42,106 nt of DNA, taken from positions 1 to 42,106 of the IMG/VR virus record IMGVR_UViG_3300032770_000046; one strand, given 5' to 3'. The position numbers were made by a program, and so were the translations under genes. This DNA is from a virus. Shown here in pieces: positions 1 to 42,106 of this stretch. Each line of letters opens with the position of its first letter. The first letter of the stretch is position 1. The notes under the pieces are model-generated. The model made no database searches and had not been told where the DNA came from. It worked only from the letters and a program-made list of their open reading frames with translations.

Positions 1-104
1 ACCTCGCGGGCGCCGACCTCGCGGGCGCCGACCTCGCGGGCGCCGACCTCGAGGACGCCTACCTCGCGCGCGCCAACCTCGCGGGCGCCAACCTCGCGGG
101 CGCC
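1..104 (+). repeat. 15-nt tandem repeat array of the pentapeptide gene (right portion)
   Basis: Continuation of the 15-nt array from the right end: a shared unit at 1-14 and six complete units to 104, of the same design. After base 104 (Arg-Asn-Val) the frame enters a non-repetitive linker. The exact copy number in the real genome is uncertain because assembly breaks lie here. Confidence 0.9.
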
Positions 105-503
105 AGGAATGTTCCGGATACCAACGGCTCCGAATCCATCCAGGAGCCTGCGGACCGCGCCGAACGCCAGCGCCAGCGCGCGCAGACGTTCCGTGAGCGC
201 TTCCCGGACGTGCCTGTAGTGGAAAGCCTGGATGCGAAGATCCTGGCTGCAATCGACGCAGGAGGGCATCTCAAGATGGATTCGTGGCATACCTGCGAGA
301 CGACCCACTGCCGGGCCGGATGGGCAATCATGCTGGCGGGGGAAGCGGGCAAGGAATTGGAGACCCGCTACGGCTCTGAGGATGCCGGCCGGCGCATTTA
401 TCTGGCCTCCACGGGGCGCGTGCCATGGTTCTTTGATTCCAATGAAGGCGCGCTGGCGGACATTCGAGAGCAGGCGGCGCTGATGGGAGCTGGCGGTGGC
501 TGA
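1..503 (+). CDS. Pentapeptide-repeat protein, C-terminal part (continues from 41749)
   Basis: The reading frame open at base 3 is the continuation of the gene that runs off the right end: base 42106 plus bases 1-2 make one Tyr codon, and the repeats continue without a break. Bases up to 104 are A(D/N/Y)LxG-type pentapeptides. Residues 155-286 of the joined protein form a separate domain: a charged linker, then a Cys/His cluster (Trp215-His216-Thr-Cys218, His222-Cys223-Arg-Ala-Gly-Trp227), then an Arg/Gly/Ala-rich end. Pentapeptide repeats fold as a right-handed beta-helix and in some families mimic DNA (established for MfpA/Qnr gyrase binders). The target here is unknown. The last 8 nt overlap the next gene. 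Seen: repeats and joined frame. Inferred: early host-interaction role. Confidence 0.85.
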   Translation, partial: LAGADLAGADLAGADLEDAYLARANLAGANLAGARNVPDTNGSESIQEPADRAERQRQRAQTFRERFPDVPVVESLDAKILAAIDAGGHLKMDSWHTCETTHCRAGWAIMLAGEAGKELETRYGSEDAGRRIYLASTGRVPWFFDSNEGALADIREQAALMGAGGG

Positions 504-699
504 CCTCACCCAAGGTAAGGAAAGCAATCTCGGGGCGGCGCTGCGATGCTTCATGGCGATGGAGCGGTGGAGCATGCGCACTCTCGCCCCTGAGATCGGG
601 ATCAGTTCTGCGACGCTCTGCCGGGTCTGCAAGGGTCTCGATATGGACGCCGCCACATTGCTGAAGATCATCAATTGGCTTGTGAGGAACCGCAAATGA
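496..699 (+). CDS. Small helix-turn-helix protein (XRE/Cro-like)
   Basis: A 67-residue protein with a GTG start inside the end of the preceding gene. Residues about 22-62 read as a compact helical HTH: a helix with Met-Arg-Thr-Leu-Ala-Pro-Glu-Ile-Gly, a turn, then a recognition-like helix ISSATLCRVCKG, and a further helix. This is the pattern of Cro/C1-type and transposon-type short DNA-binding proteins. It could regulate the early operon or act on the host. No repressor-type C-terminal domain is present, so it is not a typical CI. Its stop overlaps the next ATG (ATGA at 696-699). Fold call moderately sure; target unknown. Confidence 0.7.
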   Translation: MADLTQGKESNLGAALRCFMAMERWSMRTLAPEIGISSATLCRVCKGLDMDAATLLKIINWLVRNRK

Positions 700-1013
700 G
701 CGATTCAGTCCCCTCAAAGACCCAAAGCCTTAGCGAAGAATTGACGATGGCAAGCGCGTTGGCACGCATCGGCGAGTTGCACGCCGAGATCGAGCGGCTG
801 TGCGAAACGATCCACCGTCTGCATGGCCAATTGAACGCGGCGAGCAGTAGGATTCACAGATTGCAGACGGCGTTGGAGGACATCAGCCGTACTCATTTGA
901 CCACGGATTGCGGCATTCATCCGATGCGCGCTGCCGGGCTGCGCGCCGCGTTCGAGATCACCGCCGAAATAGCGCGCACATCATTGAGTCACGAGAAGGA
1001 CGCGCAGCCATGA
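696..1013 (+). CDS. Small coiled-coil early protein, unknown function
   Basis: A 105-residue protein starting at the ATG that overlaps the previous stop. An in-frame start at 675 would overlap more and is less likely. Residues about 20-65 are a heptad-rich helix (Leu/Ile with Glu/Arg/His between), probably a dimerising coiled coil. The end contains a Cys-Gly-Ile-His segment and an Ala-rich helix. No family recognised. It is translationally coupled to both neighbours by ATGA overlaps and belongs to the run of small early genes. Confidence 0.65.
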   Translation: MSDSVPSKTQSLSEELTMASALARIGELHAEIERLCETIHRLHGQLNAASSRIHRLQTALEDISRTHLTTDCGIHPMRAAGLRAAFEITAEIARTSLSHEKDAQP

Positions 1014-1270
1014 CCTCAAAACAGATCAGCACGGCCGGCCTGCGTGAGATCGCCGAGGATCTGCGCGGACAGTCGCTGAAGGGTTTTGCGTCTTACGTCG
1101 AGCTGGCAGCCGCCGAGATCGAGCGGCTGCGGGCGGCTCTGCAGGAAATCCTGGAGTGGGGTGAGGACGCAGGTTCCGACGGGGAACCGTGCACTTTTTG
1201 CACGACGCGGCCCATTGCGTGCGCGGTGAAGATCGCGCGCGTAGGCTTAGGGATCGAGACAGGAAAGTAG
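1010..1270 (+). CDS. Small early protein with helical N-terminus and Cys pair
   Basis: An 86-residue protein starting at the ATG that overlaps the previous stop (ATGA at 1010-1013). It contains a helix rich in Glu/Leu/Ala (residues about 20-50, with AAAEIERLRAALQEIL) followed by a CTFC motif that could hold a metal with a nearby Cys. The helix resembles the neighbouring 105-residue protein in style (both have EIERL), so the two may be distantly related. No known family recognised. Confidence 0.65.
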   Translation: MTSKQISTAGLREIAEDLRGQSLKGFASYVELAAAEIERLRAALQEILEWGEDAGSDGEPCTFCTTRPIACAVKIARVGLGIETGK

Positions 1271-1271
1271 C

Positions 1272-1610
1272 ATGGACAGCACGCGACCCATGAAGCGCAT
1301 CACCGTGACGGCCGCGAAGCGCATCGCCGAGGATTACGGCTACGACCAAGTGATTGTGATTGCACGTAGGGTCGGCGAGGGGCTGAAGATGCCGCACGGC
1401 GAGCACTGCACGACCTACGGCGTGAACAAGGCCCATTGCGACGTAGCGGCCCGGTGCGGCGATTTTCTCAAGGCGAAGGTACTTGGGTGGATCGGTGGCG
1501 ATTCTGGGCTGCGAGCGCTCTGCCCGCACGGTTTTGACCTGCGCGACAACATCTGTGGGCCGTGCTCTGAAGGCCGTCCAACCTCGTTACGTCCCAATCA
1601 AACACCGTAG
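1272..1610 (+). CDS. Conserved-looking phage protein of unknown function
   Basis: A 112-residue protein. The central part (AKRIAEDYGYDQVIVIARRV, then a GEHCTTYGVNKAHCD-type stretch and a DFLKAKVLGW segment) looks like a small phage early protein seen repeatedly in proteobacterial phages, but no function is known to me. The last 30 residues are Cys-rich (CPHGF, CGPC) and may bind zinc. It starts 1 nt after the previous stop and ends 4 nt before the HNH gene. Confidence 0.65.
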   Translation: MDSTRPMKRITVTAAKRIAEDYGYDQVIVIARRVGEGLKMPHGEHCTTYGVNKAHCDVAARCGDFLKAKVLGWIGGDSGLRALCPHGFDLRDNICGPCSEGRPTSLRPNQTP

Positions 1611-1614
1611 CTTT

Positions 1615-2133
1615 ATGGAACTGACGCCACAGCAACGCAACCTTGAGACCGCTCTGCGCGATGCTGCCGCGGAGCGCGGGGCGACTGTGAGCTTGCACGG
1701 CAATGGCCATTTTCAGATCAAGGGCGCGCTTCTGGTGAATTACTACCCGTTCGCCAAGAAGTCGACGGCTTACGTGGCAGGCACGACGCATGGGAAACAT
1801 CGCGCTACGCCGCAGGAGGCGGTCGCTATGGCGTTTCGCGCGCCCCCGGTGGCGGATGCTGGACACAAGGACGAGCGTGGCAATGCAGCCCGCTATCAGC
1901 GCTGGAAACGCAAAATGTGGAAGGCCGGCTATCGGGACTGCTTCTGGTGCCATCAGCCGATGAATCGTAATGTCGGGCAGCCGCTGCAGATGACACTAGA
2001 TCACAAGATCCCGTTGGCGCGCGGTGGTCTGGACAATCCGAATAACTGGGTGCCGGCGCACGCGAAGTGCAACCACGACCGAGGACACGACATGCCAGAG
2101 TTACAAGCCACCCAAGAAGGTCAGTCGAAATGA
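1615..2133 (+). CDS. HNH endonuclease
   Basis: A 172-residue protein. Residues about 23-75 form an N-terminal module (HGNGHFQIKG, then TAYVAGTTHGKHRATP) found in phage proteins and possibly DNA-binding. The HNH nuclease is at 106-160: zinc-type Cys109 and Cys112, the catalytic segment with Asp129-His130, a DN-x-x-NW loop, and the terminal HAKCNHDRG with Cys152. An in-frame ATG lies further upstream at 1483 inside the previous gene, but the start at 1615 follows the previous stop directly and the extra residues look unconserved. It may be a homing-type or host-DNA-attacking nuclease; it is distinct from the HNH beside the terminase. Confidence 0.88.
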   Translation: MELTPQQRNLETALRDAAAERGATVSLHGNGHFQIKGALLVNYYPFAKKSTAYVAGTTHGKHRATPQEAVAMAFRAPPVADAGHKDERGNAARYQRWKRKMWKAGYRDCFWCHQPMNRNVGQPLQMTLDHKIPLARGGLDNPNNWVPAHAKCNHDRGHDMPELQATQEGQSK

Positions 2134-2435
2134 GCAAACACGATCTCGCTCCCGATGAAACCGATGTCAAGTTGCTGGCTGCGCATACGCCGACCAGTTA
2201 CGTGCCGCCATATCCTTGGTATGTAAACTTCACCATGGTGCGCATGAAGGGTGACGTCGTGCTCACAGTGCGTGCTGAAACAGTTTTGCCGCCCAGCATG
2301 GCGATGGAAGGCAGAGAGCCCGGAGAAACCCGCTCTATTCGGTTAACCCGTGAGATGTGGCCGGAGTTCGTCAAAATGGTCAAAGAGGCGGACGTGATCT
2401 GGAGAGCCTGCGACAATCTTGATGGAATACTCTAG
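2130..2435 (+). CDS. Early protein, unknown function
   Basis: A 101-residue protein whose ATG overlaps the HNH stop (ATGA). It has a probable beta-rich middle (YPWYVNFTMVRMKGDVVLTV) and an acidic/amphipathic C-terminal helix. No motif identifies it. Tight coupling to the HNH gene suggests the two are made together; whether they act together, for example as a nuclease and its modulator, is speculation. Confidence 0.6.
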   Translation: MSKHDLAPDETDVKLLAAHTPTSYVPPYPWYVNFTMVRMKGDVVLTVRAETVLPPSMAMEGREPGETRSIRLTREMWPEFVKMVKEADVIWRACDNLDGIL

Positions 2436-2456
2436 TCCCAGCGCAGGGCCGAAGCC

Positions 2457-2633
2457 GTGAACAGCGTCAGTCAAATCAAGTTCGCCAATCTCGGTTGGCT
2501 GGGCATCTATGTGATAGACGGCACGGGCGTATGGCACAAATTGAGAACTTGGCAATTGCCCCCTGGACTACCGGGCTGGATTTTGGATTCCGACCTTCAA
2601 GAGTACGGGTTAACCGTGTCACGCAATGAATAG
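2457..2633 (+). CDS. Small early protein, unknown function
   Basis: A 58-residue reading frame with a GTG start 21 nt after the previous stop; its end overlaps the next gene's ATG by 8 nt. It is Trp-rich (five Trp), with GWLGIYVIDGTGVWH and WQLPPGLPGW segments suggestive of a small beta fold. The overlap pattern matches that of the neighbours, which is the main reason to accept it. No family recognised. Confidence 0.5.
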   Translation: MNSVSQIKFANLGWLGIYVIDGTGVWHKLRTWQLPPGLPGWILDSDLQEYGLTVSRNE

Positions 2634-2886
2634 CCTGAATCGACTGATTGCAGAAGCGCAAGTCCTCGCGGGCGGCGAGCATCAATGCGCGGTGCTGGGA
2701 CACGTATGGAAGTCTATCGGCGGCCGTCAATGCCCGCGGTCGAATCAGGACTGGCACGGCCGATGCAGCCAGACGGTCTATCAATGCGAGAGCTGCGGCT
2801 ATACGGACTGCGGCGAGGTCGGTGGTCCGTCCCATCGCGAATGCATGACCGAAGGGCCGTGCGATCCGTCGTGCGACCCTGATTGA
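2626..2886 (+). CDS. Cys-rich putative zinc-binding protein
   Basis: An 86-residue protein with nine cysteines (21, 36, 47, 54, 57, 62, 73, 79, 83) and several histidines. The central CESCGYTDCG block, preceded by Cys47, looks like a zinc ribbon. It is highly likely to be metal-binding, possibly nucleic-acid-binding. It starts inside the end of the preceding small gene. No specific family recognised. Confidence 0.6.
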   Translation: MNSLNRLIAEAQVLAGGEHQCAVLGHVWKSIGGRQCPRSNQDWHGRCSQTVYQCESCGYTDCGEVGGPSHRECMTEGPCDPSCDPD

Positions 2887-2901
2887 GTCACCACGTAACA
2901 G

Positions 2902-3111
2902 ATGATCCGTGACGGCAAACACTATTCGACACGCGGCTGGAACCGCTTTCGCGAGCGCATGGGCTGGAAGCGCAAAACGAGTCCGGTATGGCTGCGTAGG
3001 CGCCGCCAGGGCTTCTGGTGGGACGGCATGACCGCACCCTTTCACATTCACCGCGTCGATTGGGAATGCCGACGACGCGCTTCTCAAACGATCTCGAAGC
3101 AAGAGCCATGA
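2902..3111 (+). CDS. Small basic protein, unknown function
   Basis: A 69-residue, strongly basic and Trp-rich protein (cluster of Arg/Lys at residues about 16-36). It begins 15 nt after the previous stop; its TGA overlaps the next ATG (3108-3111). Charge suggests nucleic-acid binding, but no motif supports a family. Confidence 0.5.
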   Translation: MIRDGKHYSTRGWNRFRERMGWKRKTSPVWLRRRRQGFWWDGMTAPFHIHRVDWECRRRASQTISKQEP

Positions 3112-3308
3112 ACGAACGATTCAAACAGGTGAATGCGCTGATGTGGGAGGATATCCAGGCCAAAGTCCTTCCGAAGGAACGGCTGCACATTGAGCTGACG
3201 GACTTCACAGATGCCGGCTATTCGATTGTGCTGAACGTCCAAGAAGCCAAGGCCCTGCGTGACTGGATATCGTCTGCTCTGCCTACAGGAGCCAATGATG
3301 GCAATTGA
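3108..3308 (+). CDS. Small early protein, unknown function
   Basis: A 66-residue protein starting at the ATG overlapping the previous stop; a start at 3018 would run mostly inside the previous gene. It looks like an alpha/beta mini-fold: N-terminal helix, a strand pair around HIELTDFTDAGYSIVLNV, then a C-terminal helix KALRDWISSAL. The next gene starts inside its end. Confidence 0.55.
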   Translation: MNERFKQVNALMWEDIQAKVLPKERLHIELTDFTDAGYSIVLNVQEAKALRDWISSALPTGANDGN

Positions 3309-3555
3309 CGATGTACCTTATTGGATCTGCAACTGTCGGCACCCCAATACCAAGGTCTATTACGCTGATAGCGTCGCTCCCAATTGGGAGCCGTGCCGAC
3401 GTTGCAATGGAAAGGGTACGCTTGAGGAGATGGCAAGCGCTGATCTCCGATTCGTCAGTCCGTGTCAGATGTGCGGCGGCTTAGGAAAGATCTACATGCT
3501 GGACCCATGGGGTTGGCAAAGATCCGCTTCACCACAGGATGGTCAGCAGAAGTGA
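3298..3555 (+). CDS. DnaJ-type zinc-finger-like small protein
   Basis: An 85-residue protein. The AGGAG at 3287-3291 is 6 nt from the ATG at 3298; an adjacent ATG at 3295 is too close. It has CNC at 11-13, then CRRCNGKG (33-40) and CQMCGGLG (56-63): two CxxCxGxG units, the hallmark of DnaJ/Hsp40 zinc fingers, but with no J domain. Small phage proteins with this motif are common; it may bind unfolded protein or nucleic acid. Function otherwise unknown. Confidence 0.65.
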   Translation: MAIDDVPYWICNCRHPNTKVYYADSVAPNWEPCRRCNGKGTLEEMASADLRFVSPCQMCGGLGKIYMLDPWGWQRSASPQDGQQK

Positions 3556-3812
3556 GCGTTCCTCTGATGTATCTCGACAGGGTTGACGACTGCAAACGTG
3601 TCTTGGTGCTGAATACAGCTCGCCTGACTGCTGGCGATTACCGCCCCTTCGTAGCAGAACTGGAGCGCGCCGGTTACGAGGTAACGGTGGTGTGTGGCAC
3701 GACGCCTATTGTCACGGCACCACCAGTATCAATCGAATTTCCGTCCAAGAAACGCCCTGATGTCAAGGCCAGTCTTCCCTATTCGCGACGGTTCGATCGC
3801 CGGAAATACTGA
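3552..3812 (+). CDS. Last small protein of the early operon
   Basis: An 86-residue protein. A GTG start overlapping the previous TGA (GTGA at 3552-3555) matches the style of the operon; an ATG at 3567 is the alternative. The middle (RVLVLNTARLTAGDYRPFVAELERAGYEVTVVCG) suggests a beta-alpha-beta fold; the C-terminus is basic. It ends 17 nt before the convergent late gene, with no obvious terminator between them. Confidence 0.55.
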   Translation: MSVPLMYLDRVDDCKRVLVLNTARLTAGDYRPFVAELERAGYEVTVVCGTTPIVTAPPVSIEFPSKKRPDVKASLPYSRRFDRRKY

Positions 3813-3829
3813 CCTTCTAACTCAAACCC

Positions 3830-4159
3830 TCATGAAGTCGTCGCCCCCGTGATCGTCGGGGCCGACGGCGCTGCCAGCGGCGCTGCAATGACCACCGGGA
3901 AGATATCCGACAGGGCCGAGGTCAGAGGCGGGGTCTGCTTGTCGGTGGCTGAGACCTGATATCCGTGGCTCCCAACGGCTACGTTGGAATCCACGAAAAC
4001 AAGTGGCGAAGCCAGCGGAGAAAGCGTGCCCACCATGACAGCGGCGGCGGTGCCGTCGGTGCGCCAGATGTTGATGCTTGCAAGATCCGAGGCGGCGAGG
4101 GCGGTGCCATCCGCGCGGGTGGTGGGGTCGGCGATGGTGAGTGTGACATTCTGGGTCAT
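3830..4159 (-). CDS. Fibronectin-III-like small virion or surface protein
   Basis: A 109-residue Thr/Ala/Val-rich protein beginning MTQNVTLTIADPTTRADGTA; an upstream in-frame ATG at 4210 lies inside the preceding gene and is rejected. The layout of alternating strands with INIWRTDGT and a SHGYQVSATD segment near the end resembles an Fn3/Ig-like domain, common on phage surfaces. It is the last gene of the late region, just downstream of the spanins and a secreted protein, so a virion decoration or lysis-associated role is possible. Confidence 0.5.
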   Translation of the reverse strand: MTQNVTLTIADPTTRADGTALAASDLASINIWRTDGTAAAVMVGTLSPLASPLVFVDSNVAVGSHGYQVSATDKQTPPLTSALSDIFPVVIAAPLAAPSAPTITGATTS

Positions 4160-4169
4160 TTCCGTGTTC

Positions 4170-4802
4170 CTAGTTGGTTCCGATGGGGAAGCTGACGACG
4201 CAAAGGGCATACGATCCGTTGGGCAACGTGCCGCCTAAAGCATTCGGCTGGCCGGTGACATTGTAGTAGGTCGGCGCGTTCGCAATTCTGATTGCCTCGT
4301 TACAGGGCGTCGCCACCGCAACGGCCTCGCCTGCAACTGGCGTCGGGTTGAAGGTGCCGTCAGGGTTCACCGTGAATACGGAGCGCGTAAGGCTTGCGCC
4401 GTTGAATGCCACGACTGCCCGGGGGCGATAGGTTGCCATCTGCGTCGCAATGAACGCAGCTTCTGAGGCCGTCGGGACTCTGGCCTGAGCCTTGAAATCA
4501 GCCTGTCCTTGGGCCAGCGTGTACGTGTTGTTGACGTAGTTCACGATATTCACGGCATCCTCGGACAGCGAGCCGAGATAGACCGTCGTGATGTACCCGG
4601 TGGGGAGCGTGCATACGTACGCGGCCCAGTAGTTGGCCAGCGTCGAGACTCCCGCAGGGAGCATTCCACAGGCGACCGCGATGTTGAGCATGAAGCAGGA
4701 CCCGCCGTGAGCGCTCATGTTCGGCAGGCAGGGCGGGGGCGTCTGCGAGCGAGCGATGACGGGCAGGAGCAGGATGGCGAGGCAGATGAGCAAGCGGCGC
4801 AT
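4170..4802 (-). CDS. Secreted protein with signal peptide, unknown function
   Basis: A 210-residue protein starting with a clear Sec signal peptide: two Arg, a hydrophobic core LLICLAILLLPVIA and a likely cleavage near ARSQ. The mature part has several cysteines (around residues 24, 36, 45, 64, and two near the end) that could form disulfides in the periplasm. No enzymatic motif seen. It follows the Rz gene, so it would be made at the lysis stage and exported; a role in lysis or surface change is inference. Confidence 0.55.
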   Translation of the reverse strand: MRRLLICLAILLLPVIARSQTPPPCLPNMSAHGGSCFMLNIAVACGMLPAGVSTLANYWAAYVCTLPTGYITTVYLGSLSEDAVNIVNYVNNTYTLAQGQADFKAQARVPTASEAAFIATQMATYRPRAVVAFNGASLTRSVFTVNPDGTFNPTPVAGEAVAVATPCNEAIRIANAPTYYNVTGQPNALGGTLPNGSYALCVVSFPIGTN

Positions 4803-4809
4803 GGGAGTC

Positions 4810-5301
4810 CTAGAGCTGCGGGGTGATCTCGGCTATCAGCGCGTTCAATTGGTCGGCTGTCCGTTCGCACTCTTGGGCGGCTGCGACAACCATGTTTTCA
4901 ACGCTTTCATTGCTGGCAGCGTCGCTGGCACCAGAAGCTGCTTGTCCACCACCGGCTTTGGGCACGTCAGAGCTACCGGCGGCGGGAGTGGCTTTGGCAT
5001 CGTTGAGCAGCCGCTGCACCAGAGCGCGGTCAGAAGCCCAATTGGCAGAGATTTTCGCATTGTCGGTCTCCAGACCCTGGATGACGGTGGAGTTGTTCGC
5101 GGCGGTGTCCTGAGCTTTCTTAAGCTGAAGCTGTACGGCAGTGAGTGCGGCCTGAGTGGCTTGCTGCTTGGCCTGCCAGTCCTGCGCCTGTAGAGCCGCC
5201 AGGGCGGCTTTTGGCGACAGTCCCCCCAGGTGCCACCCCAGCCCGATACAGGCTAGGGCGGCGCCCAGGTAAGCGGCCAGGCGCAGGTAGAGCGAGGGCA
5301 T
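4810..5301 (-). CDS. Rz: Rz-like inner-membrane spanin
   Basis: A 163-residue protein. Residues about 6-27 are an N-terminal membrane anchor; residues 30-110 are an Ala/Gln/Leu-rich periplasmic coiled coil, and a Gly/Ala/Ser linker precedes a C-terminal helix. This is the layout of i-spanins, which fuse the inner and outer membranes at the last step of Gram-negative lysis. The Rz1-type lipoprotein gene is embedded in it in another frame, as in lambda-type cassettes. It starts where the upstream 45-residue membrane protein ends (TAATG). Confidence 0.8.
   Translation of the reverse strand: MPSLYLRLAAYLGAALACIGLGWHLGGLSPKAALAALQAQDWQAKQQATQAALTAVQLQLKKAQDTAANNSTVIQGLETDNAKISANWASDRALVQRLLNDAKATPAAGSSDVPKAGGGQAASGASDAASNESVENMVVAAAQECERTADQLNALIAEITPQL
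4845..5060 (-). CDS. Rz1: Rz1-like outer-membrane spanin lipoprotein
   Basis: A 71-residue reading frame fully nested in the Rz gene in a different frame. The N-terminus is a short lipoprotein signal (MRKSLPIGLLTALWCSGC) with the candidate lipidated Cys at 18, followed by Ser-Thr and a Pro-rich stretch (PKPLPPP), as expected for o-spanins. The lipobox is not ideal (Cys at -3). Position within Rz, Pro content and length all match Rz1. Confidence 0.75.
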   Translation of the reverse strand: MRKSLPIGLLTALWCSGCSTMPKPLPPPVALTCPKPVVDKQLLVPATLPAMKALKTWLSQPPKSANGQPTN

Positions 5302-5438
5302 TACTTCACGGCTGACTTGATCGAGCTGGCCGCCGTCTCCACTGCACCGATGGACGCCTTCAGTTTGGCGTAGAACACGTACATGATCCCGCCGCCGACG
5401 AGAACGCCGACTCCTGCACCGATGAGAAAGGTTTGCAT
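5301..5438 (-). CDS. 45-residue single-span membrane protein
   Basis: Starts with MQTFLIGAGVGVLVGGG; a Gly/Val-rich membrane span covers residues about 4-23, followed by an amphipathic helix with Lys and Ala. It lies between the holin-like 60-residue gene and Rz; its TAA overlaps the Rz ATG (TAATG), supporting a real gene. It could be a pinholin-like or holin-modulating protein. Function not determined by sequence. Confidence 0.6.
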   Translation of the reverse strand: MQTFLIGAGVGVLVGGGIMYVFYAKLKASIGAVETAASSIKSAVK

Positions 5439-5440
5439 GG

Positions 5441-5623
5441 CTATCCTAGTCCTCCGCCTCGTTTGTCGATGATGTTGGCTGCGCCGTAGATCGAGAGAAT
5501 CAAGGTCATGAGCGTGACGTAGCCGCCTTGGTCCAGTTTACCGCTAAAGAGCGCCGCTGTCCCGGTGACGGTGATGAAGGTCGTGATCCAGAACTTGCGC
5601 TTGCCGGTGAGTAGATCGTTCAT
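5441..5623 (-). CDS. Holin-like small membrane protein
   Basis: A 60-residue protein with two hydrophobic segments (about 11-27 and 34-50), a charged N-terminus (TGKRKFW) and a Lys/Arg-Gly C-terminus. The sequence style (KFWITTFITVTGTAALFSGKL) matches small phage membrane proteins found beside endolysins. It is a good holin candidate by size, topology and position three genes before Rz. Other candidates exist in the same cassette, so the assignment is provisional. Confidence 0.6.
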   Translation of the reverse strand: MNDLLTGKRKFWITTFITVTGTAALFSGKLDQGGYVTLMTLILSIYGAANIIDKRGGGLG

Positions 5624-5871
5624 TTGCGCACCCGTTTACGCGATGGGTCGGATACCCTCTGGCGAGCGAACCAGAAGCCGATGATCTGCACTACGGTCGC
5701 GGTCAGCACGCCTAGCAGGGCAGTGAAGGCATCTTTGAACTCTGGCGGCACACGAACGTCGCCCTTCATGAACTCCAGCAGAATGACGAAATAGGCGCCG
5801 ATGAACAGAAAGCTCAGCGATGCCTGAACATAGGCCGTCCCGACATGGGAGAGTCTGACGATGGCGTTCAC
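5620..5871 (-). CDS. Two-span membrane protein, candidate holin
   Basis: An 83-residue protein; the GTG start overlaps the endolysin TGA (GTGA at 5868-5871). Upstream in-frame ATGs lie inside the endolysin gene and give no plausible protein. Two membrane spans: about 17-33 (LSFLFIGAYFVILLEFM) and 48-68, then a strongly basic tail (FARQRVSDPSRKRVRK). Basic C-terminus, two spans and direct coupling to the endolysin fit a class II holin. Confidence 0.6.
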   Translation of the reverse strand: MNAIVRLSHVGTAYVQASLSFLFIGAYFVILLEFMKGDVRVPPEFKDAFTALLGVLTATVVQIIGFWFARQRVSDPSRKRVRK

Positions 5872-6275
5872 GCAATCCCCGTCAGCAGAATCTGCCCGAG
5901 CTTCTGATAGCGGCCTGCAAGTTCTGAATTCTCCACATGGCACTGCGTCTGCGCGCTCGCCCAGTCCTGCCGCTGGATGGCCGCGATCATGGACGGGAAG
6001 TGCAGCAAACCGGCCACCCCAAGATTGAACGCCATGTCCAGGCACACCGACTGCCGCACGTCATCGAGGTTCGCGTACCACGGGAACTGCAGCAGCGATT
6101 GATGGCGCGTCGTGAGCTGCGCGGCGAGCAGGGCCGCGGCTTCGGGCTGAGTGATCCCGGCGTCCACGTCGAAGCCATAACCGATTGTGGTGTGGCCTTC
6201 GGTGTCCTTGTACGCGGTGGCACGGAAGCCTTCTTCCGTCTGAAGCCTCGGCAGTGCGACATCGACGGCGCTCAT
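5868..6275 (-). CDS. Endolysin, GH24 (T4-type) muramidase
   Basis: A 135-residue protein. The GH24 catalytic triad pattern is intact: Glu15, then Asp24 (8 residues between), then Thr30 (5 between), within EEGFRATAYKDTEGHTTIGY. This family hydrolyses the N-acetylmuramic acid-N-acetylglucosamine bond of peptidoglycan. No signal or SAR segment is present, so release to the periplasm should need a holin. Length is slightly short for the family but complete. Neighbouring membrane genes overlap both ends. Confidence 0.92.
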   Translation of the reverse strand: MSAVDVALPRLQTEEGFRATAYKDTEGHTTIGYGFDVDAGITQPEAAALLAAQLTTRHQSLLQFPWYANLDDVRQSVCLDMAFNLGVAGLLHFPSMIAAIQRQDWASAQTQCHVENSELAGRYQKLGQILLTGIA

Positions 6276-6415
6276 TTGCCCTCCAGCTTACCGATCTTCT
6301 CCATGATCGAGGCGCGCCATACCTTGCACTCCTGCGTGTGGGCAATGAGCCAGCCGACGATGCTCAAGAACGCGAGCACCGCGATTCCCACAGCCCAGCG
6401 CGCTTCCTCGCTCAC
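6272..6415 (-). CDS. 47-residue membrane protein of the lysis cassette
   Basis: GTG start overlapping the previous stop (GTGA at 6412-6415). One membrane span at about 8-27 (AVGIAVLAFLSIVGWLIA), then a short charged helix ending in LEGK. It sits directly upstream of the endolysin and its TGA overlaps the endolysin ATG. Candidate holin partner or antiholin; not decidable from sequence. Confidence 0.55.
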   Translation of the reverse strand: MSEEARWAVGIAVLAFLSIVGWLIAHTQECKVWRASIMEKIGKLEGK

Positions 6416-6630
6416 TGATTCAGCGCCCGTACTACTTCTTTGCCACAGTCGAGCACGAATAGGATGTCTGCCTCGGATAGACAATCCTCGTCCGCCTCGT
6501 ACTTGTTGTAGATGACATCGAACTTGTTTCGGTGATTCGGACTCAGGAGCGACTCCTGCGCCTTCACTTCCTCGATGAGCGACCCATCACCGATGATGCC
6601 GCCGCCTGATCCGCCGCCTGACATTGCCAT
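6412..6630 (-). CDS. Small acidic protein, unknown function
   Basis: A 72-residue protein starting at the ATG in a TAATG overlap with the upstream gene. Gly/Ser-rich N-terminus (MAMSGGGSGGGIIGDGS), then an acidic helical region with NKYEADEDCLSEADILFVLDC, somewhat like an EF-hand-style acidic loop but without a full consensus. Soluble by appearance, unlike its membrane neighbours. No family recognised. Confidence 0.5.
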   Translation of the reverse strand: MAMSGGGSGGGIIGDGSLIEEVKAQESLLSPNHRNKFDVIYNKYEADEDCLSEADILFVLDCGKEVVRALNQ

Positions 6631-6944
6631 TACCGTTTCTCCTGTAGTCGATTCATGATGGCCTGAATTTCCTTGTCGTGCTCGTCGAGCTTTCCTTGCT
6701 GCGGCATCACCCAGTCGCGCTGCAGCCAGTCGTAGCGGTTCTGGTCGAGCGCCTTGGCCTGGTAGTAAATGAACGCACCGAAGGCGATGGTAAAAATGCA
6801 GAGGATGTTGACGATCAGAGACAGCGCCACGATGAAGCGCCATGCCTTGTCGCCATTGATGACGATTTGCTGGTGCGCATGCTCGGATGCCGCAATGTGG
6901 TTGGCATCGGTGTTCTGCTGTGCGCCAGTGCTAGGGCTTTGCAT
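6630..6944 (-). CDS. Membrane protein with one span and C-terminal coiled coil
   Basis: A 104-residue protein starting at the second in-frame ATG (first at 6965). Residues about 36-63 form a strong membrane span (RFIVALSLIVNILCIFTIAF), followed by an aromatic/charged helix ending HDKEIQAIMNRLQEKR. Soluble N-terminus rich in Gln/Ala/His. Position in the lysis region suggests a role with the other small membrane proteins. It overlaps the end of the upstream membrane gene. Confidence 0.55.
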   Translation of the reverse strand: MQSPSTGAQQNTDANHIAASEHAHQQIVINGDKAWRFIVALSLIVNILCIFTIAFGAFIYYQAKALDQNRYDWLQRDWVMPQQGKLDEHDKEIQAIMNRLQEKR

Positions 6945-7236
6945 CTGCGTCCTTGATCCGCCCATCGAGCAGCAGTTGCAACTGCGCCGCCATCGCCGAA
7001 TTCTGCGCCGTGATGACTGCCATCTGAGCGTGCAGCGACGCCACGTCCACCTTCATCGCCTCGAAGTCAGCCGAGCGGTTGTTGATCGCCGCCGTGATGA
7101 GATTGCTGACGAGGATCGCGATGAATCCCATAATCCACCACACGACCTTGGTATCCCGGTGGATGATGCTCCCGTTGCCGGCAAGGCGCCGGTCTATATC
7201 TTCCAACTCCCTCTCATCGATGTGCTCGCGGGCCAT
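6931..7236 (-). CDS. Membrane protein with coiled coil, lysis region
   Basis: A 101-residue protein: acidic N-terminal helix (REHIDERELEDIDRRLAG), a membrane span at about 32-53 (VVWWIMGFIAILVSNLITAA), then a coiled coil with Met/Val/Leu heptads. Similar architecture to the next gene, suggesting a paired or duplicated function. First gene after the large adhesin-like protein. Confidence 0.55.
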   Translation of the reverse strand: MAREHIDERELEDIDRRLAGNGSIIHRDTKVVWWIMGFIAILVSNLITAAINNRSADFEAMKVDVASLHAQMAVITAQNSAMAAQLQLLLDGRIKDADAKP

Positions 7237-7244
7237 GGGATCAT

Positions 7245-10211
7245 CTATCGCTTGACACCTAGAAATCCGACGTTAACGTGGAAGCCTACATCATTGGGCA
7301 GTGGCAGGAAACTAGGAGTCCCTCCGCTTGGCGTGATGATGCCCTCCATGAAAGTCGCCGTCTGGCCGGACATAGCCAAAATGACATCTCCGCTTGTGCT
7401 GGCAGTGATCGTGCCTTCCGCGAATGTCCCGGTCTGCCCTGAGAGCCCTATGTCTAGTTCATAGGTCGGGGTGCCCTGAGTAAAAGTCGCCGTCTGGGCT
7501 GTAAGCCCGTAGCTGGCGGAGTAGCTGATCGTCCCTTCGCTGGACGTTGATGTCTGGCCAATTAGCCCATAGGCGAGCGAATCCCTTACTGAGCCTTCCG
7601 TAAAGGTCGCAGTTTGACCTGAGAGATTGAGCGTGACATCCCCGCCTGTGGAGGCCGTAATCGTCCCTTCCGAGAATGTCGCAGTCTGACCTGAAAGCGC
7701 ATAGGTGATGCCATATGTCGGCGTTCCATCGGAACTTGTGATGGTCTGTCCAGCAAGACTATACGAAGTGCCGTAAGTGATTGTGCCTTCTGTAAAAGTG
7801 GCAGTCTGTCCAGAGGTCGCATAGGAAAGATTGGGTGTGACGGTGCCTTCGGTGAATGTCGCAGTTTGCCCCGTAGCCGCATAAGCAACGGTGTCGGAAA
7901 TTGTTCCTTCAGTGAAGGTGGCTGTCTGTCCTGATAAAGCAACGGTGACATTGCCACTTGCCGGTAGCGGATAGGCCCGATAGGGAGGGGCCGTTGCATA
8001 GGCAATACCGCCAGGGATCTTCGGAGTCTGAAAGGCGCTGGGTTTTACCCATTGGATCGGAGGCGGCGCGCCGCTGACTGTGATTGCGCCTCCTGATGTA
8101 CTGTTGGAGGCGGAATTGGTGATGCTGAACGTCCACGTCTGGTCGCCGGAAATCGTGAAATTTCCGTGCGCCATGATGTCGGCGTTTTCCATCTCATCAA
8201 GGTCTAATTCTCCGGTGTAAGTACACAGATCCCAGATCGCCCAAGATGGCGCGGTAACTCCCAGCCCAGGCCCTTGACCTAACCCGACATTGACGAATGT
8301 CATGCCCGTCGTCGCGGTAGGAGAAGGCGACGGAGACATGGTGAAGCTGCTTGATCCGCTGACCGTCTGACCGCTTGAGACGCAGGTAATCTGCGGGTTT
8401 GGATCCGCTCCAATGACATCGAAGAACCGGAAACTCAGCTCGTTATCGCTGCCACCTCCTTGTGCGTAAACGATCAGATTTGGATTGGCCTGCGAGTTGG
8501 CCAGATACCACATTCCGGCCGTGCCGCCATTACTCGGTGTCGGTGCTATCCAGGTATTCCCCTCGCTGTCAGTGATGGTCTGAGCATTCATGCTCGGGTC
8601 ATCACACACCAACAGGCGGAAGTTACCGTTGACCGGCAACTGCATCTTAAAGAGCGGGGTAGAACTGGTCGGGAAGCTCTCAGTCGCGAAGTGCGCGATA
8701 CGGTTCACTCCCATTCCCGAGGGAATCGGTGTACCGGCACTGTTGTTGATCGGGACTGAGACAGCGATACAGTTCCAGTGATCTCCCGATTCATTCAGGG
8801 ATTTGAAACTAGGGTTTACGGCCGCAGAAGTTCCCTGAACCTGGTACTCAACGCATTTAGTGAGACCATTTGCGGGATTGGTCGAGAATGAGCCGGAATA
8901 ATTGCTGTCGGCACTGAGCAGTGTGAACCCAGACCCAGCCAGGAAATGCGTGCTGCTGGCAGAAGGAATCTGATCCGCTTTGGAGAAAAAGCACCAGACG
9001 AAATTGCCACCGTTCGCGTTGTTGTTGGTCGGAGTAAAACTTCCCGTCGCAAGGGTCGTGGTAAAAGCCGCTGAAACTGAACCACTCAAACCACCGGACG
9101 TTGCAACGTTGTACAACTCCGTCATGGCGTAGGAGAATGCCTTGATGGATTGGGTGGCTGTTCCTGTCCCGCTTCCTGCTCCGGTTGCCGTGAATGCCAG
9201 CCCTACTGTGTTACTCGCCGCACCAATGAGCGTGAAATCGGTAGTCCCAATCGTGTCGATGACGTAGTAAGTGCCATTGACCGTAGAGGTCGCCGCAATG
9301 GGGGAGAAGAATGAAACCGTGACAACTTCTTGCCCCTGGGCAATTCCTTGAGCGTAGTAGACGTAGCTATCGAGATTGCCTGCACCTCCTAAAGCACTTT
9401 TGCCCAGAGTGAATGCGCCATTGATCGCACCTGTGACACTTGAGACCGTTGCCCCACCATCACAAGTGAATGCAAAGAGAATCGTATTTCCCGCTCCACC
9501 TCCGCCTCCACTTGCTCTGACCGATAGCGGACAGACGAAATTGTTTCCGATGTTTCCGCGAGCGTATGGATTGGATCCTCCCCCGATATGTCCGTAGACA
9601 TTGGTCAGGGACAGCGTCTGAGGAAGGCACAGGATCTCAAGGGTTGCTGAAACGCTGTTACCAGAACCCGCAGTAATGGTCTGGACGGACCAGCTTGTGA
9701 CACCTCCATTCGTGTCATTTGATGCGGCTTGGTTCGATGCGCCAGTGATATGCTGGCGGTTCGTCATCCCAGAAGGAGCAGTCCCTATGGTCTGGGTTGT
9801 ATTGCTCGCTCCAACAAACCCCAAAACCCATGACAGACCACTGGTATCTCCCAGCGTCAATGCCGGGAATGTGATAGTCGTCGTGGTGGAACTGCTGAAC
9901 GCGACCTGACCTGGAACCGCAGTAAAGCCAGGATCAGGACGTAAGACGTGGACCGTCAGTTCAGTTGCATTGGACCAAGTTCCTGAAGTGTCAGATGTGC
10001 CTGTAGCAACCTTGTACCCCAGACGCATGCTCTGGGTCGTACCGCTCTTGGTCGAGGTGGGCCCTACATCTGCGATTCCAGCCGCTCTGGTAGGAGCCGT
10101 CGTGGAGGTTCCACGATAGGCGAAAAAGACGAGTAGATCGCCCTTTTGGTGCGCCGGGATTGTGACCGTTGTGGAGGCGGCGCTATTGGTCCCGACTAGC
10201 GTCAGCGCCAT
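7245..10211 (-). CDS. Large repeat-rich tail or surface adhesin-like protein
   Basis: A 988-residue Ser/Thr/Gly/Asn-rich, beta-type protein. N-terminal region about 1-200 (MALTLVGTNSAAST) resembles a jelly-roll-like virion domain. Residues about 304-359 contain a GTYYVIDTIGTTDFTLIG segment followed by an AFTATGAGSGTGTA segment, a module recurring in many phage fibre proteins. Residues 757-959 hold ten repeats with core SGQTATFTEGT (variants in positions 7-11) spaced by 5-12 residues. It probably lies on the virion surface and binds the host or another virion part; that is inference from composition and position before the lysis genes. Confidence 0.7.
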   Translation of the reverse strand: MALTLVGTNSAASTTVTIPAHQKGDLLVFFAYRGTSTTAPTRAAGIADVGPTSTKSGTTQSMRLGYKVATGTSDTSGTWSNATELTVHVLRPDPGFTAVPGQVAFSSSTTTTITFPALTLGDTSGLSWVLGFVGASNTTQTIGTAPSGMTNRQHITGASNQAASNDTNGGVTSWSVQTITAGSGNSVSATLEILCLPQTLSLTNVYGHIGGGSNPYARGNIGNNFVCPLSVRASGGGGGAGNTILFAFTCDGGATVSSVTGAINGAFTLGKSALGGAGNLDSYVYYAQGIAQGQEVVTVSFFSPIAATSTVNGTYYVIDTIGTTDFTLIGAASNTVGLAFTATGAGSGTGTATQSIKAFSYAMTELYNVATSGGLSGSVSAAFTTTLATGSFTPTNNNANGGNFVWCFFSKADQIPSASSTHFLAGSGFTLLSADSNYSGSFSTNPANGLTKCVEYQVQGTSAAVNPSFKSLNESGDHWNCIAVSVPINNSAGTPIPSGMGVNRIAHFATESFPTSSTPLFKMQLPVNGNFRLLVCDDPSMNAQTITDSEGNTWIAPTPSNGGTAGMWYLANSQANPNLIVYAQGGGSDNELSFRFFDVIGADPNPQITCVSSGQTVSGSSSFTMSPSPSPTATTGMTFVNVGLGQGPGLGVTAPSWAIWDLCTYTGELDLDEMENADIMAHGNFTISGDQTWTFSITNSASNSTSGGAITVSGAPPPIQWVKPSAFQTPKIPGGIAYATAPPYRAYPLPASGNVTVALSGQTATFTEGTISDTVAYAATGQTATFTEGTVTPNLSYATSGQTATFTEGTITYGTSYSLAGQTITSSDGTPTYGITYALSGQTATFSEGTITASTGGDVTLNLSGQTATFTEGSVRDSLAYGLIGQTSTSSEGTISYSASYGLTAQTATFTQGTPTYELDIGLSGQTGTFAEGTITASTSGDVILAMSGQTATFMEGIITPSGGTPSFLPLPNDVGFHVNVGFLGVKR
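7335..7943 (-). repeat. Ten-copy GQT-ATFTEGT protein repeat array
   Basis: Ten diverged units at the C-terminal end of the 988-residue protein. Core is x(S/T)GQTATFTEGT(I/V). Copies 4 and 7 read GQTITSSDGT and GQTSTSSEGT, so the units have diverged at the protein level and differ in synonymous positions, unlike the two arrays in the early operon. Tandem beta repeats of this kind make stalks or bead-like rods. Confidence 0.8.
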
Positions 10212-10222
10212 GAAGGGCTACT

Positions 10223-10816
10223 TTACGGCGCGGTGTTGCCGTAGCTCAAAATGATGAGATGCCGCAACTGAATGGTATTGCTCGCCGATGAAGTACCCGA
10301 AGTGACCTGCACGTCGAGCGTATTGGCAACTGTGGAATCAAATCCCGACCCTGCAGCACCCGTGGCCTCAGACCACATCGAGCCGCCCATTCCCGCCGCG
10401 TAGTTTGCCGCTGCAGTGGCTCCAGGCGGGCATACCCCTCGACCTTCGATATAGCCTGTGGCCTCAAGGGTTGCGAGCGTCCCATTACCCTCAGACACAG
10501 TACGTCCAATGATGTCGATGAACCAGGGCTCTGTAGTGCCACCGCTCGTAGTTGTTTTGATGGTTCCGGACACCAGTGCGTTTGTAGAGCCGACTTTGAC
10601 TGTGAAAACCCAAGTCTGACCAGATGCCCAGCCGACATTGAAGCCCATCTTGATCTCAAATGGCGCTCCAAGCTGGAAGAACCCAGGCCACAACTGGATA
10701 AGACCTGTGGAGGCCGCAGTCGCCGTTCCTGATGTCAGCAGCGATTGCTGAGAGGTGAAACTCGCGTAGCTCGTTCCTACTGCACCTAACCGAGCAATAC
10801 TGACTACGTTTGCCAT
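10223..10816 (-). CDS. Virion structural protein, unknown
   Basis: A 197-residue Ser/Thr/Gly-rich protein, predicted beta-rich (FFQLGAPFEIKMGFNVGWAS and a C-terminal IQLRHLIILSYG). Such proteins often sit next to tail adhesins and may be trimeric surface components. No enzymatic motif. It sits 3 nt downstream of the next structural gene and 11 nt upstream of the 988-residue protein. Confidence 0.6.
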   Translation of the reverse strand: MANVVSIARLGAVGTSYASFTSQQSLLTSGTATAASTGLIQLWPGFFQLGAPFEIKMGFNVGWASGQTWVFTVKVGSTNALVSGTIKTTTSGGTTEPWFIDIIGRTVSEGNGTLATLEATGYIEGRGVCPPGATAAANYAAGMGGSMWSEATGAAGSGFDSTVANTLDVQVTSGTSSASNTIQLRHLIILSYGNTAP

Positions 10817-10819
10817 GGG

Positions 10820-11275
10820 TTACGCCAGATTGATGAGTGCCGTACCGGCTGCATTGCTCGGCATCGTCAGGGTCAATGTCCCTGCCGTCACGGTGGTGGA
10901 ACCGAAGTTGTACGACAGAACCGAGTGGTTGGAATTGGTGCTGTTGTAGATCAGCACCGTATCAAACGCGGTTGAGAGCGTGACGGTGGAATAGACGATT
11001 GACGCTGAGGGAGTCCAGTAAGCCGTCGTACCGCTTGAGGTCGGCGCGGTGGCATTTGTGACCGACACACCCCCAGCGCTGTAGTTCGCGCCTGAGACCT
11101 CGTTCGTGGCGCTGTATGCGGTCGTTCCGGCGCCGATTGAGCCAGTCGTGAGGTAGAGAGCCGCCTTGAAGGTATCGGCTCCCGTGCCGCCTCGGGTAAC
11201 GGTAGTGCCGAAGTTATGGTAGGCCTGCAGCAGGTCTACCTTGAATGAGGTGCAGATCGCAGTGCTATTGGCCAT
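10820..11275 (-). CDS. Virion structural protein, possible decoration or tail protein
   Basis: A 151-residue protein of low charge. N-terminus (TSFKVDLLQAYHNFG) and the following FKAALYLTT segment are typical of a group of phage structural proteins found near tail genes. The rest is Thr/Ser/Ala-rich beta sequence. It overlaps the upstream gene by 11 nt. Exact position on the virion unknown. Confidence 0.6.
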   Translation of the reverse strand: MANSTAICTSFKVDLLQAYHNFGTTVTRGGTGADTFKAALYLTTGSIGAGTTAYSATNEVSGANYSAGGVSVTNATAPTSSGTTAYWTPSASIVYSTVTLSTAFDTVLIYNSTNSNHSVLSYNFGSTTVTAGTLTLTMPSNAAGTALINLA

Positions 11276-11462
11276 TTAAGGCTCCCTCTGAGGCCAGGAT
11301 GTTCGGCGGCATCAGCATCGACACAGCGACATCGCGCCGCACGAGTTCTCCGTCCAGATAGAACTCCGAGGCGACTTTGCGGGTGTTGTCGCAGATCGTA
11401 ACCACGTCCCGCACGCTCAGCAGATCCAATTCCATCGGCCCTTTGATCGTAAATACCTTCAT
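11265..11462 (-). CDS. Small protein, unknown function
   Basis: A 65-residue protein with a probable beta fold (MKVFTIKGPMELDLLSVRDV, then EFYLDGELVRRDVAVSML). It overlaps the start of the following structural gene by 11 nt. No family recognised; probably a minor virion or assembly component by position. Confidence 0.5.
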   Translation of the reverse strand: MKVFTIKGPMELDLLSVRDVVTICDNTRKVASEFYLDGELVRRDVAVSMLMPPNILASEGALNGQ

Positions 11463-11465
11463 GTC

Positions 11466-11990
11466 CTACTCCGTGAGAGCCTTGAGGCGGGCGAGACGCG
11501 CGGCGTGTTCTGTCTCGCGCTTTGCGATGGCGGCCTCGCGGGCATCGAGCGCCGAGGTCCGGGCGGCGTTGGCCTTGTCCAGCGCCGCCTGCCGGGTCTC
11601 AATGTCTTTCTTGACCGCCGCGGCGTGCTCGTCCCATGCCTTCTGGGCGGCCTCATTGTCTCCCACGCGCTTGGTGTGGGCGGCATGAGCCTCTGCCAAC
11701 TGCTGCTCCCGGGTCGCGGCGGCACGCTCACGGGCCGTGACCTGCGCGTCTCGGGTAACCACAGCGGCCATGTTGACGGAGATATTCGCCTCGCGCTCCT
11801 GCAGGTCCTTCTCGCGGGCGTCCAGCTGGTCCTTGCGGCCGATGATGGCTTTGAGGGTTTCCTGATGCTTGGCGGTCTCATTCGCCAGATGCTCGATGAC
11901 CTCGTTGGCGGACTGCGGATTGAGTGCCAAGCGCACGACAGCGAGCGCATCGTTGATCGCGGTAAGCGACGGGGGTGCAATGGTGTTCAT
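11466..11990 (-). CDS. Coiled-coil protein
   Basis: A 174-residue protein. Residues about 30-174 are almost wholly heptad-patterned, with many Ala, Glu, Arg and Lys (for example KDLQEREANISVNMAAVVTR), so a long coiled-coil rod is very likely. Could be a virion rod/linker or an assembly factor. Its ATG overlaps the upstream stop (ATGA). Confidence 0.6.
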   Translation of the reverse strand: MNTIAPPSLTAINDALAVVRLALNPQSANEVIEHLANETAKHQETLKAIIGRKDQLDAREKDLQEREANISVNMAAVVTRDAQVTARERAAATREQQLAEAHAAHTKRVGDNEAAQKAWDEHAAAVKKDIETRQAALDKANAARTSALDAREAAIAKRETEHAARLARLKALTE

Positions 11991-12316
11991 GAGTTGGTGA
12001 TCACTGCGACTTTCTGGCCGGGGACGACGGCAAAGTACTCGGTCTGATTCGCCGCCATGCGGGCGTTGGCGGCCGTGGCGGTGGGCGTGCTGCCCGCCGC
12101 TGTGCCGAATGCGATGGAGCAGATGGCGTCGGTGTGCAGCCGCACGAGGTAAGTCGAAGTGCCGAACGCCGCGGAGGCCGCAGAGGATGCGGAGATGGCC
12201 ACCGTCTGCTCAGCGGCCGGCGGGGTCTGCGCGATCTCGCTACTCAGCCGGCGCGTCGGGCCGTTCGGGTTCATGTCCCCGAGGCCCGTGTATTCACCGA
12301 TGTAGAGCGTTGCCAT
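11987..12316 (-). CDS. Small structural protein, unknown
   Basis: A 109-residue protein starting MATLYIGEYTGLG. Residues 40-60 are Ala/Ser-rich; the second half is beta-like (STYLVRLHTDAICSIAFG, and EYFAVVPGQKVAVITNS), resembling small head or tail decoration proteins. Its ribosome-binding region lies in a predicted hairpin (12317-12360). An in-frame start at 12334 would fall within the hairpin and is less likely. Confidence 0.55.
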   Translation of the reverse strand: MATLYIGEYTGLGDMNPNGPTRRLSSEIAQTPPAAEQTVAISASSAASAAFGTSTYLVRLHTDAICSIAFGTAAGSTPTATAANARMAANQTEYFAVVPGQKVAVITNS

Positions 12317-12360
12317 AGAGCCATCCTGCGACACTGGGCGGTCGCATTACCGGTGGCTCT
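12317..12360 (-). promoter_or_regulatory. Two-part hairpin over a ribosome-binding site
   Basis: In the minus-strand RNA just before the start codon at 12316, a 7-bp outer stem (12317-12323 with 12354-12360) and a 6-bp inner stem with an 8-nt loop (12327-12332 with 12341-12346) are perfect. The AGGA that would bind the ribosome is in or beside the outer stem, so the fold would limit translation of the 109-residue protein. Structure seen; regulation inferred. Confidence 0.45.
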
Positions 12361-12377
12361 GAAAGGTTGTCGTCAGG

Positions 12378-12641
12378 TCAGATTTTCGTCGCTCCGGGCT
12401 GGATGCGCGGGGATACCATGCCGCCTTCGCCCAGTGCCGTGCCGACCCCTCGGGTGTCGGCCTTGCCGGTGGAGTTGTAGGTCACCCAGTCGCCATGGCC
12501 CGCCCAGTTGGTCGGCATGCACGCGCGCTGGTTCTCCATGTTTAACTGGTAGTTGGTGAAGTTCTTCATCGTCTCCGGGGACGATGGAATGTCGCGCCGC
12601 TCGGTCGTAATGCTCGAGATGCGCTTAACCATTTTGGGCAT
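12378..12641 (-). CDS. Small protein, unknown function
   Basis: An 87-residue protein with a basic N-terminus (MPKMVKRISSITTERRDI), then YNSTGKADTRGVG and a Gly-rich end. No clear hydrophobic core or motif. Its start overlaps the end of the upstream membrane gene by 17 nt. Probably a minor virion or assembly protein. Confidence 0.5.
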   Translation of the reverse strand: MPKMVKRISSITTERRDIPSSPETMKNFTNYQLNMENQRACMPTNWAGHGDWVTYNSTGKADTRGVGTALGEGGMVSPRIQPGATKI

Positions 12642-12867
12642 GGGACCTCCAGAGAACCGGCAGGAACACCAGCACCGCGAAGGCGCAGGCGGTGTACAGG
12701 GATAGGGGCGTATGGGCCCACATCGACCAGCAGAAAAGACCGAAGCCCATGCCCAGCGCGAGCACCAGCAACACCCGCTGGGATACCGCCTGCAGCGCCA
12801 GGGACAGCACCGTCACCATGGTGCTATGGCTAGTGGCTTGGCTCGCTTCCGGCATGGGCTGCTCCAT
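12625..12867 (-). CDS. Small two-span membrane protein in the virion gene cluster
   Basis: An 80-residue protein. The chosen ATG has GAGG 6 nt upstream; a start at 12924 would extend it by 19 residues into the previous gene. Two membrane spans: about 28-47 (VLLVLALGMGFGLFCWSMW) and 53-72. An unusual place for a membrane protein, directly after the large ejection-type genes; it may assist DNA ejection or serve a different late role. Confidence 0.55.
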   Translation of the reverse strand: MEQPMPEASQATSHSTMVTVLSLALQAVSQRVLLVLALGMGFGLFCWSMWAHTPLSLYTACAFAVLVFLPVLWRSHAQNG

Positions 12868-13057
12868 TGGTGGCCTCGGGGGTGGATGGTATCTGAAACC
12901 GGCCCCCTTTGCCTTCAGTGTCATGTTTGTACTTCAGGGCAAGCGCGCGGATCAGCCGATCCGCAATGGCGAGCTTGTCCTTCTGGGTTTTGGCCACCTC
13001 CAGCCATCCCTGGATGGTGCCGATAGCCGCGTCGAGGTCTGCTGTCTTGGTGCTCAT
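12830..13057 (-). CDS. Small helical protein, unknown function
   Basis: A 75-residue protein, mainly amphipathic helix with Lys/Ala/Leu in the first 50 residues (AIGTIQGWLEVAKTQKDKLA). The end is Gly/Ser/His-rich and disordered. ATG overlaps the upstream stop (ATGA). No family recognised. Confidence 0.5.
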   Translation of the reverse strand: MSTKTADLDAAIGTIQGWLEVAKTQKDKLAIADRLIRALALKYKHDTEGKGGRFQIPSTPEATNGAAHAGSEPSH

Positions 13058-14523
13058 TGGAGGGTCTGATTCGCCCCGGCCACCATGCCAGGGGCTGCCT
13101 GCTGAACCGCCTGCCCGGCCGCAGTGGGGCCTGCCGTGGCCATCCTCTGGGCCACCTTTGTCTGCAGGGCCTTCCTGATGCCGGGCCGCGCCACGATGGC
13201 GACCGCGAGTGATGGATTGTGGTAGTAGGCGCCTGCCGCCACGAGGAAGTCCAGAACGCTGAAGGCGCCCTCCTTGCCAAGTTTGTCAACGTCCTTCATG
13301 GACTTCGGAAACGCGAGCGCCGCGCGCGCGATGGTCTGGAGCTCCCCGGTGAGGGGGGCCCCGTTCTGGAACAGCCGGCCGAGCGCGAGCGCCGACACAT
13401 TGCCGGTGGACTTGTTCATCGCATCCTCCACCGCGTAGGTCTGGGCGATGCGAATACGGGCCTTGCGCAATTGGTCCACCAGCCCCTTTTGGCCCAGCGC
13501 TTCGGCCTGTCGCTCGAGCCGCGCCTCGAAAGCGTCTGAAATCTGACGCTGGACCATCCCGAGCGCATTGCGGTTCGGGTCGTAGATTTTCAGGTTCGCG
13601 CTGGCGTCCTTGCGCAGTTGCCGCATGGCGTCGATCGCCTCTTGGGCGGTAAATCGCGGCTGAAAGTACTTGCCCTTCAACTGCTCTATCTGGCTGGCAT
13701 CCACCCCTGAGCCTTCCTTGGGCGCAACGCCCGGCTCCTGCGGGAACGCACGGTCGATCTTGGAGAAATCAGCTCCGGCGCCAGCCACATCGTTCATGAA
13801 TTCCTCGTCCGCCTTGACCTCCCCGGTGTTGGCCAGCATGTCGTAGGGTTTGCTCGCCTCTGTGCGGATGGCGTCCAGCACCTCCGGAGACAGCGGCGGG
13901 TGGTCCGGATGCAGTCCGAGGGCGGTTTTCACCAGCCGGTCGGTAACTTCCGCGTTCTTGGCGGATACCTCGCGCTCCATCTTGGCCTTGCCGGCAACCG
14001 ACTCGAGCGTGGCGCCCAGCGTGTGGCCGGTCTCCGAGGGAGGAAGGGTGTAGCCGACCTGATGGGCCTCAGTCACCACGGCCTGACGCCCGAATTGCGC
14101 CGGCACCTCGTCGAGGGACTTGATCCCGATTCCGGTCGGATTGGTGAAGCCGCCGGCGACCGCGCTTGAGACGAATTCCGAGGACTTATCGAGCCAGTTG
14201 CCAGGCTTGGTGGTGTACTGGTCCAGGGCCTCCTGAAACATCTGGCTCGGCATCTCGTAATCCGGCGTGGCGGTTTTGCCCAAGGCCCACCGGCCCGCAT
14301 CCCCGAGCATGTTGCGGGTGTATACGCCCAGATCCATGGCCAGCAGCGGCAGCGCCGATACGCCTTCAGCGAGCGGGCGCACCGCGGCGCTCGCCCATGG
14401 GCCGAGTTTGCCGGATTCGGCTTGTGGTGCGGCCGTGGTCGCGGGGGCGGCGCTGGCCCCGGGCAGGTCATCGGCCGGCACTGCAGCGCCGGGCAGGTCA
14501 CTGCTTGGGACGGGGGCGCCCAT
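13054..14523 (-). CDS. Large virion protein, probable ejection (internal) protein
   Basis: A 489-residue protein starting at the ATG that overlaps the upstream stop (ATGA). N-terminal repeats of P(S/A)(S/D)DLPGA (residues about 5-27) resemble low-complexity ends seen in podovirus internal proteins. The rest is mostly helical with Ala/Glu/Lys, and a hydrophobic AFSVLDFLVAAGAYY segment near residue 430. The set of three consecutive large genes (489, 454, 806) after the fibre matches the ejection-protein module of short-tailed phages; assignment by position and composition. Confidence 0.55.
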   Translation of the reverse strand: MGAPVPSSDLPGAAVPADDLPGASAAPATTAAPQAESGKLGPWASAAVRPLAEGVSALPLLAMDLGVYTRNMLGDAGRWALGKTATPDYEMPSQMFQEALDQYTTKPGNWLDKSSEFVSSAVAGGFTNPTGIGIKSLDEVPAQFGRQAVVTEAHQVGYTLPPSETGHTLGATLESVAGKAKMEREVSAKNAEVTDRLVKTALGLHPDHPPLSPEVLDAIRTEASKPYDMLANTGEVKADEEFMNDVAGAGADFSKIDRAFPQEPGVAPKEGSGVDASQIEQLKGKYFQPRFTAQEAIDAMRQLRKDASANLKIYDPNRNALGMVQRQISDAFEARLERQAEALGQKGLVDQLRKARIRIAQTYAVEDAMNKSTGNVSALALGRLFQNGAPLTGELQTIARAALAFPKSMKDVDKLGKEGAFSVLDFLVAAGAYYHNPSLAVAIVARPGIRKALQTKVAQRMATAGPTAAGQAVQQAAPGMVAGANQTLQ

Positions 14524-15887
14524 CACTCGTACTCCCATTGGCCGTTGCGGTAGATGATGGGCTTGCCGGACTTGGAGGTGGATTTGTCACCATCCTTCGG
14601 GCCCGAAGCTCCGCCTGCAGCTTCCGTTTCTGCCTGTCGGCCGGCGCCCTTGGCGAGTCGCGCTTCATCCTGCATGACCTCGATGGCCTTCTTGTAGGCC
14701 GCTGGGGAGTCGGCGGTGAGTAGGTTCTTGCGGTTTTCCTCGCGCTTCTCCTTGTCCGTGCCGCCACGCGCCGCCACGACATCGTAGGCGTTGAGAATCG
14801 CATTGGTGCGCTGCGCCAATTCCTTCAACTGCACGTTCGAGGAACCAGCCTGCACAGCTTGGATGGCTTTGTTGGCCGGCACCCACTGGCCGCGCGGCAG
14901 GGCCTCGGATGCCCTGATGGCCGAGGGCGCCATGGCGGCAATCTCGTTCTCGCCCACAGCCGTGCGCCCGACGATGCCCGCCGCGGTCGTGCCTTCCTTC
15001 AGGGCCTCCGCAGCGCTGATCTTGCCAGTTTTGATGCCCTGTGCGACCTGCTGCGCCGACTCGCCCGGATGAGCCTTCATGATGGCATCGAGGCGCGCGA
15101 AGTACGCAGGCCCGGAGCGGCTGCCGCCCTGTAATGGCACCCCGGCATCGGCCAGCGCAGCGTCCAGTTGCTGGGCCTCGGGGGTGTAGCCGGCAGATAG
15201 GGCACGAGTGCGGATTGCGGCTCCCTCCAGCAGTGCTGTCACCTTGTCGGCTTGGTTAAGCGCCGTCGTGCGCGCCTTCCAGATGTCGATGGAGTCCTTG
15301 ACCTTTGCCTGCTTCTCGTCGATGTCGTCCTTGGTGGCCGAGAGGGCGAAATCCCGGGCCTTCTGCGCCGCATCGGCGCGGCCGGAGTAGGCATCGAGCA
15401 TCAGCTTGTAAATCTCGATCTGTTCCTCGTGGCGGTCCTTGAGCTTCTGCAGTTCCTCCTTCCACTTGGCTAGCTGCTCCTGGTACTTGTCCTCCGCCCC
15501 GGCGTTGAGTCCTTCCATCATCCCTGAGAGGGCCCCGAGCATGCCCTGGCCGGAAATGCCGGCTGCCTTGCCGCCGAGAGCCGACAGGAGCCCAATGATG
15601 GGCGCAGCGCTCATTGCAGCCCCGTAGGCGACCTGTCGGGCGGGGTACCGCTGGAATAGGGCGTCAGTCTGCGCAGCGTCGCCTTGGAGCTCTCCTGCGG
15701 TCTGGGCAGCGGCGTTGGACTTGCCCAGATCGGCCGCCTCCAGCGCCTGCTCGTCGGCCGCGGCGGCGGACTTCTGGGCGGCAATGTCTGCGTCCAGCGC
15801 CGAGGTGTCCGGCGCCTGGTAGTCAGGCGGGGGAGTCGGCTTCAGGGATTGAAGCTGCTGGAGGATGTCGGTGTCGGATGCGCTCAT
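14523..15887 (-). CDS. Large helical virion protein, probable ejection protein
   Basis: A 454-residue protein. N-terminus Pro/Asp/Ala-rich; residues about 100-135 hydrophobic Gly/Ala (GAAMSAAPIIGLLSALGG), possibly membrane-active; residues 135-220 a long charged coiled coil; C-terminus ends with a short IIYRNGQWEYE tail. Coiled coils plus a Gly/Ala hydrophobic patch suit a protein ejected with the DNA. No lytic enzyme motif was seen in this trio. Confidence 0.55.
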   Translation of the reverse strand: MSASDTDILQQLQSLKPTPPPDYQAPDTSALDADIAAQKSAAAADEQALEAADLGKSNAAAQTAGELQGDAAQTDALFQRYPARQVAYGAAMSAAPIIGLLSALGGKAAGISGQGMLGALSGMMEGLNAGAEDKYQEQLAKWKEELQKLKDRHEEQIEIYKLMLDAYSGRADAAQKARDFALSATKDDIDEKQAKVKDSIDIWKARTTALNQADKVTALLEGAAIRTRALSAGYTPEAQQLDAALADAGVPLQGGSRSGPAYFARLDAIMKAHPGESAQQVAQGIKTGKISAAEALKEGTTAAGIVGRTAVGENEIAAMAPSAIRASEALPRGQWVPANKAIQAVQAGSSNVQLKELAQRTNAILNAYDVVAARGGTDKEKREENRKNLLTADSPAAYKKAIEVMQDEARLAKGAGRQAETEAAGGASGPKDGDKSTSKSGKPIIYRNGQWEYE

Positions 15888-15914
15888 GTTAAACCTGCCG
15901 CCATGTGGTCCCTA

Positions 15915-18335
15915 TCATGCAAACTGTGGCAGGCCCGTGTCCATCTGTCCGGAGACCCCAATGGCTGTGTTGGAGGTGAGCTGGCCGCCCATGTAGGCGC
16001 CGATCAGGTTCTGGATGGCGCCCGTCAGCACCCCGCCCTCCCCGTTCGCCCCGCCCAGGATCCCCTGGCCGTTGGTCTTGGAGTTGATCCACGGCTGCAC
16101 GACCTGAGCATAGACCTGCGCGGGCGGCGTGGAGGGTGAGATAGCGCCGGATTCCACGGCAGAATTGATCTGGGCGGCCATATCGTTGACGAAGGCGCCC
16201 TCCTGCATGCGGCCCCAGACCTGGGCGATGGGCTGGGAGTGCCCCGGGGTATTGTTCTTGGCATCGAACGCTCCGGCCAGCATCTGGAACGACTGCGCCG
16301 GGGACATCTCCGAAAGCGCCTGTTGGGCCCCTTGCGGGTTCTGAGCGTAGGCTGAGCTGTAGGACGAGGTGACCTTGGACAGACTCAGCGACTCCGGGTC
16401 CGTCTTGCCGCCCCCGAACAGGCTCGACAGCGCGCCAACCGCCCCGCCGATGACCGCGCCGATGCCAGCGCCGATGGGCCCGAACACTGAGCCCACCGTT
16501 GCGCCGGTTTCCGCCCCGCCCAAGGCATCCGAGCCCGTGGCGCCAGAGCGCCAGTTGGTGATCTCATTGTAAGCCGCGAGCGGGATGGCGATGGCTCCGG
16601 CGACATCGCCAAGGCCGGTCGCAAGGGATGAGTCACCCGCGAGGTTGGCAACGCCGGACCCCAGCCGCGCCGCGCCGGATGCCGCGGTGAGATCCCCCGC
16701 AACGCCCCCGCGCTCGAGTCCTTGATACAGGCCCAAAGCCCCGCCGGCCGCGCCAAGTTCTGTATTGACGGTGGAGCTCGGAGTCCCCAGAACCCCAGTC
16801 TTGTTCGCGAGGCTCGCTGCGGAGAGCGCCGCGCCTGCCTCACCGACTGGCGTGTGGCTTTCCAGCCCGCCCACGATGCCGGCGAGGGTTCCGGCTGTGG
16901 ACAGGCCCGCACCGATGCTGCCCAAGGGAGAGGCAGAACTGGCGGCCTGCTGGCTGGCGAGGTTTGGGATGTCAGACAGGCTCATGTCCGTGAGGGATGA
17001 GGTGTCGATAGGCGGCAACTGATCCGCCGTCAGGGGCTGGAACCCGCCGTTGGCGGCTTGCCCGCCAGCGCCGCTAAAACCCAGTGCAGCGAGCTCATCG
17101 TCCAGGGTGACTCCGGGCCCCAAGTCAATGGTGGGAGCGGTGGCGTCGGTGCTCGCGCTGGTGTCAATCCCGAGGTTCGCATCCGTGGTGAAGGAGTTGT
17201 TGTTGGGGTCATTCACCCCGGGGATGGTGGACACAGGGATCGCCGGGGTTTCGTTCAACGTCTCCTGGCCAATCGCCGCCGGATCGTTGATGTTCGCCAG
17301 ACCGGTACCGGAACCCAACCCCAGAAGATTGCTGATGCCGCTCATGATCCCCGAGAGGCCACTTGCGATGCCGGCCGTCGCACCTCCCGCTGCGGTGCCG
17401 GATGCGCCTGAGAACCCGCGCGCGATCTGACCGAACAGAGACTGCAGGCCGTTCGCAATGGCGGTGTTTTGCTGCACGGTCAGGTTCACCGCATCCTCGA
17501 TTGGGCCCATGCCGGCGCCGAACTGGCTGATGGCCTGGTTCAAGATATTCGAGTAGGTCTGCTGTACCGTGCCGAGCGCCGATGAGGCCAACTGCGTGTT
17601 CTGCGTGATCAGCTGCTGGGTGAGCTGCGCCGCGTTGTCCTGGATCTGCTGGTCGTACATCGCGATCACGGAGGCATCGGTGATGCCCTGCTGCGCCAAC
17701 TGCGAGCGGATGTTCTGCTGCTGCGCCTGCACCTGCTGCTGAACCTGTTGCTGCTGGGCGGGCGTCAGTTGCCCAGTGGAGTAATCGGTCGCGATCTTGC
17801 CGAGGTTCGCGGCGGCGGTTTCCTGCTGGCCGAGAGATCCGGTCGTGACCGGCGCGCCGGTCAATCCCTGCATGGCAGCACCCGCCTCGGTCACGCCGCC
17901 TTGCACCAGCGGCTGCGAGGGGCCGGTCAGTTGCGAGGTCAGCCCTTTGGTCTGTGACTGCGCCTGGCTCGCCTCGTACTCGCCCAGCCCTACCATCGAG
18001 GCGGCCGAAGCGAGCGGAGATCCCAGGATGCTGCCCAATCCAGACAGGATCGAGGACCAGTCCGACGTGCTGGATGTGCCACCCGTGCTGGCGGTCGTCG
18101 CGGTACTCGGGTCTGCCGGGATGAGGGCTCCGGTCGCAGCGGGCGTGATGGACGGGTCCGGCTGAGAGTTCAGCGTGCTCGTGTTGATCGGAGTGCTGTC
18201 AACGCTGTTGGGAACGCCAGAGAACGGACTGGTCAGCACATCATCGTAACTGCCCACACCGTATGGATTGCCAGCAGCGGAGAGGGCGCCTGTGTCGCCT
18301 GAGCCGGATGCGTTGATGTCGGATTGAGTGCCCAT
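15915..18335 (-). CDS. 806-residue Gly/Ala-rich probable ejection or internal virion protein
   Basis: Low-complexity N-terminus rich in Ser/Thr/Gly/Asp (about 1-110), Gln-rich helical part (about 190-260, with QQQQVQQQVQAQQQ), several Gly/Ala-rich hydrophobic segments (around 300-340 and 590-640, including GSVFGPIGAGIGAVIGGAVG), and a Gly/Gln C-terminus. Glycine-zipper-like hydrophobic stretches suggest membrane insertion during DNA delivery. Not a classical tape measure: too short and without long coiled coil. Function inferred from position and composition. Confidence 0.55.
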   Translation of the reverse strand: MGTQSDINASGSGDTGALSAAGNPYGVGSYDDVLTSPFSGVPNSVDSTPINTSTLNSQPDPSITPAATGALIPADPSTATTASTGGTSSTSDWSSILSGLGSILGSPLASAASMVGLGEYEASQAQSQTKGLTSQLTGPSQPLVQGGVTEAGAAMQGLTGAPVTTGSLGQQETAAANLGKIATDYSTGQLTPAQQQQVQQQVQAQQQNIRSQLAQQGITDASVIAMYDQQIQDNAAQLTQQLITQNTQLASSALGTVQQTYSNILNQAISQFGAGMGPIEDAVNLTVQQNTAIANGLQSLFGQIARGFSGASGTAAGGATAGIASGLSGIMSGISNLLGLGSGTGLANINDPAAIGQETLNETPAIPVSTIPGVNDPNNNSFTTDANLGIDTSASTDATAPTIDLGPGVTLDDELAALGFSGAGGQAANGGFQPLTADQLPPIDTSSLTDMSLSDIPNLASQQAASSASPLGSIGAGLSTAGTLAGIVGGLESHTPVGEAGAALSAASLANKTGVLGTPSSTVNTELGAAGGALGLYQGLERGGVAGDLTAASGAARLGSGVANLAGDSSLATGLGDVAGAIAIPLAAYNEITNWRSGATGSDALGGAETGATVGSVFGPIGAGIGAVIGGAVGALSSLFGGGKTDPESLSLSKVTSSYSSAYAQNPQGAQQALSEMSPAQSFQMLAGAFDAKNNTPGHSQPIAQVWGRMQEGAFVNDMAAQINSAVESGAISPSTPPAQVYAQVVQPWINSKTNGQGILGGANGEGGVLTGAIQNLIGAYMGGQLTSNTAIGVSGQMDTGLPQFA

Positions 18336-18338
18336 GAC

Positions 18339-18530
18339 TTAGTGCGCGCGCTTGGGTTTCTTGGTGCGGTTCTTCACGCCCAGCACCGGCTGCGTCGCCT
18401 TGGTTTGTTCCACAATCTGAGCCTGGAAGCGCGTGATGAGGGCGCCGACCTGCTCATAAGGGAACTTCGACAGCGCGAGCAGCACCCCGTTCGCTTCGTT
18501 GATGTCCTCGCACGTCAGAGTGATCTTCAT
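18339..18530 (-). CDS. Small protein, unknown function
   Basis: A 63-residue protein starting at MKITLTCEDINEANG with GAGGGG just upstream; the longer start at 18575 is rejected because it runs into the fibre gene. An alpha/beta mini-fold with a highly basic C-terminal tail (VKNRTKKPKRAH). Lies between the fibre and the 806-residue gene. Confidence 0.5.
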   Translation of the reverse strand: MKITLTCEDINEANGVLLALSKFPYEQVGALITRFQAQIVEQTKATQPVLGVKNRTKKPKRAH

Positions 18531-18537
18531 AGGCCCC

Positions 18538-19497
18538 TCACTGCCAAACCGGGATCCAGCAATTGCCGATCCCATTGATCTGTATTCTCATCCAAGTGGT
18601 GGGGTTTGCGCTAACACCGGGGTAATTGGACGCGGTGAACAACGGGGTACTCGATCCCGTAGCGCAGAATGCACTGTCGATGAAGAACGCGGTCGGGCTG
18701 CCGCCGCCCGAAAAAATGCGGATTCCCTGCCCTCCAGAAACAGTAGTCACAGCGAGGGTGATGCCGCTCGCCGGCGCCGGCATGGCGACGTTTCCGCTGG
18801 CAGACCACTGGATAGGGCCGCCGTACCCCAAAGAGCCAGAGCCGTCACCACTCAACACGAAATAAGAATGCGTATTCGCTTGATTGGTTACATAAATTGC
18901 CTGGTCCGCACTCGTTGTTCCGGCAATGACCCTTAAACCATAAGATTGCCCTGAGGTAGAAGATCCAGCAGCTACGATGGCGTTGTTATTAGCAGCCGCA
19001 GTTACTGAAAGAGCGTTGCCAGATGCTGGTGCGCCAATGGTCACGTTGTTGTCGAACGTGTTGGTGCCGGTCCAGGTGTTGTTGGACGAGAGCAAAGACT
19101 GGAACCCGACGCCCACCGCCTGGAAATTCGTCCCATCGTGAATGAAGGCATACACGCCACCGGCCACAAAGGTCCCCACAAGCGGCGCACTGCCACTTGG
19201 GAGCACCACCGAGACATTCCCCAAACTGTTCAGGTTGATGTTGACCGAAGTGCTGGTGGTCGTGTTCGCGATCTTGATGTACAGCAGCAGCCCAAAGCCG
19301 TAAGACGCGGTGAGACTTCCGGCAGTAGCCACCGTGATCGTGTTCGGCGTTCCAGAGGTGTCGGAGAGCTGGTTTGCATAGGTGCCGAGGTCATTGATCG
19401 CCGCCTGCAGCGCTGCGATGTCGGCATCCAAAGAGGACAGCGACCATGGCGGCGGCGATCCTGAAAACGTAGTGAGTCCGGTAACTGGCTTGGTCAT
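18538..19497 (-). CDS. Tail fibre or tailspike-like protein
   Basis: A 319-residue Ser/Thr/Asn/Gly-rich beta protein. Residues about 20-45 form a helix (DADIAALQAAINDLGTYANQ) as in fibre necks. Around residues 140-155 it has NNTWTGTNTFDNNVTIG, a signature common in phage tail fibres. The C-terminus (about 290-319) is aromatic and ends NCWIPVWQ, possibly a receptor-binding tip. No catalytic residues recognised. ATG overlaps the upstream stop (ATGA). Confidence 0.7.
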   Translation of the reverse strand: MTKPVTGLTTFSGSPPPWSLSSLDADIAALQAAINDLGTYANQLSDTSGTPNTITVATAGSLTASYGFGLLLYIKIANTTTSTSVNINLNSLGNVSVVLPSGSAPLVGTFVAGGVYAFIHDGTNFQAVGVGFQSLLSSNNTWTGTNTFDNNVTIGAPASGNALSVTAAANNNAIVAAGSSTSGQSYGLRVIAGTTSADQAIYVTNQANTHSYFVLSGDGSGSLGYGGPIQWSASGNVAMPAPASGITLAVTTVSGGQGIRIFSGGGSPTAFFIDSAFCATGSSTPLFTASNYPGVSANPTTWMRIQINGIGNCWIPVWQ

Positions 19498-19853
19498 GAT
19501 TTCAGTCCAAAGTAAGCATCCAGATCCGCGTGCAGCCTCTCATGGTATTGCATCCAAGCCCGCACTGCCGAAGTGTTCTCCCAGTCCAGACTCGACAGGT
19601 CGCACGTGGGCGACGCGCCAGATGTGCCCACCAGAACCCGGTAGGTCTGGTGGCGGCTGGCGTGCCGGAGCAACCAGTCTGGGCCGACTTCGCCCGTGAG
19701 GTCCAGCCCGGCGAGCGCGACGCCTGCCTTGCTTGCCGCATGGTCGTAAGTCACGTGGCGCAGGTGATGCTGCATCACGAACTGGCGCTCATGGGTCCCC
19801 GTACGACGCCAGAAGCTCGCAGGCGATGACTGCAACGGCAGGATCTGACTCAT
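19494..19853 (-). CDS. Small structural-region protein, unknown
   Basis: A 119-residue protein; the ATG at 19853 overlaps the upstream stop (ATGA), an earlier in-frame ATG at 19862 being less likely. It reads as an alpha/beta protein with a middle strand TYRVLVGTSGASPTCDLSS and a C-terminal helix (RAWMQYHERLHADLDAYFG). Lies between the stabiliser-like protein and the fibre, as an adapter or fibre-assembly factor might; not proven. Confidence 0.55.
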   Translation of the reverse strand: MSQILPLQSSPASFWRRTGTHERQFVMQHHLRHVTYDHAASKAGVALAGLDLTGEVGPDWLLRHASRHQTYRVLVGTSGASPTCDLSSLDWENTSAVRAWMQYHERLHADLDAYFGLKS

Positions 19854-21442
19854 GGCTGCCACCTGTCGCCGAGCTTATAGTCCATCGCCAACAAGTGCAG
19901 TTCGTAGGAGTACCCCACCGATGTCAGCCGTAATCCAACGTGCCGATCCCACGCGGGCGGGGCAATGCCTGAGAGCAGGAACAGACCCGGAGCGGCCCAT
20001 CCGCCCATCGTCAGCGCGGCGTTGATCCACTGGCCACTCTGGCCGGCAGTGTTGATCCACTGACCCAGGCTCACACTGGTGTTGATGTTGGAGTCAGATG
20101 AACTGCTGGCCGTATCCACAAACAGCTTGAGGGCAGTGCCATAGATGAAGAAGTCCGCCTCGAAACCGACCTGTATGACCTGCTTCTTGGCGATCTCATC
20201 CTCCATCGGCCACAGCTTGCTCCACACCTGAGTCGCGGGGGCGGTTGTGGCATCCCCGAACAACTGATAGAGCTTGTTACCGATGAATCCAAACAGCGCC
20301 GGGACGTTGTTCACTACGCCCTGCACGATGTAGGTCAGCGCGCCGAAATTGGCAAACCACCAGATGTCCGTGGCGTTCACTACGCCTGTCGTCGGGTTGG
20401 TGTCATCGCGATTGAACCACAGGACCACGATGGTATTGGAGCCGAATACCGGGTCATTTGCCCGCTTCATCAAAAACGCGCCGCACAGGATGTTGGAGAC
20501 CACCACCTGGCCTGCGCTGATGTTCTGGCTGAAATCCGCGTACTGCCAGGTTCCGTCGATGTCTACTGACACCTTCGGCGCATTCACGCCGATGAGGTTG
20601 TGGATGCCGTAGCGGCTCGCGAACATCACATTGCGATCATAGGGGATGACGGATGCGGGCTGGTCGGTGCCGATGAGGGCCTGCAGGTTCTGATTAGTGA
20701 ACACAGGCGTGGGAGGCGAGGCGCCGCTGGGTACATACACGTCCGAGATCGCGTTGATGGCGGTCACGGAGAATATGTAGAGATACCCGTTCGCAGGGAT
20801 CAGCCGGTAGATCGTCGAGCGGATCTGCGGATCAGTGAGGTTGATCGCTGCAGCGCCGTTGGCGGCGGTCCATGAGGTGGCCGAGTAGTCATCGACTCCT
20901 GAGCAGTAGAGGACCCGGCCTTGCGCGATCCAGACGCGGCTCGCGTAGACAGCAATAGCGTTCCCGGCAGATGGGACCCCGGTGCCCGTGATTTGGGCAA
21001 ACGTCGTTCCGTCATAGTTGTAGTACCCGGTTGAGTCGATGAACAGGATCTGCGTGTTTTTCCACTGAGTGCATTGCGAGAGCGCGCCTGACAGCAAGTG
21101 CCCGACGTTGATCTGCGCGGAGGTCGCCGCGCCGATGTTGTACAGGAACACCTTGCCGTTAGTGGCGAAGTTGACGAGGTACTCCACCCCGTTGAGATTC
21201 AGCCCTTGGGACCAGTAAATCGAATCCGTGGAGTAGTCGTGCAGGGATGCCGAAATGTTCGGCACCACGTGAGCGTTCTGAGGGCCGATAGGGATGACGT
21301 TTTCCAGGTTGTAGAAATACTCATCCGGGATGGCGGTGCGCGAGGCTTGGGTGTTCACCCCCACCATCTGACGAAAGTACTTCGACAGCAGCGGGCGAGT
21401 GTCGGGCTTGGAGGCGTCGTTGGGCTGGGGGATCTGCGCCAC
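19850..21442 (-). CDS. Beta-propeller-like packaged-DNA stabilisation or tail protein
   Basis: A 530-residue beta-rich protein. After an N-terminal arm (SKYFRQMVGVNTQASRTAIP) it shows repeated blade-like segments: YLVNFATNGKVFLYNIG, then AIAVYASRVWIAQGRVLYC, and later ITYVNN/FIGNKLYQLFG-like turns. Length, position after the adaptor and before the fibre, and absence of enzyme motifs match the P22 gp10-like tail-hub proteins that close the portal channel in podoviruses. Family assignment is by layout, not by a diagnostic motif. Confidence 0.6.
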   Translation of the reverse strand: MAQIPQPNDASKPDTRPLLSKYFRQMVGVNTQASRTAIPDEYFYNLENVIPIGPQNAHVVPNISASLHDYSTDSIYWSQGLNLNGVEYLVNFATNGKVFLYNIGAATSAQINVGHLLSGALSQCTQWKNTQILFIDSTGYYNYDGTTFAQITGTGVPSAGNAIAVYASRVWIAQGRVLYCSGVDDYSATSWTAANGAAAINLTDPQIRSTIYRLIPANGYLYIFSVTAINAISDVYVPSGASPPTPVFTNQNLQALIGTDQPASVIPYDRNVMFASRYGIHNLIGVNAPKVSVDIDGTWQYADFSQNISAGQVVVSNILCGAFLMKRANDPVFGSNTIVVLWFNRDDTNPTTGVVNATDIWWFANFGALTYIVQGVVNNVPALFGFIGNKLYQLFGDATTAPATQVWSKLWPMEDEIAKKQVIQVGFEADFFIYGTALKLFVDTASSSSDSNINTSVSLGQWINTAGQSGQWINAALTMGGWAAPGLFLLSGIAPPAWDRHVGLRLTSVGYSYELHLLAMDYKLGDRWQP

Positions 21443-21445
21443 GGC

Positions 21446-22108
21446 CTACCTCGGCACGGTGGCGTAGGGATTGGGCACCACGCGGAACATCCACGCCTTC
21501 GTGCAACGGCGCCGGATCTCATCGTAGAGGTCCAGGAAGTACTTCGCTTCACCCTGCGCCTGGATCTTAAGTTTCGCCTTGTACGCCGCGTAGTACTGGA
21601 TCGGTTCTTGGAAAGGCACCGATATCGGCTCAGGGTCGGTGTCCAGCACGAGTGGCTGCGGGTTGATGGCGATGTCCCACTCGCACGAGTAGGTCTGATT
21701 CGGCACCGGGGCGACGTAGATGTAGCTGTTGCCGCCCACTCGGCTGAACACAATCGGCCAGTCCTGGTAGTTCACCCAGCCGCGCAGGAACGCATCGATC
21801 TGGGTGTAGGGCCAGTACTTCAACTTATACCGCTCGTTGTTCACGATGACGGTGATGCCCATGACATCTACGAGCGAGGTGTTGAACGGGCTCGGAAGGT
21901 AGGTCTGAAGCGGGTACAGTTCCTGCCCGACGTTCAACGTCAGGCTCGGATACTGAGAGGTCGTGATGATCTGCCGCAGCGCCTTGGTGTCTTGCGCTAC
22001 GCGGTTACGCGCCTCGTTGATGTAGTTGGTGATCGAGCTGACCGACCACATCTGCGCGAGCGGGTCGTGCAGAAGGTCCTGTACTTGCGCGATATAGGTG
22101 TTGAGCAA
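21446..22108 (-). CDS. Head-tail adaptor (connector) protein
   Basis: A 220-residue protein. N-terminal helices (TYIAQVQDLLHDPLAQMWSV, then TNYINEARNRVAQDT) match the start of many phage head-tail adaptors, and the C-terminal helix (EPIQYYAAYKAKLKIQAQGE) also fits. Start: a same-frame TGA at 22118-22120 limits it, so it starts at TTG 22108; the next ATG at 22051 would remove the conserved first helix. A rare TTG start may keep expression low. It would sit under the portal ring. Confidence 0.72.
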   Translation of the reverse strand: MLNTYIAQVQDLLHDPLAQMWSVSSITNYINEARNRVAQDTKALRQIITTSQYPSLTLNVGQELYPLQTYLPSPFNTSLVDVMGITVIVNNERYKLKYWPYTQIDAFLRGWVNYQDWPIVFSRVGGNSYIYVAPVPNQTYSCEWDIAINPQPLVLDTDPEPISVPFQEPIQYYAAYKAKLKIQAQGEAKYFLDLYDEIRRRCTKAWMFRVVPNPYATVPR

Positions 22109-22117
22109 CGGCTGGGC

Positions 22118-22702
22118 TCACTTTGCTGGGGCCTTCTTCGGCAAGGTCAGAGTCTGCTGCACACGCGAGGGCGGAACGTAGGCATTGGCCTGGGGGTCTT
22201 CGGGGCGAAGATCCTTGGCCGGGTTCACCGGTTTCGGCTCTTGCGCCCCGTCTCCCATCTGCGTTCCCGGAGCCACCCGCGGCGCGGATTCGCTTGCATC
22301 ACCCTCCGGCAGGATCTCCATGGAGGGCATGCGGAAATTGTCCTCGGCACCCGTGGCATCCCGAGCGCGCAGCAAGCGCACGTTCGGGAACGGCGGCACC
22401 GGCTCGATGGATACCTTCTTCAACTGGTTCATCGCGTGCTTCATGTCGAGGCCGCGCGGGCCCGACACCCAGCCCAAGCGCAGGAAAGCGCGCTCGCGGA
22501 TCTCAAGGGCGGCCTTCGGCTCGTACTGCAGATTCGGGTCCAGCCATCCGAAGATGTGGGTGGCGACTACCTTGTGGACATCCAGGTACTCACCCGGCGC
22601 CCACACGTAATCCTTGCCATCGTAACGGCCCTCGAGCACGGCCTCGGACTTGTTCGTGATGCGAAGGAAGTCCTCGAGATTCAGCAGCAGCGATTGGCTC
22701 AT
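22118..22702 (-). CDS. Structural-region protein, unknown
   Basis: A 194-residue protein. The first 120 residues look folded, with ITNKSEAVLEGRYDGKDYVW and an HIFGWL segment; residues 125-194 are Pro/Glu/Ala/Gln-rich and disordered. Found between the 232-residue protein and the adaptor. Possibly a head completion or assembly protein; function unknown. Confidence 0.55.
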   Translation of the reverse strand: MSQSLLLNLEDFLRITNKSEAVLEGRYDGKDYVWAPGEYLDVHKVVATHIFGWLDPNLQYEPKAALEIRERAFLRLGWVSGPRGLDMKHAMNQLKKVSIEPVPPFPNVRLLRARDATGAEDNFRMPSMEILPEGDASESAPRVAPGTQMGDGAQEPKPVNPAKDLRPEDPQANAYVPPSRVQQTLTLPKKAPAK

Positions 22703-22719
22703 GGTGGCTCAGATCCTTC

Positions 22720-23418
22720 TCAGTTCACAACCGAGACGTGCGAGGTGGCGGTGGTGCCGTTGGCGAAGATCCCGACGTGCGGGGGCGCCGCGAACACGAA
22801 GCCGCTGGCCGAGGCCGCCTGCAGGGTGCGCCATACCGGCGCCGTGGCCGGCGTGCCGGTGGTGGGCGTGGACTGCGGGTCCAGCAGCAGCGCCGTCAGG
22901 TCCGGGTTGTACTGCACGATGCAGTTGGCGCCGAACTGGCACAGCAGGGTTGCCGCCTCAAGCTGCGGCGGCGGAAACGGAGTCACCACCGATGAGATGG
23001 TCTGAGTGGGGCCGCCCGCGAATCCAGAGGTGAAACCGGCCTGGAAGTTCGGGTAGAACACCGGGATCACGGTCGTTGAGGTCACCGTCGCGGTGGAGAT
23101 CGTGCTCCAGAAGGTGAACGTGGTCGTGCTCGGGATCGAGAGGATCCGGAACACGTTGTTGATCAGCACGCCGGTTCCGGTGATCGCCGAGGTTGAGCCC
23201 CCGAAGGTCACGAAGTAGTTGGGCGGCACGTTCGCCGAGGGGTTCAGCGTCAGACCATGCGCGGCGTTGGTGGTGAAGGTGCACACGCCTCCGGCGCCCA
23301 CGGTGGCGGAGTTGGCGTTGGAAAAGGTGGCGCCCGCGCCGGCCGGGATCACGAACTGCGTGATGGTCTGCTCTGTTTCCAGATCCAGACCCTGGAGGGG
23401 AAGGCGAAGCAATGACAT
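22720..23418 (-). CDS. Virion structural protein, possible head decoration
   Basis: A 232-residue Thr/Ala/Gly-rich beta protein with very few charged residues; middle section ISTATVTSTTVIPVFYPN and a C-terminal GFVFAAPPHVGIFANGTTA. Composition is typical of head decoration or surface proteins that follow the major capsid gene. Confidence 0.55.
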   Translation of the reverse strand: MSLLRLPLQGLDLETEQTITQFVIPAGAGATFSNANSATVGAGGVCTFTTNAAHGLTLNPSANVPPNYFVTFGGSTSAITGTGVLINNVFRILSIPSTTTFTFWSTISTATVTSTTVIPVFYPNFQAGFTSGFAGGPTQTISSVVTPFPPPQLEAATLLCQFGANCIVQYNPDLTALLLDPQSTPTTGTPATAPVWRTLQAASASGFVFAAPPHVGIFANGTTATSHVSVVN

Positions 23419-23433
23419 GTCTTGGCGCTCCGA

Positions 23434-23712
23434 TCAGAAAGTGGATGAGCCGGCGCTAACCGTGGAAACCAGCAAGTGGTCCCCAAGAGCGACTGCGTTG
23501 GGGAAATCTGTGAGTGAGAAAGTAAATGTATTGGTCGTCTCGACTGACAAGCACTGACCGGCTTGGTAATCGAATGCGTAGGCGACGCTTGTCGTAGAGC
23601 CGCCATTCAGATTCGCATTGGTCACGCTATTGTTGTAGCACACGTAATCCAAGTGCCGTAGCGTGTTAGCCAGCAACTTGAAATCGGCATATGGCCTGGC
23701 GTTTATGACCAT
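23434..23712 (-). CDS. Small structural protein downstream of the capsid
   Basis: A 92-residue protein; ATG chosen because GAGGGGG lies just upstream and the longer frame runs into the capsid gene. N-terminus VINARPYADFKLLANTLRHL, then beta-rich Asn/Thr/Ser sequence (TTNTFTFSLTDFPNA). Candidate capsid cement protein by position; not proven. Confidence 0.55.
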   Translation of the reverse strand: MVINARPYADFKLLANTLRHLDYVCYNNSVTNANLNGGSTTSVAYAFDYQAGQCLSVETTNTFTFSLTDFPNAVALGDHLLVSTVSAGSSTF

Positions 23713-23720
23713 GGCCCCCT

Positions 23721-24752
23721 CTATATCACATTGAACTGGAAGCCAGTTGACGCCACCGTGGACACCGTGCCCACCCGAACCGTCGTGCGGGGCTTCGCGC
23801 ACACCAGCTCGAACAGGGAGACGATGCCGCCGATGAAGCCGATCTGGTACACCGGGAGCAGCGACTCAAATCCGGTGAAGGCGAAGTTCGCCATGGCGTG
23901 GAAATACAACTGCATGTAGTTGGAATTCCACACGTACATCATCCCCTCGGGACAGTACGGATCGCAGTAGATCGGCACACCTGCGATGTCCAAAGCGCGG
24001 AACAGCGAGCGGGGCCGGTCGGCGTCCGAGTCGAACCCGCTGCCCGGCATGATCTGGTAGGACTCAAGGCCCGCGTAGTCATTGGCGACCAGTTTCTCCC
24101 ACGTCCCCATGCCCAGCACCGCACAGGTCGGCATCTCGGCGCCGTACTTCTGGGCGCCCATGAGGTACTGCAGGATGAGTGCGCGCGTCGGCGCCACGGC
24201 GCCCGCGTTGTAGACCTTGGCCTGCCAGAACGTGGAGGCCGAGCGGTTGATGTTGCCGTAGGAGGCAGCATTGGTGCCGTCATCGATCGCGCCGTTGAAG
24301 CCGATCAGCTGCTGGGTGTTGGTGACGTTGGTGTAGAGCGCGTTGCTGATGACGTCCACCGTGGAGTTGGTCGCGTCGTTGAACACGACCTCGATGCGCG
24401 GCACGATGGCGTGGTCGGCCTGAATCGCCGCCTCGAACCCGTAGAACGGGATTGGGGTCACGAGGGACTTCAGGTTGAACTCCGCGGGCTGCACGCCCTG
24501 GATGCTCGCCGGCTGGCTGAAAGAGCCATCGAACCCGGTCCACTGCGGCACCGTCATCGCCTGGCCCTGCACCGGCACGGTCACCGATGAGATACCGCCC
24601 GAGGCGGTCTTGGCGTGCTGCATCAGCGCGGCGATGGTCGGCGAGGCCTGAAAAATCTGCACGTAGACCGTGGGGAGGAACGCGCGCCGAGTGATAGCCT
24701 GGTATTCGGTGAATGCGGCCCCTGTGGGCATTACGCCTGAACTGAACGGCAT
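23721..24752 (-). CDS. Major capsid protein (HK97-fold type)
   Basis: A 343-residue protein with the position, length and composition of a major head protein: Phe/Asn/Ala/Gly-rich, with segments ATNSTVDVISNALYTN, GAQKYGAEMPTCAVLG and DIAGVPIYCDPYCPEGMMY consistent with the spine helix and A-domain of HK97-fold capsids. Directly follows the scaffold-like gene. GGAG lies 8 nt before the ATG. Call rests on synteny and character. Confidence 0.8.
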   Translation of the reverse strand: MPFSSGVMPTGAAFTEYQAITRRAFLPTVYVQIFQASPTIAALMQHAKTASGGISSVTVPVQGQAMTVPQWTGFDGSFSQPASIQGVQPAEFNLKSLVTPIPFYGFEAAIQADHAIVPRIEVVFNDATNSTVDVISNALYTNVTNTQQLIGFNGAIDDGTNAASYGNINRSASTFWQAKVYNAGAVAPTRALILQYLMGAQKYGAEMPTCAVLGMGTWEKLVANDYAGLESYQIMPGSGFDSDADRPRSLFRALDIAGVPIYCDPYCPEGMMYVWNSNYMQLYFHAMANFAFTGFESLLPVYQIGFIGGIVSLFELVCAKPRTTVRVGTVSTVASTGFQFNVI

Positions 24753-24825
24753 GTCTATTGCTCCAGCAATGCTCTACGCTCGCACGCTTAGCGGTGCGCT
24801 TGCTGGTGGCTCAGTCTCAGGACGG

Positions 24826-25350
24826 TTACTGCACGCGGCCGTTGCCGCGCATCTCGCGAATGACCTTGGCGGCTTCCTGCTCCCGCCACTTCACCGGATC
24901 CGCCCACATCTCCTTGATGTTCGGGGCTTCCAGTGGCTTCAGATCCGAAGGCGTCGGCTCGGCCAGCGCCGCGCGGTTGCGCAGCACCTCGATCGCCATT
25001 GTATAGTTCTCGTCGGTGGGGGCAAGCCCGTGTTTCTCCATCAGGTCAACCACCGGCTTCAACTCAAGGCCCGCATCGGCGACTTTGGCGTGCAGCTTCT
25101 CCAGCTTTCGCTCCGCTTCCAGGCGCTTGACCTCGGCGCGCAGCGCCTTGGTTTCCTCGGCCGTTTCCTCGCGCACCTTGCTCAGGGTGTCCTTCAAGGT
25201 GACCTCGGGGAAACGCAGTTTGGCGTCCCCCTTCATCAAGAGCCGCTGTGCGGCCTCGGCGGTCTCCGGATTCTGCAGCAGCTGCTTGGTCAGGGTCCCC
25301 AGGTTCAGCGCCTGCTTCTGTTCCGGGGTCAGATCCTCGAGGGAGGCCAT
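24826..25350 (-). CDS. Scaffolding protein
   Basis: A 174-residue, charged, helical protein with a central coiled coil (residues about 55-95, TLSKVREETAEETKALRAEV) and a short basic C-terminal helix (EQEAAKVIREMRGNGR). Position directly before the capsid gene and coiled-coil/charged-tail layout are typical of phage scaffolds, whose C-termini bind capsid subunits. No protease motif seen. Confidence 0.7.
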   Translation of the reverse strand: MASLEDLTPEQKQALNLGTLTKQLLQNPETAEAAQRLLMKGDAKLRFPEVTLKDTLSKVREETAEETKALRAEVKRLEAERKLEKLHAKVADAGLELKPVVDLMEKHGLAPTDENYTMAIEVLRNRAALAEPTPSDLKPLEAPNIKEMWADPVKWREQEAAKVIREMRGNGRVQ

Positions 25351-25351
25351 T

Positions 25352-25561
25352 TCACTTCACCGGCACGGCGCGCTGGGTGGACTCGGGCGACTTCACGTCC
25401 ATCGTGGATGACTCAAAGCCGCGGACGGAGCCTGAGTGCAGGCCGCCGATCTCCATGTAGCGGCGCGGGTTCATGATGTTCCCGTTGCGCAGCTCATCGG
25501 TGAGCGGGTCGCGGATCTGAAGCGAGTCGGCGGGCATGAACAATCGGCGCTGGGCGGGCAT
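25352..25561 (-). CDS. Small protein upstream of the scaffold
   Basis: A 69-residue protein with an N-terminal MPAQRRLFMPADSLQIRD and a Ser/Gln/Thr-rich end. ATG at 25561. A 1-nt gap separates it from the scaffold gene. Unknown; it may be a minor head or assembly component. Confidence 0.5.
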   Translation of the reverse strand: MPAQRRLFMPADSLQIRDPLTDELRNGNIMNPRRYMEIGGLHSGSVRGFESSTMDVKSPESTQRAVPVK

Positions 25562-25570
25562 GTCGGTCTC

Positions 25571-25951
25571 CTAAGCGGCCATCGGTGCGGCGCCAGGTGG
25601 CGCCTGCTGCTGTTGCTGCGGCGGTGGGGGCTTGGGAGCCTCCCCCGGTCCTTCAAGGGTTGCGATCATACGCTTCAATTCGGCCAGCGAGAACTCGGCG
25701 GATTCTTCCTCGTGCTGGCCGAATTCTTCAGTGAGCTTGGCGCGGGCGGCAAGGAGTGCCTTGCCCTGCTTGGTCTTGGTGTCGTTGCCGAACTTCTGCA
25801 GCGCCCGGTCGATGAGCTTCATCGCATGAAAGGCATCGAGTTTCGCGGAGGCGAAGTCCCCTTCAGGCGCCTGCGGGGTCAGCATGCCGGTCGCGGCCGG
25901 GGAGTCCCCGGTGGCGGTGGGTTCTTGCGGGACTTTGGCGTCCTTGGGCAT
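25571..25951 (-). CDS. Proline/glutamine-tailed protein, unknown
   Basis: A 126-residue protein. The middle (DAFHAMKLIDRALQKFGNDT, then a KLTEEFGQHEEESAEFSLAE segment) is helical; residues about 105-120 are Pro then Gln runs. No ribosome-binding site precedes ATG 25951, and a candidate promoter would place transcription start only a few bases upstream, so leaderless initiation is possible. A longer TTG start at 25990 would begin in the terminator-promoter region. Function unknown. Confidence 0.5.
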   Translation of the reverse strand: MPKDAKVPQEPTATGDSPAATGMLTPQAPEGDFASAKLDAFHAMKLIDRALQKFGNDTKTKQGKALLAARAKLTEEFGQHEEESAEFSLAELKRMIATLEGPGEAPKPPPPQQQQQAPPGAAPMAA

Positions 25952-25961
25952 GTTGTGCGGA

Positions 25962-25990
25962 CGGTAGCGGAGTATTGCCGCGCTTGTCAA
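25962..25990 (-). promoter_or_regulatory. Candidate promoter for the scaffold-capsid segment
   Basis: A perfect -35 hexamer TTGACA is read on the minus strand at 25990-25985, directly downstream of an intrinsic terminator. At 17-nt spacing the -10 is CTACCG (25967-25962), which is weak. If used, transcription would start within about 5 nt of ATG 25951. Seen: the hexamers. Activity is inference. Confidence 0.4.
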
Positions 25991-26017
25991 ATAAAGACGG
26001 CCCCGAGTGGGGCCGTC
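25988..26017 (-). terminator. Rho-independent terminator after the portal segment
   Basis: On the minus strand, a perfect 9-bp GC-rich stem (26009-26017 pairing with 25996-26004, 4-nt loop) is followed by TTTATTT (25995-25989). This is a textbook intrinsic terminator. It lies between the portal/micro-gene and the scaffold-capsid genes, so it would separate or attenuate transcription of the late region unless antitermination or a new promoter acts. Confidence 0.85.
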
Positions 26018-26048
26018 AGGTGGGTTTCAGGTTGGGCCCTGAGTCGGC

Positions 26049-26084
26049 TTACTTGTGCCGACGACCGCGCTTGCCACGAGCCAT
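26049..26084 (-). CDS. Micro-gene encoding an 11-residue basic peptide
   Basis: Reads MARGKRGRRHK then TAA. An AAGGAGGA at 26098-26091 sits 6 nt from the ATG, one of the best ribosome-binding sites in the window. Six of 11 residues are Lys/Arg. It is downstream of the portal and 30 nt before the terminator, in a 239-nt gap. It could be a tiny nucleic-acid-binding peptide or a leader whose translation affects the terminator hairpin. Unproven as a protein. Confidence 0.45.
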   Translation of the reverse strand: MARGKRGRRHK

Positions 26085-26190
26085 GATGCGTCCTCCTTAT
26101 ATAAGGGTGGTGGCTCTACCTCCGCGCACGGAACCAAAGGGGCCCCGTAAGCGATCAGGCGATCCAACTGGACGCCTCTGAAGATTGAGA

Positions 26191-27933
26191 CTACGCCAGA
26201 CCGTTGCCGTTCGCAACGGGGGGATGCTCGCCATGGGCGCGCTTGGAGGCGATCTGGGCGAGCTTGATCTTCTGTTCTTCCTGGGCTTCCTTGGCCTCGG
26301 CCGGCTCGATCTTCTCGCGCAGCTTCTTCTTCAGCGCCGCGCGCATCGGCACATCGATAAGATCCAGCAGTTCCTCCCGGTCGATGACCTTGTGATCCAG
26401 GAGTGCAAAGGCTTTCTGTTCGTAGTTCTCCGCGAAGATCGGGCTGGACGAGTGCCCATCGACCTTCGCCTCGTAGTCATCGGTGAACTGCGCGGCGTGG
26501 AAGACGGCCCCTTCTTCTGATTCCTCGCGCATCGGCCGCTCATCGTACTTCTTCAATATCTCCACCATCAGGCACGCGCAATCATCCAGCGCGTCCTCGA
26601 TCACGAGCGAACGGTCGCGGATGCGTGCGGAGCCCAAGTTCGACATCGTGGAGGCCTGCGCGTTGGAGCGCACGCCGTGGGCGGACTTGCCCTGGTTGAT
26701 CGCGGTGAGGCCGGAGAGGTCATCGAACATCGCATCCAACTGCTCGATGTCGTGCCACAGATCCGATGGCAGATCCGGCACCACTCTTTTGAAGTCTGCG
26801 GCCGGTGAGTCCACCGTGCCCAAGCCGCCCGGCGTGTCCAGCGCGATGGCGAGCTCATCCCCCGGGGCGTTGGTGCCCGTGATGAGAGATGGCGGGTGCG
26901 CCTGCTTTCGCAGGATATGGATGATGTCGCCCATGCGCTCGTTGCGCAGGTCCTGCAGCGGCACCAGCTTTTCGACCTCGCTGTGCCCCCAGAAATAGTC
27001 GTACGTCGGGTTCATGCACACCTCCACATAGGGCAGGTGATGCGGCAGGAAGATATCGCCGAGCGGGCGGTCCCAGATCGGGATGGTGGGGTTCACGTAG
27101 GTGATGACGCGAAAATCCGCAATCGCATCATCGTAGACATAGAGCTCATGCCCCTGGATCAGATTCTCGCGCGTGGTCGGTCGGTAGAGCGTGGACAGCG
27201 GCATCGAGAACATTCCGGCATTGCCGGTGACGGCATCGCCTTGCACTGCGGTCACGATCAGCCGATCAACAGGCGTCGCATCGGCGAGCACGTCATCCTT
27301 GTGGCCACCCTGCACCTGAGTCATGATCGAATCGACTTCGGCCTCCTTCTTCCCTCCCGAGATCAGGTTGTTGCGCAGCTCGGACTTTGAGATGTGGAAG
27401 GTTTCGCAAAACGCTTCCTGACGCTCAAGGCCATCCTTGTCCTCGCGCAGCACGCCGAAGTTGTGCGGCTCAACAATGAAAGCCTGTATTTTAAGCCCTT
27501 TCTCCAACTCCTTCTTTTCGTTGATGCGCTTGAACACCTTGGGGCGAAACTTCAAGAGCACCTTGCCGTACGGCGCGCTCCAGCGCAGCGCCTGCTTGAA
27601 CTGCTGATCGATCTGCGCATCGTGCCACTCGTGATGCAGCCGGTCCGTCAGCGCTGGTACCTTGTCCTGTTCCTTCTCAGACACCGACGCGCCAATCGCG
27701 ATAGTGAAGCGGGTGGTCTCGGCTGAGAACATGAAGGACTGCACGGTCTCCACGTGCGGGAAGATTTTGTTGAAGCGCGTTTGCTGATTAAGCGCGCGAT
27801 CCTCGCACCCGAACAAGTAGTACGAGCGCATCTGCTTGTAGAACTCGCGCCGCGATTCAGTGGTGCTTGTGCACTTGTTGATCAGTTCGCAGAATAACTG
27901 ATGGCGCTCGGCGGAGTCCTTGGGAATTTGCAC
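26191..27933 (-). CDS. Portal protein
   Basis: A 580-residue protein, next but one after the terminase. Typical portal features: N-terminal charged helices (residues 1-50), the central SEVEKLVPLQDLRNERMGDI region, a long helix region DDLSGLTAINQGKSAHGVRS, and a charged C-terminal helix (AALKKKLREKIEPAEAKEAQ). Portals form the dodecameric DNA gate at one capsid vertex. Length suits podovirus-type portals. Well supported by synteny and overall pattern. Confidence 0.85.
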   Translation of the reverse strand: MQIPKDSAERHQLFCELINKCTSTTESRREFYKQMRSYYLFGCEDRALNQQTRFNKIFPHVETVQSFMFSAETTRFTIAIGASVSEKEQDKVPALTDRLHHEWHDAQIDQQFKQALRWSAPYGKVLLKFRPKVFKRINEKKELEKGLKIQAFIVEPHNFGVLREDKDGLERQEAFCETFHISKSELRNNLISGGKKEAEVDSIMTQVQGGHKDDVLADATPVDRLIVTAVQGDAVTGNAGMFSMPLSTLYRPTTRENLIQGHELYVYDDAIADFRVITYVNPTIPIWDRPLGDIFLPHHLPYVEVCMNPTYDYFWGHSEVEKLVPLQDLRNERMGDIIHILRKQAHPPSLITGTNAPGDELAIALDTPGGLGTVDSPAADFKRVVPDLPSDLWHDIEQLDAMFDDLSGLTAINQGKSAHGVRSNAQASTMSNLGSARIRDRSLVIEDALDDCACLMVEILKKYDERPMREESEEGAVFHAAQFTDDYEAKVDGHSSSPIFAENYEQKAFALLDHKVIDREELLDLIDVPMRAALKKKLREKIEPAEAKEAQEEQKIKLAQIASKRAHGEHPPVANGNGLA

Positions 27934-27954
27934 GTCAAATATCCTGTCGCCGGG

Positions 27955-28446
27955 CTACTTCTTCGGCGCGACGAACCGCGTGGCCTTCTGCAAGTACGAC
28001 TGCGATCCTGAGCGGATGTGTTCGATGGGGATGCGCGTCTCGATGTCACGGTTGCCCACGCGCTGCAAGGGCGGCAGCAGTTTCATCGCCGCGGGGTTGA
28101 TCGATGGTGCTGCCTCACCGCGCCCCACCCATCCCTGCGGCACCAGGTCCGGCTTCCAGTAGGGCCGCCCTGAGTCTGCCGGCAATCGCGCGCCGCCGGA
28201 GGATACAGGCGTGTTCGACATGACAGAGCTTCCCTCCTTGTCGCCGCGCACATCGGTCATGTTGTAGTCTGAAGCCAACTGCCGGCGAATGTTGTCGGTG
28301 GCGCGGGTCACATCGGATTTGAAGCCAGGGGCGGTGCGGAACTCGCGGCGGACCTGAGTGGGGCTGCAGCCATACGGGCAGTGCGGCTCGAAGTCCTCGA
28401 ACTCATGGTCGTGAAACAAACACCGCCATTCTTTCAGCACACCCAC
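27955..28446 (-). CDS. Protein between terminase and portal, putative zinc-binding
   Basis: A 163-residue protein. N-terminus (WRCLFHDHEFEDFEPHCPYG, then Cys27) has a C-x-x-x-H ... H-C-x-x-x-C cluster that could be a small zinc ribbon. The rest is Arg/Pro-rich with a basic helix and an ending QKATRFVAPKK. Always-adjacent genes of this kind in podoviruses have no known function to me. 3 nt from the terminase end. Confidence 0.55.
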   Translation of the reverse strand: MGVLKEWRCLFHDHEFEDFEPHCPYGCSPTQVRREFRTAPGFKSDVTRATDNIRRQLASDYNMTDVRGDKEGSSVMSNTPVSSGGARLPADSGRPYWKPDLVPQGWVGRGEAAPSINPAAMKLLPPLQRVGNRDIETRIPIEHIRSGSQSYLQKATRFVAPKK

Positions 28447-28449
28447 AGG

Positions 28450-30285
28450 TCACCTCCGTTGCTGCGGAATATACGCCCGCACGCCCTGGTTTGGCATCTG
28501 CGGCTTCGGCAGCACCCCGTAGGCTTGCAGGTACGACCTGACCGAGCGCCCAAGCACGGTGTCGGGCGGGGTCTCCCGCTCGATTCTCTGTTCAGGGGGC
28601 ACCCACACGACATTCTGGGCGATGAGCTTCATGCGAAGCTGGTCATTCCACGCTTTCACCGCCAAGGCGGAAGCGATCACCCGGTCATCCTTGGCATCCC
28701 CCTGGGCCGCAATGCTCCCGCCGTCGCGGATGATGGTCTTCATCTCATCAAGCAGATAGCGGCTGTGCGGGGTGAAAATACCGCGCTCGAAGTTGTCCTT
28801 GAGCAGCCCCATGTAGGTTTCTTTGATGCGCTCGGTGGTGAGCGTGTGCTTGCCCATGGGGCGGCCAGAGATCGAGTCCTCGCGCGCGTACAGGAACTCG
28901 GACATGTTCTTGACGACATCGCGCATGGTTTTGGCCTGCCCCGGGATGATCGAGCGGCCGGACATGCGCCGCAGATTGTCGATTTCCTGGATGACCGCGG
29001 TGCCGGAGCCGTTGATCTCGATGTTGTAGAGGCACGGCCGGTAGGCGCCGGCGAGATATACGATGAGCCACGCGAAGGTATACGGGGACAGATCCACCGT
29101 GCAGAACTCGGCGACCTGTTCAAGCCGGTTCGCGTACGCGCGCAGCACCGTGGCGCAGAACCGATCCGCACCATCCGAGGACCCGTAGGCCGGATCAGCG
29201 CCCAGCACGTAATAGGCGCCGGCCTGCGGTTCCTCCCACACCCTCAAGGTCGCCACCCGATCGTTCACATCGATCAGTGTCGTGTCGGTGAACTCCGCTC
29301 CGAACTGCAGCCTAAAGGACTGGTTCTTAGGTTCCCCGAGTACCCGACGATAGGCCTCCGACATCGACTGGCCCGTGAAGTACTTGCTACCGGTGGCCAC
29401 AAACGCTTCATCCGGTAAAGTGGGGTACTCAGCAAACATGGCCATCTCATCGGTCACCTTCTCCGCCCGGATCCAGCGGTACCAGGCCAACTGCTCATCG
29501 TCCAGGTCGAAGTCGTACTCCTTCTTCACCCGCTTCACCCAGTCGCGCTCCTGCTCGGTGGCCCGGCCCTTCAGCCCCCAGTACTGGCGCCACACGCGCG
29601 AGCCGCGCGCCACACGGTAGTTCTCGTTGTGCCACCAGGAGATGAACACGGCGCGGATGGTGACGGCCTGCTTGGCTTCCTCCCACATCTCGTTGAAGGC
29701 GTTGAACCCGTTGGCGGTGGACTCCCAGGCGAAAAATCGCATCGGGTTCTTCTCCGCCATCGCAGCCTTCAGGCTGTGGATCTGCTCCGGGTCCCCCCAG
29801 TAAGCGGTCTCGGTCATGTGCCCGAAGGACACGGCGGACGAGCGCCCGAGTGCCTTGCTGGAGGTCTCCTTCAGCCCGGCCACCTTGTACTGCAGCATCG
29901 ACCCGTTGCCCAGCACCAGCTGGTTCCGGTTGTGCTGCACGATCGGCTGCTGCCACTCCCCGGGCAGGCCCTCGTAGTACATCTCGAGCAGCGCCCGGAA
30001 TTGCTCGCGCGATGGCTCATCGTGGGTGACGATGACCCCCGGGGTGCCGGGGTAGTTGAAGGCGTAGTACATGTCCCAGGCGAGCAGCGCCGTGGACACC
30101 CCGAGCTGCCGGGCCTTCAGGATGACGAACTCGTGCACATCCTCGGCCAGGCCCATCTGGATCTGCTCGAACAGTCGTCGCTGGGTACCAAGGAGGCTGG
30201 GCCCGAGCGCGATTCGTCCGCGCTCCTTGGAGTTGATCTTGAGCGCGCCCAGGAACTGGGCGAAGTGGGTGAAATCGACCGCCAT
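28450..30285 (-). CDS. terL: Terminase large subunit
   Basis: A 611-residue packaging motor. ATPase: Walker A-type KARQLGVST at 57-65; Walker B-like AVSFGHMTETAYW with Glu159; coupling motif ESTANG at 188-193. Nuclease (RNase H-like): GADPAYG with Asp364, NIEINGSG with Glu423, and the Asp533-Asp534 pair in KDDRVIASA. All parts are complete. It cuts concatemeric DNA and drives it into the prohead through the portal. Confidence 0.95.
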   Translation of the reverse strand: MAVDFTHFAQFLGALKINSKERGRIALGPSLLGTQRRLFEQIQMGLAEDVHEFVILKARQLGVSTALLAWDMYYAFNYPGTPGVIVTHDEPSREQFRALLEMYYEGLPGEWQQPIVQHNRNQLVLGNGSMLQYKVAGLKETSSKALGRSSAVSFGHMTETAYWGDPEQIHSLKAAMAEKNPMRFFAWESTANGFNAFNEMWEEAKQAVTIRAVFISWWHNENYRVARGSRVWRQYWGLKGRATEQERDWVKRVKKEYDFDLDDEQLAWYRWIRAEKVTDEMAMFAEYPTLPDEAFVATGSKYFTGQSMSEAYRRVLGEPKNQSFRLQFGAEFTDTTLIDVNDRVATLRVWEEPQAGAYYVLGADPAYGSSDGADRFCATVLRAYANRLEQVAEFCTVDLSPYTFAWLIVYLAGAYRPCLYNIEINGSGTAVIQEIDNLRRMSGRSIIPGQAKTMRDVVKNMSEFLYAREDSISGRPMGKHTLTTERIKETYMGLLKDNFERGIFTPHSRYLLDEMKTIIRDGGSIAAQGDAKDDRVIASALAVKAWNDQLRMKLIAQNVVWVPPEQRIERETPPDTVLGRSVRSYLQAYGVLPKPQMPNQGVRAYIPQQRR

Positions 30286-30288
30286 GAC

Positions 30289-30579
30289 CTACCGGCCCGG
30301 CGGGCGGGCTCCTTGCATGGGACGCTGGGGCTGCTGGCCGGCAGACTGACCCTGCTGCGGCGCCGGCGGCAGTAGCGTGCGCACCGCCTGCACCTTCTTC
30401 AGCTCCGCCTTCAGCTGCTTTTCCTTCGCGTCCAGCTGCGCATGCAACTGGGCCGGGTTCATCTTCCCGCGGCCCTGAGCGCCAGGTCTACCCGGCTGTT
30501 GCGGGCTCCACGGCATCGCCGCTCGCTGCGGCTGTCCCTGTCCCATCCACGGCTGGCGTGGCAACGGTGGCATCGGCAT
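30289..30579 (-). CDS. Pro/Gln-rich small protein before terminase
   Basis: A 96-residue protein: N-terminal Met/Pro/Gln/Arg-rich stretch, a central Lys/Leu/Glu coiled coil (residues about 40-65, NPAQLHAQLDAKEKQLKAEL), and a Pro/Gln/Arg-rich tail. GGAGA lies 6 nt before ATG 30579, supporting a 92-nt overlap with the upstream gene in another frame. Coiled coil beside TerL makes it a small-terminase candidate, but no HTH is seen. Confidence 0.5.
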   Translation of the reverse strand: MPMPPLPRQPWMGQGQPQRAAMPWSPQQPGRPGAQGRGKMNPAQLHAQLDAKEKQLKAELKKVQAVRTLLPPAPQQGQSAGQQPQRPMQGARPPGR

Positions 30580-30781
30580 TGCTGTCTCCGGGTAGGGCGG
30601 CGCGCGCCAGGCTCATCAGGTGGTTGCCGAAGGCGGCCGCCTCGGCTGGGTCGAGCACTAGCTCCTTGCCGAGCATTCGCACCCGCACCTTGGTCAAATT
30701 CGTCCCCGCCTCGTGCAGGCAGGCCTTCAGGTGGTGAGACACGCTGGCCTGGGTCGCGTCGAACTCATGCAGGCTCGTCAT
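30488..30781 (-). CDS. Small protein before terminase, possible small-terminase role
   Basis: A 97-residue protein with an N-terminal helical region (ATQASVSHHLKACLHEAGTN) and a strand-helix part (RVRMLGKELVLDPAEAAAFG), then an Ala/Thr/Gly-rich tail. GAGG is 5 nt from the ATG, which overlaps the upstream stop (ATGA). Position immediately upstream of the terminase region suggests packaging. The tail is read together with the overlapping gene. Confidence 0.5.
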   Translation of the reverse strand: MTSLHEFDATQASVSHHLKACLHEAGTNLTKVRVRMLGKELVLDPAEAAAFGNHLMSLARAALPGDSNADATVATPAVDGTGTAAASGDAVEPATAG

Positions 30782-30894
30782 GTGTGCCTCGCGTGGTAGC
30801 CGTCTTTGCTCTTGTGGAACCGCGCCGCGCGCTTTCGCTGCGCCTTGCCGATCCCCCGGCCCGTGTCGCGCTTGGATCTTCGACCTCGTGACAT
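30778..30894 (-). CDS. 38-residue highly basic protein
   Basis: Starts MSRGRRSKRDTGRGIGKAQR; 14 Lys/Arg and 3 His among 38 residues. AGGAGGG lies just upstream of the ATG, and the TGA overlaps the next ATG (ATGA), so it looks real. Its charge and place in the packaging operon suggest DNA binding. No fold recognised. Similar in style to the 11-residue peptide at 26049. Confidence 0.55.
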   Translation of the reverse strand: MSRGRRSKRDTGRGIGKAQRKRAARFHKSKDGYHARHT

Positions 30895-30920
30895 ACGCCC
30901 TCCTACATCGTGCGACCCTA

Positions 30921-31367
30921 TCACGACACGGTGGGGGTTGCCACAGCCTTGCTCGCCGCGGCCGGCCCCAGGCTCACCGTCAGCTTCACGATCGTTCCGG
31001 ACTGCACGCTTGACCCCGCCGTCACCGACTGCGCCGTGACCGTTCCCTCCTTGCTCGAGCTCACCACCCAGGTCAGCCGGTCAACCGAGAGTGACACCGC
31101 CTGCAGCGCAGAGTAAGCATTCTGTACGAACAGCCCCACGCAGTTCGGGCACGTCACGTTCCCAATCGCCGTCGCAGGTCCCGCCGAAACCTGAAAACTC
31201 ACCAGCGCCTGCTGCGTCCCCGGCACCACCTGCGTCCCGGCCGCCGGGCTCTGACTCCCCGGGATGATCGACCCCGCCGCCACCGTGTTCGAGGGCGTGT
31301 ACAGCACCACCGGCACCAATCCTGCCTGGATGATCGCCTGCGTCGCCTGCGCCACCGTGAGCGTCAC
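30921..31367 (-). CDS. PASTA-domain-like protein
   Basis: A 148-residue protein with two PASTA-like units: about 1-63 (MTLTVAQATQAIIQAGLVPV, ending VSFQVSAG) and about 69-136 (CPNCVGLFVQNAYSALQAVS, ending LTVSLG), each with the helix, the G-x-V-x-x-Q-x-x-AG turn and the closing strand. PASTA domains of bacterial kinases and penicillin-binding proteins bind cell-wall material. No signal peptide here. GTG start overlaps the stop of a 27-residue membrane peptide. Virion or cell-wall contact is possible. Confidence 0.65.
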   Translation of the reverse strand: MTLTVAQATQAIIQAGLVPVVLYTPSNTVAAGSIIPGSQSPAAGTQVVPGTQQALVSFQVSAGPATAIGNVTCPNCVGLFVQNAYSALQAVSLSVDRLTWVVSSSKEGTVTAQSVTAGSSVQSGTIVKLTVSLGPAAASKAVATPTVS

Positions 31368-31447
31368 GGGTCCGTCCCGTACAGCATGTCATCGACCCAC
31401 ACCCACACCGCCAGCACCACCAAAATCACGCCCAGTACGGTCGCCAT
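31364..31447 (-). CDS. 27-residue membrane micro-protein coupled to the PASTA gene
   Basis: ATG lies 1 nt after the HNH stop; TGA overlaps the PASTA GTG (GTGA). Nearly the whole peptide is a hydrophobic span (MATVLGVILVVLAVWVWV) with an acidic tail. Because PASTA domains usually sit behind one membrane span, this could be its separated anchor, translated by coupling. No frameshift-prone sequence is obvious at the junction. Confidence 0.5.
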   Translation of the reverse strand: MATVLGVILVVLAVWVWVDDMLYGTDP

Positions 31448-31448
31448 C

Positions 31449-31820
31449 TCAATACCTCATGCTATTGCCCAGCCTCAGATTGCAGATCGGCGCCAGGAGT
31501 CTGAGATTCTCCTTGCGATGCTCCCCGCCGCGGCTCAACGGCCGCCGATGATCCACATGATACTCCCACCTCACCACCCGCCCACACCCGCACGCGCACC
31601 GCCACCCCTGCGCCTCCCCAATCGCCTCAATGTCCCTCTGCGTCACCCGCTCAGGCCTCCCCCCCACCATCCTCTGCCTCCGAATCGCCCGGTCCCGCAC
31701 CTTCTGCGCACGCCGACACTGCCGGCATTCCGACCTCAACCGCCCAGACCCAGCCTTCACAAACCACCCCAGCGGCCGCACCTCGCCACACCGACTGCAC
31801 TTCTTCTGGGTCGCCTCCAT
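31449..31820 (-). CDS. HNH endonuclease next to terminase
   Basis: A 123-residue protein. N-terminal zinc ribbon (Cys8, Cys11, Cys32, Cys35) and C-terminal HNH: CACGC around 75-79, catalytic HVDHRRPLSRGG (88-99), then NLRLLAPICN with Cys113-Asn114. HNH proteins just upstream of terminase are known to assist DNA cleavage in several tailed phages, notably cos types (HK97 gp74). ATG at 31820 is preceded by a short CCCC/GGGG hairpin and a poor ribosome site; upstream in-frame codons look non-coding. Confidence 0.82.
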   Translation of the reverse strand: MEATQKKCSRCGEVRPLGWFVKAGSGRLRSECRQCRRAQKVRDRAIRRQRMVGGRPERVTQRDIEAIGEAQGWRCACGCGRVVRWEYHVDHRRPLSRGGEHRKENLRLLAPICNLRLGNSMRY

Positions 31821-31944
31821 CCCCGAAATTGTGGGGAGGGGGACGGGGAAATGCCAAAAAATCTTTGGGGAAGGGGCGAGATGAGTCCCCAAGACTTTCA
31901 CTTCGCCGACCCAATGGCCAAGGTTAGGTTCAGCGCGCATGATC

Positions 31945-32149
31945 GCAGCGCAACACGACATATTGCACGATTTAACTTAATGGTTATTATGCGAATGGTG
32001 CAGCGCACTTACCAATCATTTCAACGAGTTGCGCGAGGCCTAAGTGGCCCACCTGGAGATTATTGCGAACTCGGGCCCGGAAAACTGTACGCCAGCTTAC
32101 AACTAGCTTACAAACACAGTGCAGCATCGGGCTAATTGTTGCAGCGCAC
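31945..32149. repeat. Three dispersed GCAGCGCA repeats
   Basis: GCAGCGCA at 31945-31952, and GCAGCGCAC at 32000-32008 and 32141-32149, all in the same orientation. The second and third share 11 nt (TGCAGCGCACT). Such dispersed short repeats upstream of the packaging genes could be protein-binding sites for terminase or a regulator. Confidence 0.5.
32094..32113. repeat. 11-nt-period direct repeat pair (AGCTTACAA)
   Basis: AGCTTACAA at 32094-32102 and again at 32105-32113, one helical turn apart. The core CTTACA recurs in a second pair at 32223-32242. Spacing of one turn places both sites on the same DNA face, as for cooperative protein binding. Confidence 0.55.
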
Positions 32150-32166
32150 TAGGCGGCACTAGGCGG
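32147..32166. repeat. Tandem 10-nt repeat CACTAGGCGG
   Basis: Two exact copies of CACTAGGCGG end to end. The second copy runs into the left arm of the hairpin at 32160-32181, so the first copy could compete for pairing with the right arm. Possible iteron or operator half-sites. Confidence 0.5.
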
Positions 32167-32181
32167 CAAAAGTGCCGCCTA
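32160..32181. promoter_or_regulatory. Perfect 9-bp inverted repeat
   Basis: TAGGCGGCA pairs with TGCCGCCTA across a 4-nt AAAG spacer. No T-run follows on either strand, so it is not an intrinsic terminator. More likely a protein-binding palindrome or an origin-type hairpin. Confidence 0.5.
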
Positions 32182-32222
32182 ACTCATCGCCCTACATTTC
32201 TGCGTATATGTCTTACCATTAA

Positions 32223-32242
32223 ACCTTACAGCTACCTTACAG
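32223..32242. repeat. 11-nt-period direct repeat pair (ACCTTACAG)
   Basis: ACCTTACAG at 32223-32231 and 32234-32242, again one helical turn apart and sharing the CTTACA core with the pair at 32094-32113. CTTAC also occurs singly at 32008 and 32212. It lies about 100 nt before the start at 32348 and may be an operator. Confidence 0.55.
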
Positions 32243-32347
32243 AACAACTGTGCTTAGTGATATTTCATGCCTATAGTGTACTACTGTACTATTTATATTA
32301 TATACAGTAACTTAGGATAAGACGCCATAGGCGCTAGGGGAATGCTC

Positions 32348-32704
32348 ATGATTAAGCTTGAACGGCTGGCTTTCTTGCGTGGCAAACGGGTGCTACACAG
32401 GGTGCTGTGGGCCGCTGGGGACTGGTGGTACGAGGAATGGTTTGAGCACGCTGGTGATGCGCGGGACAAGTTCAATCAACAGGACGTAGCCGGAGTGCGC
32501 GCGGTGCTCTCGCTGGACACGCCAGGCGATTGCATTGCCGCGATCCGCATGAAGTCCATTGCCCGCAAGAACCGGCGCGACGCGGGGGTAATGCCGGTGA
32601 CCTGGGGCGAGTTGCAGCAATTGAACGCCGGCAGGGGCCTTGACCCGCGCGATGTGGTCAGTTACGCTCATCATCATCATTCAAGCCCAGGAGGGCACCC
32701 ATGA
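32348..32704 (+). CDS. First gene of the rightward operon, unknown
   Basis: A 118-residue protein starting at the ATG with AGGGGA 6 nt upstream (32336-32341); the ATG at 32342 is too close to that site. Helical, basic and Trp-rich N-terminus (RVLHRVLWAAGDWWYEEWFE), a probable DNA/RNA-binding middle (AAIRMKSIARKNRRD) and a His-run near the end (YAHHHHSS). Being first after the control region it may be an early regulator. No family recognised. Confidence 0.6.
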   Translation: MIKLERLAFLRGKRVLHRVLWAAGDWWYEEWFEHAGDARDKFNQQDVAGVRAVLSLDTPGDCIAAIRMKSIARKNRRDAGVMPVTWGELQQLNAGRGLDPRDVVSYAHHHHSSPGGHP

Positions 32705-32886
32705 CAGTCAAATTCGGCATCCTGTACTGGGGCGACACCCGCTCGGTCGCGCAGCACCAGGCTTATGAGGCCATTGAACAGGCGCGCTGGCGCTGGCGTG
32801 TCGCCAGGAACGAAGCGCGGCGGGCCGCGGCGGCGGCACAACCGAAAGGGTGGCTGCCGGCCTTCCTTCGCAGGCAGGCGCTGTGA
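32701..32886 (+). CDS. Small Arg/Ala-rich protein, unknown
   Basis: A 61-residue protein starting inside the previous stop (ATGA at 32701-32704). Strongly helical and basic (QARWRWRVARNEARRAAAAA). Coupled to the following membrane micro-gene. Unknown function; the charge suggests nucleic-acid binding. Confidence 0.5.
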   Translation: MTVKFGILYWGDTRSVAQHQAYEAIEQARWRWRVARNEARRAAAAAQPKGWLPAFLRRQAL

Positions 32887-32954
32887 TCAGCGTGTGGGCG
32901 GCGCTGTTCGTGCTCGCGCTACTGGTGCTCATGCTGTGGCAGCGCCGGCCGTGA
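32883..32954 (+). CDS. 23-residue membrane micro-protein
   Basis: GTG start overlapping the previous TGA and TGA overlapping the next GTG. Almost all residues form one hydrophobic span (VWAALFVLALLVLMLW) followed by QRRP, giving a positive-inside end. The double overlap is the main support. Could be a tiny membrane toxin, a regulator, or just a spacer peptide that carries coupling. Confidence 0.45.
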   Translation: MISVWAALFVLALLVLMLWQRRP

Positions 32955-33196
32955 ACTTCGTGAAGCCAGATCCCGAGACCACCCGCATCAGCGAGTGCGG
33001 TCGGTTCGTGATTGTGCGGCACAACACGGATTCCGGGCCGGCTTACGTCCTGTGGCACTACCAATTGGCCCAGACAGGCTTTCAGAGCGCATTAGACGCC
33101 CAGCGTGCCGCGCAGAGGATTTACGACGGGTACGATAGCCTGGAGGACTGGACCGCTCAGAAGCCTTCAGGTTCGGTTACAGACGGCGTATCGTAA
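32951..33196 (+). CDS. Small protein, unknown function
   Basis: An 81-residue protein with a GTG start overlapping the previous stop (GTGA). It looks like a single compact domain: FVIVRHNTDSGPAYVLWHYQ strands, then a helix with QSALDAQRAAQRIYDGYDSL. It ends 2 nt before the convergent primase gene. No family recognised. Confidence 0.55.
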   Translation: MNFVKPDPETTRISECGRFVIVRHNTDSGPAYVLWHYQLAQTGFQSALDAQRAAQRIYDGYDSLEDWTAQKPSGSVTDGVS

Positions 33197-33198
33197 AA

Positions 33199-35190
33199 TC
33201 AGAAGCCTTCTAAATCGCTTGAGGATGGAGGTTGATCACTGACGCCCGGATCCGCTCGGTGCTCGCTTGGGGCGCGCCACCCGCGGATTTGCTCCCCATT
33301 GACGCTGCGCTTGGTCGGAATCCACCCTAGGCCGCGCAAAATGCTCCTGACCCTGACCATCATAGGCTGAGTCCACAAATGCCGCGGCACCTCGCATACG
33401 TCAACGTACAGATCCTCAAGCCGCACGAATTCCTTGGTGCGCAGGTAAAAAGCCACGCTCTCGTGCCAAGCATCGCGCATCAGCCTCTCGGATTGCTCAG
33501 CCTTCGCTTGCTCAGCTGGTATGTCCCACCACTGTCCGCCTTCCTCAAAGATCACCGCCGCTTCGGCGAATAACTGCTCACGATTGGCGCTGATCCAGTC
33601 CAAATCGATGTTGCCGCAGCGCACCGGCAGGAATCTGCGGGCGCCGGTTTCATCCGCGTTCCAGTCGTCCTTGTTGGTCGTGGCCGCGAATACGCACATG
33701 CGTGGGTGCGTGGAGGGCAGCCGCTCAAACGGTGCCCGGTAACGGTCCTCGCGGCGGGTGATGACGGCTTTGGCTGTCTCTAGGGCGACGCCCTTTAGTT
33801 GCGCCATCTCGGAGAGCTCGAGAATCCACTTGCCCGCCATGCACAGGTAGAAATCCCGATCGCCTAATCGATATGTCGGCTCGTCATGCCATTCCAAGCC
33901 CGCAAGCACCCGTAACGCCGAGGTTTTCCCGATCCCCTGGCCCCCCTCGAACACCGGAAGGCTATCGACTTGGCACCCAGGCTTGAGGATCCGCGCGACG
34001 GCCCCGACGATGAACGATCGCGATACGGCGCGACTGTACGAGTCCAGTTGCACGCCCCAGCCTTTGGCCAGAAGCTGCTCGACGCGTTGTACCCCGTCCC
34101 ACTTCAGTTGGGTGAGCCAATCGCGCACCGGGTTCACTGTGTGCATCCGTGCGTGCCTGATCACCGCATCGTGAACAATGTGCTTCTGGACTTTCGGCAT
34201 GCCGAGGTTCGCCTGCAAAAAGCACTGCAGGGTGATCGTATCCGCGTCCTCCCACGTGCGCGCACCGGCAGCGGCTGCGGTCATGATCCTCACCGCGAAC
34301 TCGTCGTACCAGATCCGCCCGAAGGACTCCCCGTCATGGAGCTTCGCCAGCACCCGACACACGTTCTCGGTGTTCTCCCACGGGTAGCCGGAGTTCTTCA
34401 GCGCAAGGCCCCAGTGACGCCAACCATCGGTTTGGCTGTCGCCTTGGGGCGGGGTGGGTGACTGAGGCTTAGGCGCCGCCCGCGCTTTGCCTTTGGACTT
34501 GGGGAACTCCACCACGGTCGGCGGCGGCTGGGTGACCTCCTGCAGGTTCTCCTGAATGAAATCCTTAACTTGCTCGTAGGTCCAGCCGCTTTCCAGCGCG
34601 TCCGCCACATCCCAGTGCTCGGGGTGTGTTCCACGTGGAACATTGACCACCGCCACCTTGCAATTGAGCGACAGCAGCCGGGCGCACAGGATCGCCATGG
34701 CGTTGCGGCCTACATCGTCATTGTCCGGCCACACGATGACCCTGCGCCCCGCCACCGCCTCCCATTGGGCGTGCTTGATGCTGCCCGTGCCGCCCCAGCT
34801 GCTGACCACGACGGTGTCATGCCCTGCCGCAGTGAGAGCCGCCTGCCAGGCATCGGCGCATTTTTCACCCTCCACCACGTGCACCTTGGCTTGGGCGCGC
34901 TGCTGGAGCAGCTCGAGGTGATACAGCGGGGTCGGCTGGGCGGGCCCGCGGGAAACCCAAGTGGCCTTCTCGGCCGACCACACCCACGGGCGATAGGTTT
35001 TGCCGCCCGCCTCGCCATCCTCGGGCGCCGGCGCGGTTTGGTACCGGCATTGGTAAAACAGCCGCCCCTCAAGATCCTGGTACAGCCAGGTCGCGGTCGG
35101 TGCGCCCAAGCGTCGGTCGATGCCGCTGAACACCGCTGAGGGCGGCGGACGGTCAATGCCGCCAGCGACGGCATCCGGTGTAGCGTTCAT
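33199..35190 (-). CDS. Primase-helicase: TOPRIM plus VirE-type P-loop ATPase
   Basis: A 663-residue replication protein. TOPRIM-like primase part: VVEGEKCADA (105-114) and WPDNDD (154-159). Helicase part at about 360-600: Walker A GGQGIGKT (416-423), Walker B-like WILELSE (455-461), then VITRREDRYRAPFERLPSTH and FAATTNKDDWNADETGARRF, the signature of the virulence-associated E (VapE-like) family. No amino-terminal zinc finger is evident. It would unwind and prime the phage origin, recruiting the host polymerase. Transcribed minus, towards the plus-strand small genes. Confidence 0.88.
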   Translation of the reverse strand: MNATPDAVAGGIDRPPPSAVFSGIDRRLGAPTATWLYQDLEGRLFYQCRYQTAPAPEDGEAGGKTYRPWVWSAEKATWVSRGPAQPTPLYHLELLQQRAQAKVHVVEGEKCADAWQAALTAAGHDTVVVSSWGGTGSIKHAQWEAVAGRRVIVWPDNDDVGRNAMAILCARLLSLNCKVAVVNVPRGTHPEHWDVADALESGWTYEQVKDFIQENLQEVTQPPPTVVEFPKSKGKARAAPKPQSPTPPQGDSQTDGWRHWGLALKNSGYPWENTENVCRVLAKLHDGESFGRIWYDEFAVRIMTAAAAGARTWEDADTITLQCFLQANLGMPKVQKHIVHDAVIRHARMHTVNPVRDWLTQLKWDGVQRVEQLLAKGWGVQLDSYSRAVSRSFIVGAVARILKPGCQVDSLPVFEGGQGIGKTSALRVLAGLEWHDEPTYRLGDRDFYLCMAGKWILELSEMAQLKGVALETAKAVITRREDRYRAPFERLPSTHPRMCVFAATTNKDDWNADETGARRFLPVRCGNIDLDWISANREQLFAEAAVIFEEGGQWWDIPAEQAKAEQSERLMRDAWHESVAFYLRTKEFVRLEDLYVDVCEVPRHLWTQPMMVRVRSILRGLGWIPTKRSVNGEQIRGWRAPSEHRADPGVSDQPPSSSDLEGF

Positions 35191-35193
35191 GCG

Positions 35194-35541
35194 CTACAGC
35201 GTCAGGATTGTGCGGGCTTGTTCGACTGAGCGCGCGATTCCTGCCAAGCCACCAAGGGATGAGACGGTATCGATGAATGATTGTTGCTCACGTGTGGCCC
35301 GTCCCCGTTGGCTTTTGACTTCGACCGCGGCGAATACAGCTAGGCGTCGTCCTACATCGTGTGAAGTTATAATGACACTTGACAGCCCGATCAAGTCCGA
35401 GCTTCCGACACACAGCCCATAGTGTATCCAGCGATGCGGAGGCACAATATCTTGTGTGCGGCCGACGTTGTTGCGCCACAGACGCGCGTCGCCGCGCGAG
35501 CACGCGAGCTGAATCTCGCGCAGGAGTTTGGTTTCGCTCAT
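35194..35541 (-). CDS. VRR-NUC domain nuclease
   Basis: A 115-residue protein with the VRR-NUC pattern: GSSDLIGLS (Asp), then FAAVEVKSQRGRATREQQSF with the catalytic E-x-K and the conserved Gln, and LGGLAGIARS near the end. These single-domain PD-(D/E)XK-like enzymes are Holliday-junction or structure-specific nucleases in phage replication modules. Its start overlaps the small upstream gene. Confidence 0.85.
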   Translation of the reverse strand: MSETKLLREIQLACSRGDARLWRNNVGRTQDIVPPHRWIHYGLCVGSSDLIGLSSVIITSHDVGRRLAVFAAVEVKSQRGRATREQQSFIDTVSSLGGLAGIARSVEQARTILTL

Positions 35542-35714
35542 GGTCGCTGCTGGGTTCGCGCTTCGGCGATTCTGCGCTGGATCAGGGCATCGATAGCTTC
35601 TGCCAGCGCCTTCGCTTCTATCGTTTCAGAGCACTCGTAGTAGCGCGACACAAAAGTGCTTCCCTCGCCGCCAAGTGCATTCACCAAGGCGTCAAACTCA
35701 GGTCCTCTGCTCAC
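35538..35714 (-). CDS. 58-residue protein between nuclease and helicase
   Basis: GTG start overlapping the helicase stop (GTGA at 35711-35714); TGA overlaps the nuclease ATG (ATGA). Mainly helical (ETIEAKALAEAIDALIQRRI). Both overlaps support translation. Could be an accessory of the replication complex. No family recognised. Confidence 0.55.
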   Translation of the reverse strand: MSRGPEFDALVNALGGEGSTFVSRYYECSETIEAKALAEAIDALIQRRIAEARTQQRP

Positions 35715-37108
35715 GCCCGCCCCTTTGCCCTTCTGGCTTCAAAAACATGTCGAGCCCACCCTTCCGGGTTCTTCATGCCGCGCATGCGGCCGATGGCCAC
35801 CAGCCCCTCGATGCTGCGCGTCATGCCTTGCGTTTTCCTCTGCCGCTTGAGGATGAGTTCTTCGACCGTGGGCTCTTTGAATTCTTCGAGCTCGCCCTCT
35901 TTTTCCACAACCGTGCGAGGTCTGGTCGCAAATCGGTGGCCGCACGATCCACAGACCATAACCCGAGCGGCGTTCGCTGTGAAACACTGCGGGCAGACTC
36001 GAACGCTATCGACAGGCTTGCGTGCGTGAGGTACCTCATCCACCCCAGATAGGCTCCACGATCGAGTCTGTGTAGGTAGTCCGAATCGGTGGCAGTTGCC
36101 GGCGTGATCGAAAAGGATAGATACGGACTTGCCTTCAAACGGCCGCAGAATTCGACCCGTTTGTTGAAGAAAGAGCCCAAGGGATTGAGTGGGACGAAGC
36201 GAGATACCCACCTCGATCGCCGGGAGGTCGAATCCTTCTGAGATAAGCTCGCACGACGTAAGAACCTGGAGCCGTCCGGTGCGAAAATCACTGACGAGGT
36301 TGCGCCGGATGGCGGGGTCGAGGGTGCCGTCGATGCAGTCTGCGCTAAAGCCAGCAGCTCGGAATCCAGCTGCGCGCTCCTTTGCTGCTGCAATCGAGAC
36401 ATCAAAGACGACTGCGCGGCGGCCAGGCGTGAGTCTGCGGTAATGATCGATAGCGTCTCCGGTGACACTGGGTCGATTGGCTGCAGCAGCGACCTCACCT
36501 GAAATGTACTCACCGAATCGGGTGTGCAGGTCAGCAGTCGAGATAGTCGGCGGCGCGTAGACTTTGCAGGCCGTGAGGTATCCGCCATTGGTCAGTTCCT
36601 CGTATGTCGGGCCTTCAATGAGTTCGTCGAAGAAGTCGGCGAGTCCTTCTCCCGAGAGCCGTAGGGGCGACGCTGTAACTCCAAGACGCCGCGCTTGAGG
36701 GTAGTGGGCGAGAATGCGGCCCCAAGTCGTCGAAGCTGCCGTATGGTGCGCCTCATCGATGATAAAGAGATCCGGGCAAAAGCAATCCAGTCGCTTCGCA
36801 AGAGTGAACACCGAAGCGACGTACACCTGATGCCCATGCACGAATGGGTAGGCGGATGCGATATAGCCATGTGGAACATCCTGGGCGGTCAGAGCCGCTG
36901 AGATTTGGTCGATGAGTTCGGCGCGGTGGCAGAGAATGAGCACCTTGCGGCCCTTCTCTGCGGCTCCCCGGCAGATGGCGGCGAAGGTGACCGTTTTCCC
37001 CCCACCACATGGGAGCACGTACAGCACGCTTCGGATGCCGCGTTTGTAAGCGAATCTGATCTTGTCAAGGGCATCGAGTTGGTAGGGGCGGAGGGAGATG
37101 CTTGACAT
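35711..37108 (-). CDS. SF2 DEAH helicase with C-terminal zinc ribbon
   Basis: A 465-residue protein. Start taken at MSSISLRPYQ, the usual opening of these enzymes (Q-type motif RPYQ); a further upstream ATG (37228) would lie inside the divergent region. Motif I LPCGGGKT at 32-39, DEAH 118-121, motif III-type TASPLRL, motif VI QQTGRILRP. A CPQC ... CGSC zinc ribbon lies at about 372-389. Resembles RecG/XPB-like type III or phage repair helicases. It likely serves fork or recombination steps with the YqaJ/RecT pair encoded across the promoter region. Confidence 0.88.
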   Translation of the reverse strand: MSSISLRPYQLDALDKIRFAYKRGIRSVLYVLPCGGGKTVTFAAICRGAAEKGRKVLILCHRAELIDQISAALTAQDVPHGYIASAYPFVHGHQVYVASVFTLAKRLDCFCPDLFIIDEAHHTAASTTWGRILAHYPQARRLGVTASPLRLSGEGLADFFDELIEGPTYEELTNGGYLTACKVYAPPTISTADLHTRFGEYISGEVAAAANRPSVTGDAIDHYRRLTPGRRAVVFDVSIAAAKERAAGFRAAGFSADCIDGTLDPAIRRNLVSDFRTGRLQVLTSCELISEGFDLPAIEVGISLRPTQSLGLFLQQTGRILRPFEGKSVSILFDHAGNCHRFGLPTQTRSWSLSGVDEVPHARKPVDSVRVCPQCFTANAARVMVCGSCGHRFATRPRTVVEKEGELEEFKEPTVEELILKRQRKTQGMTRSIEGLVAIGRMRGMKNPEGWARHVFEARRAKGRA

Positions 37109-37160
37109 GATGACGTGATGATGATTAGATTGCAAGCACAGTCTAACACACCGAGCCACC
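37109..37160. promoter_or_regulatory. Short divergent promoter region with imperfect palindrome
   Basis: A 52-nt gap between the divergent helicase and exonuclease genes. An inverted repeat TTAGATT (37125-37131) and AGTCTAA (37140-37146) pairs 6 of 7 bases around 8 nt. Such a site can hold an operator that controls both directions. No strong -35/-10 pair is evident. Confidence 0.45.
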
Positions 37161-38114
37161 ATGACAATCACCACGTTCGACACCGAAGCGCAGTGGCTGG
37201 CCGCCCGCCACCAGCGCATCAACTCCACTGAAGTCGCTGCGCTCTTTGGGCTTGGCTCCTATGCCACGGCCTTCGAGATCGCGGTGGAGAAGCAGCAGCC
37301 GGCGCCGTCCGGGTTCCACGAATCAATTCGCATGCGCTGGGGCAAGCGCCTTCAGGATGCGATTGCGCAGGGCGTGGCGGATGACTACGGGGTCATCATT
37401 GAGTCGATGGATCTGGTATACGGCGAGCACCCGAAGGCCCGGCTGGGCTCATCGTTCGACTACAAGATCCTCAACACCAGCGAAGTGCGCGATCAGATCA
37501 TCGCGACCATGCTGGATCGGCACGGGGCTGGGATCCTTGAAATCAAAAACGTCGATGGCCTGCAGTTCGCCCGCAACTGGTTGGACGGCGAGGCGCCGCC
37601 ACAGATTGAGATTCAGCTGCAGACCCAGCTCGAAGTGCTGGACCTTTCCTGGGGCTGCATTGCGGCATTCATCGGCGGCAACCGCATCGAGACCATCATC
37701 CGCGAGCGGGATCGCAAGGTCGGCGAGGCCATCGTGCAGCGCGTCAATGAGTTCTGGGCCAATTTGGAGCGAGGGATCTTGCCGCCGCCCGTCATGCCAG
37801 AGGATGCCGACACGATCATCAAGCTCTACCAATACGCGGAGCCTGAGAAAGTCTACAACGGGGCGGACGATGCGGAACTGGCCGAGCTGTGCAAGTGCTA
37901 CGCCGCCGCAAGCGAGAATGAGCGCGGATGCGCGGAAGCCAAGAAGGTGCTGAAGGCCAAGATCCTGCAGCACATCGGATCCGCAGAGCGCGCGGTGCTA
38001 CCGGGGTTCAAGGTCTCGGCCGGCATGGTCGCGGAGGCGGCGATGGCGTACACCAGGCCGGCTTATCGAAACTTTCGAGTAACCGAGGTGAGGCCGAAGG
38101 ACGGGAAGCCATGA
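37161..38114 (+). CDS. YqaJ-type phage exonuclease
   Basis: A 317-residue protein. N-terminal QRINSTEVAALFGLGSYATA matches the YqaJ start. Catalytic parts: Asp100 in LGSSFDYKI, Glu127 and Lys129 in LEIKN, and the QIEIQLQTQLEVL region. Degrades 5' strands to make 3' overhangs for the annealing protein two genes downstream. Together they form a recombination pair like lambda Exo/Bet. Coupled to the next gene by an ATGA overlap. Confidence 0.9.
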   Translation: MTITTFDTEAQWLAARHQRINSTEVAALFGLGSYATAFEIAVEKQQPAPSGFHESIRMRWGKRLQDAIAQGVADDYGVIIESMDLVYGEHPKARLGSSFDYKILNTSEVRDQIIATMLDRHGAGILEIKNVDGLQFARNWLDGEAPPQIEIQLQTQLEVLDLSWGCIAAFIGGNRIETIIRERDRKVGEAIVQRVNEFWANLERGILPPPVMPEDADTIIKLYQYAEPEKVYNGADDAELAELCKCYAAASENERGCAEAKKVLKAKILQHIGSAERAVLPGFKVSAGMVAEAAMAYTRPAYRNFRVTEVRPKDGKP

Positions 38115-38305
38115 GTTTGTGGACTTGGATTAAGCCGAAGCGCCAGCCCTATGAAGTGCCGCGAATCGTGTGTCAGCGTCATCAGTCCACTGGTCTGTGG
38201 TGGAATATAGACCGAAGCGGGATTCCGGTTGCCGCTGGGCCCATTTGTCCAGACTGCCTAATTGAATTGGTGCAACAGCATACGAAGGATACGAATCATG
38301 ACTGA
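38111..38305 (+). CDS. Small protein between exonuclease and annealing protein
   Basis: A 64-residue protein starting at the ATG that overlaps the exonuclease stop. It has Cys21 and a CPDC at 46-49, with Trp/His/Arg in the N-terminal half; a small zinc-binding fold is possible. It overlaps the RecT-like gene start by 8 nt. No family recognised. Confidence 0.55.
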   Translation: MSLWTWIKPKRQPYEVPRIVCQRHQSTGLWWNIDRSGIPVAAGPICPDCLIELVQQHTKDTNHD

Positions 38306-39164
38306 CCCGAAGACCGCAGATCCAAAGTCGGAGCCGAAAAGCTCCGTCATGATCATCGAGAACACCCTGCGCCGAGGCGAGATGCAGGATGTGATCAAGA
38401 AGTCACTAGGCGAGGGGGTGTCGCTCGATAAGTTCACGCAAGCCGCCATCACCGCCATCAAGCACAAGCCTGAGATTTTCGAGGACTGCGACCGCGCGAG
38501 CATTTACAACGCACTGGTCGAGGCCGCGCGAGATGGGCTGATCCCGGATGGGAAGCAGGGCGCGCTGGTGCCCTTCAGGGCGAAGTCAGGCAATAACTGG
38601 ATCAAGAGGTGCCAGTGGCTGCTGATGCCGGCCGGAATCCTGGACAAACTCGCCAAGCTCGGTGTGACGGCCTATGCGGTGTCGGTCTACGCCAACGATG
38701 ACATCAGCATCTGGTTCGACGACGAAGGCCAGCACGTCAAGCATGAGCCGGTGATCTTCGGAGATCGCGGCGAGCGGGTCGGCGCCTATGCCTGCGGCCG
38801 GACGAAGCAGGGCGTCACTTACGTTGAGGCGATGAACATGGAGGACATCGACCGGGTGATGGCGGTGTCCAAGCAGAAAAACGACAAGGGAGAGATGTAC
38901 GGGCCGTGGGTAGAATGGCCCGAGCGGATGGCCGAGAAGTCCTGCCTGCATCGGCTGTGCAAGCGCATGCCGAACGTAGAGATCGCCGACGATCCGGAGT
39001 TTCGCGAGGCCGACCCAGGCCCCGGCATCACCGTCCTGCCGCGCGAGTCGGTGCCAACGATCCAGACAGGCCGTCCCAAGGCCTTGCAGGCGGTGGTGGA
39101 TGCCACGCCCCAGACGCCCGTCGAGCCTGAGCCGCCCGACCAGCCCGCCTCGGAGATATTCTGA
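38298..39164 (+). CDS. RecT-like single-strand annealing protein
   Basis: A 288-residue protein. Pattern of RecT: a helix (residues 45-60), EAARDGLIPDGKQGALVPFR (75-94), then KSGNNWIKRCQWLLMPAGIL and a beta region (VTAYAVSVYANDDISIWFDD), with DRGERVGAYACGRTKQGVTY before the second half. Pairs with the YqaJ exonuclease upstream. The C-terminal 40 residues are Pro/Glu/Thr-rich and disordered, typical of the family. Start at MTDPK; the earlier ATG is inside the previous gene. Confidence 0.88.
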   Translation: MTDPKTADPKSEPKSSVMIIENTLRRGEMQDVIKKSLGEGVSLDKFTQAAITAIKHKPEIFEDCDRASIYNALVEAARDGLIPDGKQGALVPFRAKSGNNWIKRCQWLLMPAGILDKLAKLGVTAYAVSVYANDDISIWFDDEGQHVKHEPVIFGDRGERVGAYACGRTKQGVTYVEAMNMEDIDRVMAVSKQKNDKGEMYGPWVEWPERMAEKSCLHRLCKRMPNVEIADDPEFREADPGPGITVLPRESVPTIQTGRPKALQAVVDATPQTPVEPEPPDQPASEIF

Positions 39165-39340
39165 TGAACGGCACCAAGGACATCCCGCCCGCCGAGGCGG
39201 CTCGCAAGCTGGGCGTGAACCCGGGGACGCTGGCTAACTGGCGCCACTGGGGCATGGGCCCGAAGTTCGTGAAACGCGGCTCACGTGTCTGGTACACCGA
39301 GCGTGACCTGGAACGCTTCGCGAAGGAGCGGCAGACGTGA
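39164..39340 (+). CDS. Excisionase/MerR-like small HTH protein
   Basis: A 58-residue protein starting in a TGATG overlap. A winged-helix layout: helix PPAEAARKLGVN, recognition helix PGTLANWRHWG, wing PKFVKRGSRVWYTERDLERF. This is the AlpA/Xis-type fold (helix-turn-helix 17). Without an integrase it is probably a regulator of the early operon. Its stop overlaps the next GTG. Confidence 0.75.
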   Translation: MNGTKDIPPAEAARKLGVNPGTLANWRHWGMGPKFVKRGSRVWYTERDLERFAKERQT

Positions 39341-39528
39341 GCAAGCGCATCCGTCTGTATTGCACCGCAACGCCCCAGATCAACGAGGCGGTCGAAGCCT
39401 TGCTGTGGCAGGGACTGCATGGCCGCACGCGCTCCGAGGTCGTCGAGCGGCTGCTGGCGCAGGCGGTGGAGTTGAACATCATCCGCGGGCACTTGAAGCA
39501 CGAGCAGTTGTCGGAGAGAAAATCATGA
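39337..39528 (+). CDS. Ribbon-helix-helix-like small protein
   Basis: A 63-residue protein starting at GTG overlapping the previous stop. N-terminal strand RIRLYCTATPQ, then two helices (INEAVEALLWQG, and TRSEVVERLLAQAVEL) fit a CopG/Arc-type DNA-binding dimer. Next to an HTH gene, so the two may be an early regulatory pair. Coupled to the lipoprotein gene by ATGA. Confidence 0.65.
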   Translation: MSKRIRLYCTATPQINEAVEALLWQGLHGRTRSEVVERLLAQAVELNIIRGHLKHEQLSERKS

Positions 39529-39827
39529 AAACCTTTTTGATCGTCTCGCTGCTGTGCCTTTCTGGCTGCGCGGAGTTGGAGCCCAACGCCGTGGGCGTCG
39601 AAGTCGGGCACACCTCGCACATCCTGCAGCACTTCGTCGCCGCAGACCGACCCGGAGATCAGCTCTACGGTCATGAGACCGCCGCCATCGTCCTGCATTG
39701 GGAGGCCGCTGAGCCGCAGGGCAAGATGTACATGGACGTGACCGAGGGCGCCTCGGCTGGCTCCAAGATCGATCAGGAGACCGAGGTGTTCAACCTGCGC
39801 ATCGGGTACCTGTACAACCTGCGGTGA
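39525..39827 (+). CDS. Outer-membrane lipoprotein, early expressed
   Basis: A 100-residue protein with a lipoprotein signal (MKTFLIVSLLCLSGC, lipidated Cys15, no Asp at +2, so outer membrane is likely). The mature part is beta-type with ILHWE/Asp/Glu patterns (AIVLHWEAAEPQGKMYMDVT) and ends FNLRIGYLYNLR. Small phage lipoproteins made early often block superinfection, but no family proves it here. It starts within the RHH stop. Confidence 0.7.
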   Translation: MKTFLIVSLLCLSGCAELEPNAVGVEVGHTSHILQHFVAADRPGDQLYGHETAAIVLHWEAAEPQGKMYMDVTEGASAGSKIDQETEVFNLRIGYLYNLR

Positions 39828-39894
39828 TCTGCGACGTAAGAAGGTAAGTATTCAATCGTGCGCCTCGGCGATTTTCTGGGGCATTGGAGACGAC

Positions 39895-40200
39895 GTGGTT
39901 AATCATCCGAACAGAAGCAAGAAGACAGAGCGCGCAGTTCTAGTGACGACTGAACACCGCGGCGTGTTCTTTGGATATACGAGTGACACGAGCGGTGATG
40001 CCATCGCCCTGCGTGCCGCACGCAACTGCATCTACTGGCCGTCCTCGAACAAGGGGTTTTTAGGGCTCGCCAGTGAGGGCCCTCATAAGGGCGCGCGCGT
40101 GGGCCCTGCGGCCGATATTGAACTGCGCAAGATCACGGCGGTAGCGGCCTGTACGCCAGAAGCGGTGGCGGCTTGGGAGGCAGCGCCGTGGTCGGCGTAA
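39895..40200 (+). CDS. DUF6948-like phage protein
   Basis: A 101-residue protein. GTG start with GGAGA 6 nt upstream. Sequence pattern AVLVTTEHRGVFFGYTSD, ARNCIYWPSSNKGFLGLA, GPAADIELRKITAVAACTPE and WEAAPW matches a small family common in tailed phages (my recall is DUF6948). Function not known to me. Its TAA overlaps the next ATG (TAATG). Confidence 0.7.
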   Translation: MVNHPNRSKKTERAVLVTTEHRGVFFGYTSDTSGDAIALRAARNCIYWPSSNKGFLGLASEGPHKGARVGPAADIELRKITAVAACTPEAVAAWEAAPWSA

Positions 40201-40886
40201 TGCTCCGGGGCGAGCCGCCCGATTGGGCGGCGAGCCGGTACGGGTCCGGGTCCGGGTACGGGTACGGGGACGGGTCCGGGTCCGGGTCCGGGTCCGGGTA
40301 CGGGTACGGGGACGGGTCCGGGTACGGGTACGGGGACGGGTCCGGGTCCGGGTCCGGGTCCGGGTACGGGTACGGGTACGGGGACGGGTCCGGGTCCGGG
40401 TCCGGGTCCGGGTCCGGGTACGGGTACGGGGACGGGTCCGGGTACGGGTCCGGGGACGGGTCCGGGGACGGGTCCGGGTCCGGGTCCGGGTCCGGGTCCG
40501 GGTACGGGTACGGGTACGGGGACGGGTCCGGGGACGCGAAATACTGGCTCTCGACGATCCAGTATTTCGCGAAGAAATGGACTGCGGCACAGCAGGCGCG
40601 GCTGTCGCAGCTCGCGACTGCGGGAGTCAAGCTGGCGTTTTGGAAGTCAGACAAGTCAGGCCGTGCGTGTAATGGCGGCCATCACTCATCGCCCGTACAT
40701 CCAGGGCTGATAGAGAAGATCGCCGGTCCTCTGGAGGTCTGCACGAAGCGTGCGCTGCACGCCACCGAACTGCCGCCGAAGTGGAAAGGCGAGCGCACTT
40801 GGATCGTCGCTCTGCACGGGAAAGTGCAGAAGGACGAGGACAAATACGGCGCGCTTGAACGGGAGATTTTGGGGGAGGCGCTATGA
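40200..40886 (+). CDS. Gly-Ser/Tyr/Asp repeat protein with conserved C-terminal domain
   Basis: A 228-residue protein. ATG chosen by TAATG overlap. Residues 15-112 are 49 Gly-X dipeptides (X is Ser 25, Tyr 15, Asp 9) from a hexanucleotide array. Residues 113-228 are a folded domain: a helix AKYWLSTIQYFAKKW, then an ALHAT box (GPLEVCTKRALHATELPPKW, GERTWIVALHGKV, YGALEREILGE). The box resembles the layout of phage DUF7666-type domains (Cys ... Leu-His-Ala ... Val/Ala-Leu-x-Gly). Function unknown. The array is [Gly/Ser]-Tyr-[Gly/Ser], a composition known to self-associate. Confidence 0.7.
   Translation: MLRGEPPDWAASRYGSGSGYGYGDGSGSGSGSGYGYGDGSGYGYGDGSGSGSGSGYGYGYGDGSGSGSGSGSGYGYGDGSGYGSGDGSGDGSGSGSGSGSGYGYGYGDGSGDAKYWLSTIQYFAKKWTAAQQARLSQLATAGVKLAFWKSDKSGRACNGGHHSSPVHPGLIEKIAGPLEVCTKRALHATELPPKWKGERTWIVALHGKVQKDEDKYGALEREILGEAL
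40242..40535 (+). repeat. 49-copy hexanucleotide array
   Basis: Forty-nine consecutive 6-nt units, each GGG followed by TCC, TAC or GAC. All differences are in the second and third codons' single bases; there is no Gly-codon variation. The units run in order S, then Y, then D: block lengths of S/Y/D are 2/2/1, 4/2/1, 1/2/1, 4/3/1, 5/2/1, then a block S-Y-S-D, S-D, 5/3/1, and S-D. Because units are 6 nt, gains and losses keep the reading frame. Confidence 0.9.
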
Positions 40887-41068
40887 AAACCACTCAATCA
40901 GAACTCGCTCGCCGCATCGTGCCGATTACCGATGAGCGCGAAATCGGCATCATTGAGCGGGATGAGACGCAGGACATCGTAGGCTGGTGCGATTCGGGCG
41001 GACACTACTGGGCATACACCGACACGGTGCGCAAGTACCGGCGTCGGCAGGCGAAGGTTCAGGAATAG
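40883..41068 (+). CDS. Small early protein, unknown function
   Basis: A 61-residue protein starting at the ATG overlapping the previous stop (ATGA). Arg/Asp/Glu-rich with a central WCDSGGHYWAYTDTVR turn. No family recognised. Basic helical C-terminus (VRKYRRRQAKVQE). Confidence 0.55.
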   Translation: MKTTQSELARRIVPITDEREIGIIERDETQDIVGWCDSGGHYWAYTDTVRKYRRRQAKVQE

Positions 41069-41082
41069 AGACGGGGAACAGA

Positions 41083-41325
41083 ATGATTGAGCGATGGACG
41101 GCGCACGTGAAAGACGGTGGAGAGCATCCCCTCTCTGCCTTCGAGGTCTCCGTATGCTACGGCACACCCGCCGTATCGTGGGGTTGGTTCAACCCTACTA
41201 AGATTCGTATTGAATCAAGCGGGTCGATTAAAAAGGCCACTTGGCATGCCGAGCAGATTGCCGCCGCTTTGAATGCTGCCGGCTATGATCCATTGAGTTA
41301 TCGGGAGGGAACGAAGCATGGATAG
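41083..41325 (+). CDS. Small early protein, unknown function
   Basis: An 80-residue protein. Beta-type first half (AFEVSVCYGTPAVSWGWFNP), then a KKATWHAEQIAAALNAAGYD helix. Start taken at the ATG 14 nt after the previous stop; a start at 40987 would overlap the previous gene. Its end overlaps the next ATG by 8 nt. Confidence 0.55.
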   Translation: MIERWTAHVKDGGEHPLSAFEVSVCYGTPAVSWGWFNPTKIRIESSGSIKKATWHAEQIAAALNAAGYDPLSYREGTKHG

Positions 41326-41722
41326 GATGTACGAAACTGCGGCTGTGATGATCGAAGCCGAGTGTCGAGACGATTTCCAGGGTCTTACAACTGCTGAGGA
41401 TTTGCTGCGCGTCGCGTTCAAGAAGGCTCACCGCCATTGGATGTTCACAGACGAGCAGACCCAGTTCAAGGGCGCACTCGGTGCCGTTCTAATCACGCTC
41501 AAGGAAGGTCCTGAGTTTGAACGGGTGCGGGAGTCTATCGAGTCTCTCGGCCGCGCCAGCGCCATTCTGAATGCGCTACAGCAGGGCGTGCCCATCGACT
41601 TCGAGGCGATGCAAAAAGGCCCGGAGAACGTCATACCGCTGAATAAGATGTGGTGCGATGTGAAGTGGCCGGAGAAGGCCGCTCAGGAGAATCTCGAAAG
41701 GACTATCGGAGTGCGGCCGTGA
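41318..41722 (+). CDS. Helical early protein, unknown function
   Basis: A 134-residue, mostly helical protein ([20 protein letters not shown], then [12 protein letters not shown]). A short Trp/Lys/Asp stretch ([12 protein letters not shown]) lies near the end. It overlaps the previous gene by 8 nt. TGA at 41720 overlaps a GTG at 41719 that is in frame with the pentapeptide gene. No family recognised. Confidence 0.55.
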
Positions 41723-41748
41723 CCGATTCAGTCTCCAAGGAGAACGTA

Positions 41749-42106
41749 ATGAAGTTCGAGATCAAGAACCGCTTCTCAGGCGCTGTGCAGTTTGAGTGTG
41801 AACTCACGGCCGAGATTGCCGAGAAGTCCTATTCCGTGCGCCTTGGCTTCGCCGTGAAGAAGGCGATTGAAGCGCGCGCCGACCTCGAGGACGCCTACCT
41901 CGCGCGCGCCGACCTCGAGGACGCCTACCTCGCGCGCGCCGACCTCGCGCGCGCCAACCTCGAGGACGCCTACCTCGCGGGCGCCTACCTCGCGGGCGCC
42001 TACCTCGCGGACGCCAACCTCGCGGGCGCCAACCTCGCGGGCGCCTACCTCGCGGACGCCAACCTCGCGGGCGCCGACCTCGCGGGCGCCGCCCTCGAGG
42101 ACGCCT
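41749..42106 (+). CDS. Pentapeptide-repeat protein, N-terminal part (continues at base 1)
   Basis: The first 119 codons of the gene that continues at base 1. ATG has AAGGAG 6 nt upstream (41737-41742); an in-frame GTG at 41719 is possible but poorly placed. Residues 1-44 form an alpha/beta cap ([20 protein letters not shown]); repeats start at residue 45 (41881). Across the junction there are 22 units of 5 residues with A(D/N/Y/A)L(A/E)(G/D/R). Pentapeptide helices can mimic double-stranded DNA and inhibit DNA-binding enzymes. Any such target here is not known. Confidence 0.85.
41881..42106 (+). repeat. 15-nt tandem repeat array of the pentapeptide gene (left portion)
   Basis: Fifteen consecutive units of 15 nt fill 41881-42105; one more unit is shared with bases 1-14, then six more follow to 104. 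Every unit has CTC and GCC fixed; only codon 1 (GAC, AAC, TAC, GCC), codon 3 (GAG, GCG) and codon 4 (GAC, GGC, CGC) vary. No synonymous changes are seen across the 22 copies. Confidence 0.9.

Follow-up and report, generated by a model that had tools for sequence, protein, structure and literature searches.

Uniform silent sites in a phage pentapeptide-repeat array point to a coding minisatellite under concerted evolution

The window, which here means the whole virus record of 42,106 bp that was analysed, harbors a gene for a 286-aa pentapeptide-repeat protein with an array of 22 units in which not a single synonymous difference is found. The array is very probably a coding minisatellite that evolves in concert by unit turnover and whose surface is under selection. 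Its 15-bp units would be continually duplicated, lost and overwritten by their neighbours by replication slippage, unequal recombination or single-strand annealing, with the phage's own RecE/RecT as a possible source of recombination. Under such concerted evolution silent variants would be either lost or fixed array-wide, so that silent sites would become uniform within an array and different between phages. The outward residues, namely N/D/Y at i-1, A/E at i+1 and G/D/R at i+2, would be kept polymorphic by selection for a mixed surface, and the inward Ala and Leu would be held by the fold.

Units and codons of the array

The array occupies positions 41872-42106 and goes on in register at positions 1-95, the record having no terminal repeat and being opened within the array. 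When the record ends are joined, GAGGACGCCT is followed in frame by ACCTC, which gives one open reading frame from the ATG at 41749, just preceded by the ribosome-binding site AAGGAG, to the stop codon at 501-503. The joining phase would fit by chance in 1 of 15 cases, and relatives in which the gene is uninterrupted have N-terminal cap, array and C-terminal domain in the same order as the joined gene, the parts of which are:

41749-41871, + strand: N-terminal cap (beta-beta-alpha) ending in KKAIE, with its ATG in frame with the array and with homologous caps in relatives
41872-42106, + strand: first part of the pentapeptide array, with units 1-15 and the bulk of unit 16 (codon table; TRF; Pfam PF00805, E 4.7e-34)
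1-95, + strand: array continued over the record ends, rest of unit 16, then units 17-22
96-110, + strand: degenerate last unit AGARN, end of the array
105-503, + strand: linker and C-terminal domain, to the stop codon
195-500, + strand: C-terminal domain of five helices with the invariant motif H-x-C-x2-T-H-C-R-A-G-W (alignment, model, profile searches)

Written in the order i-2 to i+2, each unit consists of GCC, one of GAC, TAC and AAC (7, 8 and 6 units, with GCC once), CTC, either GCG or GAG (17 and 5) and one of GGC, GAC and CGC (10, 7 and 5), which yields eight distinct 15-mers among the 22 units. GCC and CTC are constant throughout, and every amino acid in a given column is encoded by a single codon, for which the odds are about 10^-34 under a null of the phage's own codon frequencies (e.g. 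Leu CTG 44% and CTC 29%, Asp GAC 54%; GC 61%). The codon table over the joined array confirms what had been noticed in the sequence-only reading, that is, 22 units without synonymous differences and, in the frame used there, variation in codons 1, 3 and 4 only with CTC and GCC fixed; the array placed there at 41881-42106 is real, but its start lies at 41872. The block GAG-GAC-GCC-TAC-CTC (EDAYL) is present five times, which is a sign of unit copying.

Record ends and the number of units

The count of 22 units is a result of assembly and may be wrong, and it is considered provisional because the contig was opened inside the array; the finding of zero silent differences is unaffected by this uncertainty. 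Among related contigs 10 kb or longer, far more end in the same gene than expected by chance (17 of 71 against about 1.9), at least five contigs matched by the array pattern have the array at both ends, judging from match positions near the locus ends, and even the isolate records Bp96115 and S.Inf 5-2 end within their array gene. All of this would suit an assembly artefact, namely a repeat collapsed or made chimeric in a metagenome contig. Such an origin of the pattern is nevertheless very unlikely: isolates show the same pattern, among them phage L, which was sequenced with both Illumina and PacBio (PMC8022706), and an artefact could alter the number of units but not the absence of silent differences.

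Predicted structure and the C-terminal domain

The protein scores 116 bits against PF00805 (cut-off 20.2), and its 22 units compare with the at least eight contiguous A(D/N)LXX units by which membership was judged. The AlphaFold2 model of the cap and array (mean pLDDT 97.8) consists of a beta-beta-alpha cap (strands 2-7 and 13-18, helix 28-41) and a pentapeptide beta-helix, so that the rod is predicted with high confidence to be a right-handed quadrilateral beta-helix. Its best natural match in the PDB is NP275, with 0.4 A rmsd over 71 columns and a probability of 1.00, the E-value of 1.6e-3 being just short of 0.001. In the pentapeptide fold A and L point inward and the remaining positions of the unit outward. 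The fixed A and L of the window array are accordingly predicted to face inward and its variable residues outward, and this agrees with the earlier proposal that the varying residues are the exposed ones.

The C-terminal domain is modelled as all-helical (pLDDT 88, pTM 0.82), and nine of its residues, H32, C34, T37, H38, C39, R40, A41, G42 and W43, are invariant across 92 sequences. No Pfam or NCBIfam family was matched by it, apart from one chance NCBIfam match, and neither a fold search nor a sequence search of the PDB returned a match. It matches phage families only, chiefly phrog_31265, which was matched by the domain in all 92 members tested and which also matches the N-terminal cap and array of the window (E 8.9e-47), so the window protein has the phrog_31265 architecture of cap, array and C-terminal domain. 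Weak similarity to phrog_889 and phrog_30739 was also seen, and the domain occurs in phages and in bacterial genomes of several phyla. A tblastn search of phage isolates with the whole joined protein gave no match, probably due to low-complexity filtering of the array.

Silent bases in related arrays

Searched with the C-terminal domain, viral contigs gave 387 matches and genomes 34, and the search with the unit pattern gave 90 viral stretches; blastn with the window led to a Rhizobium phage and from there to arrays of Salmonella, Caulobacter and Edwardsiella phages. Forty-eight arrays were found via the C-terminal domain and hence were not chosen by their array DNA. In 14 of them pS equals zero and in 42 pN exceeds pS.

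Silent sites are uniform within arrays and different between related ones, and each array, to judge from its codons, has fixed silent bases of its own (CTC, CTG or CTT; NNC or NNT). The units of L005 and L101, whose C-terminal domain is 75% identical, read GCG NNT GCC NAC CTC, those of L117 and L118 have GCG NAC CTG with NNC codons at i+2, and L124 has CTT in 22 of 22 units. Among arrays with at least two of G, D and R at i+2, to which this tally was limited, 70 have C and 28 have T as the third base of every i+2 codon, and 14 are mixed. The only silent variant of L124, GCT, is perfectly linked to GAC units, which indicates that silent variants spread with the unit bearing them.

It had also been proposed that silent sites are frozen by strong constraint on the DNA itself, which could be a binding site, a DNA structure, codon-dependent rate or an overlapping frame. 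Silent sites are indeed uniform in the array, and its other reading frames are open as well, though this is because the repeat is stop-free. Since the corresponding codons of relatives carry other silent bases, fixed throughout their units, there is no universal DNA constraint, and the proposal has to be regarded as highly improbable.

Uniform silent sites are not a general property of pentapeptide proteins. Chromosomal control arrays (15 arrays obtained with looser segmentation, one of which, L212, is a relative) have a median pS of 0.79 and pN of 0.55, and the arrays of mycobacteriophages Goku and Rakim have pS of 0.53-0.57 and constant length. A fixed unit order with many synonymous changes, named at the outset as the observation that would speak against rapid change of the array, does occur, but in other proteins, namely mycobacteriophage and chromosomal pentapeptide proteins. 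The arrays of L157, L160 and L140, which carry the same C-terminal domain as the window protein, are likewise static with many silent changes, showing that the uniform-silent behaviour is not universal even among arrays with this domain.

Unit turnover among isolates

A 44,696-bp alignment of the Caulobacter phages Jess A and RapA, taken without the array, contains no substitutions and only a few small indels, whereas their arrays have 21 and 28 units, respectively, in a different order. Both arrays are made up of three unit types identical at the DNA level and one shared terminal unit, and the array of BL94 is built from the same three types. The genomes of ST64T and phage L are more than 99.9% identical and differ by the loss of one 15-bp unit, a difference already reported for a gene of the early left operon (PMC8022706), and Salfasec13b and ST104 have 26 and 21 units between 800 identical flanking bp. 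No near match to ST104 ORF19 was found among E. coli genomes. In isolates with identical flanks the arrays differ mainly by whole units and not by scattered point mutation, so the comparison of repeat number and unit order in related phages favors the expansion or conversion among units that the sequence-only reading had put forward. Turnover of units faster than substitution of the flanks is observed in these relatives, the window phage itself being known from one contig.

A single recent expansion from one unit, with too little time for silent change and an otherwise stable array, would account for the small number of unit types in the window and for the lack of silent change in any of them. 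It is unlikely, however, as six amino-acid variants would have had to arise afterwards without any silent one, the same pattern with a shared palette on different silent backgrounds would be needed in dozens of phages, and the isolates show ongoing gain and loss of units. The variation could also be made by targeted mutagenesis, e.g. by a diversity-generating retroelement, and variants are indeed concentrated at few codon positions. This explanation is the least probable of those considered, given that no reverse transcriptase was found in the window record by an RVT_1 search, that the changes are not adenine-specific, that variants move as whole-unit haplotypes (the repeated EDAYL block and the GCT-GAC linkage in L124) and that Jess A and RapA differ by units, not by point changes.

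Selection on the outward surface

Concerted evolution by unit turnover leaves the amino-acid variation to be explained, since homogenisation by itself would be expected to erase outward amino-acid variants and silent variants equally well. The test covered 33 arrays whose C-terminal domains are less than 80% identical and which have on average 7.0 outward and 4.2 silent sites; 222 outward amino-acid alleles were counted against 67 silent ones, and the excess was present in 31 of the 33 arrays. The test gives P of about 1e-7, a value that overstates the certainty because the residue palettes are partly inherited and the arrays are therefore not fully independent, with the direction of the effect unaffected by this shared ancestry. 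That outward amino-acid variants outlive silent ones points to a mixed outward surface being kept by selection. Unrelated repeats draw on one small set of residues (D, G, R, Y, N and S) for their variable positions, and His (CAC) is rare there despite being one base away from common codons.

Other repeats and partners of the C-terminal domain

A second, unrelated array in the window behaves like the pentapeptide array:

40242-40535, + strand: Gly-X array of 49 dipeptides, in the gene at 40173-40886, with GGG always for Gly and with TCC (25), TAC (15) or GAC (9) for X

It has no silent change, X being Ser, Tyr or Asp, and is followed by a globular domain. Its sole relative, L262, has GGC with TCT, TAT or GAT, and that contig also ends in the array. 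The weak Pfam match of the Gly-X protein to TrAA12 lies in the repeat and below the cut-off and was attributed to composition.

The C-terminal domain is fused to (Cys-Ser-X)n tripeptide repeats in 21 of 110 loci (L169, L172, L173, L182, L183, L186, L189, L190, L195, L203 and others). In most of these arrays the Ser codon (TCG, TCC or TCT) is nearly or wholly fixed, and the X codons are mainly GAC, GGC, CGC and TAC or a set ending in T. Judged by eye, rarer partners resemble 12-mer repeats in L152 and L161, a helix of hexapeptides in L162 and L166, leucine-rich repeats in L200 and HEAT-like repeats in L170.

Two further loci are worth describing. In L245 (Escherichia phage vB_EcoP_PAS7, OQ921331.1, positions 1062-1565) the strand opposite the array is annotated as a modular polyketide synthase, which is likely to be a misannotated open antisense frame. 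L205 and L206 of Xanthomonas sp. NCPPB 1128 are two gene copies on a single contig, separated by about 37 kb, that agree fully in translated domain and array, and they possibly represent a duplicated prophage segment or an assembly duplication.

Genome context and possible role

Two recombination genes lie 3-5 kb upstream of the array, in a run of + strand genes leading to it:

37161-38114, + strand: RecE-like/YqaJ exonuclease (phrog_434, E 1.7e-49; PF09588)
38262-39164, + strand: RecT single-strand annealing protein (phrog_148, E 3.6e-39; PF03837)

Positions 26191-39164 as a whole encode an SU10-type portal, a terminase, a VapE-like primase-helicase and a ResIII helicase as well as RecE and RecT, and the phage is a tailed phage. 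The exonuclease gene is most similar to those found in Burkholderia phages, among them BcepIL02 and DC1, with 67-69% DNA identity (blastn).

Homologues in Salmonella phages are located in the early left operon, between ral/N and cIII/kil. The protein may be an early-expressed rod whose surface can evolve and whose C-terminal domain acts as an effector in host takeover or counter-defence; this is the most likely role, yet less probable than not. More speculatively still, phages and some bacteria could possess a modular display system made of the HxCxxTHCRAGW domain and interchangeable rods (pentapeptide beta-helix, (CSX)n, hexapeptide, 12-mer and others), whose rapidly evolving surface would be reshuffled unit by unit under selection and dedicated to recognition or to acting as a decoy in the conflict between phage and host.

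The sequence-only reading had suggested gyrase as a possible target, and the array could resemble MfpA and Qnr in being adapted to host DNA gyrase or topoisomerase IV. The fold is the same as theirs, the window array is acidic with 19 acidic and 4 basic residues, and phages are known to encode gyrase inhibitors of other types (PMC10886550). The proposal is nonetheless unsupported and quite unlikely to be correct: curated NCBIfam models of Qnr and MfpA score the window protein at 21-34 bits against cut-offs of 240-500, the C-terminal domain differs from both, and some arrays of relatives are acidic, others neutral or basic. A difference of seven units is tolerated in the otherwise almost identical genomes of Jess A and RapA, which does not fit well with a target of fixed shape. 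The 22 uninterrupted units have no loop of the Qnr or AlbG type, although MfpA itself has no array loop either, so the missing loop does not exclude an MfpA-like role.

Comparison with known systems and significance

PF00805 proteins of solved structure (NP275, HetL, beta1) share with the window protein the A(N/D/Y)LXX units, the predicted beta-helix and the inward A and L. In those chromosomal members that were tested the array is static and silent sites are close to saturation, unlike in the window protein with its uniform silent sites and orphan C-terminal domain. The phrog_31265 family has the same architecture, but it is a family model that says nothing of repeat dynamics or of the other scaffolds. 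MfpA, Qnr and AlbG have the rod fold in common with the window protein and a different C-terminal domain.

Pentapeptide arrays with uniform silent sites are also present in ORF19/orf232 of Lederbergvirus (ST104, ST64T, L), gp21 of Jess A and RapA and EVB67_031 of Rhizobium phage RHph_TM3_3_14B, with fast turnover where relatives can be compared. These proteins differ from that of the window in their C-terminal domains, unit palettes and silent bases; in RHph_TM3_3_14B the cap resembles the window cap and the C-terminal domain is DUF5758.

A parallel in the way of working is the zinc-finger array of eukaryotic PRDM9, an unrelated protein that is likewise a homogenised coding minisatellite with more amino-acid than silent divergence. 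Its unit is 84 bp long, compared with 15 bp here, and it has a known DNA target. The mean dN/dS between PRDM9 units is 2.7 (PMC5120217). The type of mechanism is thus already known from PRDM9-like arrays, and one unit change has been published for phage L; in a search of the literature on phage pentapeptide arrays and concerted evolution, a statement on unit change was found only in that paper (PMC8022706). What is new is the orphan C-terminal domain and a system open to testing.

Found behind several unrelated repeats, this domain is a new target for structure determination. The arrays explain why phage contigs frequently break at the pentapeptide gene. Phage pentapeptide proteins are common yet unexplained, and whole-unit turnover between 44 kb of unsubstituted flanks provides natural ready-made mutants for array function, with the Caulobacter phages making the role of the array directly testable in the laboratory. 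Being reshuffled while the genome stands still, these arrays are among the fastest-changing protein surfaces of phages.
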